The position numbers and the translations under genes are program-made. Below are positions 1-64,000 of a DNA stretch of 64,000 nt, in pieces; the stretch's first letter is position 1; every line of letters starts with the position of its first letter. Origin of the DNA: Bacteroidales bacterium (lineage in GTDB: Bacteria > Bacteroidota > Bacteroidia > Bacteroidales > UBA12077). Where the stretch lies: assembly GCA_030637515.1 (NCBI GenBank), contig DAOWGM010000008.1, positions 1 through 64,000 of the forward strand. The letters are read 5' to 3'. Below the pieces are notes generated by a model. It searched no databases and had not been told where the DNA came from. It worked only from the letters and a program-made list of their open reading frames with translations.

Positions 1-180
1 AGATCAAATAATTACGGATTTGATGTTGTTGAAGAAAACATAACCGCATTTGGAGAGAAATTTATTGTGCTTCCAAATCCAATGTATGGTTCGTGGGAAA
101 AGGCAGTGTTAGATTTTAAAAGAAATTTATCAAACGAAGAAAAATATAATTTAAGAAAATCACATCTTATTAAATATTAA
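1..180 (+). CDS. Acid phosphatase / 5'-nucleotidase, lipoprotein e(P4) family (C-terminal end only)
   Basis: Frame 1 is open from the first base to a TAA at 178-180, giving the last 59 residues of a protein that begins outside the window. The tail has a Phe-Gly, then IVLPNPMYGSWEKAV, then a charged end, which is how HAD subfamily IIIB acid phosphatases (e(P4)-type 5'-nucleotidases) finish. The family comprises secreted or lipoprotein phosphatases that dephosphorylate nucleotides outside the inner membrane. The catalytic DxD motif lies upstream of the window and cannot be checked. The gene converges with the sensor kinase that ends at 210. The family call rests on this C-terminal motif only. 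Confidence 0.72.
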   Translation, partial: RSNNYGFDVVEENITAFGEKFIVLPNPMYGSWEKAVLDFKRNLSNEEKYNLRKSHLIKY

Positions 181-209
181 GGTGAGCTCTAATACTCAAT
201 AAACGCTTA

Positions 210-3065
210 TTACAAATATTTTCGTAACAATTCAGTAAGCGTTTCTTTCTTTATTGGTTTTGATATATAATCATCGCAACCTTCTTTAATGCTACGCTCT
301 TTTTCTCCTGCCAAAGCATATGCGGTTTGGGCTATCACAGGAATGTTTTTATTATACGACTTAACTAATTTTGTTACTTCATACCCATTTATTCCCGGCA
401 ATTGAATATCCATCAAAACTAAATCAAATTGTTTCTTTTCATTAAAGAAACCTAATGCTTCCCTTCCAGATTTCGCCCAGGATATTTGAATATTTGTAGA
501 TTTTAAGTAGTTTTCAATTAAATAATAGTTTGATTCTGTATCTTCAACAACCAATATTGATTTGTGAGACCAATCATCTAGCTCTTTCTTATACACATCT
601 ACATTTAAAGTAGTATCTGAGGTTTCTAATAATTGATATGGTAATGTAAAATAAAAATCAGACCCTTCTCCTTCTTCAGAAATAAGGCCTATATTTCCAC
701 CTAAAAGATCTACTAATTTTTTTGCTATAGCCAATCCTAAACCTGTGCCTTTATAGTCTTTTGTTCTATTATCATTTAATTGATTAAACCGATCAAATAC
801 AGCACCCTGATCTTGCTTAGAAATGCCAATTCCTGTGTCCTTAACAAAAAAACGCAGTAGTTTTCTGTTACCCAGACTAACCATATTATAACCAATAACA
901 ATTTCGCCTTTTTCGGTAAATTTAATAGCATTACTAAGCAAATTGCTCATAACTTGCTTAAATCTAGCTAGATCTGTATATATTGCTATTTTATCGCTGT
1001 TTGGCTCAATCTCCATTCTTAATTTTACATTTTCCTTTTGTAATAAATTAATATCCTTTAAATAAAATTTGTAAAATTCAGCAACAATTCTATTTACATA
1101 ATTAAGAGATTTATTAATTATTAATTCATCTGCTTCTATTTTTGAAATATCAATAATATCATTTACAATATTTAACAAATCATTACTACTCGATTGTGCC
1201 AACTCAATTATTTCCTTTTTTTGTTCTGCATTAATATCCTCGTCTCCAAGTAAATTAATAAACCCACTTATTGCGTTCATTGGGGTTCTAATTTCGTGCG
1301 ACATATTTGCAAGAAATGCAGATTTTAATTTGTCGGAATTTTCTGCTCTTTCTTTAGCGTTTTTCAGCTTTTCTTCTGCTATTTTTCTTTCTGTAATATT
1401 CCGGCTATAAGTAAAGTTAAACTCTTCGCCTTCGAAATCCTGAAAATTAAATGCTACTTCGACCGGGATTTCACTTCCCATTCGAGTTTTGTAATATAAT
1501 TGAATAACATATGATTTTTTATTCTTTAATTGAGTCCAATACTCCTGCCAAATATCCTCAGAAAATTCCGCAACGAGATTGAAAATTGACATTTTATTAA
1601 GTTCTGTTTTTGAATACCCCAACATTAAACATGCGGCATTATTAACATACACTATTTCACCATTTCTTTTCATCCAAATAATTGCATCAACGGCAATATC
1701 AATTGAAAACCCTGATATTCTTAATTCTGATGTTTTTTGAGCAACACGCTTATCAAGTTCTTTATTTATATTTTGAATTTTTTTACTTTTTCTTCGTATT
1801 GCTCTATTTTGGCGAATAAGAAAAAACAAAAATACAACTACAGTTAGCAGAATAATAAATGTAACAATAATCTGATATCGTTGCTGCATTATTTTTTTAT
1901 CTTGTTCTATAAGCTCGTTTTCTGCTTTTATATTTTGATATTTTATTAAATACTCCTCAATTTTTTGGTTTGTAAGCGACTCGTATAATGAATCCTTTAA
2001 AACATTGTATTGTTTGAGATTTTGAATCGCATTCTTATAATCTTGTCTTTCATAATACGCTTCAGACAACAATTGATAATTAACAATTAATCGTTGTTTA
2101 AAATTATTTTTCAATGAAATTTCCCTGCATTTAATCAAGTTTTCAATGGCTCTATCGTAATTGCCTGTCTTAATATAAACCTCTCCTAAATAATTATATA
2201 CCTCTGTAACTCCGTGCAAATAATCTAAGTCAAGCCATAATACAAGTGCTTGTTTGAAAAACTCTATTGCTTTATCATACTGATTGTTCGTCATATATGC
2301 ATCGCCTACATTTCCTAAGGTATTTGCAATGCCATATTGATTTCCCTGATTCTTTTTGATTTCTAATGATCGGTTTAAATATTCTAAAGACAATTGAATA
2401 TTTCCTTTATCTTTAAAAATCATCCCGATATTATTATACGACCTTGCTATTCCATCGCTATCGTTTATTTCTTTATAAATTAACAATGCTTTTTGATAAT
2501 TATCCAAGGCCGAATTCTCATTCCCCAAATAATAATATACTGCCCCAATATCTTTTAAGGCTCTTGCTATTTTGGCTTTGTTATAAGTTTTTTCATAATA
2601 CAACAATGCCTCTTGAAAAAGATTAATCGCTTTGTCGTAATTATTAAATCTTATATGATTTAACCCTAAACTATGTTTAACATCCGCTAGTTGTTCATCT
2701 GATAAATCTGGAGAAAATTTAGATAAAATCTCATTAAAAATATCTTCTGCATTTTCAAAATATCCATTATCAAAATATAAATGACCTAATAATATTAATG
2801 CTTTAATTTGATTTTCTGTTTCTCTTAAACTATCTGCTAAATGATTTGCGGTTAATAAAATTGATTCAGCAGAATCAAAATTTTGTATTTGAATTTCTCT
2901 GGAAATATTTAATAGATAATCAATTGAATAATCATCAAGGCTACTAAGAGTGCTATCTGTATTTGATTTATCAAAACTATCTGCAAATAGATCTTGATTA
3001 ATAAGAACTATAAATAAAACCAAAAAGATGAGCTTTATACGCATAATAGAAGTTTTATTTAACAA
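210..3065 (-). CDS. Hybrid sensor histidine kinase with extracytoplasmic TPR domain
   Basis: 951 residues. An N-terminal signal (about 8-29) is followed by a long TPR array (about 50-390), one membrane helix (about 398-418), a short coiled coil, a PAS domain (about 450-562), and a HisKA domain with phospho-acceptor H590 in SHEIRTP. The HATPase domain has N712 in the N box, D743 in the DTGIG box and GTGLGL near 773. A C-terminal receiver domain has phospho-acceptor D886 and conserved K936. All catalytic residues are present, so it should autophosphorylate and relay internally to D886. No output DNA-binding domain is fused and no separate response regulator is adjacent. The TPR part is predicted to face the periplasm and probably senses a protein or peptide. 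A second start at residue 8 (3044) is possible. Its ligand is unknown. Confidence 0.93.
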   Translation of the reverse strand: MLNKTSIMRIKLIFLVLFIVLINQDLFADSFDKSNTDSTLSSLDDYSIDYLLNISREIQIQNFDSAESILLTANHLADSLRETENQIKALILLGHLYFDNGYFENAEDIFNEILSKFSPDLSDEQLADVKHSLGLNHIRFNNYDKAINLFQEALLYYEKTYNKAKIARALKDIGAVYYYLGNENSALDNYQKALLIYKEINDSDGIARSYNNIGMIFKDKGNIQLSLEYLNRSLEIKKNQGNQYGIANTLGNVGDAYMTNNQYDKAIEFFKQALVLWLDLDYLHGVTEVYNYLGEVYIKTGNYDRAIENLIKCREISLKNNFKQRLIVNYQLLSEAYYERQDYKNAIQNLKQYNVLKDSLYESLTNQKIEEYLIKYQNIKAENELIEQDKKIMQQRYQIIVTFIILLTVVVFLFFLIRQNRAIRRKSKKIQNINKELDKRVAQKTSELRISGFSIDIAVDAIIWMKRNGEIVYVNNAACLMLGYSKTELNKMSIFNLVAEFSEDIWQEYWTQLKNKKSYVIQLYYKTRMGSEIPVEVAFNFQDFEGEEFNFTYSRNITERKIAEEKLKNAKERAENSDKLKSAFLANMSHEIRTPMNAISGFINLLGDEDINAEQKKEIIELAQSSSNDLLNIVNDIIDISKIEADELIINKSLNYVNRIVAEFYKFYLKDINLLQKENVKLRMEIEPNSDKIAIYTDLARFKQVMSNLLSNAIKFTEKGEIVIGYNMVSLGNRKLLRFFVKDTGIGISKQDQGAVFDRFNQLNDNRTKDYKGTGLGLAIAKKLVDLLGGNIGLISEEGEGSDFYFTLPYQLLETSDTTLNVDVYKKELDDWSHKSILVVEDTESNYYLIENYLKSTNIQISWAKSGREALGFFNEKKQFDLVLMDIQLPGINGYEVTKLVKSYNKNIPVIAQTAYALAGEKERSIKEGCDDYISKPIKKETLTELLRKYL

Positions 3066-3123
3066 CCGTAGATTAACAATCTATTTGAACGAAAGCTAAA
3101 ATACAAAAAATAAATCAAAAAAA

Positions 3124-3156
3124 TTTGTATTTATAAATCAATAAATATTATCTTTG
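3124..3156 (+). promoter_or_regulatory. Bacteroidota-type promoter for the TetR operon
   Basis: TTTG at 3124-3127 and TATCTTTG at 3149-3156 are separated by 21 bp, matching the Bacteroidota sigma factor consensus TTTG-N19-21-TAnnTTTG. Transcription would start near 3163 and read the TetR gene at 3221 and the transport operon behind it. Confidence 0.7.
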
Positions 3157-3176
3157 ACCAACCGTTCATTCAAAAA

Positions 3177-3204
3177 GATTTTAAATCAAGGATGATTTAA
3201 AATC
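3177..3204. promoter_or_regulatory. Perfect 12-bp inverted repeat, probable TetR operator or leader hairpin
   Basis: GATTTTAAATCA, then AGGA, then TGATTTAAAATC: both 12-bp arms match perfectly. It lies just downstream of the predicted start of transcription and ends 16 bp before the ATG of the TetR gene. TetR-family repressors commonly bind dyads of this size next to their own gene, so autoregulation is the simplest reading. A role as an RNA hairpin near the ribosome site is the alternative. Confidence 0.6.
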
Positions 3205-3220
3205 AATAATCACATAAATT

Positions 3221-3796
3221 ATGTCGCCTAGAACACCAGAACAATTTGAAGAAATAAGAGAAGAAAAAAAGCGCCTAATTATGGGAGTTGCATTAGAACT
3301 GTTTGCTAATGAAGGATATCATACTACTTCTATAAGTAAGATTGCAAAAAAAGCAGGCATATCAAAAGGTTTAATGTATAACTATTTTGAAAGCAAGGAA
3401 GATTTATTAAAACAGATTACTTTAAATGGGATTCAAGAAATATTTGAAGCTTTTAACCCAAATAAAGATGGAATATTAACAAAAAAAGAATTTATTCTTT
3501 TCATTAAATCATCTGTTATGATGGTTAAAAGTCAAATGAATTTTTGGAAACTCTATTTTTCATTAATGGCTCAACCACAAGTTTTAATGGCTCTGGGTGA
3601 AGATTTTATGTCTTCATTCGATTCATACTTTAAAACGCTTGCTGATTACTTTAACGACCAGGGATTTAAAGATGGATATACAGAAGTTCGATTTTTTGTT
3701 GCGATGTTAGATGGTGTAGTATTACATTACATTTTAGATCCTGAAAACTTCCCTTACGAGCAAGTTGTAGATAGAATTATTAACATATACGCATAA
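3221..3796 (+). CDS. TetR/AcrR family transcriptional regulator
   Basis: 191 residues. The N-terminal TetR DNA-binding domain has its helix-turn-helix at about residues 36-56, including SISKIAKKAGISKGLMYNYF, which is diagnostic. The remaining ~130 residues form the expected all-helical ligand-binding and dimer domain, whose ligand cannot be predicted. It is the first gene of a tight run (12 bp to the next gene) encoding a LolA-like protein and an ABC exporter, so it most likely represses that operon in response to a substrate or membrane stress signal. A perfect dyad lies in its leader at 3177-3204. Confidence 0.92.
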   Translation: MSPRTPEQFEEIREEKKRLIMGVALELFANEGYHTTSISKIAKKAGISKGLMYNYFESKEDLLKQITLNGIQEIFEAFNPNKDGILTKKEFILFIKSSVMMVKSQMNFWKLYFSLMAQPQVLMALGEDFMSSFDSYFKTLADYFNDQGFKDGYTEVRFFVAMLDGVVLHYILDPENFPYEQVVDRIINIYA

Positions 3797-3808
3797 AATT
3801 AATTTATT

Positions 3809-4573
3809 ATGAAAACAATTAACACACTAAAATCAGGGATATTAACAGTTATGATTTTATTTGGCTTAACATCAGCATTTGGACAAGATGCAAAAGAAAT
3901 CGTAAAAAGAGCTGATGAAAAATGGAATGGCGAAAAATCAAGTCAAGGAACAATGACAATGACCATTGTACGACCGACTTGGGAACGGACTATTCAATTT
4001 AAAATTTGGACTTTGGAAAAAGATTATTCAATGACATTAATAACCGCTCCTGCCAAAGAAAAAGGTCAAGCATTCTTAAAACGAGAAACTGAAATGTGGA
4101 ACTGGATGCCAAGTATTAGCAGAATGATAAAGTTACCGCCATCAATGATGGCTGATGGTTGGATGGGTTCAGATTATACAAACGATGATATTTTAAAAGA
4201 ATCGTCAATCGTAGTAGATTTTATTCATAAAATAATAGGTTCTGAAACAATAGATGGTTGGGATTGCTGGAAAATTGAAATGTATCCACACGAAGATGCT
4301 GCTGTTGTTTGGGGTAAAATCATTAAATGGATAAGTAAAGATGAATACCTAATGATGAAATCTGAATACTACGATGAAGATGAATATCTGGTTAAAACCG
4401 AACTTGGAACCGAAGTTAAACTAATGGATGATAGAAAAATTCCTTCGCGTATTGAAATAATTCCTGCCGATAAAGAAAATCAGAAAACCATTGTAATTAT
4501 TGATGATATCAAATTCAATGTATCAATACAAAATTCTTTTTTCTCACAACAAAATATGAAAAGATTAAGATAA
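3809..4573 (+). CDS. LolA-like outer membrane lipoprotein-sorting family protein
   Basis: 254 residues with a Sec signal peptide (1-25, cut near AFGQ). The mature part begins with AKEIVKRADEKWNG, contains GTMTMTIVRP, and has a Trp-rich MWNWMPSISRMIKLPPSMM stretch near residues 97-115. This is typical of COG2834 proteins, LolA/LolB-fold periplasmic carriers of lipids or lipoproteins. In this family the gene often accompanies MMPL or FtsX/LolD-type exporters, as here. It probably carries the hydrophobic substrate across the periplasm between the ABC exporter and the outer-membrane protein encoded downstream. It is not the housekeeping LolA, and its substrate is unknown. Confidence 0.85.
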   Translation: MKTINTLKSGILTVMILFGLTSAFGQDAKEIVKRADEKWNGEKSSQGTMTMTIVRPTWERTIQFKIWTLEKDYSMTLITAPAKEKGQAFLKRETEMWNWMPSISRMIKLPPSMMADGWMGSDYTNDDILKESSIVVDFIHKIIGSETIDGWDCWKIEMYPHEDAAVVWGKIIKWISKDEYLMMKSEYYDEDEYLVKTELGTEVKLMDDRKIPSRIEIIPADKENQKTIVIIDDIKFNVSIQNSFFSQQNMKRLR

Positions 4574-4590
4574 CATTTTAACAAAAAAAA

Positions 4591-6006
4591 ATGAAACGAA
4601 CATTTATAATGGCCTGGAGGAATATTTGGCGCAATAAGCGAAGAACTCTTATTACAGTTGCTTCAATATTCTTTGCTGTATTCTTTGCTGTGGTTATGCG
4701 TTCATTCCAATTAGGCACTTATGACCACATGATCCATCAAGCAATTGAATCATTTACAGGATATATCCAAATTCAAAATAGGGACTTTTTTGATGACCCA
4801 ACATTAGATAATACTTTTGAATACGATAATAATCTTTTATCAAAAGTAAATCAAGTTGACAATATAAAAGTTGTAGTACCCAGAGTTGAATCCTTTGCTT
4901 TAGCTTCAACCGGAACACAATCAAAAGGTGTTTTGGTAACAGGAATTGATCCTGTAAAAGAAAAAGCTTTATCTGATCCGGAAAACAGGGTAGTGAAATA
5001 CAGATTTACTCCTGAAATTGTCGAAAAAATACTAACCGTTATAGATATTCCTGAAAAACAAATAGAGTTGTTCAAATCAAACGAAAATAAATCGTACAGC
5101 TCATTATCGAGAATATCATTAGATTTAGATTTAGATAAAAAACTTGAAGAAATTCTATTTCCGATTATTCAAGATAAAGCAGCTTTTATAGGTCGCTATT
5201 TAACAGACAACGATGATGGTGTATTATTATCTGATCGGCTTTCAAAGTACTTAAAAGCCAATGTAGGAGACACGATTGTATTAATTGGGGCAGGATTTCA
5301 TGGGACAACAGCTGCAAATGTATTCCCTGTTCGCGGAATCGTGAAGATTGTATCTCCTGAATTAGATAATAAACTCATCTACATGACACTAGAAAAATCT
5401 CAGGAATTTTTCAATCTCGAAAATAGAGTGACATCCTTAAATATCAATCTGGACGATCCAGACGATATGCTTGAAACACAAATTGTACTTAAAGAAGCTA
5501 TTAACTCTGGTCAATTTGCCGTTAAAAACTGGGAAGAGTTTAATCCTACCATGAAACAACAAATCGAAGGTGACAGCATCGGTGGAGTAATTTTTATTGG
5601 AATCCTATACTTTATTGTTCTGTTTGGAATTATCGGAACAGTTTTAATGATGATTGCAGAACGTAAGCGGGAATTAGGTGTAATGGTTGCTATAGGAATG
5701 TCAAAAGTTAAGCTAAGTATAGTTTTAATAATTGAGATGTTATTCCTTGGATTTATAGGTATGATGTCTGGCCTAATAGCATCTGTTCCAATAGTTATTG
5801 TTGGCAATCGAAATCCATTAAAAATGACTGGAGAAATGGCTAAAATGTATGAAGATATGGGGTTCGATCCTGTAATGCCACTTGCATGGTTTGATCAATA
5901 CTTTTTTTGGCAAGGAGCAATAATTATGATTATGGTACTTTTCGCATGTTATTTGCCTTTACGTCGAGTACGTAGAATGAAAGTTATATCAGCACTGCGT
6001 GCTTAA
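4591..6006 (+). CDS. ABC transporter permease, FtsX/LolC-E type (first of pair)
   Basis: 471 residues with the MacB/FtsX/LolC topology: cytoplasmic start MAWRNIWRNKRRT, membrane helix 1 at about 19-38, a large periplasmic domain (about 40-328), then three C-terminal helices (about 330-352, 371-405 and 440-458). The FtsX signature AERKRELGVMVAIGM follows helix 2 and probably contacts the ATPase. These mechanotransmission ABC permeases use ATP in the cytoplasm to move a periplasmic domain and extract lipids or lipoproteins rather than pump through a channel. It is 17 bp from the LolA-like gene and is followed by a second permease and an ATPase, so the exporter is probably a heterodimer. Confidence 0.92.
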   Translation: MKRTFIMAWRNIWRNKRRTLITVASIFFAVFFAVVMRSFQLGTYDHMIHQAIESFTGYIQIQNRDFFDDPTLDNTFEYDNNLLSKVNQVDNIKVVVPRVESFALASTGTQSKGVLVTGIDPVKEKALSDPENRVVKYRFTPEIVEKILTVIDIPEKQIELFKSNENKSYSSLSRISLDLDLDKKLEEILFPIIQDKAAFIGRYLTDNDDGVLLSDRLSKYLKANVGDTIVLIGAGFHGTTAANVFPVRGIVKIVSPELDNKLIYMTLEKSQEFFNLENRVTSLNINLDDPDDMLETQIVLKEAINSGQFAVKNWEEFNPTMKQQIEGDSIGGVIFIGILYFIVLFGIIGTVLMMIAERKRELGVMVAIGMSKVKLSIVLIIEMLFLGFIGMMSGLIASVPIVIVGNRNPLKMTGEMAKMYEDMGFDPVMPLAWFDQYFFWQGAIIMIMVLFACYLPLRRVRRMKVISALRA

Positions 6007-6060
6007 TCTTAAAATTTTAAAATAACAAGCTTGAAATAAACAGGCACAATATATAAAATT

Positions 6061-7488
6061 ATGATCTGGAATATATCATGGAAAAATGTATGGCGTAACA
6101 AAGCAAGAAGTATGGTTGTGGTTTGCGCTGTAACTTTAGGCACAATTTCCGGAGTATTTGTTGCAGGAATGATGAATGGCTGGGTAGATCAAAGAATACA
6201 TTCAGCAATTCATACAGAGGTTTCTCATATAAAAATTCAAAATCCGGAATATTTAATAAACGAAGAATTAAAACATACTGTCCCTAATTTTACCGAAATA
6301 TCTGATTTTTTAGATAATTCTGAAGAAGTAAAAGCATGGACGAAGCATACAAAAATAATTGCAATGGCTAGCACTTCAAGAGGAAGTACAGCTCTATCTC
6401 TTAAAGGAATCAATCCTGAAGAAGAAATGCGGGTTTCCGATTTAAATACTCTTATTGTAGAAAACGGAGGCAATTATTTTGAATCTACTTTTAAAAACCC
6501 AATTGTAATAAGTGAAAAAACCGCTGATCAGTTGCGGCTAATAAACTATATTATTTCACAAGAATTATTAGATAGCATCGCTTTTCTAGGTGCAGACAAT
6601 AGCTTAATTAATAGTTTAAATTCAATTAAGGATAAGCGATTTATAACTGAGAAGAAATTTAAATCTCAACTAGAATCAATATTGAAACCAAATGATATTA
6701 GGAAGTTCGGTGCAAATATTATGAATCTAGCTAAAAACTATAAAGTACGGTCGAAAATAAGATTCACTTTTACTGGTATGGATGGAGGAATGGTTCAAAA
6801 ATCATTTCGTGTGTGTGGTATTTATAAAACAAATAATACCATGTTTGATCAGTTTAATGCTTTTGTAAAAAATGAGAATATTGCAGGTATTGCTGGATTT
6901 CAAGCAAATGACTATCATGAAGTCAATGTTATTCTTAACGATGATATTAAAAATCTAAATTCGTTTAGGGATAATTTAAGCTCCAGATATAGTAATGCTG
7001 ATGTTATGACATGGAAAGAACTAGCTCCAGATGCTGGGATGATGGCAGACTTTATGACCATGTATTATTATATTATTATGGGTGTAATATTCTTTGCTCT
7101 GGCATTTGGTATTATTAACACAATGCTTATGTCAGTATTGGAAAGAATAAAAGAACTTGGAATGCTAATGGCTATTGGAATGAATAAAAAGCGTGTTTTT
7201 AATATGATAATGTTAGAAACTATTTTCCTGACAATTGTAGGTAGCATTGCAGGAATGGTACTCGGGGGTGCACTTATAGGTGTTTTCGGAAAAATTGGGA
7301 TGAACTTCGCATCAGTTCAAGAAGGCTTTGAAGCTTTTGGTTGGTCGGCAATGGTATATCCTAGCATAGATATAAGCTTCTTTTTTGGTGTAACAGTAAT
7401 GGTAATTATAATAGCCATTTTATCATCAATAATACCGGCTCTAAAAGCTTTAAAACTTAATCCAGTAGAAGCAATTCGAACAGAATAA
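6061..7488 (+). CDS. ABC transporter permease, FtsX/LolC-E type (second of pair)
   Basis: 475 residues, same layout as its upstream neighbour: ISWKNVWRNKARS start, helix 1 at about 17-36, a periplasmic domain to about 330, then helices near 335-360, 378-405 and 438-462. LERIKELGMLMAIGM is the FtsX coupling segment and the end LKLNPVEAIRTE is typical. The two permeases diverge over most of their length, so they are an old duplication serving as two different subunits. Together with the ATPase at 7528 they form a LolCDE-like exporter. Confidence 0.92.
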   Translation: MIWNISWKNVWRNKARSMVVVCAVTLGTISGVFVAGMMNGWVDQRIHSAIHTEVSHIKIQNPEYLINEELKHTVPNFTEISDFLDNSEEVKAWTKHTKIIAMASTSRGSTALSLKGINPEEEMRVSDLNTLIVENGGNYFESTFKNPIVISEKTADQLRLINYIISQELLDSIAFLGADNSLINSLNSIKDKRFITEKKFKSQLESILKPNDIRKFGANIMNLAKNYKVRSKIRFTFTGMDGGMVQKSFRVCGIYKTNNTMFDQFNAFVKNENIAGIAGFQANDYHEVNVILNDDIKNLNSFRDNLSSRYSNADVMTWKELAPDAGMMADFMTMYYYIIMGVIFFALAFGIINTMLMSVLERIKELGMLMAIGMNKKRVFNMIMLETIFLTIVGSIAGMVLGGALIGVFGKIGMNFASVQEGFEAFGWSAMVYPSIDISFFFGVTVMVIIIAILSSIIPALKALKLNPVEAIRTE

Positions 7489-7527
7489 TGAATGACATAA
7501 ATTTATAACTGATAAAAATATACGATC

Positions 7528-8214
7528 ATGAAAGTAATTGAAGTAAATAACTTAACTAAAATATACAACGAATCAGAAGTTAAAGTAAAAGCAGTTGATA
7601 AAGTAGATTTATCTTTCGAACAAGGTGAATTCGCAGCTATTGTTGGACCATCAGGTTCAGGAAAAACCACATTGTTAAATATGATTGGTGGTCTTGATAA
7701 ACCAACTGAAGGAGTAATTTTCGTTGATGGAGCCAATATTGGAGAATTAAGCTCATCAAAATTAATCGATTTCAGATTACGAAATATTGGTTTTGTATTT
7801 CAAGCATATAATCTGATTCCTGTATTAACAGCAAAAGAAAATGTTGAGTTCATTATGGAACTTCAAGGTAAAAAGAAGGCTGAAAGAAGTGAGCGCGCAA
7901 TGGAATTGCTAACTGCTGTGGGAATTGCAGACAGAGCAAATAGCCGGCCTTCAAAATTGTCGGGCGGTCAACAACAAAGAGTTGCTGTTGCAAGAGCTTT
8001 GGCTTCAAAACCCAAATTTATTTTAGCAGATGAACCTACTGCAAATCTGGATTCAAAATCAACAGAAACTTTACTTGACATAATGGAAACTCTTAATAAA
8101 GAAGAAAATATAACATTCATTTTCTCTACTCACGATCAAAGAGTTGTAAACAAAGCTCGCCGAGTAATTACTGTTGAAGATGGACATGTGGTTTCTGATG
8201 AAAGAAGGAAATAG
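7528..8214 (+). CDS. ABC transporter ATP-binding protein, LolD/MacB type
   Basis: 228 residues, a stand-alone nucleotide-binding domain of usual family length. Walker A is GPSGSGKTT (from residue 40), followed by the Q-loop, the signature LSGGQQQR, Walker B ILADEPTANLD and the switch histidine in STHD. It shows the strong sequence character of the LolD/MacB ATPases that drive FtsX-type permeases. It is the last exporter gene before an inverted-repeat-bounded insertion (8254-8764), which separates it from the outer-membrane protein gene at 8780. That barrel gene was probably the next operon member originally. Confidence 0.95.
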   Translation: MKVIEVNNLTKIYNESEVKVKAVDKVDLSFEQGEFAAIVGPSGSGKTTLLNMIGGLDKPTEGVIFVDGANIGELSSSKLIDFRLRNIGFVFQAYNLIPVLTAKENVEFIMELQGKKKAERSERAMELLTAVGIADRANSRPSKLSGGQQQRVAVARALASKPKFILADEPTANLDSKSTETLLDIMETLNKEENITFIFSTHDQRVVNKARRVITVEDGHVVSDERRK

Positions 8215-8253
8215 CTCTTCCTTTAATTAAATATGAAAATTTGAAAATGCAAA

Positions 8254-8764
8254 ATAGGATGCAAGATAAAAGATACAGGATGAAGGACACAAGATGAAAA
8301 CGAGCAAAATAGGATTAAGGATATAACAACAAATTAAAAAGATAAATTATGAATTATCGTGATTTAGAAATATATAAATTAGCTTTTAATTTAGCAATTG
8401 AAATACATAATGCAACCCTAAAGTTACCAAAATTTGAACTTTATGAAGAGGGAAGTCAGATTCGCAGATCGTCAAAATCTGTTGGTGCTAATATAGTAGA
8501 AGGGTTTGGTAAACGTTCTCATAAAAAAGACTTTTTAAGATCCTTAACTATCGCTCATGCTGAATGTGATGAAACAATTTACCATCTTGATATTCTTTTT
8601 GCTACTAAATCTTTAATTGATAAAGAAAAATACGATCATATGCATTCTGAATATATCAAATTAAGTAAAATGATATACAACTTCTCACAATCTGTATTAA
8701 AGAAACATATTTCAGATAAATAATCATAAAAGATGCATCCTGTATCTTATATCCTGAATCCTAT
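8254..8764. mobile_element. Inverted-repeat-bounded cassette carrying an S23-type four-helix-bundle gene
   Basis: A 29-bp left arm (8254-8282) is the reverse complement of a right arm (8736-8764) at 26 of 29 positions; both contain the core GATACAGGATG or its complement. A second motif, GCAAAATAGGAT, occurs exactly at 8249-8260 and 8304-8315. The inner copy can also pair with the outer half of the right arm, so two alternative stems are possible. The arms enclose one gene (8349-8723), leaving 66 bp on the left and 12 bp on the right. It sits between two genes of one transport operon. I see no transposase, so movement in trans or as RNA is inference. Confidence 0.65.
8349..8723 (+). CDS. Four-helix-bundle protein (S23 / 23S rRNA intervening-sequence type)
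   Basis: 124 residues, all helical. The family signature is clear: MNYRDLEIYKLAFNLA at the start, then QIRRSSKSVGANIVEGFGKRS, then AHAECDETIYHLDIL. These proteins (TIGR02436, related to Avd of diversity-generating retroelements) form pentameric four-helix bundles with a basic surface. They were first seen inside intervening sequences of 23S rRNA genes, but most copies, like this one, lie elsewhere. The biochemical role is not established; nucleic-acid binding is likely. The gene interrupts a transport operon and is enclosed by inverted repeats, as intervening sequences are enclosed by a stem. Confidence 0.9.
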   Translation: MNYRDLEIYKLAFNLAIEIHNATLKLPKFELYEEGSQIRRSSKSVGANIVEGFGKRSHKKDFLRSLTIAHAECDETIYHLDILFATKSLIDKEKYDHMHSEYIKLSKMIYNFSQSVLKKHISDK

Positions 8765-8779
8765 AACACTTTTAAAATT

Positions 8780-9943
8780 GTGAAAAAACTATCAATATAT
8801 ATCCTACTATTCATCTTAGCAGTTAGTGCTAAAAGCCAAGAATCTGTTTTTAAAAATATGGAATTAAAGGGTTATGTAAAGTATATGAATACCGCAATGT
8901 TTAATAGTATTGATTCGATTTGGCTAATTGACAATTTAATCCATAATCGATTGAATTATAAATGGTATATGAGTGGCAATTTAACCTTTGCTTTAGATAT
9001 GCGAAACAGGTTTGTGTATGGCGACTTGGTGAAATTTATGCCCAATTATGCAAACTCACTCGAAAATGATAATGGTTTTTTAAACTTCCTTACCAATAAT
9101 ATTACAGATGAGAATTCATACGTATTAAATACTGCATTTGACAGAGCTTATTTTGAATTTAATGTTAACAACTGGGTTATTACATTAGGACGACAAAGAA
9201 TAAACTGGGGTCAATCTTTTGCCTGGAATCCCAATGACATTTTCAATTCATACTCATTTTTTGATTTCGATTACGAAGAACGAGCAGGAAGTGATGGTTT
9301 AAGAATTCAGTATTATCCTAATTATACTTCAGTTGCAGAAGCAGCAATTAAAATTGACAAAGACAATAACATTACTGCAGCCGGATTATATCGATTTAAT
9401 AAATGGAGTTATGATATTCAGCTCATAGGTGGAATTATAGATACTTCTGATTATGTTGTTGGAGCTGGATGGTCTGGAAGTATTAAAGATTTTGGATTTA
9501 ATGGTGAGGTTAGTTATTTTCATCCACAAGAGAGTTATTCTGATTCAACGGGAGTTGCCATTGTTTCTGCAGGCTTAAATTATATGTTTGGCAATTCATT
9601 AAATATTTCCTTTGAAGGAAATTACAATGGATATTTCGGTAAATTAAATTTAAGCAGCTTTAACGATCTGTATTTTATACCTTTATCGGTTAAAACAACT
9701 TCGTACAGTAAGTTCTCTTGGTTTGGGCAAATTTCGTATCCAATTCATCCTTTATTAAATGGAACAATTGCAGTTATGTATTTCCCTTCTTTAGGAAATG
9801 GTTATTTCTTAATGCCATCACTGGCATATTCTGTAAGTGATAATTTTGAGTTTGCTTTGTATGGTCAACACTTCGAAGGAACCTTTGGTAATCAATACGA
9901 TAAAATGACAATGTTGTTTTTGCGGTTTAGATATAGCTTTTAA
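8780..9943 (+). CDS. Outer-membrane beta-barrel protein of the LolA/ABC exporter operon
   Basis: 387 residues with a GTG start at 8780 followed by a signal peptide (MKKLSIYILLFILAVSAKSQ). The mature protein is a run of alternating amphipathic strands with aromatic girdle residues and ends in FLRFRYSF, a terminal-Phe barrel signature. The motif NWVITLGRQRINWGQSFAWNPND resembles porin-like proteins that accompany LolA/MMPL-type lipid export systems in Bacteroidota. It probably provides the outer-membrane end of the system encoded at 3809-8214. Its stop overlaps by 4 bp the stop of the convergent gene at 9940. The exact family is uncertain. Confidence 0.75.
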   Translation: MKKLSIYILLFILAVSAKSQESVFKNMELKGYVKYMNTAMFNSIDSIWLIDNLIHNRLNYKWYMSGNLTFALDMRNRFVYGDLVKFMPNYANSLENDNGFLNFLTNNITDENSYVLNTAFDRAYFEFNVNNWVITLGRQRINWGQSFAWNPNDIFNSYSFFDFDYEERAGSDGLRIQYYPNYTSVAEAAIKIDKDNNITAAGLYRFNKWSYDIQLIGGIIDTSDYVVGAGWSGSIKDFGFNGEVSYFHPQESYSDSTGVAIVSAGLNYMFGNSLNISFEGNYNGYFGKLNLSSFNDLYFIPLSVKTTSYSKFSWFGQISYPIHPLLNGTIAVMYFPSLGNGYFLMPSLAYSVSDNFEFALYGQHFEGTFGNQYDKMTMLFLRFRYSF

Positions 9944-10323
9944 AAACATTCATCTTGAAGCCATTTTAAAGCAGCTTCTTTAGTTGAGAAAATACCAACT
10001 TTGTAATTTTTAATTTTATTTAATTTTTGATACAACATCCCAAGAGCCATCTCAAAAGAACCTGAAACTACAAATGCATCATATGTAAAATCTCTTTGAG
10101 CTAAAGACTTCTTATTTGCTTCAACTAATATAGTCATGTCTTTGGGGATAACACCCTCTGAAAACTTGCCTTTTGTAACATCTGTAAGAATTTTAAGCTT
10201 TCCTGGTAAGGTCTTATCTTTGCTTAATGTCAAAATATATTCCGAAATATCTTTAATACTAACATCTCCAGAGAAAGTTGTTTCAAGAATCCCTTCTTCT
10301 TTATTAAACTTATATGTTATCAT
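9940..10323 (-). CDS. STAS/SpoIIAA-like domain protein (copy 1)
   Basis: 127 residues with no signal or membrane segment. It starts MITYKFNKEEGILETTFSGDVS, has an alternating beta/alpha pattern and ends KNYKVGIFSTKEAALKWL, which fits the small SpoIIAA-like (STAS-fold) proteins. Members are thought to be cytoplasmic regulators or binders of lipids or ATP; no specific role can be stated. A paralogue at 10444-10821 shares the start, the VSGS-EMALGMLY segment and the end, so the two arose by tandem duplication. No anti-sigma partner gene is nearby. Confidence 0.6.
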   Translation of the reverse strand: MITYKFNKEEGILETTFSGDVSIKDISEYILTLSKDKTLPGKLKILTDVTKGKFSEGVIPKDMTILVEANKKSLAQRDFTYDAFVVSGSFEMALGMLYQKLNKIKNYKVGIFSTKEAALKWLQDECF

Positions 10324-10443
10324 CTACTAAAACATTAGTCTTATAACCTAAGTAATTGATGGTAAGTTACAAATTTTAAAACAATTTGCAATCAATTAGA
10401 ATAATCCCCCGGCTATTTATGTAGATCAGGGAAAGTCATTAAA

Positions 10444-10821
10444 TCAGAATTTATTTAACCAATCTAAAGCAGCTTCTTTGGTAGAGAAAATATTAAACTT
10501 GTAATTCTTAATCCTTATTAAATTCTTATATAGCATTCCTAAAGCCATTTCAACTGAGCCTGAAACAACATAAGCATCATATATATAATCCTTTTGTTTT
10601 AATGTTACTTTATTTATGTCTAAAAATTGCTTCAGTTCTTTCGGATTAACCTTAGTTGCAAACTTTCCATTAGATCCATCTGAAAAAATCTTCAACTTTT
10701 TAGGAAGAGTATTATCATCTCTAACTGATTCTATATAATCAATAAGTTCTACAACAGTAATCTTACCCTCAAATGTTGTTTCAAGAATCCCTGTTGTGTT
10801 ATTAAACTTATATGTTATCAT
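10444..10821 (-). CDS. STAS/SpoIIAA-like domain protein (copy 2)
   Basis: 125 residues, paralogous to the protein at 9940-10323: MITYKFNNTTGILETTFEG at the start, a central YDAYVVSGSVEMALGMLY and a C-terminal KNYKFNIFSTKEAALDWL. The middle regions have diverged, so the duplication is not recent. Its start is one base past the end of the glycosyltransferase at 10823, so these genes are probably co-transcribed leftwards. Function is unknown beyond the fold suggestion. Confidence 0.6.
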   Translation of the reverse strand: MITYKFNNTTGILETTFEGKITVVELIDYIESVRDDNTLPKKLKIFSDGSNGKFATKVNPKELKQFLDINKVTLKQKDYIYDAYVVSGSVEMALGMLYKNLIRIKNYKFNIFSTKEAALDWLNKF

Positions 10822-10822
10822 T

Positions 10823-11809
10823 TTAATATAACTCCTTTATTTTCTTTACAATACAGCCCTCATCTAAATCGTTAATACACCTAAAATGTTTTTTAGGACA
10901 TTCTTTAAAACCAATCTTGGTGCATGGTCGGCATTTTAATCCTTTAATTTCCATGATTTCTGAATCAGGATGTGGAAGATAAGGATACATTCCAAACTCA
11001 GGAACAGTATTTCCCCAAACGGAAATAATTTTCTTTTTAAAAGCACTTGCAATATGCATTAATCCGGTATCGGGTGTTAAAATAACATTCGCTTGTTTTA
11101 CTAATGATGCTGATTGATTAATATTATATTCTCCACAGGTATTGTAAATATTATTACCAACTCCATTTTTAATTTCCTCTGCCTCATCTCTATTTTCCTG
11201 ACCACCAAGCAATAATATTGGCTTCTCAAGCTTCTTGCATATTGAAATGATTTTTTCTTTAGTTAGTTTTTTTGTATTATGAAAAGCTCCAACCACAACT
11301 CCAACAAAACCATCCTTTAAATCTTCTGATATACCTGCAAGATTGACTTCATCTTTTTCCGGAATAAAATAATCTAATCCTTTTTCATCATTCTTAATAT
11401 CAAAAACCTTTAGAGTTTCCATATACCGATCAACAATATGTATGTTGGGCATCTTGTTCTTCTTAAAATTAACCAACAACCACTTTTCCTTATTTAGTTT
11501 ATCAAAAGAGAAGGAAATGATTCTAAGCCGGTTTTTGAATTTTGCAGTTCTTATATTTCTATGTAAATCAATAATATAATCAAAGTGCATTAACTTCAAT
11601 TCTCGAATAGTTTCCTTTTCCGATCTTTTTAATACATGTACTTGATCGACGTACGGACTACTCTCTACAATTGATTTAAACTGAGGTTTTGTGAGATAAT
11701 GAATCTCTGCATTTTCAACCTGTTCCTTTATGTTTCGAACAACAGGAGATGTAAGAACAATGTCGCCAATTGAGCTAAATCGAAGTATTAGAAATTTAAT
11801 CTTATTCAT
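10823..11809 (-). CDS. Glycosyltransferase family 9 (heptosyltransferase-like)
   Basis: 328 residues. The start FLILRFSSIGDIVLTSPVVRNIKEQ is the classic GT9 N-terminus, and VILTPDTGLMHIASAF near residues 235-250 is the ADP-heptose-binding motif region. A Cys-rich tail (LKCRPC, then KECPKKHFRC) is common in Bacteroidota members. GT9 enzymes add ADP-heptose or a related sugar to the lipopolysaccharide core at the cytoplasmic face of the inner membrane. No other core-LPS genes adjoin it. The exact sugar and acceptor are unknown. Confidence 0.9.
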   Translation of the reverse strand: MNKIKFLILRFSSIGDIVLTSPVVRNIKEQVENAEIHYLTKPQFKSIVESSPYVDQVHVLKRSEKETIRELKLMHFDYIIDLHRNIRTAKFKNRLRIISFSFDKLNKEKWLLVNFKKNKMPNIHIVDRYMETLKVFDIKNDEKGLDYFIPEKDEVNLAGISEDLKDGFVGVVVGAFHNTKKLTKEKIISICKKLEKPILLLGGQENRDEAEEIKNGVGNNIYNTCGEYNINQSASLVKQANVILTPDTGLMHIASAFKKKIISVWGNTVPEFGMYPYLPHPDSEIMEIKGLKCRPCTKIGFKECPKKHFRCINDLDEGCIVKKIKELY

Positions 11810-11944
11810 TTTATTTAGATCAGAATATCAAGAATTGAGTATCGTGACAAAGATAAGATACTCTATATAATAATTATGTTAAACAAATAAACAATTTAAT
11901 GAATTAGTAAGCATTAGTTGAAATCAATGTGAAGAATAATTAAT

Positions 11945-12670
11945 CTATCTTATTTTACTAAAAAACATAGTAAGTGCTAGCCAGTATTCCTGATTATTGG
12001 GATTGCTTTTCCATAACGACTTTGAACCATGTTCTCCACCCTTTTCCGGAGTAAATATTGTTTTATTTTTTAAAGAAACACTCTTTAAAACTTTATTTAC
12101 ATAAGTGTTTTCTCTTTTAGAAGATGCAGCAAAAACAGGTTTGTTTAAATTTGACAATTCAGTTTGAATGGTTAATCCCGGCTCGAAAAATTCTCCCGGA
12201 CTAAAAGCAATTACAGCCTTTACGTCAGGATTGTTTTTAGCAACTATCAAACATAAGGAAGCAGAAAAGGAGCTTCCAAATAAAATAACTGATTCATCAC
12301 TACGCTCTTTAACCCATTCTATTGCTGCTACAATATCTTGTTGCGAACTTAAATAATCTGCAGGATATCCTTGTTGTATTGCTAGTAATGCTGTATGATT
12401 CTGAATATAATTAACCTCGCCTCCTGCTCTAAGATCAACCGCAAGACAGTTATATCCAAACTTTATTATTTTCTCTGCACTTTGTCTGTATTCACCTCTG
12501 CTGTAACCAGCTTGATGAAAAAGTAAAATATATGGTTTATCCTTATTTGATTCGTATAGGTCTGCAGTAATTTGAAGTCCATCAGCTGCAACAAAAGTGA
12601 CCTTCTCCTGAGCTTCACAAACAAAAAATAAAATGGAAAACATTAAAACATATACAAATCTCATTTGCAA
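11945..12670 (-). CDS. Secreted alpha/beta hydrolase
   Basis: 241 residues with a signal peptide (1-20, ending near FVCEAQ). It has the alpha/beta hydrolase fold: oxyanion region LLFHQAGYSRGEY, nucleophile serine in GSSFSAS, a probable acidic residue in between, and a catalytic histidine in GGEHGS near the end. It resembles small dienelactone-hydrolase-like esterases. Only 4 bp separate it from atpC, so it is read with atpD-atpC, although no link to ATP synthesis is evident. Substrate unknown. Confidence 0.8.
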   Translation of the reverse strand: MQMRFVYVLMFSILFFVCEAQEKVTFVAADGLQITADLYESNKDKPYILLFHQAGYSRGEYRQSAEKIIKFGYNCLAVDLRAGGEVNYIQNHTALLAIQQGYPADYLSSQQDIVAAIEWVKERSDESVILFGSSFSASLCLIVAKNNPDVKAVIAFSPGEFFEPGLTIQTELSNLNKPVFAASSKRENTYVNKVLKSVSLKNKTIFTPEKGGEHGSKSLWKSNPNNQEYWLALTMFFSKIR

Positions 12671-12674
12671 TAAA

Positions 12675-12920
12675 TTACATTAGAATAGATTCAGCAAGAA
12701 TAATCACATTATTATCTTTTACTTCAACAACACCACCACTAATTTCATAAAATGATTCAGCACTTCCTTCTGTAACTTTTATTCTACCCTTTTCGAGGAT
12801 AGAAATAATAGGTGCGTGAAACTCCAAAACAGCAAAAGAACCTTTACTGCCCGGAACCTGAACAGAATTGACCTTTCCTGAAAATATTTTTTTATCTGGT
12901 GTTACAATTTCTAAAAACAT
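12675..12920 (-). CDS. atpC: F1 ATP synthase epsilon subunit (short form)
   Basis: 81 residues. MFLEIVTPDKKIFSGKVNSVQVPGSKGSFAVLEFHAPII is the N-terminal beta-sandwich of the epsilon subunit. The C-terminal helical hairpin of the longer E. coli protein is absent, as is usual in Bacteroidota. It is part of the central stalk and couples rotation to catalysis. It lies 25 bp after atpD on the same strand. The other ATP synthase genes are not in this window. Confidence 0.93.
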   Translation of the reverse strand: MFLEIVTPDKKIFSGKVNSVQVPGSKGSFAVLEFHAPIISILEKGRIKVTEGSAESFYEISGGVVEVKDNNVIILAESILM

Positions 12921-12945
12921 AAAATTCTAATAATTAGAATGTAAG

Positions 12946-14499
<1,554 letters not shown>

Positions 14500-14646
14500 T
14501 TACAAATTTATAATATTTATACGATTAAATCACTTTTTTGATACATCGATACGTTTTTTTTAATATTTTCGTTATTATTTTTTATAGCATGATATTTGTT
14601 TAAGCAAAAAAGGAAAGTTTATTTAATAATTAAAATTTATTGAAAG

Positions 14647-15162
14647 ATGAAAAAGATTGGATTAAAATTAATTATGTTAACTATAGTACTAAGCACTTTT
14701 TTAGTTGTAAAAACAAACGCACAACCGATTAATATTGGTGGTGGTTTAGTAATTGGAACAGATCGCCCGAATATTGGATTAAAAGTAAACGGAACATACG
14801 GAATGGATTTTTTACTTGAAAATTTAAGCGCATCTGCTGCCTTTACATTTTTTGTTCCTTCTACAACAGTAAGTACTACTTATAACAGATGGGGAATTGA
14901 CGTTGATGGACATTATAAGTTTTATGAAATGTCAGATTTTGAATTTTATGCAATTGGGGGGTTAAATATTGCAAGTTATACTGCAAAAACAACCTTTTGG
15001 GGTACTACAACAAAAGTTACAGGAACTAAACCAGGGTTAAATGTTGGTGCTGGTGCCATTTATAATTTTGGAGAAAAAATGAAGGCCTTTAGTGAATTTA
15101 AATATGTTTTAAGCAGCTACGACCAAGCAGAAATTACATTTGGCGTTTTATTTGAATTATAA
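14647..15162 (+). CDS. Small outer-membrane beta-barrel protein
   Basis: 171 residues with a signal peptide (1-25, ending TNAQ). The mature part has alternating strands with Gly and aromatic residues (NIGGGLVIGTDRPNIGLKVNG) and ends AEITFGVLFEL, a typical barrel terminus. It resembles the opacity/OmpW-like eight-stranded barrels abundant in Bacteroidota. A strong terminator follows at 15185-15215, so it is read alone. The gene at 15226 has a similar design. Function unknown. Confidence 0.7.
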   Translation: MKKIGLKLIMLTIVLSTFLVVKTNAQPINIGGGLVIGTDRPNIGLKVNGTYGMDFLLENLSASAAFTFFVPSTTVSTTYNRWGIDVDGHYKFYEMSDFEFYAIGGLNIASYTAKTTFWGTTTKVTGTKPGLNVGAGAIYNFGEKMKAFSEFKYVLSSYDQAEITFGVLFEL

Positions 15163-15184
15163 GTTTTTATCATATAAATTTGCG

Positions 15185-15215
15185 GGGGATATTCAATTCA
15201 GAATATCCCCTTTTT
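15185..15215 (+). terminator. Rho-independent terminator
   Basis: A perfect 10-bp stem GGGGATATTC/GAATATCCCC with loop AATTCA is followed by TTTTT. It lies after the barrel gene at 14647-15162 and only 10 bp before the ATG of the next gene, so the second gene probably has its own start or depends on read-through. Confidence 0.9.
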
Positions 15216-15225
15216 ATTTATTAAA

Positions 15226-15795
15226 ATGAAAAAAACGATTCTTTTCTTCTTTGTGTTTATTGCCGTTTTATTTTCTACAAACTCTGCAAATGCACAGTTT
15301 GACTATATTGGTGGCGGAATTGCTCTTGCAACCGGAGGAGAATACGAGCTAAATAACTATTTATATTATAACAAATCTTTTGGAATAGATTTAAGAGCAA
15401 GTTATGATTATAACAAAAAACTCAAGTTTGTTCCTGATTTAAAATTTTACTTACCCAATAAAGAAGTTTTTATTACCGGAGGTGAATCTAACACTACTGT
15501 ATTTGCATTTAATTTAAACGCTCATTACATATTAAATCCCAAAACAAGAAGCAATTATAATGTTTATTTGCTTGTGGGAGCTCATATTAGCGGATGGAAT
15601 ATAACAGATTCCCGGATTCCTATTTCTGGGACTCAGCTTGATGTGAAAGAATTTAAGTTTGTTCCGGGAGGTAATGTCGGAGCTGGAATGCAATTTAATA
15701 TTGGCACCAGAACTTTGTTTTTTGCGGAAGTAAAATATATTATCTCTAAAGCAAATCAGCTTGTATTTAGCCCTGGCTTGATGTACGAATTTTAA
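15226..15795 (+). CDS. Small outer-membrane beta-barrel protein
   Basis: 189 residues with a signal peptide (MKKTILFFFVFIAVLFSTNSANAQ). The mature protein starts FDYIGGGIALATGG, has repeated amphipathic strands and ends LVFSPGLMYEF with a terminal Phe, typical of an eight-stranded outer-membrane barrel. It is similar in length and layout to the upstream neighbour. The stop overlaps the convergent prenyl synthase stop by 4 bp. No function can be assigned. Confidence 0.7.
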   Translation: MKKTILFFFVFIAVLFSTNSANAQFDYIGGGIALATGGEYELNNYLYYNKSFGIDLRASYDYNKKLKFVPDLKFYLPNKEVFITGGESNTTVFAFNLNAHYILNPKTRSNYNVYLLVGAHISGWNITDSRIPISGTQLDVKEFKFVPGGNVGAGMQFNIGTRTLFFAEVKYIISKANQLVFSPGLMYEF

Positions 15796-16766
15796 CTTAT
15801 TCTTTTTATCAGCTTTTCGGCAAGAGTCTGAAGTTCCGATTTTTTATTCTTTTCTACATTAACTTTTTCAAGGAATGCTAAAGCATCCTGATTCAATTTC
15901 TCAATTCGGGTTTCAACTATCTGTTTAATATTTATCTTATCATAAATTTGAGTAACAGCCTGAATCTTTTTTTCATTCTCTATATTCTTATCAGATAACA
16001 GGCTTTTTAATGTTTTAAGCTCCTCATCTTTGGCTATTTCCAGAGCTTTTATTAACATGAACGTTTTTTTATTGGCTACAATATCGCCTCCTGTTTTTTT
16101 ACCAAAAACATGAACATTTCCGTAAACATCAAGCAAATCGTCTTGTAATTGAAAAGCCAATCCTAAATTTATTCCAAATTCATACAAAAATGCTGCATCT
16201 TGTTGTTCTGCTCCGCCAATTAATGCTCCAATTTTTAATGCTGCAGCTAATAATACAGATGTTTTTAATCTTATCATTCGCAGATATTCATCTTCAGAAA
16301 CAAAATCTCTTGTTTCAAATTCCATATCGTATTGCTGACCTTCGCACACTTCAAGTGCTGTTTCATTAAAAACTTTCAATAAGTCACGAAAACGAGGAGA
16401 TTCACAATCTAAGAAGTATTCATATGCTTTTATAAACATAGCATCGCCAGAAAGAATAGCTGTATTCTCATCCCACTTTTTATGTACTGTAGAATTTCCA
16501 CGACGAATATCTGCATGATCCATAATATCGTCGTGAAGCAAAGTAAAATTGTGGAATATTTCTAATCCTATAGCTGGATTTATAGCTTGTTCAATATCTT
16601 CTGAAAATAAATTACAAGCCATTAAAACTAAAGCCGGTCTGATTCTTTTTCCTCCAGCTTCCAGAGTATAATTTATAGGATCATATAAAGAAAATGGTTC
16701 GCGACCAATTTTTTCGCTTGCAATTTTAGTATTTATTATTTCCTGCAATTCTTTAATAGAAAACAT
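15792..16766 (-). CDS. Short-chain polyprenyl (farnesyl/geranylgeranyl) diphosphate synthase
   Basis: 324 residues of the trans-isoprenyl diphosphate synthase family. The first Asp-rich motif DDIMD follows NFTLLH, and the second is in QLQDDLLDVYG. The fifth residue before the first motif is Phe, a bulky chain-length stop that points to C15-C20 products. GGKRIRPALVLMACNLF is the isopentenyl diphosphate-binding segment. It supplies precursors for quinones and undecaprenyl phosphate in the cytoplasm. A second synthase at 59050 has a small residue at the equivalent position, so the two probably act in series. Confidence 0.88.
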   Translation of the reverse strand: MFSIKELQEIINTKIASEKIGREPFSLYDPINYTLEAGGKRIRPALVLMACNLFSEDIEQAINPAIGLEIFHNFTLLHDDIMDHADIRRGNSTVHKKWDENTAILSGDAMFIKAYEYFLDCESPRFRDLLKVFNETALEVCEGQQYDMEFETRDFVSEDEYLRMIRLKTSVLLAAALKIGALIGGAEQQDAAFLYEFGINLGLAFQLQDDLLDVYGNVHVFGKKTGGDIVANKKTFMLIKALEIAKDEELKTLKSLLSDKNIENEKKIQAVTQIYDKINIKQIVETRIEKLNQDALAFLEKVNVEKNKKSELQTLAEKLIKRIS

Positions 16767-16893
16767 TTATCTCAGTTTTAATTCTTCTCAAAATTATGAT
16801 TATATCCTGATTTCACAAACAAATAATTACAGCTATTTCACTATATTTTTAATTAAATATCAATTTAAAGTTATGATAATTTACTCTTTTTTA

Positions 16894-16901
16894 TAGTTTT
16901 G
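16894..16901 (+). promoter_or_regulatory. Probable -7 element TAGTTTTG of the Na/Pi transporter gene
   Basis: TAGTTTTG matches TAnnTTTG and lies 23 bp before the ATG at 16925. No TTTG occurs at the right distance upstream, so the -33 element is weak or absent. Confidence 0.45.
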
Positions 16902-16924
16902 TATCATACTTAAAACTTAAATCG

Positions 16925-18613
16925 ATGGAATACGGTTTTCTTGATATCTTAACCCTTGTTGGGTCTCTGGGGTTTTTCCTTTATGGAATGAAACTAATGA
17001 GTGAAGCATTGCAGAAGGTTGCAGGTGATAAAATGCGAACAATTCTTGCAAGAATGACCTCAAATCCAGTAAAAGGAGTTTTTACAGGATTATTAATTAC
17101 TGCTATAATACAATCATCTTCTGCTACAACAGTAATGATGGTAAGTTTTGTAAATGCTGGTTTACTTTCATTAACAGAATCCATTGGTGTAATTATGGGT
17201 GCAAATATCGGTACTACAGTTACAGCTTGGTTAATTTCTATTTTAGGTTTCAAAGTTAAAATAAGTGTTATTTCGCTGCCTCTAATTGGTATGGGATTTC
17301 CTTTGCTTTTTTCCAAAACAAGTAAGAGAAAATCATGGGGTGAATTTATTATTGGCTTTGCAATGATTTTTTTAGGATTAGATTTCTTAAAAGACTCTGT
17401 TCCTGACATTAATGGTCACCCTGAAATATTAGCTTTTTTGTCTGATTATACATCTCATGGCGTGTTCTCTCATTTGCTTTTCTTGGCAATTGGAACTATT
17501 CTAACAATGATTATTCAATCGTCAAGTGCAACAATGGCATTAACCCTTGTTATGTGTAATTTTGGCTGGATTCCTTTTGATATGGCTGCTGCAATGGTGC
17601 TTGGTGAAAATATTGGAACAGCAGTAACAGCAAATATTGCTGCATCTGTGGCAAATGTCTCGGCAAAAAGAGCTGCACGTGCCCATTTAATATTCAATAT
17701 TTTAGGAGTAGTCTGGGTAACTATAATATTTTCTTATTTTTTATCGGGAATTAACTGGTTTGTATTAAAGATTGGAGGAGCATCACCATTTACATCTCCA
17801 AAAGCTATTCCTATTGCATTATCTATTTTCCATACAACTTTTAATATTGCCAATGTTTTAATATTTATCTGGTTTACAAAGTTTATTCAGCTCATAGTTA
17901 CTAAAATGGTTCCTATGCAGGAAGATGCAGAAGAATTCCGTTTGCAATATATCAATACTGGACTTTTATCAACAGCCGAGCTTTCTATTCATCAGGCTAA
18001 ACAAGAAATAATGGTTTATACTAAAAGAGTAGAAAAAATGTATGGTTATATTGAGGAGCTGTTTACTGAAACTAATGATAAAAAATTCTATAAACTTTAC
18101 GATAAAGTTGAAAAATACGAGGGAATTTGTGATAGAATGGAAGAAGAGATAGCCAATTACTTGACAAAAGTTTCTGAGGGAGATTTAAGTATTTTAGGAT
18201 CAAAAAGAATTACCGCTATGCTTAATGTTGTGACAGATCTAGAGAGCATTGGAGATTCCTGTTACAATCTGGCTAAAACTTTAATGAGAAAAAAAGAAAA
18301 AAAGATTGCTTTTGATACTTCTGTTCAAGAGAATATGATTCAAATGTTTGAACTGGCTAATAAATCATTAAAAGAAATGGATAAAAATGTTGATTATGGT
18401 TATAAACATATCAATATTACTACTGCTCTGGAATTAGAAGAAAAGATTAACCGATTCAGAACAAAACTTAAAAAAGATCACCTGAAAAGTGTTGAAAAGA
18501 AAAATTATGATTATCAGACTGGTATTATCTACAACGATCTTTTTTGCGAATGCGAGAAATTAGCCGATTATGCAATTAATGTTTCAGAAGCCATCGAAGA
18601 AGTAAATCAATAG
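16925..18613 (+). CDS. Na/phosphate cotransporter family protein with PhoU-like domain
   Basis: 562 residues. The membrane half (about 1-330) holds the two inverted PNaS repeats, each with a QSSSAT motif (IIQSSSATTVMM near 60 and IIQSSSATMALT near 200) followed by GANIGT or GENIGT. The cytoplasmic half (about 345-562) is a helical PhoU-like domain. Family members import phosphate with sodium, and the PhoU part probably senses phosphate status. It is a single-gene unit with a promoter-like element upstream and a strong terminator downstream. Confidence 0.92.
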   Translation: MEYGFLDILTLVGSLGFFLYGMKLMSEALQKVAGDKMRTILARMTSNPVKGVFTGLLITAIIQSSSATTVMMVSFVNAGLLSLTESIGVIMGANIGTTVTAWLISILGFKVKISVISLPLIGMGFPLLFSKTSKRKSWGEFIIGFAMIFLGLDFLKDSVPDINGHPEILAFLSDYTSHGVFSHLLFLAIGTILTMIIQSSSATMALTLVMCNFGWIPFDMAAAMVLGENIGTAVTANIAASVANVSAKRAARAHLIFNILGVVWVTIIFSYFLSGINWFVLKIGGASPFTSPKAIPIALSIFHTTFNIANVLIFIWFTKFIQLIVTKMVPMQEDAEEFRLQYINTGLLSTAELSIHQAKQEIMVYTKRVEKMYGYIEELFTETNDKKFYKLYDKVEKYEGICDRMEEEIANYLTKVSEGDLSILGSKRITAMLNVVTDLESIGDSCYNLAKTLMRKKEKKIAFDTSVQENMIQMFELANKSLKEMDKNVDYGYKHINITTALELEEKINRFRTKLKKDHLKSVEKKNYDYQTGIIYNDLFCECEKLADYAINVSEAIEEVNQ

Positions 18614-18630
18614 TTTATTATATAAAATTG

Positions 18631-18663
18631 AAAAGCCCGTAATAATTATTACGGGCTTTTTTT
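18631..18663. terminator. Bidirectional rho-independent terminator
   Basis: Perfect stem GCCCGTAAT/ATTACGGGC with loop AATT, preceded by AAAA and followed by TTTTTTT. It separates the convergent Na/Pi transporter and SpoIIE-type phosphatase genes and can serve both strands. Confidence 0.92.
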
Positions 18664-18676
18664 ATAATCAACCAGT

Positions 18677-20941
18677 TTAAATTCTTATTCCCATTATCAT
18701 CATATCATCAAGCTGCGATTGATCTCCTTGCCAGTCAATGATAGTTTTTTCAATTGTTTTTTGTTGATTATCTAAAGACTTTTCAGAAATATCAACTAAA
18801 AGTTCTTTAAATTGTTTTTGTTTAAACTTCACCCCATCTTCACCACCAAACTGGTCAACATAGCCATCAGAAAAAAGATAAATCATATCTTCTTCTTCCA
18901 GCTTAAATGCATGATTTGAAAAGCCTTTTTCAACTTTAATAGCATGAATTCCTATTGGCATTTTGTCGGCTTTAAGCTCATGAACGACTTTCTTTCGAAC
19001 AATAAAAACAGAATTATAAGCCCCTGAATATTGCATCTCTTTTGTTTTCTTATCAATAATACACAATGCCATATCCATGCCATCCTTAGATCCTCGAAGT
19101 CCATATTCTTGATGTAGCGAATCAATAATGTTTTCGCGAAGTTGATCTAAGATATTTCCTGGAGTCAATTCAACTGATTTATTTACTATTTCATTTAAAA
19201 ACGCTATTCCAAGCATACTCATAAATGCGCCTGGAACACCATGACCCGTACAGTCTGCAACTGTAATAACAATTTTATTGTCTTTTTCAGCCATCCAATA
19301 AAAATCGCCGCTAACAATATTCTTAGGCTTCATAAAAATAAAATGCTCGCCCAGTTTTTTTTCCAAAAATTTCTGCTGGGGAAATAAAGCGGTCTGGATT
19401 CTTTTTGCATACTCAATGCTATCAGTAATAATGGTGTTTTGATGTGAAATCTGATCGCGTTGTTCTATAACAAAATCCCTTTGTGCCTCTATCTCATTTC
19501 GTTGCTCTTCAATCTCATTCTTTTGCTGCGTAAGAATAATATTTGTTTTTTTCTTTCTCTGGTAACTTTTAAAGATTACAATAGCCAAGACAATCATAAA
19601 AAGAAATCCGCCTATAAATACTGATGTGAAAATCTTTTGTTTTTGAAGCTTAGCTTTTTGTACTATATCTTTTTGTTGTTGCTCAAACTCAATAAGACGT
19701 TGTTCTTTATCAAACTCATATTGCAATTCCAGCTCGCTTATTTTCTGATTATCAAGACTATCTTTCAGGCTGGTATATCGTTTAAAATAGATAAGAGCCG
19801 TTTTATGATCTTTTACTTTTTCATTTAATTTTGATAAAGAAAGAAATGCTTCTTTAATGTCTTCTTTCAGGTTGTGATTTTGAGCAAAAATAAGGCTGTT
19901 TTTTAAATAATCTTTTGCTTTCAGTGTTTGACCTTCTTTTAGGTAAATATTTCCTAAATACCTTAAAATCGATGCAGTTTCAGTGTTATCCCTCAAGGAG
20001 TCTTTTAGCTTTTTTGCCTGAATTAAAAAACTTTCTGCTTCTTTGTAATTTTCCTCATCAAAATATATTTTACCTAAGGTGCTATACGAATTCGCAATTC
20101 CAAGTCGGTTATCTGTAATTTTATTTCTTTCAAGAACTTGTTCACTATAATCTGCTGCAAGAATTAAATTCCCCATTTCATAGTAAACACTTCCCAATTC
20201 CTTTAAGCACAAGGTAACTCCAGTGCTAAGTTCTTGTCCATCTTCAATTTTCTGATAAATTTTTAATGATTGATTTACATATTCGATACTTTTTTGATAA
20301 TTCTTCATCATTTTAAACAATCTCGCAATATTTAAGGCCGACCACGCTATTCCTTCGTTATTTTGAAGCCCTTCGTACATACCAAGAGCCTCAAGGTGTT
20401 GATTAATAGCCAATTCGTAATTACCATATAGTCTGTAAACACTTCCCAGATTCGTTAAGGTTCTTGCTATTTCCTGCTGGTTCTGCAAGGCTCTGTTAAT
20501 GGTAATAGCCTGCTCATAGCAATGCAATGATTTTTCAAATTCACCCTTCAATTGATATGTATTACCTATGCGGTTTAGCGAAGATGCTTCTCCTTCAGGA
20601 TTCTCATTCAACGTGCTTAATTCCAGAGAATTATTAAGATAAATTAAGGCGTTTTCAAAATCATTTTGGATATAGTATGCGAAGCCTGTTGAAAATTCTG
20701 CCAAGTATTGCAATTCGTAATTTTCAATTTCTTTACTAATTTTTATTGCTGATAAACCATAAACTACCGATTTTTCAGGATTTCGGTTTCTTATTGACTC
20801 TGACAACTCAATTAATTCATTAATTTTTTGAATAGCTTCACTTTCTGAAGAATATGTAATTAATGTATCTTTCTGATTTCCGTATGCAAAAACATGAAAC
20901 ACAAGAAAAATCAAAAAAACATGAAAAAGTCTTTTTATCAT
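18677..20941 (-). CDS. TPR-containing SpoIIE-type (PP2C) serine phosphatase
   Basis: 754 residues. Signal or anchor (1-21), TPR array (about 40-395), coiled coil, membrane helix (about 438-458), a second coiled coil rich in EIEEQRNEIEAQRD, then a SpoIIE phosphatase domain (about 510-754). Metal ligands include D546 in VSGDFYW and D563 in VADCTGHGVPGAF, with later acidic motifs GMDMAL and FSDGYVDQFGG. All look intact. The enzyme should dephosphorylate a Ser/Thr phosphoprotein, classically an anti-sigma antagonist, in response to a signal read by the TPR part. The front half has the same layout as the sensor kinase at 210-3065. No partner-switch genes are adjacent. Confidence 0.93.
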   Translation of the reverse strand: MIKRLFHVFLIFLVFHVFAYGNQKDTLITYSSESEAIQKINELIELSESIRNRNPEKSVVYGLSAIKISKEIENYELQYLAEFSTGFAYYIQNDFENALIYLNNSLELSTLNENPEGEASSLNRIGNTYQLKGEFEKSLHCYEQAITINRALQNQQEIARTLTNLGSVYRLYGNYELAINQHLEALGMYEGLQNNEGIAWSALNIARLFKMMKNYQKSIEYVNQSLKIYQKIEDGQELSTGVTLCLKELGSVYYEMGNLILAADYSEQVLERNKITDNRLGIANSYSTLGKIYFDEENYKEAESFLIQAKKLKDSLRDNTETASILRYLGNIYLKEGQTLKAKDYLKNSLIFAQNHNLKEDIKEAFLSLSKLNEKVKDHKTALIYFKRYTSLKDSLDNQKISELELQYEFDKEQRLIEFEQQQKDIVQKAKLQKQKIFTSVFIGGFLFMIVLAIVIFKSYQRKKKTNIILTQQKNEIEEQRNEIEAQRDFVIEQRDQISHQNTIITDSIEYAKRIQTALFPQQKFLEKKLGEHFIFMKPKNIVSGDFYWMAEKDNKIVITVADCTGHGVPGAFMSMLGIAFLNEIVNKSVELTPGNILDQLRENIIDSLHQEYGLRGSKDGMDMALCIIDKKTKEMQYSGAYNSVFIVRKKVVHELKADKMPIGIHAIKVEKGFSNHAFKLEEEDMIYLFSDGYVDQFGGEDGVKFKQKQFKELLVDISEKSLDNQQKTIEKTIIDWQGDQSQLDDMMIMGIRI

Positions 20942-21014
20942 TTTATGCAGATTTAATTCAGTATAAAAGTATAATACTTTTGTTTAGATAACAACCTAAC
21001 CTTGCCAAAATAAT

Positions 21015-21047
21015 AATCGTGGCACGACTTATAGCCATGCCACGATT
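21015..21047. terminator. Hairpin between S9 peptidase and SpoIIE-type genes, possible terminator
   Basis: AATCGTGGCA and TGCCACGATT form a perfect 10-bp stem with a 13-base loop. On the minus strand it follows the S9 peptidase gene and is trailed by an ATTATTTT stretch, not a clean T run, so termination is likely but not certain. Confidence 0.5.
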
Positions 21048-21117
21048 AAATGCTAAACTTTATTTTTCCTCAGACAGGAATTACTACAGCCCTTTCAATA
21101 TTAAAATTTGTTATTAT

Positions 21118-23037
21118 TTATTTTTCTTCAGATTCATTTTGTAAATGTTTTGCCAAAAATGATTCCATGGCACGATAGAAATCAAATCTATTTTCTTCAT
21201 TGCGAAAACCATGACCCTCATTATCTTTCACCATATATTCAACATCAATACCACGAGCTTTCATTGCTTCAACAATTTGATCTGATTCTGCTTTTTTTAC
21301 CCGGGGATCATTTGCTCCTTGAGCAACAAACAAAGCTGCTTTTATTTTGTCAACATGAAATACCGGAGAAGCAGCTACGAGCAATAAACTATCTTTCTGA
21401 GGGTCACCTACCAACTCATACCACATTTGGCGATATGGCTCCCAATAAGGAGGTATTGTCTCTAAAAATGTAAACAGATTGCTAATTCCTACATAATCTA
21501 CTCCGCATTTGTAAAGATCAGGAGTAAATGCTAAACCAGCTAAAGTAGCATAACCGCCATAACTACCGCCATAAATGGCTACTCTATTTTTATCTGCAAT
21601 GCCATTACTTATTACCCATTTAACTCCATCAGTAATATCATCTTGCATTGCAAGACCCCATTGTTTGATAGATGAGTTCCAGAATTCCTTTCCATAACCA
21701 GTAGAACCCCGGAAATTCATTTGTAATACTGCATAACCTCTATTAGCCAAAAATTGAACCGCTGGATTAAAACCCCATCTATCGCGTGCCCATGGACCTC
21801 CGTGAGGATTAACAACTAAAGGCAGATTTTTTGCTTTCACCCCAACCGGTAACGTAAGATAACCATGAATAGTCTTTCCGTCACGAGCAATATATTTAAT
21901 AGGTTTCATTTTAGCCATATGTGCTTCATTTAACCAAGGACTCACATCGGCAAGATGATTTAACCCATCTGTTGTTTTATCATATAGATAATAGGCTCCC
22001 AGGGAACGATCGCTATATGTTCGAATTAGAAACTTATCCTCATCAAGATTGGTACTTACAAAATAAATTTCATATTCAGGTAATTCGCTCTGAACTCGTT
22101 TATACATTTTCTCAGATTCAGTATCAAAGAATTTATATCCTAATTTATCAGTCGTGAATCTGGCTGCTGTAATAACTTTTCGTTTCCGTGAATAGCTGAG
22201 TCTTCCCACATCAACTTCCGGATGACTAAACAATTTTTCGGTTTCTTTACCGATAGATGGATCGAATATCACGATTTCCGTTTTGTCACGGCCAAGGTCT
22301 GAGGAAATATATAATTTTTTATTATCAAAGGTAAAGAAATGTGGAGCTATTGTTTCTTTAAAACTAACCGTCAGCACTTCCCTAAAATCTTCTTCCTCGT
22401 TGTCCCTGAACAATAATGAAGTATTGATCATATCAGTTACTGCTATAGCAACTCGTAACTTACCATCATGATCAGTTAGCCACCCTGAAATATTTCCCGG
22501 ATTTTCATAGAGCATTTTCATCTCACCCGAGTTAATATCAAGACGATAAGGATCAAAAACTTGTGGATTTCGTTTATTCATACCAATAATAATATATTCT
22601 GGTATATCCGGCAAATCGTCAATAATCCCAGTTCTTACATTCTCAAAATCTGTTAAACAAAAGGAATTACTTCCGTCAATATTTACACCATATAATTTAA
22701 AATCTTCATCCCCGCCATCATCCTTTAAGAAAAGTAGTCGTTCGTTATTTGCCCAAAAATAACCCGCAACATTGCGATCAGTCTCAAAGGTCACTTGTAC
22801 CTCCTTTTCAGAACCAATCTCCTGAACGAAGATATTCATTCGGTTTTCGTAAGATGCCTTAAACGAATAGTACGTACCATCCGGAGAAATCTGGAAACTT
22901 GTTTTCTCCGCATTTTTAAAGAAGTCTTCCAAAGGAATAATTGGTGCAGAAGAATCAGCTTTTTTGCCTGTTGAACACGCAACCATTAGCATTAAAGCTA
23001 ACATTAATAGGCTTAATAATACACGTTTGTTTCTCAT
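21118..23037 (-). CDS. S9 family prolyl oligopeptidase-like lipoprotein
   Basis: 639 residues. The signal peptide ends in a lipobox (MVAC, lipidated C21), so the enzyme is anchored to a membrane outside the cytoplasm. Residues 40-375 form the beta-propeller that gates access. The C-terminal alpha/beta hydrolase domain carries the catalytic triad S492 (GGSYGGY), D577 (GANDPRV) and H609 (EGHGF), plus the oxyanion motif NPHGGPW. It is expected to cleave short peptides, perhaps dipeptides, in the periplasm as part of peptide scavenging. Its 5' region is long (about 170 bp to the nearest promoter-like element, CAAAAATA at 23208-23215 read in reverse). Confidence 0.93.
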   Translation of the reverse strand: MRNKRVLLSLLMLALMLMVACSTGKKADSSAPIIPLEDFFKNAEKTSFQISPDGTYYSFKASYENRMNIFVQEIGSEKEVQVTFETDRNVAGYFWANNERLLFLKDDGGDEDFKLYGVNIDGSNSFCLTDFENVRTGIIDDLPDIPEYIIIGMNKRNPQVFDPYRLDINSGEMKMLYENPGNISGWLTDHDGKLRVAIAVTDMINTSLLFRDNEEEDFREVLTVSFKETIAPHFFTFDNKKLYISSDLGRDKTEIVIFDPSIGKETEKLFSHPEVDVGRLSYSRKRKVITAARFTTDKLGYKFFDTESEKMYKRVQSELPEYEIYFVSTNLDEDKFLIRTYSDRSLGAYYLYDKTTDGLNHLADVSPWLNEAHMAKMKPIKYIARDGKTIHGYLTLPVGVKAKNLPLVVNPHGGPWARDRWGFNPAVQFLANRGYAVLQMNFRGSTGYGKEFWNSSIKQWGLAMQDDITDGVKWVISNGIADKNRVAIYGGSYGGYATLAGLAFTPDLYKCGVDYVGISNLFTFLETIPPYWEPYRQMWYELVGDPQKDSLLLVAASPVFHVDKIKAALFVAQGANDPRVKKAESDQIVEAMKARGIDVEYMVKDNEGHGFRNEENRFDFYRAMESFLAKHLQNESEEK

Positions 23038-23265
23038 AACTTTTTTGTATTAGTATTTATAAAGCATTTATCGTCATCAAGTTACGAAGAATAAATCGCT
23101 AATACAAAAGGCTTGAAATTAAGGCGTTAGTAACTGGATCAAAAAAGCAGAAGACACTCCTTTCACTTTATGCAGTTCCTATAAGTAAAACAATATAAAG
23201 AGGGATGCAAAAATATTCTCTTGGTATTTTATAAATCCTCAGCGAATTGTATACTAAATTATAAT

Positions 23266-24612
23266 TTACATATCAATCCACGAAGGAAGTTTTCCGGATT
23301 TTGGTTTTCTGGCATAGAACAAATCATCCATATAAAGAGCAAACCGTCTGAAAATGTATGAATTATTAATTCCCCAACGAATAAAATTATGCATAAAATT
23401 ATTAGGATGTGAATATGGACAAACAGCCATGCAACGACCACAATCAGTTCCTGTTGTGCACCAATAGGTAAAACAACTCTCAGAGTTAATCTTCCATCGA
23501 AGTACACCATCTACATTCTCTCTATCATCAAAAGAAATTGATCGTGAAGGACAAATATCTGCGCATTTTTTGCAAATCCCACAAAAATCTATTGCTGAAG
23601 AGAAGTTTCTTGATTTACTTACCTCCATAGGAATGTCGGTAGTTACAACTGCTATTCGAACTCTTGGGCCCAACTTGGGAATCATTAATAATCCCATTCT
23701 TCCTATTTCTCCTAAACCGGCATCACGTGCTACCAAAGGACAAATAAGCTCGTAATTTCCATCAATATGTGCTCGTGCTGAATATCCAAGATTTCTGATA
23801 AAATAAGCAACTTGTAATGCAATTGTGCCAGCATTTAAATATTGCTGTGTCGACTCCATAACAACAGGTCCTTTGGGTGCGGTTTGAATCATTTCATGAT
23901 CCATTTCAATAGTTATAGCAATTGCGTATTTGTGCTTGTTTTTTATTTCTTTAGCATATAAATCACCCCGTCCCTTATGCGAATATAAATGATAGTCTTT
24001 TAATTCAGTAATACCAACAGAATGTGCTCCCAGCTTTGTGCTCCATGTTTCTATATAATTGCTTATTCCAGAAGCTTCAACAATAATTTTCTGCTCATTT
24101 ACTGTACCATCAACAATGGGTTTTAAAGCTTCAATTACCTCTAAATTTGCATGCGCTGATGCAAATGATAAATGATGATACATTGTAGATTCTGAAGACA
24201 ATAAGCCGGGCTTTTCTCTGAATTTATCGTCTAAATCCTTTTTTGCAGGATTATTTGAATAATATGATTTGAAATTCTCAGTTTCGGGTTTCAATTCGTT
24301 TCGCGAAAACATAACATCACGCTCGTCATGCTTTTGTGCAGGTATTTGAAAACCACCTTTTACTTTAGGTCTTATTGGTAAAAACAATATGAATGCTGAC
24401 AAAACGAGAAAGGCAAGAAGAATATTCGAAATAATCTCTTTAAGCTGGAAATCATATAAGTAAATAAATATAAAGGGAATAAATAATATTACCGAAAGTA
24501 AAAATGAAACTCTGGCAGCTCGATATTCTTTTTCGAATATCGAAACAAAACTTACATAAAATAAAACTCCGGAAATTAGGATTCCTATTAACAATAAAAT
24601 TAAACTGATCAT
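23266..24612 (-). CDS. Membrane-anchored reductive-dehalogenase-like Fe-S protein
   Basis: 448 residues. Three N-terminal membrane helices (about 1-24, 34-52 and 61-80) are followed by a reductive-dehalogenase-like domain with PLVARDAGLGEIGRMGLLMIPKLGPRVRI, the signature shared by RdhA and the tRNA enzyme QueG. Cys344, 347, 350 and 354 form one 4Fe-4S motif (CGICKKCADICP). Cys391, 394 and 398 with C380 or C385 form the second. It lacks a Tat signal, and no RdhB anchor gene is next to it; the fused helices could replace both. The family uses a corrinoid in known members. The substrate here is unknown and need not be a halogenated compound. Strongly supported as a domain, weak as a function. 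Confidence 0.82.
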   Translation of the reverse strand: MISLILLLIGILISGVLFYVSFVSIFEKEYRAARVSFLLSVILFIPFIFIYLYDFQLKEIISNILLAFLVLSAFILFLPIRPKVKGGFQIPAQKHDERDVMFSRNELKPETENFKSYYSNNPAKKDLDDKFREKPGLLSSESTMYHHLSFASAHANLEVIEALKPIVDGTVNEQKIIVEASGISNYIETWSTKLGAHSVGITELKDYHLYSHKGRGDLYAKEIKNKHKYAIAITIEMDHEMIQTAPKGPVVMESTQQYLNAGTIALQVAYFIRNLGYSARAHIDGNYELICPLVARDAGLGEIGRMGLLMIPKLGPRVRIAVVTTDIPMEVSKSRNFSSAIDFCGICKKCADICPSRSISFDDRENVDGVLRWKINSESCFTYWCTTGTDCGRCMAVCPYSHPNNFMHNFIRWGINNSYIFRRFALYMDDLFYARKPKSGKLPSWIDM

Positions 24613-24665
24613 GAAGTGTTGTTTAAAAACAAATATATGATTGAAAAAACAACAAAGAGTTTAAT

Positions 24666-26102
24666 CTATGTAATTTCTTCTTTTTGTACATGATAAATTT
24701 CCAAGGCAACCAAAACAGCCATAAATCCCCAAACAGGAATTGATGCTTTATCTGTATCCAGAAAATTATTTAAGAATCCATGAGTAAAATACGTTGCTAA
24801 TCCAAGAATAATAAATAAAGTAAGGTTTTGTATTTGTTTGGATTTTGCTTTATGAAATACTCTGTAACCTGTTCTAAAAGCCATGAAAACAACAAGTATA
24901 AACGAAATCATACCAAAAAAACCTGACTCAGACAGTGGTCCTAAATATTCACTATGCGCATTTCCTAAATCACCAAAATTTGTGCTTATAATTGTTCTGT
25001 CGTAAGAAAATTGAAAAGGAGCATATTGAAATACATATGTTCCGGGTCCCCAGCCAAATATTGGTTTTTCTTTGAACATTCTGTATGCACACTTCCATCG
25101 GTTTATTCGTTCAGTATTGGAGGCATCAGAAGTGATATTTGCCATTGATTCAATATGCTCAGAAAACTTTCCTGAAGATTCTGATTCATTTTTTTCGAGA
25201 TTGTAAATTATTTTATTCTGTACAACAAAAAACAACGCAATTAAAGCAATTCCCGCAATAAGCACATACCTGATTTTTATTCTAAATTTGATTAAAATCC
25301 ATAAACCAACTCCGGCAAAAAAACTTAGCCAGGCAGCACGTGTATACGATAAAACAATTGCTACACAAAAAATCAGAAAAACACTAATTGATAAATATTT
25401 TAAAAGAACATTCTTTTTGTTTTTTATTATGAAATAAATCAAAGGGAAAAAAAACATTACAAGCATTGCTCCATAAGAAGTATGATCATTAAAGAAAGGT
25501 GTTACAACCCAATTTGAGGCATTCTGATTATCAAGCCCATAGCCGGACAGTCGAATGTTTGTATATATTATTACTATAACTAACGAGATGATATACAACC
25601 AGACAAATCTTTCAACATTCTTGATATTACTGAAGATGTGCGTTGCTAAAAAATAAGCACCAACAACAAACCAAAGTCTCGAAAGAAAAAATTTAAATGA
25701 AACTCCTGGCATTGTACTGGTTATGCTGGTAATAAAAATCCAGAGAAGATTTATGAATATTGCAATAGAAACAGGATGTAAAAGGATTTTTTTATTAAAC
25801 TTTCCATCGAGAAGCAATTTGAAAATAAACAAAACCAAAATACCTGCAAGTAAAGGTTCTGTAGGTAATGACAGGTTTACCGGTATTCCAGGAATAAATT
25901 CATCTAATCGAACAGAAAGCGGAGTGAAAAATACGGCAAGCAAAAATATCTTGTCGATAGAAACAATAGCTGTAAATAAAAATAAAATCAGAACCGGCAA
26001 AAATGCGATATAATAAAAATCATATGCTATAAATACCAGGTTTAAAGCAATAAATAAAAAAGAAATAAGAAAAAAAACTGCTTTATTTTTATCCTTTAAC
26101 AA
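24666..26102 (-). CDS. O-antigen ligase/polymerase family membrane protein
   Basis: 478 residues with about 11 predicted membrane helices. The long periplasmic loop contains NTERINRWKCAYRMFKEKP, then IFGWGPGTYVFQY and NAHSEYLGPLSESG, which is the Wzy/WaaL (PF04932) signature. These proteins polymerise or ligate surface polysaccharide at the periplasmic face. It lies 7 bp from a Wzz-like gene, which supports a role in polysaccharide chain assembly. No glycosyltransferase or flippase genes are adjacent, so whether it is ligase or polymerase is open. Confidence 0.88.
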   Translation of the reverse strand: MLKDKNKAVFFLISFLFIALNLVFIAYDFYYIAFLPVLILFLFTAIVSIDKIFLLAVFFTPLSVRLDEFIPGIPVNLSLPTEPLLAGILVLFIFKLLLDGKFNKKILLHPVSIAIFINLLWIFITSITSTMPGVSFKFFLSRLWFVVGAYFLATHIFSNIKNVERFVWLYIISLVIVIIYTNIRLSGYGLDNQNASNWVVTPFFNDHTSYGAMLVMFFFPLIYFIIKNKKNVLLKYLSISVFLIFCVAIVLSYTRAAWLSFFAGVGLWILIKFRIKIRYVLIAGIALIALFFVVQNKIIYNLEKNESESSGKFSEHIESMANITSDASNTERINRWKCAYRMFKEKPIFGWGPGTYVFQYAPFQFSYDRTIISTNFGDLGNAHSEYLGPLSESGFFGMISFILVVFMAFRTGYRVFHKAKSKQIQNLTLFIILGLATYFTHGFLNNFLDTDKASIPVWGFMAVLVALEIYHVQKEEIT

Positions 26103-26109
26103 TGTCTGA

Positions 26110-27006
26110 TTATTTAGTTTTTAAAAGGTCTTTATATCTTTCTATAAAAAGCATCATTAAAACAGCAAAAATGAAGGCGGAAAAGGTTGAAACAACACAT
26201 ATCAGCCAACGTACAGGATAGGATTTTTTTTCTGCAACATATCCTTTTGTAACCAAAAACTTTCGAGGTAAATTCTGATTTGCATTTACTCTTGCTTCAG
26301 TCAGTTTTGATTTAATATCGCTAAACCGTTTATTTTCATTTATAAGTTGTTCAGATAAAGAAATATATTTTGGATCTGATGATTTTCCTTCAAATACAGT
26401 TAAATCATTTTCAAGATCATGAATTTCAGCCTCCAATAAATTGTATTCATTCTCAACAACTTTAAATATTTCTACCGCAACTTCATTTTGCATTCGGTTT
26501 AAAACAGAATCGAGCAAAGAAGCTATTTCATTAGCAATATTTGCCGCCATAACTGGATCAGTATCCATTACATTAATTTCTACTGCCTGATATTCTGTTC
26601 TTTTAAACTTTATATTATCGGTAAATTCTTCGTGAAGCTTTGTCATAGGATAATCACCGTCAGAATCAATCTTATAATGATTAAAAAGATCGTATTTTTC
26701 GATGATTTTAAATCGAATGTCTTCAGAATATAGGGTTTGTATAAGTTGCTCTGTAGCTTCTTCGTCGCCAAAGTTCAAAATATGATCATCAGGATCCAGT
26801 AATTCTGAAGTTGTAAGCGCATGTGAAATTGCTACTTGAGTTTTGGGATATAAAATTACAGATGATTTAAATTTTGGAGTAATTGTATAAGAAACAATAA
26901 TAGCTGCAATAGCTGCAATCAACGTAACAATAATTATTGGCCACTTATGTTTAAACATAAATCGCACAATATCAGTTGATTCATAATTATAAGGCTGTTC
27001 CTGCAT
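26110..27006 (-). CDS. Wzz-type polysaccharide chain-length regulator
   Basis: 298 residues: a short cytoplasmic start, membrane helix (about 18-38), a periplasmic coiled-coil domain, and a second helix (about 268-290) preceded by a Pro-containing segment AEKKSYPVRW. This is the Wzz/chain-length-determinant topology. The protein would form a ring in the inner membrane controlling polymer length made by the Wzy-like neighbour at 24666. No tyrosine-kinase domain is fused. Confidence 0.87.
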   Translation of the reverse strand: MQEQPYNYESTDIVRFMFKHKWPIIIVTLIAAIAAIIVSYTITPKFKSSVILYPKTQVAISHALTTSELLDPDDHILNFGDEEATEQLIQTLYSEDIRFKIIEKYDLFNHYKIDSDGDYPMTKLHEEFTDNIKFKRTEYQAVEINVMDTDPVMAANIANEIASLLDSVLNRMQNEVAVEIFKVVENEYNLLEAEIHDLENDLTVFEGKSSDPKYISLSEQLINENKRFSDIKSKLTEARVNANQNLPRKFLVTKGYVAEKKSYPVRWLICVVSTFSAFIFAVLMMLFIERYKDLLKTK

Positions 27007-27042
27007 GATGAAATATTTAAATTATTTTGTATTCAAAATCTC

Positions 27043-28548
27043 TTAAATTGCTCTTATTAAAAAGTAATTTTTCTTTCCTTTTTGCACTAATAGGTATTTA
27101 TCATTCAATAAACGATCAGAATTAACGGTTATTTCTTCGCCTGCAACTTTTTCTTTATTAAGGCTTACACCACCACCTTTAATTGTTCTTCTCAAATCTC
27201 CTTTTGAAGGAAATACCTGAGTTTCTTCGGCTAACAAGTTTAAAATATTTAATCCAGTATCTAATTTAGATTTTTCAACATCAAACATAGGAACACCATC
27301 AAATACCGAAAGAAATGTTTTTTCATCAATTGTTTTTAACTCTTCGGTTGTTGATTTGCCGAATAATATTTTTGATGCTGAAACGGCAGTATTGTAATCT
27401 GCTTCGGAATGAACCATTACAGTCATTTCTTTTGCAAGTCTCTGTTGTAAAACTCTACGGTGAGGTTCCGCGCGATGTTCTTCTATCAAAGCATCAATTT
27501 CTTCTTTTGAAAGCATGGTAAATATTTTGATATACTTTTCAGCATCTTCATCAGAAACATTTAACCAAAACTGATAAAACTTATATGGAGTTGTTAATTC
27601 CGGATCGAGCCAAACATTGCCTTCTTCGGTTTTACCAAATTTATTACCATCCGCTTTTGTGATTAAAGGACAGGTAAGAGCAAATGCTTCACCTCCTGTT
27701 TTTCTCCTAATTAGCTCAGTTCCTGTAGTAATATTTCCCCACTGATCTGATCCACCCATTTGTAGTTTGCAATTTTTAGCTTTGTACAAATGATAAAAAT
27801 CTGTTCCCTGAACCAGCTGATATGAAAACTCTGTAAACGACATTCCTGTTTTAGATTCTTCACCAATTCGCTTCTTTACAGAATCTTTTGCCATCATGTA
27901 ATTTACGGTAATGTGCTTACCAATATCACGAATAAATTCCAAGAATGAATATTCTTTCATCCAATCGTAATTGTTAACAATTTCTGCAGTATTATCTTTT
28001 TCTTTAAGAAGCATATTTACTAAAAATTTATCAAAGTTAAGCTCTGATTCTTTCAATAAATTGATACTATTACTCATACGATCCTTAAAGCTGGGTCTAT
28101 TTTTATTTTTATTTATATAATTAACAGCAATTTTCGCCTTTGTAATTTGCTCTTTCTTGCTCTTATCTTTTACTTCTTTTCTTGCAGTCTCTAGTTGTTC
28201 TTTAATAGAATCAAAAACTGAGAAATCAAGCAACTTTTCCAATTGTTTTTTCAAACAATCCTGATTATAATGCAATGTTTCTTCGTCAAGTAAATTTCTT
28301 TCCTGAGATTTTCCCGACGGATCACCAATCATACCTGTTGCACCGCCAACTAAAACCAAAGGTTTATGTCCTGCAGTCTGAAAATGTTTTAACATCATTA
28401 CACTAACTAAATGACCTATGTGCAATGAGTTAGCAGTAGGATCAATTCCTACGTAAGCTGATGTCATTTCCTTTTTTAATTGCTCTTCTGTTCCTGGCAT
28501 GATATCGTGCAACATGCCTCTCCATTTTAATTCCTCAACGAAGTTCAT
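27043..28548 (-). CDS. tyrS: Tyrosyl-tRNA synthetase with a large internal insertion
   Basis: 501 residues from the ATG at 28548. An upstream in-frame start at 28602 would add 18 residues translated from a repeat element, so I reject it. Class I motifs are present: HIGH at 43-46 and the KMSKS equivalent KFGKT at 303-307, with GGSDQWGNI for tyrosine/adenylate binding and a C-terminal S4-like domain. Usual length is about 420-430. The excess is a Lys/Glu-rich block at about residues 111-184 (27997-28218) between KLLDFS and [11 protein letters not shown], where relatives have only a few residues. The frame stays open, so the enzyme is probably functional. It charges tRNA-Tyr in the cytoplasm. 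Confidence 0.95.
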
Positions 28549-28580
28549 TTTATCAATTCCTATTTTAATTTTAAAAACAT

Positions 28581-28648
28581 CATACTTCGATAAGCTCAGC
28601 ATGACATTTCATTACTATATTTTGTCATACTGAGCGTGTCGAAGTGTG
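28581..28648. repeat. Inverted-repeat element without a gene
   Basis: A 26-bp arm at 28581-28606 is the reverse complement of 28623-28648 at 22 of 26 positions, separated by 16 bp. The core TGTCATNCTGAGC and TCGAAGT is a common dispersed palindromic repeat of Bacteroidota and other bacteria. It fills the gap between the PLP-enzyme gene (ends 28669) and the tyrS start (28548), and in RNA would form a long hairpin in the tyrS leader. Confidence 0.85.
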
Positions 28649-28668
28649 ACCTTGCAAATATTTATTCT

Positions 28669-29850
28669 CTAAATCTTAGCTAATGCGTGATCTAAATCAG
28701 CAATAATATCATCCACATTTTCGATACCAACAGCATATCTTACAAGGCCTTCAGTAATATTTGCCTCTAATCTTGCCTCTTTTGGTAAACCTGCGTGTGT
28801 CATCGATGCAGGATGTTGAATTAACGACTCAACACCACCTAAAGAAACTGCTAATAAAGCTAAATGAACGTTATCCATTAATGTTATTCCAGCTTCGTAC
28901 CCGCCTTTAAGTTCAAAACTTATCATTGCACCAGGGCCTTCCATTTGCTCTTTTGCAAGATCGTATTGTGGGAATGATTTTAATCCTGGATATTTAGCCC
29001 AAGCAACCTTAGGATGATTTTCAAGATATTCAGCAACTTTCATAGCATTTTCTTGAGCTCTGTCAATTCTAATACTCAAAGTTTTTACACCACGAATTAC
29101 TAAATATGCCTGATGAGGATCCATATTTCCACCCATATAAATCATCGTTTTTCTAAGTTTCTGATAAATTTCAGGATCTTTTGCAACTAATGCACCACCA
29201 ACGATATCGGCATGTCCGTTAATAAATTTTGTTAAAGAATGTAGAGCAACGTCTGCACCAAGATCCAAAGGTTTTTGTAGATAAGGACTACAAAATGTAT
29301 TATCAACTACAACTATAATTCCCTTTTTATGCGCAATTTCAGATGCTTTTTTAATATCCGTTAAGGCTATTGTTGGATTAGCCGGTGTTTCTAAATAAAG
29401 AAGTTTTGTATTTGGCTGTATTGCGTCTTCTATTTCCTGTAAGTTTGATGAGTCAACAAAAGTAAATTCTACTCCGAATTTTGAAAAGTGACTTTCCAAA
29501 ACTGCACGACTTGGTCCGTAAACTGCACTTGTACAAACAATATGTTCTCCCTGACCTAAAAATGCCATATAAACCGTAGTTACAGCAGCCATTCCTGATG
29601 CTAAAGCTATTCCACCACATCCATTTTCTAGCTCAGCTAATTTATCTTCTAATGCTCCAATAGTTGGGTTTCCTATACGAGTATATATAAATCCTTTTTC
29701 GCGACCTGCAAATAAATCTGCACCATGTTTGGCGCTTTTAAAAGCAAATGTTGATGTTTGATAAATTGGTGTTACTGCACTGCCGTTTGCATCTTCAAAA
29801 TCTCCTGCATGTACCAGTTTTGTATCGAATCCTAATTTTTTTGTGTCCAT
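28669..29850 (-). CDS. Trans-sulfuration PLP enzyme (methionine gamma-lyase / cystathionine gamma-lyase family)
   Basis: 393 residues, the usual length. The start DTKLVHAGDFEDANGSAVTPIYQTSTF, the substrate-loop YTRIGNPT, the ASGMAAV phosphate site and the PLP lysine in HSLTKFINGHADIVGG place it in the Cys/Met metabolism PLP family. Methionine gamma-lyases usually have a Cys after the YG at the active site; here the sequence is SAVYGPSRAV, so Pro replaces it. That leaves gamma-lyase, gamma-synthase or another sulfur amino acid activity open. Cytoplasmic. It lies 31 bp downstream of the CvpA-like gene on the same strand. Confidence 0.85.
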   Translation of the reverse strand: MDTKKLGFDTKLVHAGDFEDANGSAVTPIYQTSTFAFKSAKHGADLFAGREKGFIYTRIGNPTIGALEDKLAELENGCGGIALASGMAAVTTVYMAFLGQGEHIVCTSAVYGPSRAVLESHFSKFGVEFTFVDSSNLQEIEDAIQPNTKLLYLETPANPTIALTDIKKASEIAHKKGIIVVVDNTFCSPYLQKPLDLGADVALHSLTKFINGHADIVGGALVAKDPEIYQKLRKTMIYMGGNMDPHQAYLVIRGVKTLSIRIDRAQENAMKVAEYLENHPKVAWAKYPGLKSFPQYDLAKEQMEGPGAMISFELKGGYEAGITLMDNVHLALLAVSLGGVESLIQHPASMTHAGLPKEARLEANITEGLVRYAVGIENVDDIIADLDHALAKI

Positions 29851-29881
29851 TTTCTTTGTTTTATATATTTTTTATTTGTTT

Positions 29882-30418
29882 TTATACTGATATGTTCGGT
29901 ATTTTATGTTCTTCTTCTTCGAACTTTTCTTTTATTTTATCAAAATTCAAATATGGGAAGATCATTGGGGCAAAGTTAGATAATGGTTTATATAACAACG
30001 AATTATCCTTTGTCTCGTCAGGAATAAAATTATATCTATTATCTGCTTTGTTAATTAAAACTAAAATAATACTTACAATAAATGCTATTTTTAATACCGA
30101 AAAGAGTACTCCAAGTAAACGATTAACTATTCCAAGAGCAATTGCGTCGATTAATTTATTAAGCATTTTCGCAAATAGATGCACCGCTATCACAATTACA
30201 ATAAAAGTAACAGCAAAAGATAAAATTGGTAAATACTGTCCGGAAACATCGAATTTCTTAATTATAAGTTCTGAAGTAAAATCAGAAAACATTACGGCTC
30301 CAAGTATTCCCAATAATAATGCAGCAAGGGTTGCCAGTTGTACAATAAAACCTTTCGTGTATCCGCGATAAGCACTCCAGAGTAATAAAATTGCAAATAC
30401 GAGATCAATGGTATTCAT
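29882..30418 (-). CDS. CvpA family membrane protein
   Basis: 178 residues with four predicted membrane helices (about 5-25, 28-48, 65-88 and 105-128) and a charged cytoplasmic tail. The start NTIDLVFAILLLWSAYRGYTKGFIVQLATL is the CvpA signature. The E. coli relative affects colicin V production and envelope homeostasis; the molecular role is not settled. It is the first gene of a leftward pair with the PLP enzyme at 28669. Confidence 0.88.
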   Translation of the reverse strand: MNTIDLVFAILLLWSAYRGYTKGFIVQLATLAALLLGILGAVMFSDFTSELIIKKFDVSGQYLPILSFAVTFIVIVIAVHLFAKMLNKLIDAIALGIVNRLLGVLFSVLKIAFIVSIILVLINKADNRYNFIPDETKDNSLLYKPLSNFAPMIFPYLNFDKIKEKFEEEEHKIPNISV

Positions 30419-30619
30419 GCCTTATTAAAAATATTAGAATCTGTAAAAATAACAAAAAGATTCAGTTTACCGGTAAATTAATTATAGTAGTGATTGGTTT
30501 ATAAATAAAAAAGAAATCTGGAGATACAATACGTATGCTTCTCCTGATTTACCAAAAGTATTCCGGTCGGTATTGAGAAATTTATTCATTTTGCTGTAAT
30601 TTCTAATGTATTTACAAGC

Positions 30620-30627
30620 TACCTTTG
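30620..30627 (+). promoter_or_regulatory. Probable -7 element TACCTTTG
   Basis: TACCTTTG fits TAnnTTTG and lies 87 bp before the chosen start of the barrel gene (30715). A TTTG at 30590-30593 is a possible -33 box, but the 26-bp spacer is longer than usual. Confidence 0.4.
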
Positions 30628-30714
30628 ATCAAATGTTTTTCGTAAAATTTTGCTTTTTAGCCTTTTATGCGTAATTTGTTACTTAACTTACAATTTAAAC
30701 ATGGAGAACTGATT

Positions 30715-31377
30715 ATGAGAAAAATTGTGGTTATATTTTTATGCTTTTCTTTATTTTCTAACATTAATGTGTTTTCTCAGGAATCTATATATGGATTCCT
30801 AGCTCTTCCTTCAGGCGATTTTGGTAATAATAGTGGTGAAGGTGCAGGATATGCAGAAACAGGGTTTGGTATTAGTGCAGAATACACTAAGGCAATTGGT
30901 ACTGAAGGACTTGGCTGGGTTACCAGTATTTCTATTATTTTGAATCCACATGATGAATCTGGTTTAAAAGAATTTCTTATTGAAGAATTTGGTATGCCCG
31001 ATGATGGTGTGGTCAAAACAAAATCTACAATGAGTTTTCCAGTACTTACAGGTTTAAAGTATCAGGCAGACATATCGGGCCACATAGAAGTTTTTGGTGC
31101 ATTACAGGCAGGCCTGAACTTTATAAAACCTGGTAACCGTGGGGTAACAGTAGGCGGAGAAAGCTGGGGAATGGAATTTGATATTTATACTTCATTTGGT
31201 TTTTCTGTTGGTGGCGGCCTTATTTTTTACGAACGTTTTAATATTGGCTTTAGATATTTTGGATTAGGCGAACCAGAGTTAGAAAGCACTATAACTAATC
31301 TTGATGGCAATTCCAGGATAGAAAAATTTGATCAAAAGGTTGGTGCTCTTGCAATTACTTTGGGTGTAAATTTTTAA
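30715..31377 (+). CDS. Outer-membrane beta-barrel protein
   Basis: 220 residues from the ATG at 30715. The in-frame ATG at 30667 would put 16 residues ahead of a good signal peptide (MRKIVVIFLCFSLFSNINVFSQ), and GGAGAACT lies at ribosome-site distance before 30715. The mature part has alternating Gly/aromatic strands (ESIYGFLALPSGDFGNN, FYERFNIGFRYFGLG) and ends VGALAITLGVNF, a barrel C-terminus with terminal Phe. Probably an eight-stranded porin-like protein. No specific family recognised. Confidence 0.72.
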   Translation: MRKIVVIFLCFSLFSNINVFSQESIYGFLALPSGDFGNNSGEGAGYAETGFGISAEYTKAIGTEGLGWVTSISIILNPHDESGLKEFLIEEFGMPDDGVVKTKSTMSFPVLTGLKYQADISGHIEVFGALQAGLNFIKPGNRGVTVGGESWGMEFDIYTSFGFSVGGGLIFYERFNIGFRYFGLGEPELESTITNLDGNSRIEKFDQKVGALAITLGVNF

Positions 31378-31401
31378 TATTATTATTTAATAATAATAAG
31401 T

Positions 31402-31431
31402 GGCTTGCCTGATATCAGACAAGCCTTTTTT
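31402..31431. terminator. Rho-independent terminator between convergent genes
   Basis: GGCTTG and CAAGCC close a hairpin whose interior (CTGATATCAG) can also pair; TTTTTTT follows on the plus strand. It lies between the barrel gene and the DUF5686 gene, which end towards each other. Confidence 0.85.
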
Positions 31432-31454
31432 TATTGCAAAAACTTATAAAAAAA

Positions 31455-34085
31455 TTAGCCGCCAATCATAACTTGCGTTCCGTTTCTACCAACAAAAGGT
31501 ATTCCGATTTTTATTCCTGTATATTCATGTGAAGCACCTTTAAATCCAGTAAAAATTTCAAGATTAAACATTAGGAAAATCTGATTTAATCCGTATCCAA
31601 CTTCATAGTAAGGTTTATTACCTGTAGTAGCTAAATAGTTTACATAAACCACTTCTCGCATTAATGTTTTATTAAGAATCGGTAATCGTTTAAGAAGAAT
31701 ACGGTCGTTCTCTATTCGTGCATGACCTTCGAAATAACTTTTGTTTGAGCTATAATCATAAAAGTCAATTAGTCGGAAGGTACTTCCTTCTAATGTTCCA
31801 ATTAAGAAAGGCGTATTTGTTCCAAAGTGTTTATAATCGGCAAAAGACACGTCTTTTGAATTAAGAAACGATCCTGCCGTTAATTTGTATCTAAACGCAC
31901 CTATTCTTCTAATATTTATTCCTTGAGTAACTGTAAAATCAAGTCGATCAAAATCTACATCACTGTCAAGAAATCCTTTTATTCCTTTCATATAATTTAA
32001 TCGGAACGTAGGAAAACGTGAGTGTGTATTCCTTTTTACCCCATTTCGGATTCGATAATAATATTCAGGTGTATAGCTTACATTAATTGAAAGTAAAGAA
32101 GCATTATGACTCTGAACCAAATCCGTATTGAAATTGTCAACTGGAGGAACGTTTGATGTAAAATCAGTATCAAATGGATCCCATAGATAAAAATCGGAAT
32201 GATTAATTAGTTCTTGCCTTTGTGCATATTCAAATCCAGTGTACAACCTTAATCCATTTATTATATCAGTAGTATGACCAATTTTTACAAAATCCTTTTG
32301 ATATAATTTTAAATGATTTTCTTTTAAAAACAGCGTTGTTATTAAGTTTAGGTTTTCGGTAATTCCTGAACCTGAATCGAAATCAGAGGTAGCACGACCA
32401 CCACTTAATCTTATTGATGCTCTTTTTAAACCATTGTAACGATAATACATTGAAATATCACTTGTATATGCTTCTCTTGCAAAGGCATAGTCGATATTAT
32501 TTCTAATGCTAAGATATTTGCCAGTACTATCATTGTTATAAGAATATCGAAAATCCATTCCGTATTTTAATCCATCAACTGTATTATAATTTATGTGACC
32601 TAAATCGATTAATCCACCATAACTAAATCTGTGTACGTCGGCAAAACGATGTGAGTCTCCTGTAATTAATCCACCCCATTTAAATCTTTTCTCTTCATGT
32701 TCGAGTGAATCACGATAAGTTGTGTCGGTTTCCATTCGTAATTGAACAGAGTCTTTGATTTTATAACTATCAAGCTCGCCAAAAGAAAGCGGTATTGGTC
32801 TAATGGAATCCCAATATGCTACAGAACGTAAGCTTGCACTATCTTCAACATTCTGTAAATCCTTTTCTTTAAGTTCTAAATCCTTTTTTTCTGGTTCTGT
32901 TTTATCAATTTCTTTTTTAACCAATTTCTTTAGCTTACGCGATTCCTTTTTTGACAGATCCTCTTTTTGAACCAATTCCTTAATTTCTTTTTGTTGCTCT
33001 CCCATTATTTGATTCAATTCGTCCATTTCTTCTTGTGTTTCGACAAGCATGTTACGATAAATGGAATGATCAATATTTGAGTTTAGCCTTACTTTATAGT
33101 TTGATACCGATGCAATGTATTTAAACTTTACCTCGAAGCCCATTGCTCCTGCTTCAATATCGAAATTATGACTTATTGGCATCCAAACCTCTTCGTTTAC
33201 CGGACTATAAACTTGATTCCATTTTATTTTAAACATTTTTTGTTCTACCTGAAGTTCTGCGCTGTGTAAATGCCAAAATCCATCAACAATGTATATTTCT
33301 CCTGAATAAAGATCATAGCCTGCCCGGCGAGGAATTACCTTGATTTTATGTACTAAATAATCCTGGTCGTAAAAAGATGCCAGCAATTCAAACTTATAGT
33401 GCCCAAATGCGTCGCGACTTAATGGAGAAATTATTCCATTAATTTCTTGATATAATGATATTGTAATATAATCCATTGGAGACTCATCGCTCCCTTCAAT
33501 GGTACTACGCATTGAAATTATATTTTGCTCAATAATATTGGGGAGTTTAAAATTCAGGTCGCTGATATTCTCCATTATCATAACTTTCCCTTCTTCAAGA
33601 CCTTCTTTTTTTAATGCCTTTTTCATTAACCGGGGAATATTATCAAATTTTCCTGATCCTTTCAAATATACTCTACAATCGTATTCCTCAACCTGATTTA
33701 AATAATAATAACTCATTGCAACTGCCTTTCGCATAATTCCATAAGCAGGATCTTCGCCGCTTGCTAAAATTCGCACTTCAGGTATTTTATAGAGTTGTTC
33801 TTGTAATACAATATCCAATTTTTGAGTACCTCCTGTACAGTTTACATTTATTTCTTTTGTTTTATAACCCAAATAACGTACGGTTATTAAGTGTTCTCCT
33901 GCAGGTAAATCAAGTTTGTAATTTCCTTCAGCATTAGAAGTTGTTCCTTTGGATATACTCTGAGCATAAACTGTTGCATAAGCAATAGTATCGCCTGTAT
34001 TACTTATAATTTGCCCTTCAATGCATTGTGAATTAGCATAAATACTAATTAAAGATATTAAGACTACTAAAATAATTTTTCTCAT
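31455..34085 (-). CDS. DUF5686 family outer-membrane protein with carboxypeptidase-regulatory-like domain
   Basis: 876 residues. A signal peptide (1-19) is followed by a CarboxypepD_reg-like beta-sandwich (about 22-100: GQIISNTGDTIAYATVYAQS, then LDLPAGEHLITVRYLGYK), as in TonB-dependent receptors. A DUF5686 region follows, with a highly charged Lys/Glu segment (about 355-420). The C-terminal half consists of barrel-type strands ending GIPFVGRNGTQVMIGG. There is no TonB plug domain. Family members are outer-membrane proteins of unknown function. The gene stands alone, between a terminator and tRNA-Arg. Confidence 0.85.
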   Translation of the reverse strand: MRKIILVVLISLISIYANSQCIEGQIISNTGDTIAYATVYAQSISKGTTSNAEGNYKLDLPAGEHLITVRYLGYKTKEINVNCTGGTQKLDIVLQEQLYKIPEVRILASGEDPAYGIMRKAVAMSYYYLNQVEEYDCRVYLKGSGKFDNIPRLMKKALKKEGLEEGKVMIMENISDLNFKLPNIIEQNIISMRSTIEGSDESPMDYITISLYQEINGIISPLSRDAFGHYKFELLASFYDQDYLVHKIKVIPRRAGYDLYSGEIYIVDGFWHLHSAELQVEQKMFKIKWNQVYSPVNEEVWMPISHNFDIEAGAMGFEVKFKYIASVSNYKVRLNSNIDHSIYRNMLVETQEEMDELNQIMGEQQKEIKELVQKEDLSKKESRKLKKLVKKEIDKTEPEKKDLELKEKDLQNVEDSASLRSVAYWDSIRPIPLSFGELDSYKIKDSVQLRMETDTTYRDSLEHEEKRFKWGGLITGDSHRFADVHRFSYGGLIDLGHINYNTVDGLKYGMDFRYSYNNDSTGKYLSIRNNIDYAFAREAYTSDISMYYRYNGLKRASIRLSGGRATSDFDSGSGITENLNLITTLFLKENHLKLYQKDFVKIGHTTDIINGLRLYTGFEYAQRQELINHSDFYLWDPFDTDFTSNVPPVDNFNTDLVQSHNASLLSINVSYTPEYYYRIRNGVKRNTHSRFPTFRLNYMKGIKGFLDSDVDFDRLDFTVTQGINIRRIGAFRYKLTAGSFLNSKDVSFADYKHFGTNTPFLIGTLEGSTFRLIDFYDYSSNKSYFEGHARIENDRILLKRLPILNKTLMREVVYVNYLATTGNKPYYEVGYGLNQIFLMFNLEIFTGFKGASHEYTGIKIGIPFVGRNGTQVMIGG

Positions 34086-34206
34086 ATTGATATAATAAAG
34101 ATTAATAAATCATCCTTGAGACGAATTAAACTTAACAAAGTTACAGACAAATTGTGCAGACAAAAAACATATAACGAGAAGTCATTGAATCCCTTTTACT
34201 TTGTAA

Positions 34207-34237
34207 TTTGAAAATATGATTAAAAAATCTATTTTTG
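34207..34237 (+). promoter_or_regulatory. Promoter of tRNA-Arg
   Basis: TTTG at 34207-34210 and TATTTTTG at 34230-34237 are 19 bp apart, an exact Bacteroidota consensus. The expected transcription start is a few bases before the tRNA at 34251. Confidence 0.75.
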
Positions 34238-34250
34238 TAGCAAAATTAAT

Positions 34251-34322
34251 GGCCCCATAGTTCAAGGGATAGAATAGCAGTTTCCTAAACTGTAGATACA
34301 GGTTCGAGTCCTGTTGGGGCTA
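34251..34322 (+). tRNA. tRNA-Arg (anticodon CCT)
   Basis: The cloverleaf folds cleanly: acceptor GGCCCCA with TGGGGCT, D stem GTTC/GAAT, anticodon stem GCAGT/ACTGT with loop TTCCTAA (anticodon CCT, reading AGG), variable loop AGAT, T stem ACAGG/CCTGT with loop TTCGAGT, discriminator A. CCA is not encoded. A 17-bp copy of its 3' end occurs at 39000-39016, suggesting use as an integration site. Confidence 0.95.
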
Positions 34323-34325
34323 CAA
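34309..34325 (+). repeat. Putative attachment site (tRNA-Arg 3' end)
   Basis: TCCTGTTGGGGCTACAA at the tRNA 3' end is repeated exactly at 39000-39016 in the same orientation, 4.7 kb away. Site-specific integration into a tRNA gene leaves this kind of direct repeat. Confidence 0.6.
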
Positions 34326-34424
34326 TCAATTACTCTTTATCAGTAAGTTAAATTTCAATATCACAAGTTTACGCCCACAATCAAACCGAATTACTTTAGA
34401 AATTGAGGATCAATAAAACAGATG

Positions 34425-36668
34425 TTATTTCTCATCAGTATTTTTATATATTATCCACGACATAACAAATTTTATTTCCGGATAAGAAAAATCGTCTCCC
34501 AAATATTCTTTTATTTCTTTTAAACGCGTTGTGTCAAGTTCTGATGCTGCATACACAATCTCATCTATTCGTTCCTGCACAACAAGCCCATTGATTTTAA
34601 TTATCCCCTCTTTAACACAGTTACTTATATGACCTTCAATTGTTCGTACATTTAATGATCGTTCATCAGCAATTTGCTCAATTGACTTTCCCTGTTTATA
34701 CAGCGCACATGTAATTATTGATGTTTTAACTTTAGGCTCACCTTTATTCTCTTTTGAATTTTCTGATTTCTTTTTCTTTTCTTCCTCCGGTTTTTTGACT
34801 GTTTCTGTTATTGATTGAAACGTTTTCTTATTCAATTCTTCATTATTTAAAATAGCATTACATAAGGCTTCAGATTTGTAAATAAGCAGTATTTGACCAT
34901 AAAAAACAGCCTGAAGTTCTTTTAATTCAGCAAGATACTTTTTTATTCCTTTCTCTTTTCGAACTAAGGTAATATGTGATTCTATTTCGTCTTGTTTTTC
35001 TTTTAATAAGGGAACAAAATAATCTTTTGCAGCTATCACTCTTTCTTTTAAACAAGATAAATAATCTTCTTGGTTTAATTTAATTATTGATTTAATTTGA
35101 TTTTGGAATTTACCCGATATATCAACTAATACTAATGTATTTTTTAGTTGATTTTGCGCCCATTTTAAGTGTTTCTGTTTGGAAGATTTATTAGAATCTT
35201 TATCGTATGTTTCGATATGACCGCGCAAAGCAATCGCTAAAGTGCTAAAATCAAAAGATTCCGACACTTTATTATTAACATATTGCTTCGACTCCGATTC
35301 GTATTTATTATCTGCATCATTAATTGATGTTTTCGTTTGAGAAAAAGTTAAAAGAGTCTTATCCGTTTCCGGACCCGACCAACGAACAAGAGATGCCAAC
35401 ACCAATCCTTTTAATGATGTTAGCCTCGATAAAGCAACATATGTTTGTCCGGCAGCAAAAGCCTGCGATATATCAATAATGGCATTTTCGAAAGTTAAAC
35501 CCTGACTTTTATGTATTGTAATAGCCCATGCCAGTTTAATAGGATAATGTACAAAAGTTCCAACAATTTTTTCTTCGATTTCTTTACTTATTTTATTTAA
35601 AGCAAATTTTTTGTTTTCCCAGGTATATTTCTCTACTTCAGCAGGATGTGATCCGTCCGAAAAACTTACAATAATATTACTGTCCGAAACAGACTCTATT
35701 TTGCCAATTTTACCGTTATAATACGCTTGGTTACCTGAGTAATCGTTTTTAATAAACATTACCTGTGCGCCTTTTTTAAGTTCTAAGGTAATATCAATTG
35801 GGTAAGCCTGTTCGTTAAACTCTCCATCAATATATGCATCAAAATGATATGATTTACCTGCTAATTTCTCAAGAGCTTGTTTGTTAATCTTATCAGCTTT
35901 ATGATTATGAGTAGTTAAATAAATATATCCCTCGTTTTCGAGTAAATTAAATTGTGGTTTATACTGTTTATTAATAATATCAATATCTGTCTGGTTAATT
36001 TTATTTAACCTGAAATTGTTCAACAAACCAATAAAATCAGTATCCGTTTGGCGATAAATTTTTTCCAGCTCCAAATGAATTATATCCGTTTGGGTAAACG
36101 TAGTAGCATTAAAAAAGAAGATGCCTGAATAGTACCTTTTTAGAATATTCCATTCTTCATTTTTAATAACAGGAGGTAATTGCCAGAGATCACCAATAAA
36201 TAAAATTTGCAACCCTCCAAAAGGATAATTGTTTCGTCGTACATAGCGCAGAATATTATCGATAGCATCTAATAAATCGGCTCGTAACATGCTAACCTCA
36301 TCAATAATTAACAATTCCATTTCGCGTAATAATGCCTTTTTATGCGAATTCATTTTAAGATTTCGAATAAGCGTTTTGGGAGTTGTTAATTGAAATGAAA
36401 ACTCGCTACCGGCAGGTATCACATTATCGGGAATATATGAACCAAAAGGTAAATGAAACAATGAATGTAAAGTTACACCACCGGCATTAATTGCCGCTAT
36501 TCCTGTAGGAGCTGCGATAACTGCTTTCTTGTGGGTAGTATCAACAATTTGTTTTAATAAGGTTGTTTTTCCCGTACCGGCTTTTCCTGTTAAAAAAATA
36601 GATTGGTTTGTTCCGTTAATAAATTTCGAAACATAGTATGAAACATTATTCTCATTATGATTATTCAT
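34425..36668 (-). CDS. Pif1/RecD-like superfamily 1 DNA helicase with C-terminal winged-helix region
   Basis: 747 residues. Walker A is GKAGTGKTT (28-36), followed by APTGIAAINAGG (motif Ia), DEVSM (motif II, about 118-123), GDLWQLPPV (motif III) and, near residue 390, WAITIHKSQGLTFENAIID (UvrD_C_2 motif). The C-terminal third is a charged helical linker and a helix-turn-helix region (SIEQIADERSLNVRTIEGHISNCVKEG) of the kind also seen in RecQ-type helicases. It should unwind DNA, perhaps G-quadruplex or R-loop structures. Similar proteins are widespread on Bacteroidota chromosomes, so its place inside the tRNA-flanked interval may or may not mean it is island cargo. Confidence 0.87.
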   Translation of the reverse strand: MNNHNENNVSYYVSKFINGTNQSIFLTGKAGTGKTTLLKQIVDTTHKKAVIAAPTGIAAINAGGVTLHSLFHLPFGSYIPDNVIPAGSEFSFQLTTPKTLIRNLKMNSHKKALLREMELLIIDEVSMLRADLLDAIDNILRYVRRNNYPFGGLQILFIGDLWQLPPVIKNEEWNILKRYYSGIFFFNATTFTQTDIIHLELEKIYRQTDTDFIGLLNNFRLNKINQTDIDIINKQYKPQFNLLENEGYIYLTTHNHKADKINKQALEKLAGKSYHFDAYIDGEFNEQAYPIDITLELKKGAQVMFIKNDYSGNQAYYNGKIGKIESVSDSNIIVSFSDGSHPAEVEKYTWENKKFALNKISKEIEEKIVGTFVHYPIKLAWAITIHKSQGLTFENAIIDISQAFAAGQTYVALSRLTSLKGLVLASLVRWSGPETDKTLLTFSQTKTSINDADNKYESESKQYVNNKVSESFDFSTLAIALRGHIETYDKDSNKSSKQKHLKWAQNQLKNTLVLVDISGKFQNQIKSIIKLNQEDYLSCLKERVIAAKDYFVPLLKEKQDEIESHITLVRKEKGIKKYLAELKELQAVFYGQILLIYKSEALCNAILNNEELNKKTFQSITETVKKPEEEKKKKSENSKENKGEPKVKTSIITCALYKQGKSIEQIADERSLNVRTIEGHISNCVKEGIIKINGLVVQERIDEIVYAASELDTTRLKEIKEYLGDDFSYPEIKFVMSWIIYKNTDEK

Positions 36669-37128
36669 TTACTAATAATTCTAAGCATTTACTTTTCTTT
36701 TAAAGCTAAGTATTCTCTATTTATTATTGTAACTTTTCTGCTGTTTTAATCAGGAAAACATAACTTCAGGCGGGTTATATTCAGAACAAATGCATTTTAA
36801 AGGTTTTTTTATTGAATTTGGAATTGCTTTTTTATACTTATACTATTCTTTACTATCTTTTTCTTTTATAGCATCTTAAATGTTTCAATATTCATAAAAC
36901 AAATTTGGCAAATCTAAAAATAAGATTCTTTATTTAGTAAATACAGTATGTAAGTAGGTTTCAAGGCTTACATTAAAATCGACAGGACTTTCATAAAAGA
37001 AAATATAAGTTCATTGTTTATTAAGCTTCAGAAGCATCTATATTATGATAAAACAGTTTAAATGTAGTGTGTTTATCGAGTATTAAAAAATCTAACTGTT
37101 AACTTAAAATTAGACTCTCTATATGATT
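36669..37128. other. 460-bp AT-rich non-coding stretch
   Basis: No open frame or RNA structure is convincing here except the decayed hydrolase fragment at 36930-37012. The rest, with runs of T and short A/T tracts, shows nothing that I can name. It separates the helicase gene from hipA, both read leftwards. Confidence 0.6.
36930..37012 (-). pseudogene. Decayed 3' fragment of an alpha/beta hydrolase gene
   Basis: Read on the minus strand this ends YIFFYESPVDFNVSLETYLHTVF plus two residues and a TAA stop at 36930. The intact hydrolase at 41748-42569 ends HIFFYESPADFNVSFEAYLHTAF plus two residues and stop: nearly the same over about 24 residues, with conservation also at DNA level. Upstream of the fragment the frame is closed and similarity stops. 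It is a remnant of a second, related hydrolase gene. Confidence 0.8.
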
Positions 37129-38400
37129 CTAATCTTCTGATTTTGAAAATGCAATGTTTTTTAGGTCTTGTTCTGCTTTAGAAATTCCATATTTCACTGC
37201 AATTGCTTTCCAGCTTTGAACAGATTTTTTTACTTCATTAATTATTTTGATTGCTTGCTCTTTGCTTAAACGAAAGTATTCATGTACTTCCATGGCAAGA
37301 TCAAGATCAAGTGCATTATCATTTTCCGAAATATTTAACTTTAGTCCTGTTCCTGTTTCATTAGGGTTTATATCGTATGCAGGAGATAACAGCCAACCTT
37401 TTTCTGAAAGTATAAAACCATGGTTTCGTAAATGATCATCAGTATTTGAAACACAAATACTAAAAACTATTCTTCTCCAAAGTTCTTCTAAATCACTATT
37501 AACATTAGCTCCATTATTTGAAATAAACTCTACTAATTCTAAATAACTTGCTCCATCACTATGGTCCTGTCCATCAGTATAACCTAACATAGTCATCGCA
37601 GATGCAAAATGAATTCGTTCATTTTCTTCGGATCTGTCAAATCGTTTAGTTAGAAAAGTATAATAATCGGAAGAAAACTTTTGTGCCTTGGACTCTGCCA
37701 TATTAATGCCCGCTTTTAAAGCTAATTCATAAGTTACCATTTCCCATCCTCCAACATTACCATTATCAGCACGACTTGGGAATTTTGCAATCCACAAATT
37801 TCCATCTTTGCCAATTACACTAGCTTTAGGCCTTGCGCCTCCTAATGAAGAACCCGGTGCAATTAACATACTCAGCCATTTAAAATATTCCGGATCATCT
37901 GTAATATCATCTTCCTCCAATTTTAAACTAATTTGTTCCAGCTCCCTTAGTGATGTCCATGGAGGGCTTGCTAATTTTCTGTTGTCATTTAAAAATGGAC
38001 CATTCTCTTCTAATTTAAATCTTAACGCTCCCATTCTGTGTCCATCAAAAACGCCAAGTAAATAATCCGTTTCAAAGAGTGTTTGTTCTGTTCTTTTTTC
38101 AATTCTAGCCAAGGCCGCTTCTCTTCTTCTCATTAGTAAACGCCCCCAACGATCCGGTGATGAATCTGTAAAAATTTCGAAGTTTTTCTTTTCTTCATCA
38201 CTCAAATAATGTAGACCTGGGTATAATTGCAATTCAGGATCAAGTAAAAAAGCATTTTCTGAATTCAACCATTCTTTGGTGTATTCAAATGAAAATATTT
38301 CTTTTCCTCTTAATCGTTCAGAGTATAAATACCCAATTAAAGATGGAGTTTCAAATCCCTGCCAATCAGCATATACATAAATTTTTCTTTTACTCATCAC
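37129..38400 (-). CDS. hipA: HipA-type serine/threonine kinase toxin
   Basis: 423 residues, full length, with the N-terminal subdomain present. The Gly-rich loop GSSLGGARPK (183-192), ATP lysine K206 in IAKFPS, SNTDDHLRNHGF with D321 and D322, and the metal-binding DxN at D343 (SPAYDINP) are all intact. HipA kinases phosphorylate glutamyl-tRNA synthetase or other translation targets and cause dormancy. Only 11 bp overlap separates it from the HipB-like gene upstream, so the pair is one operon with the antitoxin translated first. It lies inside the 17-bp repeat-bounded interval next to tRNA-Arg. Target not predictable. Confidence 0.93.
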   Translation of the reverse strand: MMSKRKIYVYADWQGFETPSLIGYLYSERLRGKEIFSFEYTKEWLNSENAFLLDPELQLYPGLHYLSDEEKKNFEIFTDSSPDRWGRLLMRRREAALARIEKRTEQTLFETDYLLGVFDGHRMGALRFKLEENGPFLNDNRKLASPPWTSLRELEQISLKLEEDDITDDPEYFKWLSMLIAPGSSLGGARPKASVIGKDGNLWIAKFPSRADNGNVGGWEMVTYELALKAGINMAESKAQKFSSDYYTFLTKRFDRSEENERIHFASAMTMLGYTDGQDHSDGASYLELVEFISNNGANVNSDLEELWRRIVFSICVSNTDDHLRNHGFILSEKGWLLSPAYDINPNETGTGLKLNISENDNALDLDLAMEVHEYFRLSKEQAIKIINEVKKSVQSWKAIAVKYGISKAEQDLKNIAFSKSED

Positions 38401-38713
38401 TCATTCTTTTAGGTGCTCTTCTTTGTGTATTAATTTTGGCATCTTGTAATTTTCTTCCCAATACATCATCCTTTGCCAAAAGCAAAAAATCCTTTTCTAA
38501 CCCTAAAACATGTAAAACAGAAAAATATAATCCAATGCTAACAGTAGGAGCTCCTTTCTCAATTTCAGTTAATGTTGGTCTGCTAATATTCGCTCTTTCT
38601 GAAACCTGTTCAGAACTTAATTTTCGTCTCAACCTTGCTATTTTAATATTCCCCCCTAATTCAGATAATATTCGCGAGGATTTAGGTAATAGAATAATTT
38701 TTCTTTTTGCCAT
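38390..38713 (-). CDS. hipB: HipB-type helix-turn-helix antitoxin/repressor
   Basis: 107 residues. The Xre/Cro helix-turn-helix spans about residues 21-75 (GGNIKIARLRRKLSSEQVSERANISRPTLTEIEKG, then SIGLYFSVLHVLG), followed by a basic, probably flexible tail that ends QRRAPKRMSDE. HipB neutralises HipA and represses the operon by binding multiple operators. Upstream (38758-38829) lie four motif copies spaced 20-21 bp that fit such a role. It overlaps hipA by 11 bp. Confidence 0.9.
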   Translation of the reverse strand: MAKRKIILLPKSSRILSELGGNIKIARLRRKLSSEQVSERANISRPTLTEIEKGAPTVSIGLYFSVLHVLGLEKDFLLLAKDDVLGRKLQDAKINTQRRAPKRMSDE

Positions 38714-38731
38714 AACATTTAATATATTTTA

Positions 38732-38829
38732 CAAATATAGTGTGTTTTGTCAATTATATTTGGCATTATGCAATTTTATTTGTCATTTTACTAATTTAAT
38801 TATGCATTACACTAATATTATTTGTCATT
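38732..38829 (-). promoter_or_regulatory. hipBA promoter with four ~21-bp phased operator-like repeats
   Basis: On the minus strand CAAATATA (38732-38739) reads as TATATTTG, a -7 box. Behind it are ATTTGGCATT (38758), ATTTGTCATT (38778), ATTATGCATT (38799) and ATTTGTCATT (38820), at steps of 20, 21 and 21 bp, about two helical turns. Copies two and four share a longer block including TAATTTAA. E. coli hipBA also has four operators with similar spacing, though its operator sequence differs. Confidence 0.65.
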
Positions 38830-38999
38830 TGTTAATTTAATTAATATCATTCAAAAAGTTTATGATATGAAATAACTCATACAAAAATTCCAAAGCTATA
38901 GGTCCAGTTTATATTTATTTGTGAGAAGACCTACCATAAAGTATCTTGATTTGAAAACTCTACCGGAAGTTAACTTTTCATATTCATCTCGTTTTTCGT

Positions 39000-39016
39000 T
39001 CCTGTTGGGGCTACAA
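39000..39016 (+). repeat. Putative distal attachment site (copy of tRNA-Arg 3' end)
   Basis: TCCTGTTGGGGCTACAA is identical to 34309-34325 but lacks the rest of a tRNA; upstream bases cannot fold into D or anticodon arms. It marks the probable right end of a 4.7-kb island holding the helicase and hipBA. No integrase gene is present between the repeats. The sequence just to its left (38840-38999) has no recognisable gene. Confidence 0.6.
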
Positions 39017-39044
39017 AAAAAGCCGGCTAATTCGCCGGCTTTTA
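39014..39044. terminator. Bidirectional rho-independent terminator
   Basis: Perfect 7-bp GC-rich stem AGCCGGC/GCCGGCT with a 6-base loop, flanked by A7 on the left and TTTTA on the right. It serves the leftward gene ending at 39062 and lies directly against the att-like repeat. Confidence 0.88.
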
Positions 39045-39061
39045 TATTTAATTGTTTGTTT

Positions 39062-40759
39062 TTATTCTGCATTTTCTGTAACACACTCTTTTAGAGCTAA
39101 TAAAATATTTCTTGCACTCTCGATGTCTGAAACATGAATATTCATCTGGCTTGCATAACTTTGTATTTCACCATCTTTATAAATTTTAATTACTTTGGTA
39201 TTGTAATTTGTAACTAAATTAACCGATAATTTTTTTCCTGAAATATCATATTCAAGACTATTAGGATTTATATCAGATAAATTAAATTCATATATATATT
39301 CTGTGTTTTTCTTAACAGTAATTTCCTTCAGCGTTAATCTGAGTTTATTATTATCTTCTGATATTCTTTCTAATAACTGACTGTATACTGTTTCTCCTAC
39401 AGAAACCTCAGTTGTGTTTTCAATAAGCCAGTCTATTTTATTTCCAATATTCTGTTCAGGAACAAGCCTTGCGATATTTGACTCACACAGAGGTATTGTC
39501 TTTTTAAAAACATGCAATAATAAACGCGCATTTTCCATATCATTACATAAAATTTCTATGTCGTTAATATAATTCTGTTGTTCGTCGTTTTCGAAAACTT
39601 TTATTAATTTACTGTCCCCTACTGTCTGAAAAGTTAATACGAACTTTTTTCCACTAACTTTATAATCTAATGAGTTCTGATTAATGTCAGAAAGATTAAA
39701 TTCATACCTTGAATCAACCTTCTTTTTCATGTCGTCTTTAACAATACTCAGTTTTGTTATACAGTCGTTTAAAAATATCTGATCATACGTTATTTCGCCA
39801 ATAACAATATTGCCAATACTTCTACTTAACAAGGTTGTTGCTTCGTTTAAATCACTAATTATCGGCAATGAGCTTTTAAGTTCTTCTTCTGCAAGAGGAA
39901 TAGTCTGATCTAAAATGTATCTTAAATCTCGTGCATTCTCAATATTATATGCAATAATTTTAATTTTATATCCGTAATTTGAAAGTTCTCCTTCTGCATA
40001 GCTTTTAATAAGCTTTCTTTTACCTTTTGTTTCAAAAACAACTGAAAACACAGCTCCCTTAACTTCAAATTTTAATGAGTTTAGATTAATATCTGCTAAA
40101 TTAAATTCAAACTTTCTTGTTTTAGATGATTTTTCACTTGTTTCAACAACCTCAAGATTAACTTTTCCGGTATATAGTTCGTCTTTAGTTAATTTTTGCT
40201 GAAACGATTCGTCATTAATATTTACATCCTTAACATTTTCTGTTAACCAAATAAGCTTTTCTTCATAAGAGTCCAAACTAAATTTATTCTCCATAATATT
40301 TTCAGCAACAGGAATCAGCTCTTTTATTTTTTCTTTAATTATTCGTGCATTATCAATATCTTCAGCATATATTTTTACAAGCTTATTATATGAATCAAGC
40401 TCGCCATTTTTAGTTATTGTAACTAACTTTTGATTTTTATCAACTATTAATTGTACATACATTTTTTCTTTTTCGGTTATTTCCCTTACCATAACAGGGT
40501 CGATATCTGCAAGGTTAAATTCATAAATAAACTCTGTTATTTCACCTTTTTGATTAATCTCTTTATTTATAAAACTAATTACTCCTGGTAGAACAATCTT
40601 AATTTCTTGTTCAAATGTGAGCTTTGTTGTACTAACCGTTTTAATGTTTTCTGTTAACTCTTCAATAATACCGTTAAATTGATCTGCCTGCGCTTTTAAA
40701 TTTGGTGCGCAAACACTCAATAGAAACATCCCTAAAAGAAAAAAATAAACTCGCTTCAT
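39062..40759 (-). CDS. Secreted protein made of four ~138-residue repeats, unknown function
   Basis: 565 residues from the ATG at 40759, which begins a good signal peptide (MKRVYFFLLGMFLLSVCA, then NLKAQ). The frame stays open 48 codons further upstream, but that part is hydrophobic, AT-rich and unlikely to be translated. Four repeats are anchored by YEFNLADIDP, FEFNLADINLNS, YEFNLSDINQNS and YEFNLSDINPNS, at intervals of about 412-416 bp. Each repeat also has an IYAEDIDNAR-like segment and an IPLAE-like segment, with mixed beta/alpha character. No family recognised. A periplasmic or surface binding protein is a guess. It is single, with terminators near both its ends. Confidence 0.75.
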   Translation of the reverse strand: MKRVYFFLLGMFLLSVCAPNLKAQADQFNGIIEELTENIKTVSTTKLTFEQEIKIVLPGVISFINKEINQKGEITEFIYEFNLADIDPVMVREITEKEKMYVQLIVDKNQKLVTITKNGELDSYNKLVKIYAEDIDNARIIKEKIKELIPVAENIMENKFSLDSYEEKLIWLTENVKDVNINDESFQQKLTKDELYTGKVNLEVVETSEKSSKTRKFEFNLADINLNSLKFEVKGAVFSVVFETKGKRKLIKSYAEGELSNYGYKIKIIAYNIENARDLRYILDQTIPLAEEELKSSLPIISDLNEATTLLSRSIGNIVIGEITYDQIFLNDCITKLSIVKDDMKKKVDSRYEFNLSDINQNSLDYKVSGKKFVLTFQTVGDSKLIKVFENDEQQNYINDIEILCNDMENARLLLHVFKKTIPLCESNIARLVPEQNIGNKIDWLIENTTEVSVGETVYSQLLERISEDNNKLRLTLKEITVKKNTEYIYEFNLSDINPNSLEYDISGKKLSVNLVTNYNTKVIKIYKDGEIQSYASQMNIHVSDIESARNILLALKECVTENAE

Positions 40760-40814
40760 TTTAAAAAATTTTAAATTATACTTATAATTACTGCTTTTAA
40801 AAACATAAATGTAC

Positions 40815-40832
40815 CATAAAATATATTTTATG
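40815..40832. promoter_or_regulatory. 18-bp perfect palindrome upstream of the repeat protein gene
   Basis: CATAAAATATATTTTATG reads the same on both strands and lies 56 bp upstream of the chosen start at 40759. It may be an operator, but AT-rich palindromes arise easily by chance in this genome. Confidence 0.3.
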
Positions 40833-40920
40833 ATACATTTTATGGAAAAATAAATTAGAACTCTGTTAAAAAACAAGAAACTGTTAATGCAAAAAGACTT
40901 CATTTGAGTTTAAACGTGTA

Positions 40921-40950
40921 AAAACCAGAGAAGTATTCTTCTCTGGTTTT
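40921..40950. terminator. Bidirectional rho-independent terminator
   Basis: A perfect 12-bp stem, AAAACCAGAGAA with TTCTCTGGTTTT around loop GTATTC, overlaps the stop codon of the leftward gene at 40949. Its own A and T ends supply the U tract in either direction. Confidence 0.88.
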
Positions 40951-41674
40951 AACTAAATTTATTTAAAAATAGTCTATTAGGAGACAGCTCATTATTTATT
41001 CCTGTCAATAATGTATATCCCATAGTTTTTCCATTAGAATACGTTTCGCTCTTTACGGTTCCAACATCTTCTGCAATCCATTCTGCTGCTTCCATTCGAA
41101 CACTAAACATTGACTTAACTGTCATTGTATAAGTAATTTTGTAACAACTAAAAATTCCTGCATTTGTAGTAATTTCTTCTTTTGCTTCAACTTTTCTTTT
41201 AGTAATATCAGTTACCATACCCATTATTTTCATTCCTTCAGAATAAATACTAATCTCTAATTTTCCGTCTTTTAATTCATCTCCAACATTCAGGTTAGCA
41301 GGAATCTCAAGATTATCGCTATTTACCTTCACATCCATATCCTCATATGCTGCCATTGTTTGAGCATCCATAAAGCTTTTCATATCGATAGAATATGTGC
41401 CATTTTCACATTTAACACTATACTCATTTGAACCTGTTTCTTTTCCTTTCTTATCAAATGATTGTGTTTCTATTTTTGCCGTATAAGCACCTCCTGTTTC
41501 AATTATTTCTTTACTAATCTGAATACTACTTCCTGTTAGCTTATCTTTTCCATCAAAGCTTTTATATTCTATTTGTGCTCCTTGCTTTTTTGGAAAATAA
41601 TATTTGCAATCTTGCGCTAATGTAATTACAGCAACAAAAAGAAACATCGATACCAATACCATTGTTTTTTTCAT
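40949..41674 (-). CDS. TapB/DUF3108-like secreted protein
   Basis: 241 residues with a signal peptide (1-20, ending ITLAQ). The mature part starts CKYYFPKKQGAQIEYKSFDGKDK, contains GDELKDGKLEISIYS, and later NAGIFSCYKITYTM, then WIAEDVGTVKSETYSNGK. This follows the beta-rich pattern of TapB/DUF3108-like periplasmic proteins, in which a polymer- or lipid-binding half-barrel is suspected. Read alone, with a terminator at its end. Function unknown; the family call is moderate. Confidence 0.68.
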   Translation of the reverse strand: MKKTMVLVSMFLFVAVITLAQDCKYYFPKKQGAQIEYKSFDGKDKLTGSSIQISKEIIETGGAYTAKIETQSFDKKGKETGSNEYSVKCENGTYSIDMKSFMDAQTMAAYEDMDVKVNSDNLEIPANLNVGDELKDGKLEISIYSEGMKIMGMVTDITKRKVEAKEEITTNAGIFSCYKITYTMTVKSMFSVRMEAAEWIAEDVGTVKSETYSNGKTMGYTLLTGINNELSPNRLFLNKFS

Positions 41675-41747
41675 TGTGTTACTTATTTGATTTATATTAA
41701 AAAATTTGTGATTAAAACAATCCTTGTATTATAGAGTATTTGTAAAT

Positions 41748-42569
41748 CTAATTGTTAAATGCAGTATGTAAATATGCCTCAAAACTTACATTAAAATCAG
41801 CTGGACTTTCGTAAAAGAAAATATGTCCGGTGTCTTTAATAATTTGAATAATAGTTCTCCAAATTGTAGGAATATCAATTGAGTTTAAATAATCAAAATT
41901 GATAATCAGATCAAGTTCTCCAAAATAAACCGCAACAGGAACTTTTATGTTTTTAATTATTTCAATCTGGTCCTTATAATCTCCTTTCAGAATTGATTTG
42001 AAAAGACATTCTCTGGTTTTTAAATCTGCTTTCCTTATTATTTCTGGTATAAATTCCGGGTATTTTGTTTTTTCTTCTACAAGTAATGCTGCAAATTGAT
42101 GTACCTCACTATCGTCCATTCCGGCTTTTGCAAATGTTTCAAAAAATGATTTTTTTAGAAACATTTCATCGGTTACAGGATTCGAAAAAGGAACAGCCCC
42201 AAGCAATACAAGCCCTGACGGATTATTTAATTTATCAAAAGCCTCTATAATTATATTTGCTCCTGTATTATGACCCACATACACAGCATCTTCAAGCTTT
42301 AACTCCTTACAAAAATCAATCAGAAAATTACTTAATCCGGAAATTGTATAATCATTTTCTGGATTATCTGAAGCTTCGGAATTTCCATAACCTATTAAAT
42401 CCAGTGCTATAAACCTGAACTGATAAGATAAAACCGAATCAATTAATTGTCTGATAAATATTGAGGCCGATGATGACATTCCATGAACAAAAACAACAGG
42501 ATGTCCATTGTCTTTGGATTCGTAATAAAAAATGTCTTTCCCTTTGATGTTAACTTTCTTTTGTTTCAT
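41748..42569 (-). CDS. Alpha/beta hydrolase
   Basis: 273 residues, cytoplasmic (no signal). VVFVHGMSSSASIF is the HG oxyanion motif. The nucleophile elbow is at VYVGHNTGANI, where Asn stands in the usual Ser position of GxSxG, so the enzyme could be inactive or use a different nucleophile. The acid is likely in FGELDLIINF and the histidine in DTGHIFFYE. A decayed relative of its last 26 codons lies at 36930-37012. Substrate unknown; the apparent loss of the nucleophile serine is worth noting. Confidence 0.82.
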   Translation of the reverse strand: MKQKKVNIKGKDIFYYESKDNGHPVVFVHGMSSSASIFIRQLIDSVLSYQFRFIALDLIGYGNSEASDNPENDYTISGLSNFLIDFCKELKLEDAVYVGHNTGANIIIEAFDKLNNPSGLVLLGAVPFSNPVTDEMFLKKSFFETFAKAGMDDSEVHQFAALLVEEKTKYPEFIPEIIRKADLKTRECLFKSILKGDYKDQIEIIKNIKVPVAVYFGELDLIINFDYLNSIDIPTIWRTIIQIIKDTGHIFFYESPADFNVSFEAYLHTAFNN

Positions 42570-42690
42570 CCGTAAGTTTTTTATTTATATAAATTTATGA
42601 ATTCTATAAGTATTAGTCAAGTTAAAAATCAAACCTAGTATTAATCTTACTAATATTATTTCTATTTTTAATTAAACTAATTTTGTTGTT

Positions 42691-44616
42691 ATGAAAAAAA
42701 CACTTTTTGTTATTCTTTTCTTTATACCTCTTTTAATGCTTTCGCAAACACCGAATCCGGAGTCATTTAAATCTTCTTTTAAATCAAGAAACAAAAGTAA
42801 TATCAACCTATACTACAACCATTTACTTGATAATTATGATTTGCATTTTGTCCATCTTGACCTTGAGGTTACAGATGAATCAACCTATATAAAAGGACGT
42901 GCAAGCTTGCATGCAAAAACAAAACAAACTCTTGATACTCTTTTATTTCATTTAAACGACTATCTAACAGTAGATTCGGTAATTATTAATGACGTTAAAA
43001 TAGCCTCAACTCACAATAATAATTATTTACGATATATTTTCAGTCCTGCGCTTCCTGAAAGCTCTGAAATAATTACAGAAATCTATTATCATGGTACGCC
43101 AATTGGTGCAGGCGTTACAAACAAAACAAATACAACCTGGAATAAAAAAGTTACTTATACTTTATCTGAATCTTTTCACGCATATGAATGGTGGCCTTGC
43201 AAACAAGTTTTGTCGGATAAAATTGATTCTGCATATATTTTCCTTACATGTGACGATGATTTAAAAGCCGGCTCAAATGGATTATTAACTAGTGAGGTAA
43301 GCCTACCAAATAACAAAAAGCGATTTGAGTGGAAAACAAATTATCCAATCGATTATTATCTTATCTCATTTTCTGTCTCAGAATACCAAGATTATTCCAT
43401 TAATGCGTATCCAAAAGGTTCTGATCCTGTATTAATTCAGAATTATATTTATAATTCTGATGGTTGTCTTGACTATTATAAAAACGATCTTGATAAAACA
43501 GCTGATTTAATTGAATTATATAGCGACAAATTTGGCTTATATCCATTTAGAAATGAAAAATACGGGCATTGTTTGGCAGAGCTCAATGGCGGAATGGAGC
43601 ATCAAACTATGTCGACAATGATAAATTTCAACTTTTATCTTGTTGCGCATGAGCTTGGACATATGTGGTTTGGTGACTATGTTACCTGTGCAAGCTGGCA
43701 AGACATATGGATAAACGAAGGTTTTGCTTCTTATACCGAATATGTAGCAAAAGAAAATCTGGTTTCTTTAACCGAAGCTGATAACTGGATGAAAGATGCA
43801 CATAGCTACGCTCTTGAAGAACCGCATGGAAGTGTATACATTCCATTTGAAGATGCTGCTTATGAGAGCCGTATTTTCAATTATGCACTTTCATACAAAA
43901 AGGGTGCTGCACTGATCCATATGATCAGAAATGAAATTAATGATGATGAAGTTTTCTTTTCAGCCATTAAAAATTACCTTGCCGAATATGCTAATGGAGT
44001 TGCAACAGGAGATGATTTTAAAAATTCGCTTGAAACTTATACAGATATTGATTTTGATGCCTTTTTTAATCAATGGTATTACGGAAAAGGATTTCCTCGT
44101 TTTTCGGTAGAATATTCACAGGTAAATGACTCTTTACATTTATTGGCTCAGCAAAGAACTTCTTCCACTGAAACACCTCTTTTTCAAATACATGTCGACT
44201 ATAAGATTTCTTTTTCTGATGGAGATACAACGGTTAGACTTTACCAATCAAAAAATAATGAGTTTTATTCTATCCCTTTTAGTAAAAACATTATTTCCAT
44301 TGAGATGGATCCCAATAATTATATTTTAAAGGAATCTGCAACTATCGATTCTGTGAATTCTCCGGGAAACAACTCCTCGCTTTTTAAAATATTTCCTAAT
44401 CCGGCAAGCAATCGTATTCAATTGCGTTTTAATATTAATCTGCATAATCAAAGAAAACATGTTCAGATTTTTAACCTGAATGGTATATTAATAAAACAGT
44501 TTAATACATATAAAGATCTTATATCAGTTAGTATTTCTGATTTATCAAGTGGTTTTTATTTTATTAAGGTAATTTCATCCGGAAAATCTTATTCATATAA
44601 GCTTATAAAACAATAA
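42691..44616 (+). CDS. Secreted M1 family aminopeptidase with T9SS sorting domain
   Basis: 641 residues. A signal peptide (1-18) is followed by an M1 N-terminal beta domain and the catalytic domain with GGMEHQT (300-306), zinc motif H320-ELG-H324 and third ligand E343 in WINEGFASYTEY. Residues about 560-641 are a type IX secretion sorting domain (KIFPNPASNRIQLRF, then LSSGFYFIKVISSGKSYSYKLIKQ). It should be exported across the outer membrane and trim N-terminal residues from peptides. TAATTTTG at 42678-42685 fits a -7 box but would give almost no leader. Confidence 0.93.
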   Translation: MKKTLFVILFFIPLLMLSQTPNPESFKSSFKSRNKSNINLYYNHLLDNYDLHFVHLDLEVTDESTYIKGRASLHAKTKQTLDTLLFHLNDYLTVDSVIINDVKIASTHNNNYLRYIFSPALPESSEIITEIYYHGTPIGAGVTNKTNTTWNKKVTYTLSESFHAYEWWPCKQVLSDKIDSAYIFLTCDDDLKAGSNGLLTSEVSLPNNKKRFEWKTNYPIDYYLISFSVSEYQDYSINAYPKGSDPVLIQNYIYNSDGCLDYYKNDLDKTADLIELYSDKFGLYPFRNEKYGHCLAELNGGMEHQTMSTMINFNFYLVAHELGHMWFGDYVTCASWQDIWINEGFASYTEYVAKENLVSLTEADNWMKDAHSYALEEPHGSVYIPFEDAAYESRIFNYALSYKKGAALIHMIRNEINDDEVFFSAIKNYLAEYANGVATGDDFKNSLETYTDIDFDAFFNQWYYGKGFPRFSVEYSQVNDSLHLLAQQRTSSTETPLFQIHVDYKISFSDGDTTVRLYQSKNNEFYSIPFSKNIISIEMDPNNYILKESATIDSVNSPGNNSSLFKIFPNPASNRIQLRFNINLHNQRKHVQIFNLNGILIKQFNTYKDLISVSISDLSSGFYFIKVISSGKSYSYKLIKQ

Positions 44617-44728
44617 TTTCTAATTAAATAAATAACTATAAATAAATAATTACGTATACAATAGTGAACTCTGTCTTTATAAATTGATATTAACCTGTTA
44701 TTAAACCATTTCTTAAGGAGAAAATATT

Positions 44729-45127
44729 ATGAAACCAAATTTCATTTGTCCAAAATGCAGAGGATTTCTAAATGTAGGTGATCACATAGTTTTAGTTGCG
44801 GAATCAAAACATAAAAATAAAGGGCTTGTGTTATTTAGCCCGGAGATAGGTAATTATACTACATCAAGAAATCCTGAATTCATAGTTACAGAAGGTGAAA
44901 AACATGAGTTTTTTTGTCCTATATGCCACAAAAAGCTCGCTGCAGATATTCACGATAATTTATCAAGAATAATAATGATTGATAAAAACAACGAGGAATT
45001 TGAAATCCTGTTTAGTAAAATTGCCGGTGAGAAAAGCACTTATAAAATAGTTGGTGAGTCTGCTGAAATATATGGAGAACATCACTCTAACTATATCGAT
45101 TTTATTAATTTAAGTCAAAATAAATAA
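44729..45127 (+). CDS. Small zinc-ribbon-like protein, unknown function
   Basis: 132 residues without a signal or membrane segment. Two Cys pairs, CPKC near residue 8 and CPIC near residue 63, lie about 55 residues apart and could form one zinc site; HKKLAADIHDNLSRI follows the second. The C-terminal half is beta-rich (EFEILFSKIAGEKSTYKIVG). A ribosome site AAGGAG lies 8 bp before the ATG. No known family recognised. Cytoplasmic by default. Confidence 0.65.
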   Translation: MKPNFICPKCRGFLNVGDHIVLVAESKHKNKGLVLFSPEIGNYTTSRNPEFIVTEGEKHEFFCPICHKKLAADIHDNLSRIIMIDKNNEEFEILFSKIAGEKSTYKIVGESAEIYGEHHSNYIDFINLSQNK

Positions 45128-45140
45128 TTTACTTAAATAA

Positions 45141-45164
45141 AAAGGGAGCCTAAAGCTCCCTTTC
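45141..45164. terminator. Bidirectional rho-independent terminator
   Basis: AAAGGGAGC and GCTCCCTTT form a perfect stem around CTAAA, between the convergent zinc-ribbon gene and YitT-like gene. Confidence 0.88.
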
Positions 45165-45181
45165 TTATTCATTATATACTA

Positions 45182-46120
45182 TTAATCTTCTTGAATAGGT
45201 TTGAATCCATTCCCCAGAACCTCATGAGCATCAATTACTGTCATAAAAGCATCTGGATCTATTTCCTTAATGAAATCTTGTAAAATTCCTTGTTCTCGTC
45301 TGTTAACATTTGTAAAAATTATCTTTTTCTCCAAACCTTTGTACATGCCATTGCCGTTTATCAAAGTTCCACTCCTTTTTAAATCATTGATAATTTTATC
45401 TCTAATTTCTTCATATTTATCAGAAATAATAAAAAGAGCCTTGTCATAACTTACTCCTTGTAATGTTGCATCGATTACTTTCCCGGTAATGTATATAACA
45501 ATCCAGGAATATAGTGGTATTTTCCAGTCCTTAAAAACCAGTAGCCCGATCAAAACAATAACAGAATCAACGGCAATTATTAAAAGTCCTAACGACATTC
45601 TTGTGTATTTAGCCAATATCATGGCAATAATATCAGATCCTCCTGAAGTTGCCCTTGATTTAAAAATTAAACCTAAGCCAAATCCAATTAAAACTCCTCC
45701 AAATACGCACGATAATAAAACATCATCAACTAAAGCCCCGGTAAACTCTGCATCAAGAAAATCAATAAAAATAGAGGTTAGTAAAAAACCTACTATTGTT
45801 TTTACGCCAAACCTTGGACCTAAAACTTTAATTCCTAAAATAGTTAAAGGAATATTCAGAATTAACCCAACAAACCCAATACCGAGTCCATCCTTAAAAA
45901 TAGGTTCACTAAAGAAAGGAATCCTAATACCTTCATGCATTATTTCGGATGTTATATTTTTTACAACAATTCCAACACCATAAACACCTCCAGGTACAAT
46001 TTTATGCGGATCGATAAAATAAACAAAACCCGCTGCCAGAATAAAAGATCCTATAGCTATTAAGGAATAACTATAAAACCATTCTTTAGATAGAAATTTT
46101 TCTTTTGTTACAAAAGTCAT
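45182..46120 (-). CDS. YitT family membrane protein (DUF161/DUF2179)
   Basis: 312 residues. About five to six membrane helices in residues 15-215 include SRATSGGSDIIAMILAKYTRMSLG and GKVIDATLQGVSYDKALFIISDKYEEI, the YitT hallmarks. The C-terminal soluble DUF2179 domain (about 220-305) has a ferredoxin-like pattern ending FMTVIDAHEVLGNGF. Members are conserved inner-membrane proteins of unsettled function, possibly transporters. Single-gene unit between two terminators. Confidence 0.92.
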   Translation of the reverse strand: MTFVTKEKFLSKEWFYSYSLIAIGSFILAAGFVYFIDPHKIVPGGVYGVGIVVKNITSEIMHEGIRIPFFSEPIFKDGLGIGFVGLILNIPLTILGIKVLGPRFGVKTIVGFLLTSIFIDFLDAEFTGALVDDVLLSCVFGGVLIGFGLGLIFKSRATSGGSDIIAMILAKYTRMSLGLLIIAVDSVIVLIGLLVFKDWKIPLYSWIVIYITGKVIDATLQGVSYDKALFIISDKYEEIRDKIINDLKRSGTLINGNGMYKGLEKKIIFTNVNRREQGILQDFIKEIDPDAFMTVIDAHEVLGNGFKPIQED

Positions 46121-46211
46121 ATTTATAAATATTAGTTATGTCTGCTTATTAAAATCGCGGCAAAAGTATATTTTTTTACCTAAATTAAGTAATCAATTAC
46201 ATAAAATCAAT

Positions 46212-46240
46212 AAAAAAACAAGGAGTAAAACTCCTTGTTC
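46212..46240 (-). terminator. Rho-independent terminator of the universal stress protein gene
   Basis: ACAAGGAG and CTCCTTGT pair around TAAAA, next to an A-run that reads as a T-run on the minus strand. Confidence 0.85.
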
Positions 46241-46268
46241 ATTATTATGTCATATTTATAATAATATT

Positions 46269-47102
46269 TTATCCTCCGGTAGCACTAAATGTACCGTAAC
46301 GACTAAGATCTGTTCTTGGATTAACAACCATTACAGGAATTCTGGCTGTGTTAGCAATTATATACTGCTCTTGTGCTCCCAAAACATAGTCTGCAATTCC
46401 AATTCCTTTTGTAGTCATAATCAGAATCATGTCGGCATCAACTTTTTTTGCAAAAGCTATAGATTCTTCAGCAGAATTACTTCCTTCTATCTTGTGCAGC
46501 TCATAGTCACAATCATATTTATCAAGAATTTTTTCGGCGAAGTGTACATTACCCATCAACTTCGTATTTAACGCCTTATCTTTTAATGTTGGAATTATTA
46601 TATTGATTTTAACCTCAAAATATTTAACTAAAAATAAAGCCCACTGTAGTTTTTGTTTTGCTTCACTTCTATAATCCAGAGGGAATACAATGTCTTTAAA
46701 AACCTCTTTCTTTGAAGGAGGGTCCTGAACAACAATAAATGGAATTTTTGAACCAACAATAACTTTTAAAGCATAACTTCCTGTGAATTTCTGCATGCCC
46801 TTAATGCCATGGGTTCCCATAACAACCATACTAACATTGTTTTCAGAAGCATAATCTGAAATTACATGAAATAAGCTTCCTTCAAGAACCAAGGGATGTA
46901 ACTCATATCCATATTTCTCAGTAAGTTTTTCAATATCTTTATTTAATTCAACTAACGCTTCTTCTCCTTTTTTTAGCGTTTTTACAACGTGAATTAATGT
47001 GATTTGGTTATTTAATCGTTTTGCAACTTTTATTGCATGTTCTAATGCATATTCTGCTACTTCTGTGAAATCCCAGGGAACTAATAAAATGTCTTTTTCC
47101 AT
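46269..47102 (-). CDS. Tandem-domain universal stress protein
   Basis: 277 residues with two UspA folds. Domain 1 (about 1-140) has DILLVPWDFTEVAEYALEHAIKVAK and the nucleotide motif MGTHGIKGMQKFTGSYALKVI. Domain 2 (about 145-277) is more divergent (VFPLDYRSEAKQKLQWALFLVKYF, then DYVLGAQEQYIIANTARIPVMVV). The Gly-x2-Gly-x9-Gly-Ser/Thr type ATP signature is recognisable in domain 1 and degraded in domain 2. Cytoplasmic, induced under stress in known cases. It is read alone. Confidence 0.93.
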   Translation of the reverse strand: MEKDILLVPWDFTEVAEYALEHAIKVAKRLNNQITLIHVVKTLKKGEEALVELNKDIEKLTEKYGYELHPLVLEGSLFHVISDYASENNVSMVVMGTHGIKGMQKFTGSYALKVIVGSKIPFIVVQDPPSKKEVFKDIVFPLDYRSEAKQKLQWALFLVKYFEVKINIIIPTLKDKALNTKLMGNVHFAEKILDKYDCDYELHKIEGSNSAEESIAFAKKVDADMILIMTTKGIGIADYVLGAQEQYIIANTARIPVMVVNPRTDLSRYGTFSATGG

Positions 47103-47368
47103 AATTTTGTAAGTTTACTCTGTTGCCTGTTTAAGGTATTTTTTGAATCGAAAAGTTAAACAACTTTTGAATGATTTGCAATGATTTTATTAAAATATTT
47201 TGTAAAACTCTTAATATCAACATATTTAAAGCGCATTTTACCTTACCTGGAATGGGTTATTGTATTGTAATTTAAATATTTAAACGAATTTTTATTTTTT
47301 TAACTATTTTTATTTATTGTTTATCAATAAAAACTATTTCTTTGCTATTTAATTCAAAAGTCAAATTA

Positions 47369-48016
47369 ATGAATCTGCATAAAATAAAAAATAAAAAAAT
47401 TATCGGTTTAATTTACTGGTTTCTTACCACCATTATGGGTCTGGGAGGAATTCTGATTCTTCTTTCCGTTTTTCTCTTTATTCAATCTATCTACAAGCCA
47501 GAACTCGAACCATTTTTTCCGGTTATTGATGTTTCGGTTAACATCTATGAAAATGCGCTTTTGGAACTTAAATCAGGAGAACAATATGAAATATTAATAG
47601 ACGATGCTTTTCTTTCATTTAATATAAATAGCAAATATGGATTTACCGGTGTTTTAAATTATATCTTCTTCGTTATAACGTTATTAATAGCATATTATGT
47701 TATCTATTTATTATGGAAAATATTTAAATCAATCCGCTCAGGTTTGAAGTCCGAAAACATTTTTCATTCAAAAAATACCTGGCGCATTAGAAAAATTGCT
47801 TTTGCAATTCTTTTTTCAGCTTTTCTTGAAATAATTTATCCGTTAATTCTAAAATATTTTTGGTTTGATAAAATCATTCTGTTTGAAAAATCATTCGATC
47901 TTAAATTAAATTTTGATGCGGGAATAGACTTGTTCTGGGCTCTAATTGTTTTGGTTATTGCAGAAATCTACAGAATAGGACTGGAAGTGAAGAAAGAACA
48001 GGAATTAACAATTTAA
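47369..48016 (+). CDS. DUF2975 family membrane protein
   Basis: 215 residues from the ATG at 47369. A TTG start nine codons earlier (47342) is possible but less likely. Four membrane helices, near 12-38, 95-118, 150-172 and 185-205, frame a soluble loop. Charged FKSIRSGLKSENIFHSKNTWRIRKIAFA in the middle is typical of DUF2975. These proteins nearly always sit next to a small Xre-type regulator, and one follows 12 bp downstream. Function unknown. Confidence 0.85.
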   Translation: MNLHKIKNKKIIGLIYWFLTTIMGLGGILILLSVFLFIQSIYKPELEPFFPVIDVSVNIYENALLELKSGEQYEILIDDAFLSFNINSKYGFTGVLNYIFFVITLLIAYYVIYLLWKIFKSIRSGLKSENIFHSKNTWRIRKIAFAILFSAFLEIIYPLILKYFWFDKIILFEKSFDLKLNFDAGIDLFWALIVLVIAEIYRIGLEVKKEQELTI

Positions 48017-48028
48017 GATAATAAAAAC

Positions 48029-48241
48029 ATGCCAATTATCGTTAAGCTTGACAAAATATTGTCAAAAAGAAAAATGACTCTTACGGAGCTATCTGAAAAG
48101 GTTGATATTACCATTGCAAATCTTTCCATTTTAAAAAGCGGAAAAGCAAAGGCTATACGTTTTTCAACACTAAATTCTATTTGCCGTGAACTAAACTGTA
48201 AACCTGGAGAAATTATCGATTATATATATGATGAAGATTAA
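48029..48241 (+). CDS. Small Xre/YozG-type helix-turn-helix regulator
   Basis: 70 residues, essentially only a Cro/CI helix-turn-helix (LDKILSKRKMTLTELSEKVD, then ANLSILKSGKAKAIRFSTLNSICRELNCKPGEIIDY). It is the standard partner of DUF2975 membrane proteins and probably controls the pair. It lies 12 bp after the DUF2975 gene and 30 bp before the M16 peptidase gene. Confidence 0.92.
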   Translation: MPIIVKLDKILSKRKMTLTELSEKVDITIANLSILKSGKAKAIRFSTLNSICRELNCKPGEIIDYIYDED

Positions 48242-48271
48242 TAAACAAATAAATTAAACATTAACAAAACT

Positions 48272-49600
48272 ATGAAAATCAAACAATTATTACTAAGCTT
48301 TATTTTATTAACTTTTGCAACCTCAATATTTGCACAGGCTGATAAAATTGAATTTGAAGAGTACGATCTGGATAACGGATTACATGTAATTTTACACCAG
48401 GATAACAGCTTCCCTTTGGTTGTAGTTACAATTACGTATCACGTAGGATCTAAAAATGAAAAGCCTGAAAGAACCGGTTTTGCACACTTTTTTGAACACC
48501 TTATGTTTGAAGGCTCAGAAAATATTGCCCGTGGCGAATATTCAAAAATCGTCGATAAAGCAGGTGGAACACTTAATGCCAACACAACCCAGGACAGAAC
48601 TTTCTTTTATGAAGTATTATCATCAAATCAGCTTGAATTAGGTTTATGGCTTGAATCTGAAAGAATGCTACATTTAAATGTAGATTCAATTGGTGTTGTA
48701 ACACAAAAAAAGGTTGTTACCGAAGAAATTAAACAACGTTTGGAAAACCAACCATATGCAAGCTTTATAAGAGAAATTCCTGTACGTGCTTTTAATGTTC
48801 ATCCTTACCAATGGACTGTTTTGGGTAGCGCAGAACACGTTATGGCTGCAACGGAAGAAGATTATAAAGAATTCTATAATAATTTCTATGTGCCAAACAA
48901 TGCTGTTTTAACCATTGTAGGAGATATTAATTTTGATGATGCAAAAACACTTATTAATAAGTATTATGCGGACATTCCTGCAAACGAAAACGAAATTTAC
49001 AGACCTAAAGTTACAGAACCAATAAAATACGAAGAAATCAGAGATACTATTTATGATAATATTCAATTGCCAGCAATTTTTCAGGCATATCATACTCCCA
49101 AAAGCGGAACGAAAGATTATTACGCCGTTGATATGTTAGGGACATTATTATCGGGTGGAGAAAGCTCAAGATTTTATAAAATTTTAGTTGATGAAAAACA
49201 ATTGGCTATGCAAGCCGGATCTTTCCCATTCTCACTCGAAGACGAAGGTCTTATTCTCGCATATGCCTTTCCAAACATGGGTGTCGATTTAAAAGATCTT
49301 GAAACTGCTATGGATAATGAAATTGAACGAATTCAAAATGAATTAATTTCTGAGAAGGAGTTACAAAAACTAAAAAACCAGTATGAAGTTAATGCTGTAA
49401 ACGACAATGCTTCTTTAGAAAGCAGAGCTTATAATCTAGCAATAAATTATGTTTTTCATAAAGATGCTAATTTAATAAATACAGAAATTGATAATTATCT
49501 TGCTGTTTCACGAGAAGATATAATGCGAGTTGCTAAAGAATATTTAAGAAAAGATAATAGAGTCGTTTTATATTATCTTCCAAAATCACAACAACAATAA
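48272..49600 (+). CDS. M16 family zinc metalloprotease (active subunit)
   Basis: 442 residues with a signal peptide (1-22). The inverted zinc motif HxxEH is H72-FF-E75-H76 in FAHFFEHLMFEGS, and the distal Glu is in VVTEEIKQR. The N- and C-terminal M16 halves are complete. Periplasmic M16 enzymes digest unfolded peptides in a clamshell formed with a second M16 chain. The next gene, 25 bp downstream, is a homologue lacking this motif, so the two probably form a heterodimer like other bacterial M16 pairs. Confidence 0.94.
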   Translation: MKIKQLLLSFILLTFATSIFAQADKIEFEEYDLDNGLHVILHQDNSFPLVVVTITYHVGSKNEKPERTGFAHFFEHLMFEGSENIARGEYSKIVDKAGGTLNANTTQDRTFFYEVLSSNQLELGLWLESERMLHLNVDSIGVVTQKKVVTEEIKQRLENQPYASFIREIPVRAFNVHPYQWTVLGSAEHVMAATEEDYKEFYNNFYVPNNAVLTIVGDINFDDAKTLINKYYADIPANENEIYRPKVTEPIKYEEIRDTIYDNIQLPAIFQAYHTPKSGTKDYYAVDMLGTLLSGGESSRFYKILVDEKQLAMQAGSFPFSLEDEGLILAYAFPNMGVDLKDLETAMDNEIERIQNELISEKELQKLKNQYEVNAVNDNASLESRAYNLAINYVFHKDANLINTEIDNYLAVSREDIMRVAKEYLRKDNRVVLYYLPKSQQQ

Positions 49601-49625
49601 ACAACACCTTTAAAACTAAATTGTT

Positions 49626-51701
49626 ATGAAAAAATTTAAATCTATTATATTAACACTTATAGCTGCTCTTTTTGCCAATGTATTATTTGCGCAACTCGAC
49701 AGAAGTATACAACCCCAACCAGGACCAGCTCCTGAATTTAAAATTGGTGAACACAAGACCTTCACCTTAGACAACGGACTTAAAGTAATTGTTGTTGAAA
49801 ATCATAAAACTCCAAGAGTTTCTTATCAATTAACCATTGATGTTAATCCTGTTTTTGAAAAAGACGCTAAAGGTTATGTTTCAATGGCAGGCGATTTGTT
49901 GCGATCAGGAACAAACACAAAATTAAAAGTTGAGATTGACGAAGCAATTGATTTCATAGGGGCTGATTTATACACATTTAAAAATGGAATGTATGGAATG
50001 ACACTAACAAAACACAAAACTACTTTTCTTGAATTGATGTCTGACATATTGTTAGATCCATCATATCCGAAAGAGGAAGTTGAAAAAACAAAGAAACAAC
50101 AACTTGCCGGTCTTGCATCGTCTAAAACAAATCCAAATGTTATTGCAAACAGAGTAGGACAGAAATTGCGTAATCAACAACACCCATATGGTGAAATAGA
50201 AACAGAAAGCACGATTGAAAAAATCACACGAGACCATTTAGTTCAATACTATAATACGTATTATAAGCCAAATGTATCTTATCTTGTTATTGTTGGAGAT
50301 ATTAGTTTAAAAGAAGCTAAAAAAGATGCTGAGAAATATTTTGGATCATGGAAAAAAGGCGATGTGCCAAAACAAGAATATCAGTTCCCAAACAAAAACA
50401 TTGGAACACGCGTTGCCTTAGTTCATAAAGACGATGCGGTACAATCATATGTCAATATAACCTATCCTGTTAATCTAAAAATTGGTGGCAAGGACGCTAT
50501 TTCTGGCTCAATTGCAAACAATATACTTGGAAGCGGAACATTTTCATCAAGATTGCTTTCGAACCTAAGAGAAGATAAAGGATATACATATGGTGCTTAT
50601 TCAAGTCTTTCTAAAAATGCTTATGTTGGTAATTTCAGAGCATTTGCACAGGTTGGAACAGAAGTTACCGACGATGCTGTTAATCAGTTTATTATTGAAA
50701 TGAACAGAATGAAAAACGAAGTGGTTGACACCGAAACACTTAGTCTTTTTAAAACAATTTTAACCGGGAGTTTTGCGCGATCATTAGAAGATCCTCAAAC
50801 AATTGCAAGATTTGCATTCAACTCTATAAAATATGATTTACCTGAAGACTACTATCAAACTTATCTTGAAAAAATAGATGAAGTAACAAAAGAGCAAGTT
50901 CAGGTGGTTTCTAAAAAGTATATTGATGCTAATCAAGCGATTATTGTTGTTATTGGAGACAAGAACAAACTTTATGAGGACTTGAAAAAATACAGTTCTA
51001 CAGGAGAAGTTGAGATTTATGATATTAATGGGAATCCTGTAAAAGAAGAAAGCGGAAAAGCTTTACCTGAAGGTATTGATGCTAATGTGGTTATTGAGAA
51101 ATATGTAAATGCAATTGGCGGAAAAGAAGCTCTTGAAAAAATTCAGGATATCAAAATGACAGCTACCACAAGCATGAATGGAATGGAGTTAAAACAAACA
51201 ACATACAAAAAAGCTCCAAATATGTATGCTATGATTATGTCAATGAACGGAAACGTAATGATGCAACAAGCATTTAACGGAGAGCGTGGAATCATGAAAA
51301 CTTTTCAGGGAGAAAATGAAATAATTGGAGACGACCTTGAAAATCTTAAGATTGACGCAGTTATGAATGCTGAATTAAAATATAGTGAAATAGGTGTTGT
51401 TGTTACCTTAGAAGCTATCGAGCCTGTTAATGAAAGTGATGCTTACAAACTAAAAATTGTTAATCCAACAGGACAAACAACCTACGATTATTTTGATGTA
51501 GAGTCTGGACTAAAAGTTCAGTCGAAACAAACCTCAGTTACGCCACAAGGTGAATTTACTCAGGTTATTAATTATACAGATTATCAGGAAATTAATAGTG
51601 TTAAATTTCCTTTCTCAATTAAAATCTCTGGCGTTCAAAATATGGAATTAAAAGTTAGTTCTGTTGAAATAAATACTGATTTAAGTGACGATTTATTTTA
51701 A
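49626..51701 (+). CDS. Inactive M16 partner fused to a LolA-like domain
   Basis: 691 residues with a signal peptide (1-22). Residues about 40-470 are an M16 double domain (FTLDNGLKVIVVENHKTPRV, later LREDKGYTYGAYSSL with the substrate-binding Arg/Tyr region kept). The HxxEH position reads YVSMAGDLLRSGT, so zinc ligands are missing. Residues about 480-691 form a separate beta-rich domain (ANVVIEKYVNAIGGKEALEKI, then KQTTYKKAPNMYAMIMS, ending VKFPFSIKISGVQ) resembling LolA/LolB-like carriers. It probably holds peptides for the active chain at 48272. The fused domain may bind lipid or the membrane. Confidence 0.9.
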   Translation: MKKFKSIILTLIAALFANVLFAQLDRSIQPQPGPAPEFKIGEHKTFTLDNGLKVIVVENHKTPRVSYQLTIDVNPVFEKDAKGYVSMAGDLLRSGTNTKLKVEIDEAIDFIGADLYTFKNGMYGMTLTKHKTTFLELMSDILLDPSYPKEEVEKTKKQQLAGLASSKTNPNVIANRVGQKLRNQQHPYGEIETESTIEKITRDHLVQYYNTYYKPNVSYLVIVGDISLKEAKKDAEKYFGSWKKGDVPKQEYQFPNKNIGTRVALVHKDDAVQSYVNITYPVNLKIGGKDAISGSIANNILGSGTFSSRLLSNLREDKGYTYGAYSSLSKNAYVGNFRAFAQVGTEVTDDAVNQFIIEMNRMKNEVVDTETLSLFKTILTGSFARSLEDPQTIARFAFNSIKYDLPEDYYQTYLEKIDEVTKEQVQVVSKKYIDANQAIIVVIGDKNKLYEDLKKYSSTGEVEIYDINGNPVKEESGKALPEGIDANVVIEKYVNAIGGKEALEKIQDIKMTATTSMNGMELKQTTYKKAPNMYAMIMSMNGNVMMQQAFNGERGIMKTFQGENEIIGDDLENLKIDAVMNAELKYSEIGVVVTLEAIEPVNESDAYKLKIVNPTGQTTYDYFDVESGLKVQSKQTSVTPQGEFTQVINYTDYQEINSVKFPFSIKISGVQNMELKVSSVEINTDLSDDLF

Positions 51702-51733
51702 TTCGAACTTATTTCACATTAGAACAAATAATG

Positions 51734-51760
51734 AAGCGCGGCAATATTGCCGCGCTTTAT
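51734..51760. terminator. Bidirectional rho-independent terminator
   Basis: AAGCGCGGCAAT and ATTGCCGCGCTT form a perfect 12-bp palindromic stem (fold loop near AATATT), followed by TTATT. It lies between the convergent M16 and endonuclease genes. Confidence 0.85.
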
Positions 51761-51781
51761 TATTTAAGAAAAGATCTTGCT

Positions 51782-53128
51782 TTATTTAAGCATTATTTTC
51801 TGCACATAAGCTTCATTTAAATATTCAACCTGAATAAAATAAAAACCCTTAGGTAAATGTTCCACATTAAAAGTGAAAAAAGAGCTGTTTACCTCATTAA
51901 ACTCTAAAACCTTTTCCCCAATAAGATTATATACAACAATACTATTTATTGATGTTCCATTCTCAAGATCAACATTAATTTCTTCTTTAGCCGGATTAGG
52001 ATAAATTTTAATTTCTGCATTTGACGATATCGGGCTTAAGCCTGTTACATTTTCAACATTTACACTTATTGTTGCATTGGAAGTTGACAAACCATCGCTT
52101 ACCTCAACGATAAGATCGAAGATTGTTATAACATCATAATTTAGTGCGCTTGTATTATTTACAGTTAAGATTCCACTTGAAGCACCTATTGCAAAGGCAT
52201 CATCAGTATTTCCAGATAAAATACTAAATGTTATATCATTGTAATCAGAATCAGTTGCTATGATTGTATCAACCACGGTACCTGAAGCACTATTTTCTGC
52301 TATAGTAAATTCCTGATCTTCTATTACAGGAGCTGTATTTTCAATATTGTACATAATATTTACAAACTCGGGATGATCAATAAAAGGATTTCTATTATCC
52401 TGAATTGCATAAATAGCATCATTTCTGTCCAATTCCTTTTGGCTCACAGGATCGTCGGCATGCCATTCAATCAACATATCCAGAGCCCAATCTTCAAAAC
52501 ACTGATCGCTACTCCCATCTAACATTCCACTGCCTGGCCATGAAGAAATTACATCTTCATATCTTGTTGCCATATAAATATAATTTCTTGCAAAATCTCC
52601 TTTATACTCATCGATTGGTTCAAAAACAGTTCCTGAAAATGATCCGTAAGTGTTTGGCCCAATTTTGCTTCCGTTAATGAGTGTTTGAGTTGGTGAAGAA
52701 ACTTCTCCATATTCCAAATTTCCTCTTTGGCCATTTACATATTTATCGGTAGGCATAATATGAAATATATCTGTAGTCATTGGTGAAGCATCACTAAACC
52801 AGCTCTTGGGAAATGAATGTTCCCGATTATAAAACTCACATTCCGACGAACCTCCTGAGCCAGAATCCTGATCATCACCAAGTGTAAAATTACAATCTGA
52901 ATATGTATCCCAAACCTTACCATCGGCACGAACATCTGTTGTGTAAAATGCATTCCAAACCCCAGGAGTATATGAAACTGAAGTATGTCCTTTAATTATA
53001 TTATACAATGCTGTTTTTAATTCGTATCCTTCTTTTCCGTCAGCAGTATCATAATATCCGTCGGGTATTTCGGCAAAAAGAGATTGAAAAAATAATCCTA
53101 CAATAGCTATAAGTAAAAATCGTTTCAT
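51782..53128 (-). CDS. Secreted endonuclease I with cadherin-like and T9SS sorting domains
   Basis: 448 residues. A signal peptide (1-19) is followed by an endonuclease I domain (about 20-265) with NREHSFPKSWF, FHIMPTDKYVNGQRGNLEYG and GDFARNYIYMATRYED, the His-Me finger motif of EndA/NucM enzymes. Residues about 270-360 form a cadherin-like beta domain (APVIEDQEFTIAENSASGTVV). The last ~75 residues are a type IX sorting domain (IKIYPNPAKEEINVDL, then LPKGFYFIQVEYLNEAYVQKIML). It should be exported to the surface or medium to degrade DNA or RNA, probably for nutrients. Confidence 0.94.
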   Translation of the reverse strand: MKRFLLIAIVGLFFQSLFAEIPDGYYDTADGKEGYELKTALYNIIKGHTSVSYTPGVWNAFYTTDVRADGKVWDTYSDCNFTLGDDQDSGSGGSSECEFYNREHSFPKSWFSDASPMTTDIFHIMPTDKYVNGQRGNLEYGEVSSPTQTLINGSKIGPNTYGSFSGTVFEPIDEYKGDFARNYIYMATRYEDVISSWPGSGMLDGSSDQCFEDWALDMLIEWHADDPVSQKELDRNDAIYAIQDNRNPFIDHPEFVNIMYNIENTAPVIEDQEFTIAENSASGTVVDTIIATDSDYNDITFSILSGNTDDAFAIGASSGILTVNNTSALNYDVITIFDLIVEVSDGLSTSNATISVNVENVTGLSPISSNAEIKIYPNPAKEEINVDLENGTSINSIVVYNLIGEKVLEFNEVNSSFFTFNVEHLPKGFYFIQVEYLNEAYVQKIMLK

Positions 53129-53265
53129 AATATTTATTTAAAATGGTTTGGTCTCAGTTTATTCGAAAAAAAGGAATGTAAGGTTACAAAATTTTATCTG
53201 AATCAATCTTTATATTAAATGTATTTATTTACATTCGTTAAATATTCTTAAATCAATTTAATTAT

Positions 53266-53718
53266 ATGAGAGCAGTCATTCAAAGAGTTAGCAAGGCTTC
53301 TGTTAGCATAAACAATAAAATTAAATCGTCGATTAAAACTGGTTTGTTAATACTGGTTGGAATAGAAAATACTGATAACTCTGATGATATTGAATGGTTA
53401 AGCAATAAAATTACACAACTTCGGATTTTTGATGATCAAGAAGGAGTAATGAACTTATCAATAAAAGAAATTGATGGAGAAATCCTTGCCATAAGTCAAT
53501 TTACACTTCATGCTAAAACAAAAAAGGGAAACAGACCTTCTTATATTCATGCAGCAAAACCTGAAGTTTCTATTCCAATTTACAATCAATTAATTGAACA
53601 ATTAGGTCGTGATTTAGGTAAGGAAATTAAAACAGGTGAATTTGGAGCATATATGAATGTTGCTTTGGAAAACGACGGTCCTGTTACAATCATTATTGAT
53701 ACAAAAAACAAAACATAA
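53266..53718 (+). CDS. dtd: D-aminoacyl-tRNA deacylase
   Basis: 150 residues, full length. MRAVIQRVSKASVSI at the start, SQFTLHAKTKKGNRPSY (the SQFTL motif) and NDGPVTIIIDTK (the GPVT cross-dimer motif) identify DTD. It removes D-amino acids (and glycine misattached to tRNA-Ala) from tRNAs in the cytoplasm. In relatives dtd is often followed directly by a MazG-like gene and deoC; here an MFS gene and an inverted-repeat cassette intervene. Confidence 0.97.
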   Translation: MRAVIQRVSKASVSINNKIKSSIKTGLLILVGIENTDNSDDIEWLSNKITQLRIFDDQEGVMNLSIKEIDGEILAISQFTLHAKTKKGNRPSYIHAAKPEVSIPIYNQLIEQLGRDLGKEIKTGEFGAYMNVALENDGPVTIIIDTKNKT

Positions 53719-53719
53719 T

Positions 53720-55099
53720 ATGTTATCTGTAAAAGAGAAATCACTTGAAAGAGCAACTCTAATTGTTACCTCATTTGCTGCTTTTGTAACTCCTTTTATT
53801 GGTTCTGCAACAAATATAGCATTGCCAGCTATTGGAAAAGAATTCTCTGCAAATGCAGTAATGTTAAGCTGGGTTGCGACTTCATTTATTTTGTCGGCTG
53901 CTGTGTTTTTAGCTCCATTTGGTCGCCTGGCAGATATTGTTGGACGCAAAAAAATATTTAACATTGGTTTAATCATTTTTACTATTGCTTCGTTCTTTTG
54001 TGCATTTTCACCCAATATTGAAATTCTTATTTTTGGTAGAGTTGTTCAGGGTTTGGGTGGTGCTTTAATTTTTGGAACAGCTATGGCAATTGTAACTTCT
54101 GTTTTTCCACGCGAAAGAAGAGGAAAAGCCTTGGGAATTGTTGTCGCTTCTGTTTATACTGGCTTAACACTCGGTCCTTTTATAGGAGGCTTTTTAACAA
54201 AAAACTGGGGCTGGGAAGGAATATTCCTATTTACCGTTCCTCTTGGAATAATCTCTGTTGTCTTAAGTTTTATATACCTTAAGGAAGAATGGGCTGATGC
54301 TAAAGGTGAAAAGTTTGATTGGAAAGGCTCCATTATTTACGGTTTGGCAATTATTTCTTTAATGTATGGATTTGGCAAACTTCCAGAATTTACCGGCTTT
54401 TTATATACGCTGGCAGGAACTTTAGGAATTATTCTTTTTGTTTATTTCGAGAAAAGGCAAGAGTTTCCAGTTATAAATATTCAGTTATTCCAGAACAACC
54501 GGGTTTTTGCATTTTCAAATTACGCTGCTTTAATTAATTACAGCGCAACATTTGCTATAGGTTTTTTATTGAGTCTTTACTTACAATATATCAAGGGATT
54601 GGATCCTCAGGAAGCAGGACAAATACTTGTAATTCAGCCAATATTAATGGCTGTTTTCTCGCCAATTACCGGGAGATTATCAGATAAAATTGATGCCGGA
54701 AAGGTAGCTTCTGTTGGTATGGCAATGATTTCTGCCGGATTATTTGTTATTGCGTTTATCGGACCCAATTCCAGTATTTGGTTTATTATTCCAATACTGG
54801 TTGTTTTTGGAATTGGTTATGCCCTGTTTTCATCTCCGAATTCAAATGCAATTATGAGTTCTGTTGAAAAGAAATATTATGGAATTGCATCTGGAACTGT
54901 TGGCACAATGAGATTAGTGGGGCAAATGTCGAGTATGGGAATTGCCATGATGATTTTCTCCATATTTATTGGAAAAGTAGAAATAAACCCTTCGAACTAT
55001 CCTGAATTTATTCAGAGCATACGAACCGCATTTTTGATATTTGCAGTACTATGCTTTATTGGAATATTTTTCTCATTAGCACGTGGGAAATCAAAGTAG
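53720..55099 (+). CDS. MFS drug:H+ antiporter, DHA2 (14-helix) type
   Basis: 459 residues from the ATG at 53720, one base after the dtd stop. The frame is open further upstream (53657) but that part overlaps dtd and is not a likely start. Motif A is LADIVGRKKIFNIG and motif C-like Gly-rich segments follow (TGLTLGPFIGGFLTKNWGWEGIFL), typical of the EmrB/QacA group. About 14 membrane helices are predicted. It probably expels a toxic compound with proton import; the substrate is unknown. Sitting in the dtd-MazG-deoC cluster suggests a later addition. Confidence 0.9.
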   Translation: MLSVKEKSLERATLIVTSFAAFVTPFIGSATNIALPAIGKEFSANAVMLSWVATSFILSAAVFLAPFGRLADIVGRKKIFNIGLIIFTIASFFCAFSPNIEILIFGRVVQGLGGALIFGTAMAIVTSVFPRERRGKALGIVVASVYTGLTLGPFIGGFLTKNWGWEGIFLFTVPLGIISVVLSFIYLKEEWADAKGEKFDWKGSIIYGLAIISLMYGFGKLPEFTGFLYTLAGTLGIILFVYFEKRQEFPVINIQLFQNNRVFAFSNYAALINYSATFAIGFLLSLYLQYIKGLDPQEAGQILVIQPILMAVFSPITGRLSDKIDAGKVASVGMAMISAGLFVIAFIGPNSSIWFIIPILVVFGIGYALFSSPNSNAIMSSVEKKYYGIASGTVGTMRLVGQMSSMGIAMMIFSIFIGKVEINPSNYPEFIQSIRTAFLIFAVLCFIGIFFSLARGKSK

Positions 55100-55138
55100 C
55101 TTTAAGCTGTTTGCTTTTAGCCTTTAGTAAAACCATAA

Positions 55139-55611
55139 GTGTCCCCCTTGAGGGGGATTAGGGGGTGGAATATTTAACAAAAAAATTATGAAAAAGGCAT
55201 TGCCAGAGAACAATTACTGCTACAATAAGAAATTACAATCTCTTGCTCGCGAGTTACGTAATTCAATGACAAAAGCTGAAAGCTGTTTATGGAAGTATGC
55301 ACTTAAAGCAAATAAAATGAGTGGATATCAATTTACCAGACAACGTCCAGTATTAGATTACATTGCTGATTTTATGTGTAAAGAGCTAATGCTGATTATT
55401 GAGGTTGATGGAATTAGCCATAAATTTGATTCTATTGAGAAAAAAGATAAGTTTAGACAAACAAACTTAGAACAAATAGGTTTTGATGTTATACGATTTA
55501 AGGATGAAGAAATCCTGAATAATATTGGAGATGTAATTAATACTATTGAAACTTTCATTAAACAACGGGAGGTATAGTCCACCCCCTTTTATTCCCCCTC
55601 AAGGGGGATAC
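55139..55611. mobile_element. Inverted-repeat-bounded cassette carrying a DUF559 gene
   Basis: The left arm (55139-55169) and the right arm (55578-55611) are reverse complements except for one 3-base gap and two substitutions. Each arm contains its own small hairpin, CCCCC TTGA GGGGG. The arms are strikingly G/C-rich in an AT-rich genome. They tightly enclose one gene: the right arm starts on the base after the stop codon (55577), and the left arm ends 18 bp before the ATG. No transposase or tRNA is near. The design parallels the cassette at 8254-8764. Confidence 0.65.
55188..55577 (+). CDS. DUF559 (Vsr-like/PD-(D/E)xK) putative endonuclease
   Basis: 129 residues. The DUF559 pattern is complete: SLARELRNSMTKAESCLWKYAL, then GYQFTRQRPVLDYIADFMCKELMLIIEVDGISH, then GFDVIRFKDEEILNN. 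D in YIADF and E-V-D in IIEVDG are the predicted metal ligands of the restriction-endonuclease fold, related to Vsr mismatch endonucleases. DNA cleavage has not been established for most members. The gene is bracketed by G-rich inverted repeats and sits between MFS and MazG-like genes, consistent with a small mobile cassette. Cytoplasmic, no other domain. Confidence 0.9.
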   Translation: MKKALPENNYCYNKKLQSLARELRNSMTKAESCLWKYALKANKMSGYQFTRQRPVLDYIADFMCKELMLIIEVDGISHKFDSIEKKDKFRQTNLEQIGFDVIRFKDEEILNNIGDVINTIETFIKQREV

Positions 55612-55634
55612 ATATAGATACAAAATAAGAAATA

Positions 55635-55961
55635 ATGACACTACAAAAAGCACAAAAATTAGTAGATCAGTGGATTAAAAAATATGGTGTTCGATATTTT
55701 AACGAACTAACTAATATGGTATTACTTACCGAAGAAGTTGGTGAACTTGCACGTATTATTGCTCGTAAATATGGTGAGCAGTCATTTAAGGAAAGTGATA
55801 AAGAAAAAAACCTCGAAGAAGAAATGGCTGACATACTTTTCGTACTAATTTGTCTTGCGAATCAAACCGGTGTAGATTTAACAGAAGCCTTAGAAAAAAG
55901 TCTGAAAAAGAAAACTGATCGCGATAGCGATCGTCACTTAAATAACGAAAAGCTTCAGTAG
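55635..55961 (+). CDS. MazG-like nucleotide pyrophosphohydrolase
   Basis: 108 residues, one MazG-fold unit. EEVGELARIIARKYGEQSFKES and LEEEMADILFVLICLANQTGVDL carry the ExxE and ExxD metal ligands. Such single-domain enzymes hydrolyse NTPs or dNTPs to monophosphates to clean the nucleotide pool. An intact palindrome GATCGC-GATA-GCGATC sits in its last codons. It lies between the DUF559 cassette and deoC, and with dtd makes a recurring neighbourhood. Confidence 0.9.
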   Translation: MTLQKAQKLVDQWIKKYGVRYFNELTNMVLLTEEVGELARIIARKYGEQSFKESDKEKNLEEEMADILFVLICLANQTGVDLTEALEKSLKKKTDRDSDRHLNNEKLQ

Positions 55962-56029
55962 AATAATTTTTTTCTGTTTTTTTTCAAAAAACTGCAGTTT
56001 ACTTCTGATTTTTTCTTTCAAATTTGTAA

Positions 56030-56063
56030 TTTGTAATTCTTTGCTAATTATTGATTATTTTTG
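56030..56063 (+). promoter_or_regulatory. Probable deoC promoter
   Basis: TTTG at 56030-56033 and TATTTTTG at 56056-56063 are 22 bp apart, close to the Bacteroidota consensus. It would start transcription near 56070, leaving a leader of about 75 bases before deoC. Confidence 0.45.
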
Positions 56064-56146
56064 TTTTTCCGATTTATATACTAACTCATTTGCATATTAA
56101 TTGCGTTATTAATTCACAAAAAATTCTTTTTTAAACGAAAGGGAAA

Positions 56147-57094
56147 ATGATGCCAACACAGATAAAACGAACCCCATTAGTTGAATTTCCAAAAGACGAA
56201 ATGTTAAAGCTTATCAAAAGCTTCAGTCCTGAAAGGATTGCAACATTTCTTGATGTTACCGATTTAAAAGCAGATACTTTAGGTCCAAAGCTTGATAAAA
56301 TGGCTGATTGGGCAATATCATTAAAATGTGCCTCGGTTTGTGTAAATCCGGTAGAAGTAGACCGATTACCTCTACTTTTAAAAGGTTCCGGAGTTGCAGA
56401 AACGTATGTTATGGATTTTCCTTTAGGCAAGGTTGATATTGACCTAAAAGCTCGCATGACTGAAGATACTGTTCAGAAAAGTCGAAAACTTCGAGGCGAA
56501 GGAAAAGGTCATATTGATATAGACATTGTAATAAATGTTGGACGATTCAAAGCAGATCACAAATATGCTCTTGAAGAAATAAACGCCATGTGCGATGCTG
56601 CTGAAGGAGAAGTTGTAAAAGTAATTGTTCGAAGCTCAGAGCTAACCGAAGAAGAACTTGTTATTGTTAGCGAGATTGTTGGAGAATCAAAAGCGAAATT
56701 TATTAAAAACTCAACCGGGATGGATGCTTACGGTGCTATGCCGGAACATATGAGAGTAATGCGCGAAGTAATCGGAAACAACAAAGGTGTAAAAGCCGCA
56801 GGAGGTATTTCTGATGCAATGACATCGATGAGATTAATTTATGCAGGTGCACCTGATGAATCAACGCAAAACCCTGATCTTTTCAGAATCGGAACAAGCG
56901 GACCATTAAATATTGTTTCATCAATGGGTTGGTTATTACACAATTCTGAGGACTGGTTAGATGCAGGAATAATTCCATGTAAAGTTTGCCCTTTTAATTT
57001 TACATCGAAACTTCGCCCTGAATTAAGAATTCTAAGCCAAAACAGATGTAAAGAATGTATCCATAATCATTACAGAAAAAATAAAGATTTTTAA
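56147..57094 (+). CDS. deoC: Deoxyribose-phosphate aldolase with Cys4 C-terminal tail
   Basis: 315 residues. The class I aldolase residues are in place: D126 (IDIVINVG), the Schiff-base lysine K187 (FIKNSTG) and K216 (GVKAAGG), with the phosphate site RIGTSGP near 247-253. It splits deoxyribose 5-phosphate to acetaldehyde and glyceraldehyde 3-phosphate in deoxynucleoside catabolism. Unusually, the last ~40 residues carry C278-x2-C281 and C301-x2-C304 plus two His, a likely zinc or Fe-S site that E. coli DeoC lacks. The next gene, 63 bp on, is an aldehyde:ferredoxin oxidoreductase that could use the acetaldehyde. Confidence 0.95.
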   Translation: MMPTQIKRTPLVEFPKDEMLKLIKSFSPERIATFLDVTDLKADTLGPKLDKMADWAISLKCASVCVNPVEVDRLPLLLKGSGVAETYVMDFPLGKVDIDLKARMTEDTVQKSRKLRGEGKGHIDIDIVINVGRFKADHKYALEEINAMCDAAEGEVVKVIVRSSELTEEELVIVSEIVGESKAKFIKNSTGMDAYGAMPEHMRVMREVIGNNKGVKAAGGISDAMTSMRLIYAGAPDESTQNPDLFRIGTSGPLNIVSSMGWLLHNSEDWLDAGIIPCKVCPFNFTSKLRPELRILSQNRCKECIHNHYRKNKDF

Positions 57095-57157
57095 TCTTAT
57101 AAATTTCTGCAATTAAACAGCTTACATTACACTAATTACAAAAAACATTCAAACATA

Positions 57158-59002
57158 ATGAAAACAATAAACGGCGGATATCATAATAAACTACTCAGAA
57201 TAAATCTAACTGATCACAGTTATAAGATTGAAGAAATTTCCGAAGATATTTTACAAAAATACATTGGTGGCAGAGGTCTAGGTGTAAAATTGCTATTTGA
57301 TGAACTTCCAGTAAATACAGATCCTTTAAGCCCAGAAAATAAATTATTATTTGTAACAGCACCGTTGCATGGAAGTAATGCTGCTACGGCAAGTCGTTTC
57401 TCTGTTGTGTGCAAATCTCCATTAACAGGAGGAATTGGCGAAACTAATTCAGGTGGACATTTTGGTGTTGATTTTAAAAATACTGGTTACGACGTTTTGA
57501 TTTTCGAAGGAAAATCAGAAAAACCATGCTATATCTTCTTAAACGGAGATAATGTTGAAATAAGAGACGCTCAAAAACTTTGGGGTAAAACTTCCGACGT
57601 TACTACCGATCTTTTATATGAAGAAACAGATCCAAAAGCAGGTGTTGCGTGTATTGGACCAGCTGGAGAACGCGGTTCATTAATTTCTACAATTGTAAAT
57701 GAAAAAGGACATCATTCAGGAAGAACAGGAGTTGGTGCTGTTATGGGTTCTAAAAATCTAAAAGCAATTGTTGCAAAAGGCTCAAAAAACACTCCATATA
57801 AGGATGAAGAAGGACTTAAAAATGCCAAAAAACAATGGCAAACTTTTATTGGTGAAGCACCATTAACAAAAAATGCATTAAAGGAATACGGAACTCCTGC
57901 TTTAGTTAATATCATTAACGACAGAGGTGGTTTCCCAACAAAAAACTTTCAAGAAGGACATTTTGCTAATGCAGAATCGATATCCGGCGAAACAATAAAA
58001 GAGTTGTACTATGTTCGAAGTCAACCATGTAAGGCTTGCCCAATTGGTTGCGCTCACTTAACAAGAACTCCTGACAGAGAAGGAAAAGGACCTGAGTTTG
58101 AAACTGTATGGTCGCTCGGAGCAGCATGTTTTGTTCATGATTTAGAAATAATTACCAATGCAAATTATAATTGCAATGAGTATGGAATAGATACAATTTC
58201 TGTTGGCAGTACTATTGCCTGTGCAATGGAGCTTTCTGAAAAAGGTTATTTCGATGAAGAAACATATGAATTAATAAGAAAAGATCTTGGTCGCGATTTG
58301 AAATTTGGCGATGCAGAAGCTATGTTAAAACTTACCGAACTTGCCGGTAAGTGCGAAGGTTTTGGTAAACTTCTTGCAATGGGAAGTTTACGACTCGCAG
58401 AAAAATTCGGACATCCAGAACTTGCAATGCAAGTAAAAGGATTAGAACTTCCTGCTTATGATCCTCGCGGATTTTACGGAATGAGCCTTTCTCTTTCAAC
58501 CAGCAATCGTGGTGGTTGTCATTTAAAAGCATATTTAGTTTCTACTGAAGCACTTGCAACACCTTTCGAAATTGACAGATTTTCTGAAGAAGGAAAACCA
58601 GGGCTTGCAAAATTATATCAGGATTTAATTGCTACAATTGACTCTATGGGGGTTTGTATTTTCACAAGCTTTGCATTAAACCCAATACATTATGCTAATA
58701 TGATGTCTGCGGTAACAGGTGTAAAAATAGATTCGATAGAGTTATTGAAGATCGGTGAAAGAATTTGGAACCTTGAAAAGCTTTTCAACCTTCGAGAAGG
58801 ATTAACCAGAAAAGAAGACTCTTTACCAAATAGATTGTTAACTGAAGCTTTTGAATCAGGTCATTCAAAAGGAATAAAAGTGAATCTTGAACCATTGTTA
58901 GATAAGTATTATGCTTTGCGTGACTGGAATAACGAAGGAATTCCGTCTGAAGAAAAACTAAAAGAACTGGACCTACTAAAAGAAGGTAAAAGTTTCTTGT
59001 AA
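57158..59002 (+). CDS. Aldehyde:ferredoxin oxidoreductase (tungsten/molybdenum enzyme)
   Basis: 614 residues, the usual AOR length. The N-terminal domain has IGGRGLGVKLLFDELP and AATASRFSVVCKSPLTGGIGETNSGG for the bis-pyranopterin cofactor. The 4Fe-4S cluster ligands are C291, C294, C298 (CKACPIGC) and the distal C500. EYGIDTISVGSTIA is also typical. AORs oxidise aldehydes to acids with reduction of ferredoxin, using tungsten or molybdenum, in anaerobes. Immediately downstream of deoC, its physiological substrate may be acetaldehyde. No maturation or molybdopterin genes are in the window. A terminator follows at 59021. Confidence 0.93.
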   Translation: MKTINGGYHNKLLRINLTDHSYKIEEISEDILQKYIGGRGLGVKLLFDELPVNTDPLSPENKLLFVTAPLHGSNAATASRFSVVCKSPLTGGIGETNSGGHFGVDFKNTGYDVLIFEGKSEKPCYIFLNGDNVEIRDAQKLWGKTSDVTTDLLYEETDPKAGVACIGPAGERGSLISTIVNEKGHHSGRTGVGAVMGSKNLKAIVAKGSKNTPYKDEEGLKNAKKQWQTFIGEAPLTKNALKEYGTPALVNIINDRGGFPTKNFQEGHFANAESISGETIKELYYVRSQPCKACPIGCAHLTRTPDREGKGPEFETVWSLGAACFVHDLEIITNANYNCNEYGIDTISVGSTIACAMELSEKGYFDEETYELIRKDLGRDLKFGDAEAMLKLTELAGKCEGFGKLLAMGSLRLAEKFGHPELAMQVKGLELPAYDPRGFYGMSLSLSTSNRGGCHLKAYLVSTEALATPFEIDRFSEEGKPGLAKLYQDLIATIDSMGVCIFTSFALNPIHYANMMSAVTGVKIDSIELLKIGERIWNLEKLFNLREGLTRKEDSLPNRLLTEAFESGHSKGIKVNLEPLLDKYYALRDWNNEGIPSEEKLKELDLLKEGKSFL

Positions 59003-59020
59003 AAATAATTAGTGCTAATT

Positions 59021-59060
59021 AATAATCCTGCGTATTGATTTATGCAGGATTATTTTTTTC
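59021..59060 (+). terminator. Rho-independent terminator of the aldehyde oxidoreductase gene
   Basis: AATAATCCTGC and GCAGGATTATT form a perfect 11-bp stem with a 12-base loop, followed by TTTTTT. The right arm overlaps the stop codon of the convergent prenyl synthase gene. Confidence 0.88.
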
Positions 59061-60027
59061 TTTCAACCACATATTCTACCAGTGATGACAAAGCTGCTTT
59101 TGATTCACTTTCAGGGATTTCAGATAGAATATCTAATGCTTTACTTTTATATTCAAGCATTATTTCTGTAGTATAATCCAATCCGCCGTTTTCAATTACA
59201 AAATCGATAACTTCTTGTACTTTCTTTTTATTCTTATTTTGTCGTTTTACAATACTCAAAATACGTTTCTGATCAGCGGTTGGGGCATTTTTTAATACAT
59301 GAATAATTGGTAAGGTAAGTTTCTTTTCTTTTATGTCGTTTCCAGAAGGCTTTCCAATACTTCCGTTGTTCTGATAATCCAATAAATCGTCTTTAATCTG
59401 AAATGCCATTCCCACATGTTCGCCAAACAATCTCATTTTCTCAACCATTTCGTCATCGGCTCCTGAAGATTTTGCACCACAAGCTGTGCAAGCAGCTATC
59501 AATGCAGCTGTTTTCTTACGGATGATATCATAATAAATATCTTCAGTAATTTTTAATTTTCGTGATTGCTGAATTTGAAGCAACTCTCCCTCACTCATTT
59601 CTTTTACAGCAACCGAAACAATTTTAAGTAATTCGTATTCGTTATTATCAACAGCTAAAAGCAAGCCTTTCGATAAAAGATAATCGCCAACTAAAACACT
59701 GATTTTAGATTTCCAAAGAGCATTAACGGAAAAGAATCCGCGTCGCTCGTACGCTTCGTCAATAACATCATCGTGAATTAAAGTTGCTGTATGTAAAAGT
59801 TCAATTAAAGCTGCTGCGGTATAAGTAGAATCTCCCACGTCCTCTTTTAGCATTTTTGAGCTAAGAAATACAAACATCGGGCGCATTTGCTTTCCTTTTC
59901 TGCGTAAAATGTACTTCATAATTACATCCAGCAAAGACACTTTTGTTTGCATTGACGAACGGAAAAACGGTTCAAATTTTTCCATTTCCGGTTTAATCGG
60001 AGCTTTTATTTTATCAACTGTCGACAT
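59050..60027 (-). CDS. Long-chain polyprenyl diphosphate synthase
   Basis: 325 residues of the trans-prenyltransferase family. The first motif is LIHDDVIDEAYERRG, the second KDDLLDYQNNGSIGKPSGNDIKEKK, and GKQMRPMFVFLSSKM binds isopentenyl diphosphate. The fifth residue before the first motif is Ala (HTATLIHDD), which opens the pocket for long products, as in octaprenyl or heptaprenyl synthases supplying the menaquinone side chain. This contrasts with the Phe-bearing short-chain enzyme at 15792. Confidence 0.9.
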   Translation of the reverse strand: MSTVDKIKAPIKPEMEKFEPFFRSSMQTKVSLLDVIMKYILRRKGKQMRPMFVFLSSKMLKEDVGDSTYTAAALIELLHTATLIHDDVIDEAYERRGFFSVNALWKSKISVLVGDYLLSKGLLLAVDNNEYELLKIVSVAVKEMSEGELLQIQQSRKLKITEDIYYDIIRKKTAALIAACTACGAKSSGADDEMVEKMRLFGEHVGMAFQIKDDLLDYQNNGSIGKPSGNDIKEKKLTLPIIHVLKNAPTADQKRILSIVKRQNKNKKKVQEVIDFVIENGGLDYTTEIMLEYKSKALDILSEIPESESKAALSSLVEYVVERKK

Positions 60028-60227
60028 ATTTTTTTGTTAATTCTTCAAATATAGCAATTAATTCCAGTTCAAAAGATTAAGATTATATTAAAATAATTAA
60101 ACAGCATTTACTGTTATAGGTTCAGTCTAAACCTGATTATATACTATATTATAACATATGTAACTCATGTTCATATCTAAATATCGAAATTCCTGATTAT
60201 TATCATAATTTTAAAATAATATATTTA

Positions 60228-60235
60228 TATATTTG
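60228..60235 (+). promoter_or_regulatory. Probable -7 element TATATTTG of the ArsR-family gene
   Basis: TATATTTG matches TAnnTTTG, 34 bp before the ATG at 60270. The region upstream is very AT-rich and no -33 TTTG is at the right distance. Confidence 0.45.
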
Positions 60236-60269
60236 TATTTGTCTAATTAACCAAAATTTTGAGAAGAAA

Positions 60270-60569
60270 ATGGACTTTAAAGACTTGACAACAGAGCAGT
60301 TAGAACAGGCAGCAAACATGCTAAAAGCGATAGCTCATCCTATGAGAATTGCTATCTTAGGCTTTTTAGAAGATGGGAAAAAATTAACTGTAACAGAAAT
60401 TCATGAATTATTAAAAATTGAACAATCAACTACATCGCATCATTTAGGAATTTTAAAAGATAAAGGCGTATTAAGTTCAAAAAGAGAAGGTAAAAACACA
60501 TACTATTTTCTGAAACATGCTAACTTAAGCAATATTGTAAATTGTGTAAGTAAATGTACTTTAGGTTAG
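60270..60569 (+). CDS. ArsR family winged-helix regulator
   Basis: 99 residues. The winged helix is clear: LKAIAHPMRIAILGFLEDGKKLTVTEIHELL, recognition helix IEQSTTSHHLGILKDKGVL, wing SSKREGKNTYYF. The ELCVCDL metal site of arsenic sensors is absent. Cys near the end (NIVNCVSKCTLG) could be a different redox or metal site. It is single, with its own terminator. Target unknown. Confidence 0.93.
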   Translation: MDFKDLTTEQLEQAANMLKAIAHPMRIAILGFLEDGKKLTVTEIHELLKIEQSTTSHHLGILKDKGVLSSKREGKNTYYFLKHANLSNIVNCVSKCTLG

Positions 60570-60590
60570 TACAATCTTAGAATATTTATT

Positions 60591-60630
60591 AAAAACCATT
60601 CTATACGCAAATGTATTGGATGGTTTTTTT
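60591..60630 (+). terminator. Rho-independent terminator of the ArsR-family gene
   Basis: AAAAACCATTC pairs with GGATGGTTTTT (one G-T wobble) around a 17-base loop and is followed by a T run. Confidence 0.75.
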
Positions 60631-60653
60631 ATTTTTTTTCAACAATTGTATTA

Positions 60654-60661
60654 TATCTTTG
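60654..60661 (+). promoter_or_regulatory. Probable -7 element TATCTTTG of queD
   Basis: TATCTTTG matches TAnnTTTG exactly and lies 31 bp before the ATG at 60693. No preQ1 riboswitch motif is visible in the short leader. Confidence 0.5.
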
Positions 60662-60692
60662 TATTAAATATTTAATCGCAAACTAATCTGAA

Positions 60693-61145
60693 ATGGCAAA
60701 GATTCGAGTAACCAAAGAATTTAATTTTGAAATAGCACACGCCTTATGGAACTATGACGGTCCTTGTGCAAATATTCACGGACACTCATACAGATTGTTT
60801 GTTACTGTTATTGGCGAACCTATTGCCGATAAAAATAATCCAAAAAATGGAATGGTAATCGATTTTGGTGATTTAAAAAAGATTATAAATCAGGAAATTG
60901 TTGATCCTTTGGATCATGCAATTATTTTATGCCAGGAAGCTTCTGAAAGCTTAAATGTGTCTAATAATCAAATGTTTAAAAAACAAGTTATTGTACACTA
61001 CCAGCCTACTTGTGAAAATATGGTAATTGACTTTGCCGAGAAATTATTAAAAAAGATTCCTGCCGAATTAAAACTTCACAGTATCAAACTTCACGAAACG
61101 GCAACATCCTTTGCTGAATGGTATGCTGAAGACAATAATCAATAG
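60693..61145 (+). CDS. queD: 6-carboxytetrahydropterin synthase / PTPS family
   Basis: 150 residues. FNFEIAHALWNYDGPCANIHGHSYRLFVTV carries the zinc histidines and the catalytic Cys of the C-x3-HGH motif. DFGDLKKIINQEIVDPLDHAIIL, PTCENMVIDFAEKL and LHETATSFAEWY complete the tetrahydropterin-synthase fold. QueD makes 6-carboxy-tetrahydropterin from dihydroneopterin triphosphate for queuosine (7-deazaguanine) synthesis. A PTPS role in pterin synthesis is the alternative. No other que genes adjoin it. Confidence 0.9.
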   Translation: MAKIRVTKEFNFEIAHALWNYDGPCANIHGHSYRLFVTVIGEPIADKNNPKNGMVIDFGDLKKIINQEIVDPLDHAIILCQEASESLNVSNNQMFKKQVIVHYQPTCENMVIDFAEKLLKKIPAELKLHSIKLHETATSFAEWYAEDNNQ

Positions 61146-61290
61146 TACAATTATCAATAATCAGTGATCAATACTACAATGATCAATAAATAGAAATCAA
61201 TTATCAATACAAATTACTCCGAGCAATACAATAACTTGTTGATTGTTCATTGCTAATTGTTCATTGTTAATTGATTATTATTCGTAATTT
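61146..61290. repeat. Degenerate inverted array of TCAAT-type repeats, no gene inside
   Basis: The left half (about 61148-61210) is a string of ATCAAT-like units. The right half (about 61237-61290) is the same unit on the other strand (ATTGTTCATTG, TTAATTGATTA). Reverse-complemented, the halves match at about 19 of 25 positions in the best block. The stretch fills most of the gap between queD and polA; the remaining ~50 bp before polA holds nothing else I can identify. Confidence 0.6.
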
Positions 61291-61339
61291 GGTGTTCTGA
61301 TTTTTACATCCATTTTCATTAAAATAAAAACTTTACTTT

Positions 61340-64000
61340 ATGTCTAAAAATCTCTATTTGTTAGATGCTTATGCATTAATTTATCGATCATATTATGCCT
61401 TTATAAAAAATCCACGATATAATTCAAAAGGACAAAATACTTCTGCCATTTATGGCTTTGTAAATACATTACTTGATTTAATCGCAAAAGAAAATCCTAC
61501 ACATATTGCGGTTGTGTTTGATCCGCCTTACCCAACTTTCAGGCACACAATGTACAAAGAATACAAGGCGCATCGCGAAGCAACTCCTGAAGACATTAAA
61601 ATGTCGATACCTATTATCAAAGAAATTATTGAAGGATTTAATATTCCTGTTATAGAAATTCCTAACTACGAAGCAGATGATACAATTGGGACTTTAGCTA
61701 AACTTGCTGAAAAAGAAGGTTTCACAACTTTCATGATGACTCCGGATAAAGATTATGGACAATTAGTTTCTGATAATATTTTCATGCTTAAGCCAACTCG
61801 AGGAGGAAATGAAGCAGAAATTATTGACAAGCAAAAGATTTGTGACAAATACAATATAAAAGATCCTGTTCAGGTAATTGATATTTTAGGCTTAATGGGT
61901 GATGCTTCGGACAATATTCCTGGCGCTCCTGGTATTGGAGAGAAAACAGCCATGAAGCTTATTGCACAATATGATAGTATTGAGAATTTATATGATCATA
62001 TTGAAGAGATTGTTGGAAAACAAAAAGAAAAATTAGCTGACAATAAAGAACAAGTTTTGCTTTCAAAAGTATTGGCAACCATAAAACTTGATGTTCCGGT
62101 TACCATAGAGCCAGAAAAGCTCATTCTTGAAAAGCCCGATGAAGAAAAATTAACCAAGCTTTTCGAAGAGTTAGAATTTAAAACCATCGCATCAAGATTA
62201 TTTCAAAAAGAAATAAGACCAACACCTGCAGCAAGCGTAATGCAAGGATCATTATTTGGCGATACAGAAATTGAGCAAGCAGCTTCAGATTTAAAAAACA
62301 TTGCCAATGCCGATCATGATTATAAATTGATTGATACTTCAGAAAAAAGACAAGCTCTTATCGAAACGCTTGGCGAACAAAAAGAGTTTTGTTTCGATAC
62401 TGAAACAACAGGATTGGATCCTCATACTGCAGAAATTGTTGGTCTGGCAATTTCATATAAAAGCCACGAGGCTTTTTACATTCCGTTTCCTGCGGATAAA
62501 AACAAGGCAAAAGAATTATTTAATGAGTTTAAGCCTGTTCTTGAAAATCAGGCTATCCGAAAAATAGGTCAGAATATTAAATATGATATTTCCATTTTAA
62601 AGCAATATAATGTTGGAGTAAAAGGAGAAATATTCGACACTATGATTGCGCATTACTTGATGCAACCTGACTTACGACACAACTTGAATTTCTTATCGGA
62701 GCAATATTTAGGATATAAACCTGTAAGCATTGAGGAATTGATTGGTAAAAAAGGCGTAAAGCAAGGTTCGATGCGAGATGTTCCAGTAGAAAAAATTACA
62801 GATTATGCCTGCGAAGATGCAGATCTTACATATCAATTAAAAGAAATTTTTGAGAAAGAGCTTGAAAAGAACTATTTAGACAATCTTTCATCGACAATGG
62901 AAATGCCATTAATTCCAGTTTTAGCCGACATGGAACAAACGGGTATTAAAGTTGATACTAAAGCTTTAAATGAATTTGCTAAGAAACTTAATGCAGAATT
63001 AATTAAAACTGAAGAAAAAATTATTGAACAAGCCGGTATTCACTTTAATATTTCATCGCCAAAACAACTTGGTGAGATTCTTTTTGATCATATGAAGCTG
63101 GATCCTAAGGCGAAAAAAACCAAAACAAAACAATACTCAACCAGCGAAGATACTTTGCAGAAAATTTCAGATAAGCATCCAATAATAGCAGATGTGCTGG
63201 AATTCAGATCTTTAAAAAAGCTATTATCGACATACGTTGAAGCTCTACCAAAATTGATTAACGAGCAAACAGGAAAAATTCATACAAGCTACCAACAAGC
63301 TGTTGCATCAACTGGTCGTTTGAGCTCTAAAAACCCGAATTTGCAAAATATTCCGATTCGTGAAGAGCGAGGAAGAGAAATTCGTAAAGCTTTTATTCCT
63401 TCGGATGAAAATCATTTGCTTTTAGCTGCTGACTACTCTCAAATTGAGTTACGTGTAATGGCGCACATGAGCCAGGATGCGAATATGATTAAGGCATTTA
63501 ACAATAATGTAGATATTCATACTTCGACTGCTGCAAATATTTTCCACGTGGAAAACATCAATGATGTTTCAAGTGATCAAAGAAGGATTGCGAAATCAGC
63601 CAATTTCGGCATCATTTACGGCATTTCAGCATTTGGTCTGTCACAGAACCTTAAAATTTCAAGAACAGAAGCAAAACAGCTCATAGATGAGTATTTTAAT
63701 GGCTTCCCGAACGTGAAGGAATATATGGATAAAAGTATTTCGAAAGCACGTGAAAAAGGATATGTTGAAACGATGTTAGGTCGCAAAAACATTTTAAAGG
63801 ATATTAACTCCAGAAATGGCATTGTTCGGAGCAACGCAGAAAGATACGCCATTAATGCACCTATTCAAGGATCGGCGGCAGATATTATTAAATTGGCTAT
63901 GATCGATATTTTTGATGAAATGCAAAAGAAGAACTACAAATCAAAAATGATTTTGCAAGTACATGATGAATTGATTTTTGATGTTTACAAACCGGAACTT
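61340..64000 (+). CDS. polA: DNA polymerase I (3' end cut by window)
   Basis: 887 residues are visible from the ATG at 61340 and the frame is still open at the last base; roughly 40 residues are missing. Residues 1-260 are the 5' nuclease (LLDAYALIYRSYYAF, VVFDPPYPTFRH, NYEADDTIGTL, GDASDNIPGAPGIGEKTA). About 315-510 is the 3'-5' exonuclease with D353 and E355 (FDTETTGLDP), GQNIKYDI and YACEDADLT, so proofreading residues are kept. The polymerase domain has motif A D698 (ADYSQIELR), the O-helix (RRIAKSANFGIIYG) and motif C H875-D876 (VHDELIFD). It fills gaps and removes primers. Confidence 0.97.
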   Translation, partial: MSKNLYLLDAYALIYRSYYAFIKNPRYNSKGQNTSAIYGFVNTLLDLIAKENPTHIAVVFDPPYPTFRHTMYKEYKAHREATPEDIKMSIPIIKEIIEGFNIPVIEIPNYEADDTIGTLAKLAEKEGFTTFMMTPDKDYGQLVSDNIFMLKPTRGGNEAEIIDKQKICDKYNIKDPVQVIDILGLMGDASDNIPGAPGIGEKTAMKLIAQYDSIENLYDHIEEIVGKQKEKLADNKEQVLLSKVLATIKLDVPVTIEPEKLILEKPDEEKLTKLFEELEFKTIASRLFQKEIRPTPAASVMQGSLFGDTEIEQAASDLKNIANADHDYKLIDTSEKRQALIETLGEQKEFCFDTETTGLDPHTAEIVGLAISYKSHEAFYIPFPADKNKAKELFNEFKPVLENQAIRKIGQNIKYDISILKQYNVGVKGEIFDTMIAHYLMQPDLRHNLNFLSEQYLGYKPVSIEELIGKKGVKQGSMRDVPVEKITDYACEDADLTYQLKEIFEKELEKNYLDNLSSTMEMPLIPVLADMEQTGIKVDTKALNEFAKKLNAELIKTEEKIIEQAGIHFNISSPKQLGEILFDHMKLDPKAKKTKTKQYSTSEDTLQKISDKHPIIADVLEFRSLKKLLSTYVEALPKLINEQTGKIHTSYQQAVASTGRLSSKNPNLQNIPIREERGREIRKAFIPSDENHLLLAADYSQIELRVMAHMSQDANMIKAFNNNVDIHTSTAANIFHVENINDVSSDQRRIAKSANFGIIYGISAFGLSQNLKISRTEAKQLIDEYFNGFPNVKEYMDKSISKAREKGYVETMLGRKNILKDINSRNGIVRSNAERYAINAPIQGSAADIIKLAMIDIFDEMQKKNYKSKMILQVHDELIFDVYKPEL

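Follow-up and report, generated by a model that had tools for sequence, protein, structure and literature searches.

REPINs and RAYTs are described in the accessible part of PMC3116915. In the REPtron arrangement, short palindromes with a tag box are spread over the genome singly or in facing pairs, and one gene, encoding an HUH tyrosine transposase, is flanked by its repeats, which also persist where the gene is missing. The available text of PMC3733652 reports intragenic GTAG/CGTC REPs, with tRNA synthetases among their hosts, as well as TIRYT elements, whose terminal inverted repeats, some of them with GGGGWSAS, form repeat families. Palindromic elements lying in frame in protein genes are reported for Rickettsia in the accessible part of PMC10969869. 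For the enzyme described below, the nearest reference is Caulobacter VsrA, a stand-alone DUF559 protein whose active-site residues are given as E73, D102, D115, H119, and D124 in the available sections of PMC12907096, where it is discussed as a repair enzyme without mention of repeats.

The unit that we report here, a DUF559 nuclease gene bracketed by inverted G/C-rich repeats, shares this layout with the REPtrons, and the repeats linked to it show the features of REPs and REPINs: a palindrome with a tag, many copies, and inverted doublets. It departs from REPtrons in that its gene encodes an EDxHD-type nuclease, with no HUH tyrosine transposase beside the repeats, in that RAYT genes of the same clade have palindromes of another kind next to them, and in that the gene-bearing unit itself occurs in frame within genes. 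Terminal inverted repeats that form families are common to it and to the TIRYT/TIRtron elements, as far as the accessible description of these goes, but their enzyme is a Y1 transposase, whereas the window unit encodes DUF559 only. Like the Rickettsia elements (as described) and the intragenic GTAG/CGTC REPs, it places palindromes in frame, tRNA synthetases included; those inserts are described as encoding peptides a few tens of residues long at most, whereas the DUF559 insert is a complete nuclease domain. With I-Bth0305I and Vsr it has in common the fold, the active-site residues, a sporadic distribution, and copies inside conserved essential genes, and, as at homing sites, the LeuRS and IleRS sites are uninterrupted in relatives. 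Unlike the EDxHD homing endonucleases, DUF559 units show no splicing element, the insert being translated through, and the gene travels with inverted palindromic arms and has several unrelated hosts. Insertion sequences differ in having a known transposase and target duplication: the unit encodes DUF559 only, and at the IleRS site we saw no duplicated target. VsrA and E. coli YcjD are stand-alone DUF559 proteins like that of the window, and ycjD has a repeat downstream. We found no earlier report in the open-licence literature (subscription journals lay outside its scope), where DUF559 never occurs together with “inverted repeat” or “repetitive extragenic palindromic”. Our preferred reading, with a probability of roughly 0.6, is a compact, REP/REPIN-like mobile element with a gene for an EDxHD nuclease and not for an HUH transposase.

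In the window, by which we mean the whole 64,000-nucleotide stretch analysed, the DUF559 gene occupies positions 55188–55577 of the plus strand and encodes 129 aa (Pfam PF04480, E 1.2e-32; 112.4 bits against a curated cut-off of 20.6). The left arm, on the plus strand at 55140–55169 (TGTCCCCCTTGAGGGGGATTAGGGGGTGGA), consists of a perfect hairpin (CCCCCTTGAGGGGG, 55143–55156) and then a G-box (GGGGGTGG, 55161–55168); the right arm is an inverted copy, on the minus strand at 55578–55610, with a C-box (CCACCCCC, 55579–55586) and then a hairpin (CCCCCTCAAGGGGG, 55594–55607). Hairpin and box agree between the arms, the spacer separating them differs by a few bases, and a repeat search paired the arms as two inverted matches, 26 nt at 88% and 14 nt at 93%. 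The original prediction, made from the sequence of the stretch, had described inverted G/C-rich arms with an internal hairpin around this gene, and they are indeed matched pairs: the left flank against the reverse complement of the right flank gives a local score of 23.0, as compared to a maximum of 16.5 in 5000 dinucleotide shuffles and of 17.5 at 316 window positions of the same geometry (every 200 bases, including those near the arms). The pairing of the arms is not a matter of chance. Also as predicted, the right arm directly follows the stop codon (TAG, 55575–55577), the span 55139–55611 comprises just arms and gene, and the arms are extreme in G/C, their hairpins being the sole CCCC-N(0-12)-GGGG places in a window of 31.8% G+C. 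DUF559 is the only coding content between the arms, and no known transposase was found there.

The unit of the window is an insertion. Two flanking genes, an MFS transporter gene on the left (53720–55099, plus strand) and a gene for a MazG domain protein on the right (55635–55961, plus strand), mark the empty site: in seven same-genus genomes they are adjacent, 0 to ∼25 bp apart, and the 535 bp at 55100–55634 are missing. The MFS gene is absent from the site at an eighth locus (L209), and a ninth (L210, G008:C123) is rearranged. At the ninth, a sequence that by reading is Y1-transposase-like lies near the end of the MFS gene, whose final 44 codons are present twice. The window belongs to Bacteroidota, judging from relatives that are identical to named Bacteroidales loci. 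Its own genome (4.13 Mb, 185 contigs) has four copies of CCCCCTNNAGGGGG, namely both window arms, one arm of a second DUF559 gene (L003, contig C67), and one gene-less copy (L080, contig C146). The genome has four DUF559 matches; at L001 and L003 the arms are built like those of the window, L001 lying amid ∼10 such hairpins, and a shorter DUF559 gene (L004) has just a weaker repeat downstream. This genome is poor in the repeat pattern defined below, with 25 hits against 5 for the control.

The predicted fold of the protein (pLDDT 87.7) is nearest to 3hrl (NGO0050, E 8e-8) and also matches the homing endonuclease I-Bth0305I (3r3p, E 5e-4), which is of the EDxHD type; Vsr itself (1vsr) is matched weakly, at E 0.04. 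The residues E31, D61, D74, H78, and D87 are all present and are kept in 140 of 141 complete domains (108/109 stand-alone and 32/32 in long ORFs), and three of the four gaps between them are equal to, or within one residue of, those of VsrA, the last being 9 as compared to 5. By modelled fold and catalytic residues, the protein thus answers to the description of an EDxHD/Vsr-like PD-(D/E)XK nuclease, in line with the Vsr-type fold that the original prediction had given it. Purifying selection is shown as well: dN/dS was 0.04–0.39 in 18 of the 19 pairs that gave a usable non-zero value, the exception being a tandem pair with very few changes. These come from 28 hand-chosen pairs, of which seven had saturated dS, one was identical, and one had a dN of 0, and several others had a dS above 1. 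A role as a defence system was rejected (PADLOC hits were weak, best E 9e-5, and formed no system), as was carriage by plasmids or phages, which is rare (42 of 72,556 plasmid and 2 of 50,697 phage records).

The association of DUF559 with such repeats recurs across several phyla. DUF559 was matched in 41 of 98 genomes (relatives, the window's own genome included), with 0 to 6 matches per genome; the absences may be undercounts, since the E. coli control genome gave no PF04480 match and yet K-12 has ycjD. Within a locus, the match between the two arms exceeded 95% of a null of mismatched pairs in 23 of 66 flank sets from the relatives and 99% in 16 of 66, a set that includes fragments, counts L075, L076, and L079 twice, and leaves out L023 and L054 for short flanks. 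In named genomes, the corresponding figures for stand-alone domains were 17/52 and 10/52, and no control ORF out of 88 taken at these loci exceeded the null. Here 52 of 59 stand-alone domains could be scored (seven had short flanks), 24 domains in long ORFs were set aside, L158 contributes three tandem copies and L171 two, and L180 and L200 share domains with L047 and L037 of the relatives. The three genes of L158 (2471–3982, Pedobacter sandarakinus) are near-identical and ∼560 bp apart, and at L119 (G064:C40:1500-6500) one DUF559 gene lies amid five tandem facing repeat pairs.

We also counted, within 250 bp of each gene, a fixed motif (a stem of at least 5 with a C-rich 5′ arm, followed by GGGG within ∼14 nt) that was defined from Bacteroidota flanks and then used in the same form for the long-ORF, RAYT, and cyanobacterial sets; some strong arms (L186 and L140) escape it. 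Most stand-alone DUF559 genes in every set carry it on at least one flank (27/46 in relatives, 36/52 in named genomes, and 16/17 in cyanobacteria), as do 22/30 copies within long ORFs and 14/14 such copies in cyanobacteria, as compared to 5/155 control ORFs and 8/130 cyanobacterial control flanks. The cyanobacterial figures count each gene once; they were 17/18 and 15/16 before removal of duplicates (L240/L333 and L241/L334) and of a second weak hit in L219. Both flanks have the motif at 17/46, 10/52, and 6/17 stand-alone genes, respectively, at 14/30 long-ORF copies (12/14 in cyanobacteria), and at 2/155 control ORFs. It is absent within 250 bp at 19/46 stand-alone genes of the relatives and 16/52 of the named genomes. 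This survey of flanks in other genomes had been proposed with the original prediction, and its counter-case, most homologues lacking repeats, is not what we found. With each gene counted once, 17 copies in long ORFs have the box outermost at both ends, 8 the hairpin, and 3 a mixture, the other 18 not having arms at both ends; of the stand-alone copies, 15 have the hairpin outermost, 6 the box, and 14 a mixture, and 92 do not have arms at both ends.

Further afield, we hand-picked five loci among the 15 plasmid rows listed. The Deinococcus copy has long inverted arms, that of Pseudanabaena has one facing pair at the left and two at the right, that of Azospirillum has arms, that of Sphingomonas has repeats at one side only, and the Neisseria gonorrhoeae gene (L337, NZ_CP119142.1) is flanked left and right by similar hairpins that point the same way, which the motif code misses. 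The last record, filed as a plasmid, is by its size of 2.17 Mb probably a chromosome. In E. coli K-12, a repeat composed of a G/C hairpin and GGGTGAGGGG lies ∼165 bp downstream of ycjD (L335, 5190–5250), and no such repeat was found on the upstream side; repeats of this type occur in 5375 of 5426 E. coli genomes, with a median of 18 places per genome, and may be the known BoxC element of that species.

The strongest evidence of mobility, in-frame insertion within coding genes, was not part of the original prediction. Long ORFs with DUF559 had looked like ordinary fusions fit for a negative control, a use that was dropped because arms were found around the domain inside host genes: ORFs longer than 260 aa with DUF559 are host genes that hold arm, DUF559, and arm in frame, with the arms translated. 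The hosts, recognized by Pfam or by reading, are LeuRS, IleRS, chorismate synthase, HisF, ArgB, HsdR, HsdM, and Eco57I/MmeI-type methylases, and they belong to Bacteroidota, Pseudomonadota, Thermodesulfobacteriota, Chloroflexota, Cyanobacteria, Kiritimatiellota, and one Methanophagales archaeon. LeuRS carries the unit in four genomes (G089, G026, G077, and G043) and, judging from coordinates, probably in G054; HisF carries it at an N-terminal position in eight Sphingobacteriaceae or their kin; and in a planctomycete HsdR (L189) the ORF ends at a stop just past the unit. In LeuRS, the insertion place is the turn between GAEMKF and EIFTTRPDT, and the distance from NWIG to RPDT is 31–39 residues in 26 and 169–190 residues in 3 of the 29 readable loci among the 30 best. 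One IleRS site could be followed through 17 same-genus loci, of which 12 are empty, one has the full unit (+144 aa), three have a gene-less box-hairpin-box (+13 aa), and one has the boxes only (+5 aa). The tree of the IleRS flanks groups the three gene-less loci, and is compatible with one or several insertions among the five non-empty loci. In a tree of the 141 domains, one clade (support 97/96) spans three hosts, LeuRS, IleRS, and chorismate synthase, and another (98/95) includes two copies in one genome (G072), in HsdR and in a methylase, that are 79% identical. A further LeuRS (L120, G059:C185:46500-50500) has a degenerate DUF559-like domain at another place, with ECSAG where others read EVDG, which is possibly an old, tamed insertion.

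Repeats of this kind form a population much larger than the genes. Among the relatives, the 33 with stand-alone DUF559 have a median of 9 hits to the pattern CCCCT..AGGGG..GGGG and the 65 without it a median of 1 (p 7e-7), and the hits to this pattern outnumber those of the reversed control in 30/33 and 25/65 genomes, respectively; the control itself does not differ between the two groups. Over the 98 relatives, repeat hits and stand-alone DUF559 correlate with a rho of 0.51 (G013 being counted with three copies). In 96 cyanobacteria, the same pattern occurs 20.2 times per Mb in genomes with a strong DUF559 match as compared to 7.6 without (p 9e-7); with genome size and the control pattern held, the partial rho is 0.42 for any strong match and a weak 0.21 (p 0.04) for stand-alone copies alone, and in some cyanobacteria control hits exceed repeat hits (e.g. 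G194, 4 repeat and 144 control). A related hairpin pattern is found in 13 of the 14 genomes behind the named loci, at up to 348 places as compared to 0–3 for the reversed control, and the places listed for G097 include seven facing pairs, 51–80 bp apart, like those of REPINs. Strict dependence of the repeats on DUF559 was rejected in view of the many repeat-bearing genomes that lack the gene: 12 of 28 relatives with at least 10 hits have no stand-alone DUF559, and at least 50 hits each are found in 16 cyanobacteria that have no strong match. The second counter-case given with the original prediction, repeats equally frequent without any gene and unrelated to it in position, is not borne out, as control ORFs seldom have the motif. 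The repeats are also abundant without any gene, often as facing pairs, so that the DUF559 gene accompanies only a small part of a larger population of repeats. Arm and enzyme do not seem to co-evolve strictly: the correlation of arm sequence with DUF559 lineage is weak (rho 0.12, p 0.046, in 34 loci with the motif), and arm similarity rises clearly only above 60% protein identity (0.54 as compared to 0.32–0.35).

Since gene-less repeats outnumber the units, the main rival reading is that the DUF559 gene homes into resident repeats, which would be targets spread by something else; the nuclease would cut them, and its gene would be copied into the break. The many repeats in genomes without DUF559, the occurrence of arms in both orientations, the gene-less repeats at the same IleRS site in same-genus species, and the presence of a homing endonuclease among the fold neighbours all accord with this reading. 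The empty sites, however, show no target of the kind it needs, with no resident repeat between MFS and MazG in the seven genomes or in 12 of the 17 IleRS genes, and with 26 of the 29 readable LeuRS loci plain and free of repeat; we consider it unlikely, though it is the best placed of the alternatives.

A second alternative would have the repeats moved by an HUH (Y1) transposase of the RAYT or TIRYT kind, with the DUF559 gene as a passenger. Y1_Tnp matches are indeed common (71 of 98 genomes), RAYT counts correlate with repeats (rho 0.41) and with DUF559 (rho 0.44) in the 98 relatives, and the GGGGWSAS shared by some TIRYT terminal inverted repeats in the accessible part of PMC3733652 is close to the G-box. 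Yet 64 of 66 RAYT-like ORFs, many of them from repeat-rich genomes, lack the motif, the other two having it on one flank only and none on both; these came from the 30 best loci and 35 chosen mostly from repeat-rich genomes, four further ORFs having flanks too short to score. The 30 best RAYT-like genes of the clade (L083–L112) bear other palindromes of their own, e.g. GTCCCGTTAGGGAC and GGGCTTTAGCCC, unlike the DUF559 arms, and one genome (G088) has two stand-alone DUF559 genes and 18 repeat hits with no Y1_Tnp match. We regard this passenger reading as improbable.

More improbable still is that DUF559 is an ordinary Vsr-like repair or restriction nuclease and that the repeats next to it have nothing to do with it, being hairpins that regulate or terminate transcription. 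Bacterial genes often have hairpins near their ends, which would suit such a reading. The repeats, however, also lie upstream of genes and, in frame, within them, control ORFs rarely have the motif (the 5 of 155 above), the presence of DUF559 is patchy (41 of 98 genomes), and the sole terminator-like site in the stretch is a minus-strand stem at 55586–55568 and not the arm hairpins. The proposal of the DUF559-bearing VsrA as a mismatch-repair nuclease, in the available part of PMC12907096, nonetheless fits it.

Both arms align at full length with the Rfam family RF01762, whalefall-1 (55139–55170 at 21.9 bits and 55577–55611 at 17.7 bits, the gathering score being 37), and among the window arms and the other arm-bearing loci no Rfam match reached a gathering score. 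The least probable reading, that the arms are a structured RNA processed by the nuclease, draws on this weak likeness, but the match lies under the curated threshold, arms are found in either orientation and within translated sequence, 69 kb from 19 other arm-bearing loci yielded no whalefall-1 match at E 0.05, and the closest fold neighbours that have a name act on DNA. The whalefall-1 candidate RNA is listed from whale-fall sequences only in the accessible part of PMC2864571; going by sequence resemblance, it may itself be a member of the DUF559-arm repeat class.

We thus favor the reading of a mobile nuclease unit, in which the DUF559 gene and its inverted G/C-rich REP-like repeats would move as one, with gene-less repeats, single or as REPIN-like facing pairs, as its non-autonomous relatives within a genome. 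The comparisons show the build and recurrence of the unit, its insertion as a block, gene-less forms at a shared site, and an intact catalytic site under purifying selection. Insertion would take place either between genes or inside them in frame; in host genes, the arms are translated as a linker peptide, and the nuclease domain would be expressed from the host gene. We infer that the EDxHD nuclease may recognize the folded or double-stranded arm and nick or break arm-bearing or target DNA, that host repair would then copy the unit in a homing-like manner, and that the same nuclease activity could spread gene-less repeats in trans. Rearrangement between the palindromic arms might leave gene-less remnants. 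The minimal mobile unit of the original prediction, an end repeat with a nuclease gene and no known transposase, is well supported by recurrence across phyla and by the empty sites, and that prediction as a whole is partly supported. We hold at about even odds a broader proposal, that such units form a new class of mobile element in bacteria and archaea, palindrome-ended and spread by a lone EDxHD nuclease, which would be the autonomous source of widespread G/C-rich REP-like repeats in Bacteroidota, Cyanobacteria, Pseudomonadota (E. coli included), Deinococcota, and others, and would persist by in-frame insertion at permissive loops of genes that are essential or serve restriction-modification.

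Many bacterial genomes are full of REP-like palindromes, of which only those tied to RAYT-type transposases have a known source. If our reading is true, a second, unrelated enzyme partner would give an origin for a large share of REP-like repeats. The in-frame copies would offer an uncommon example from nature of tRNA synthetases and biosynthetic enzymes that tolerate an entire nuclease domain, and they explain odd linker peptides (e.g. SPSPTLPKGKG and SPFGGAGGG) in predicted proteins.
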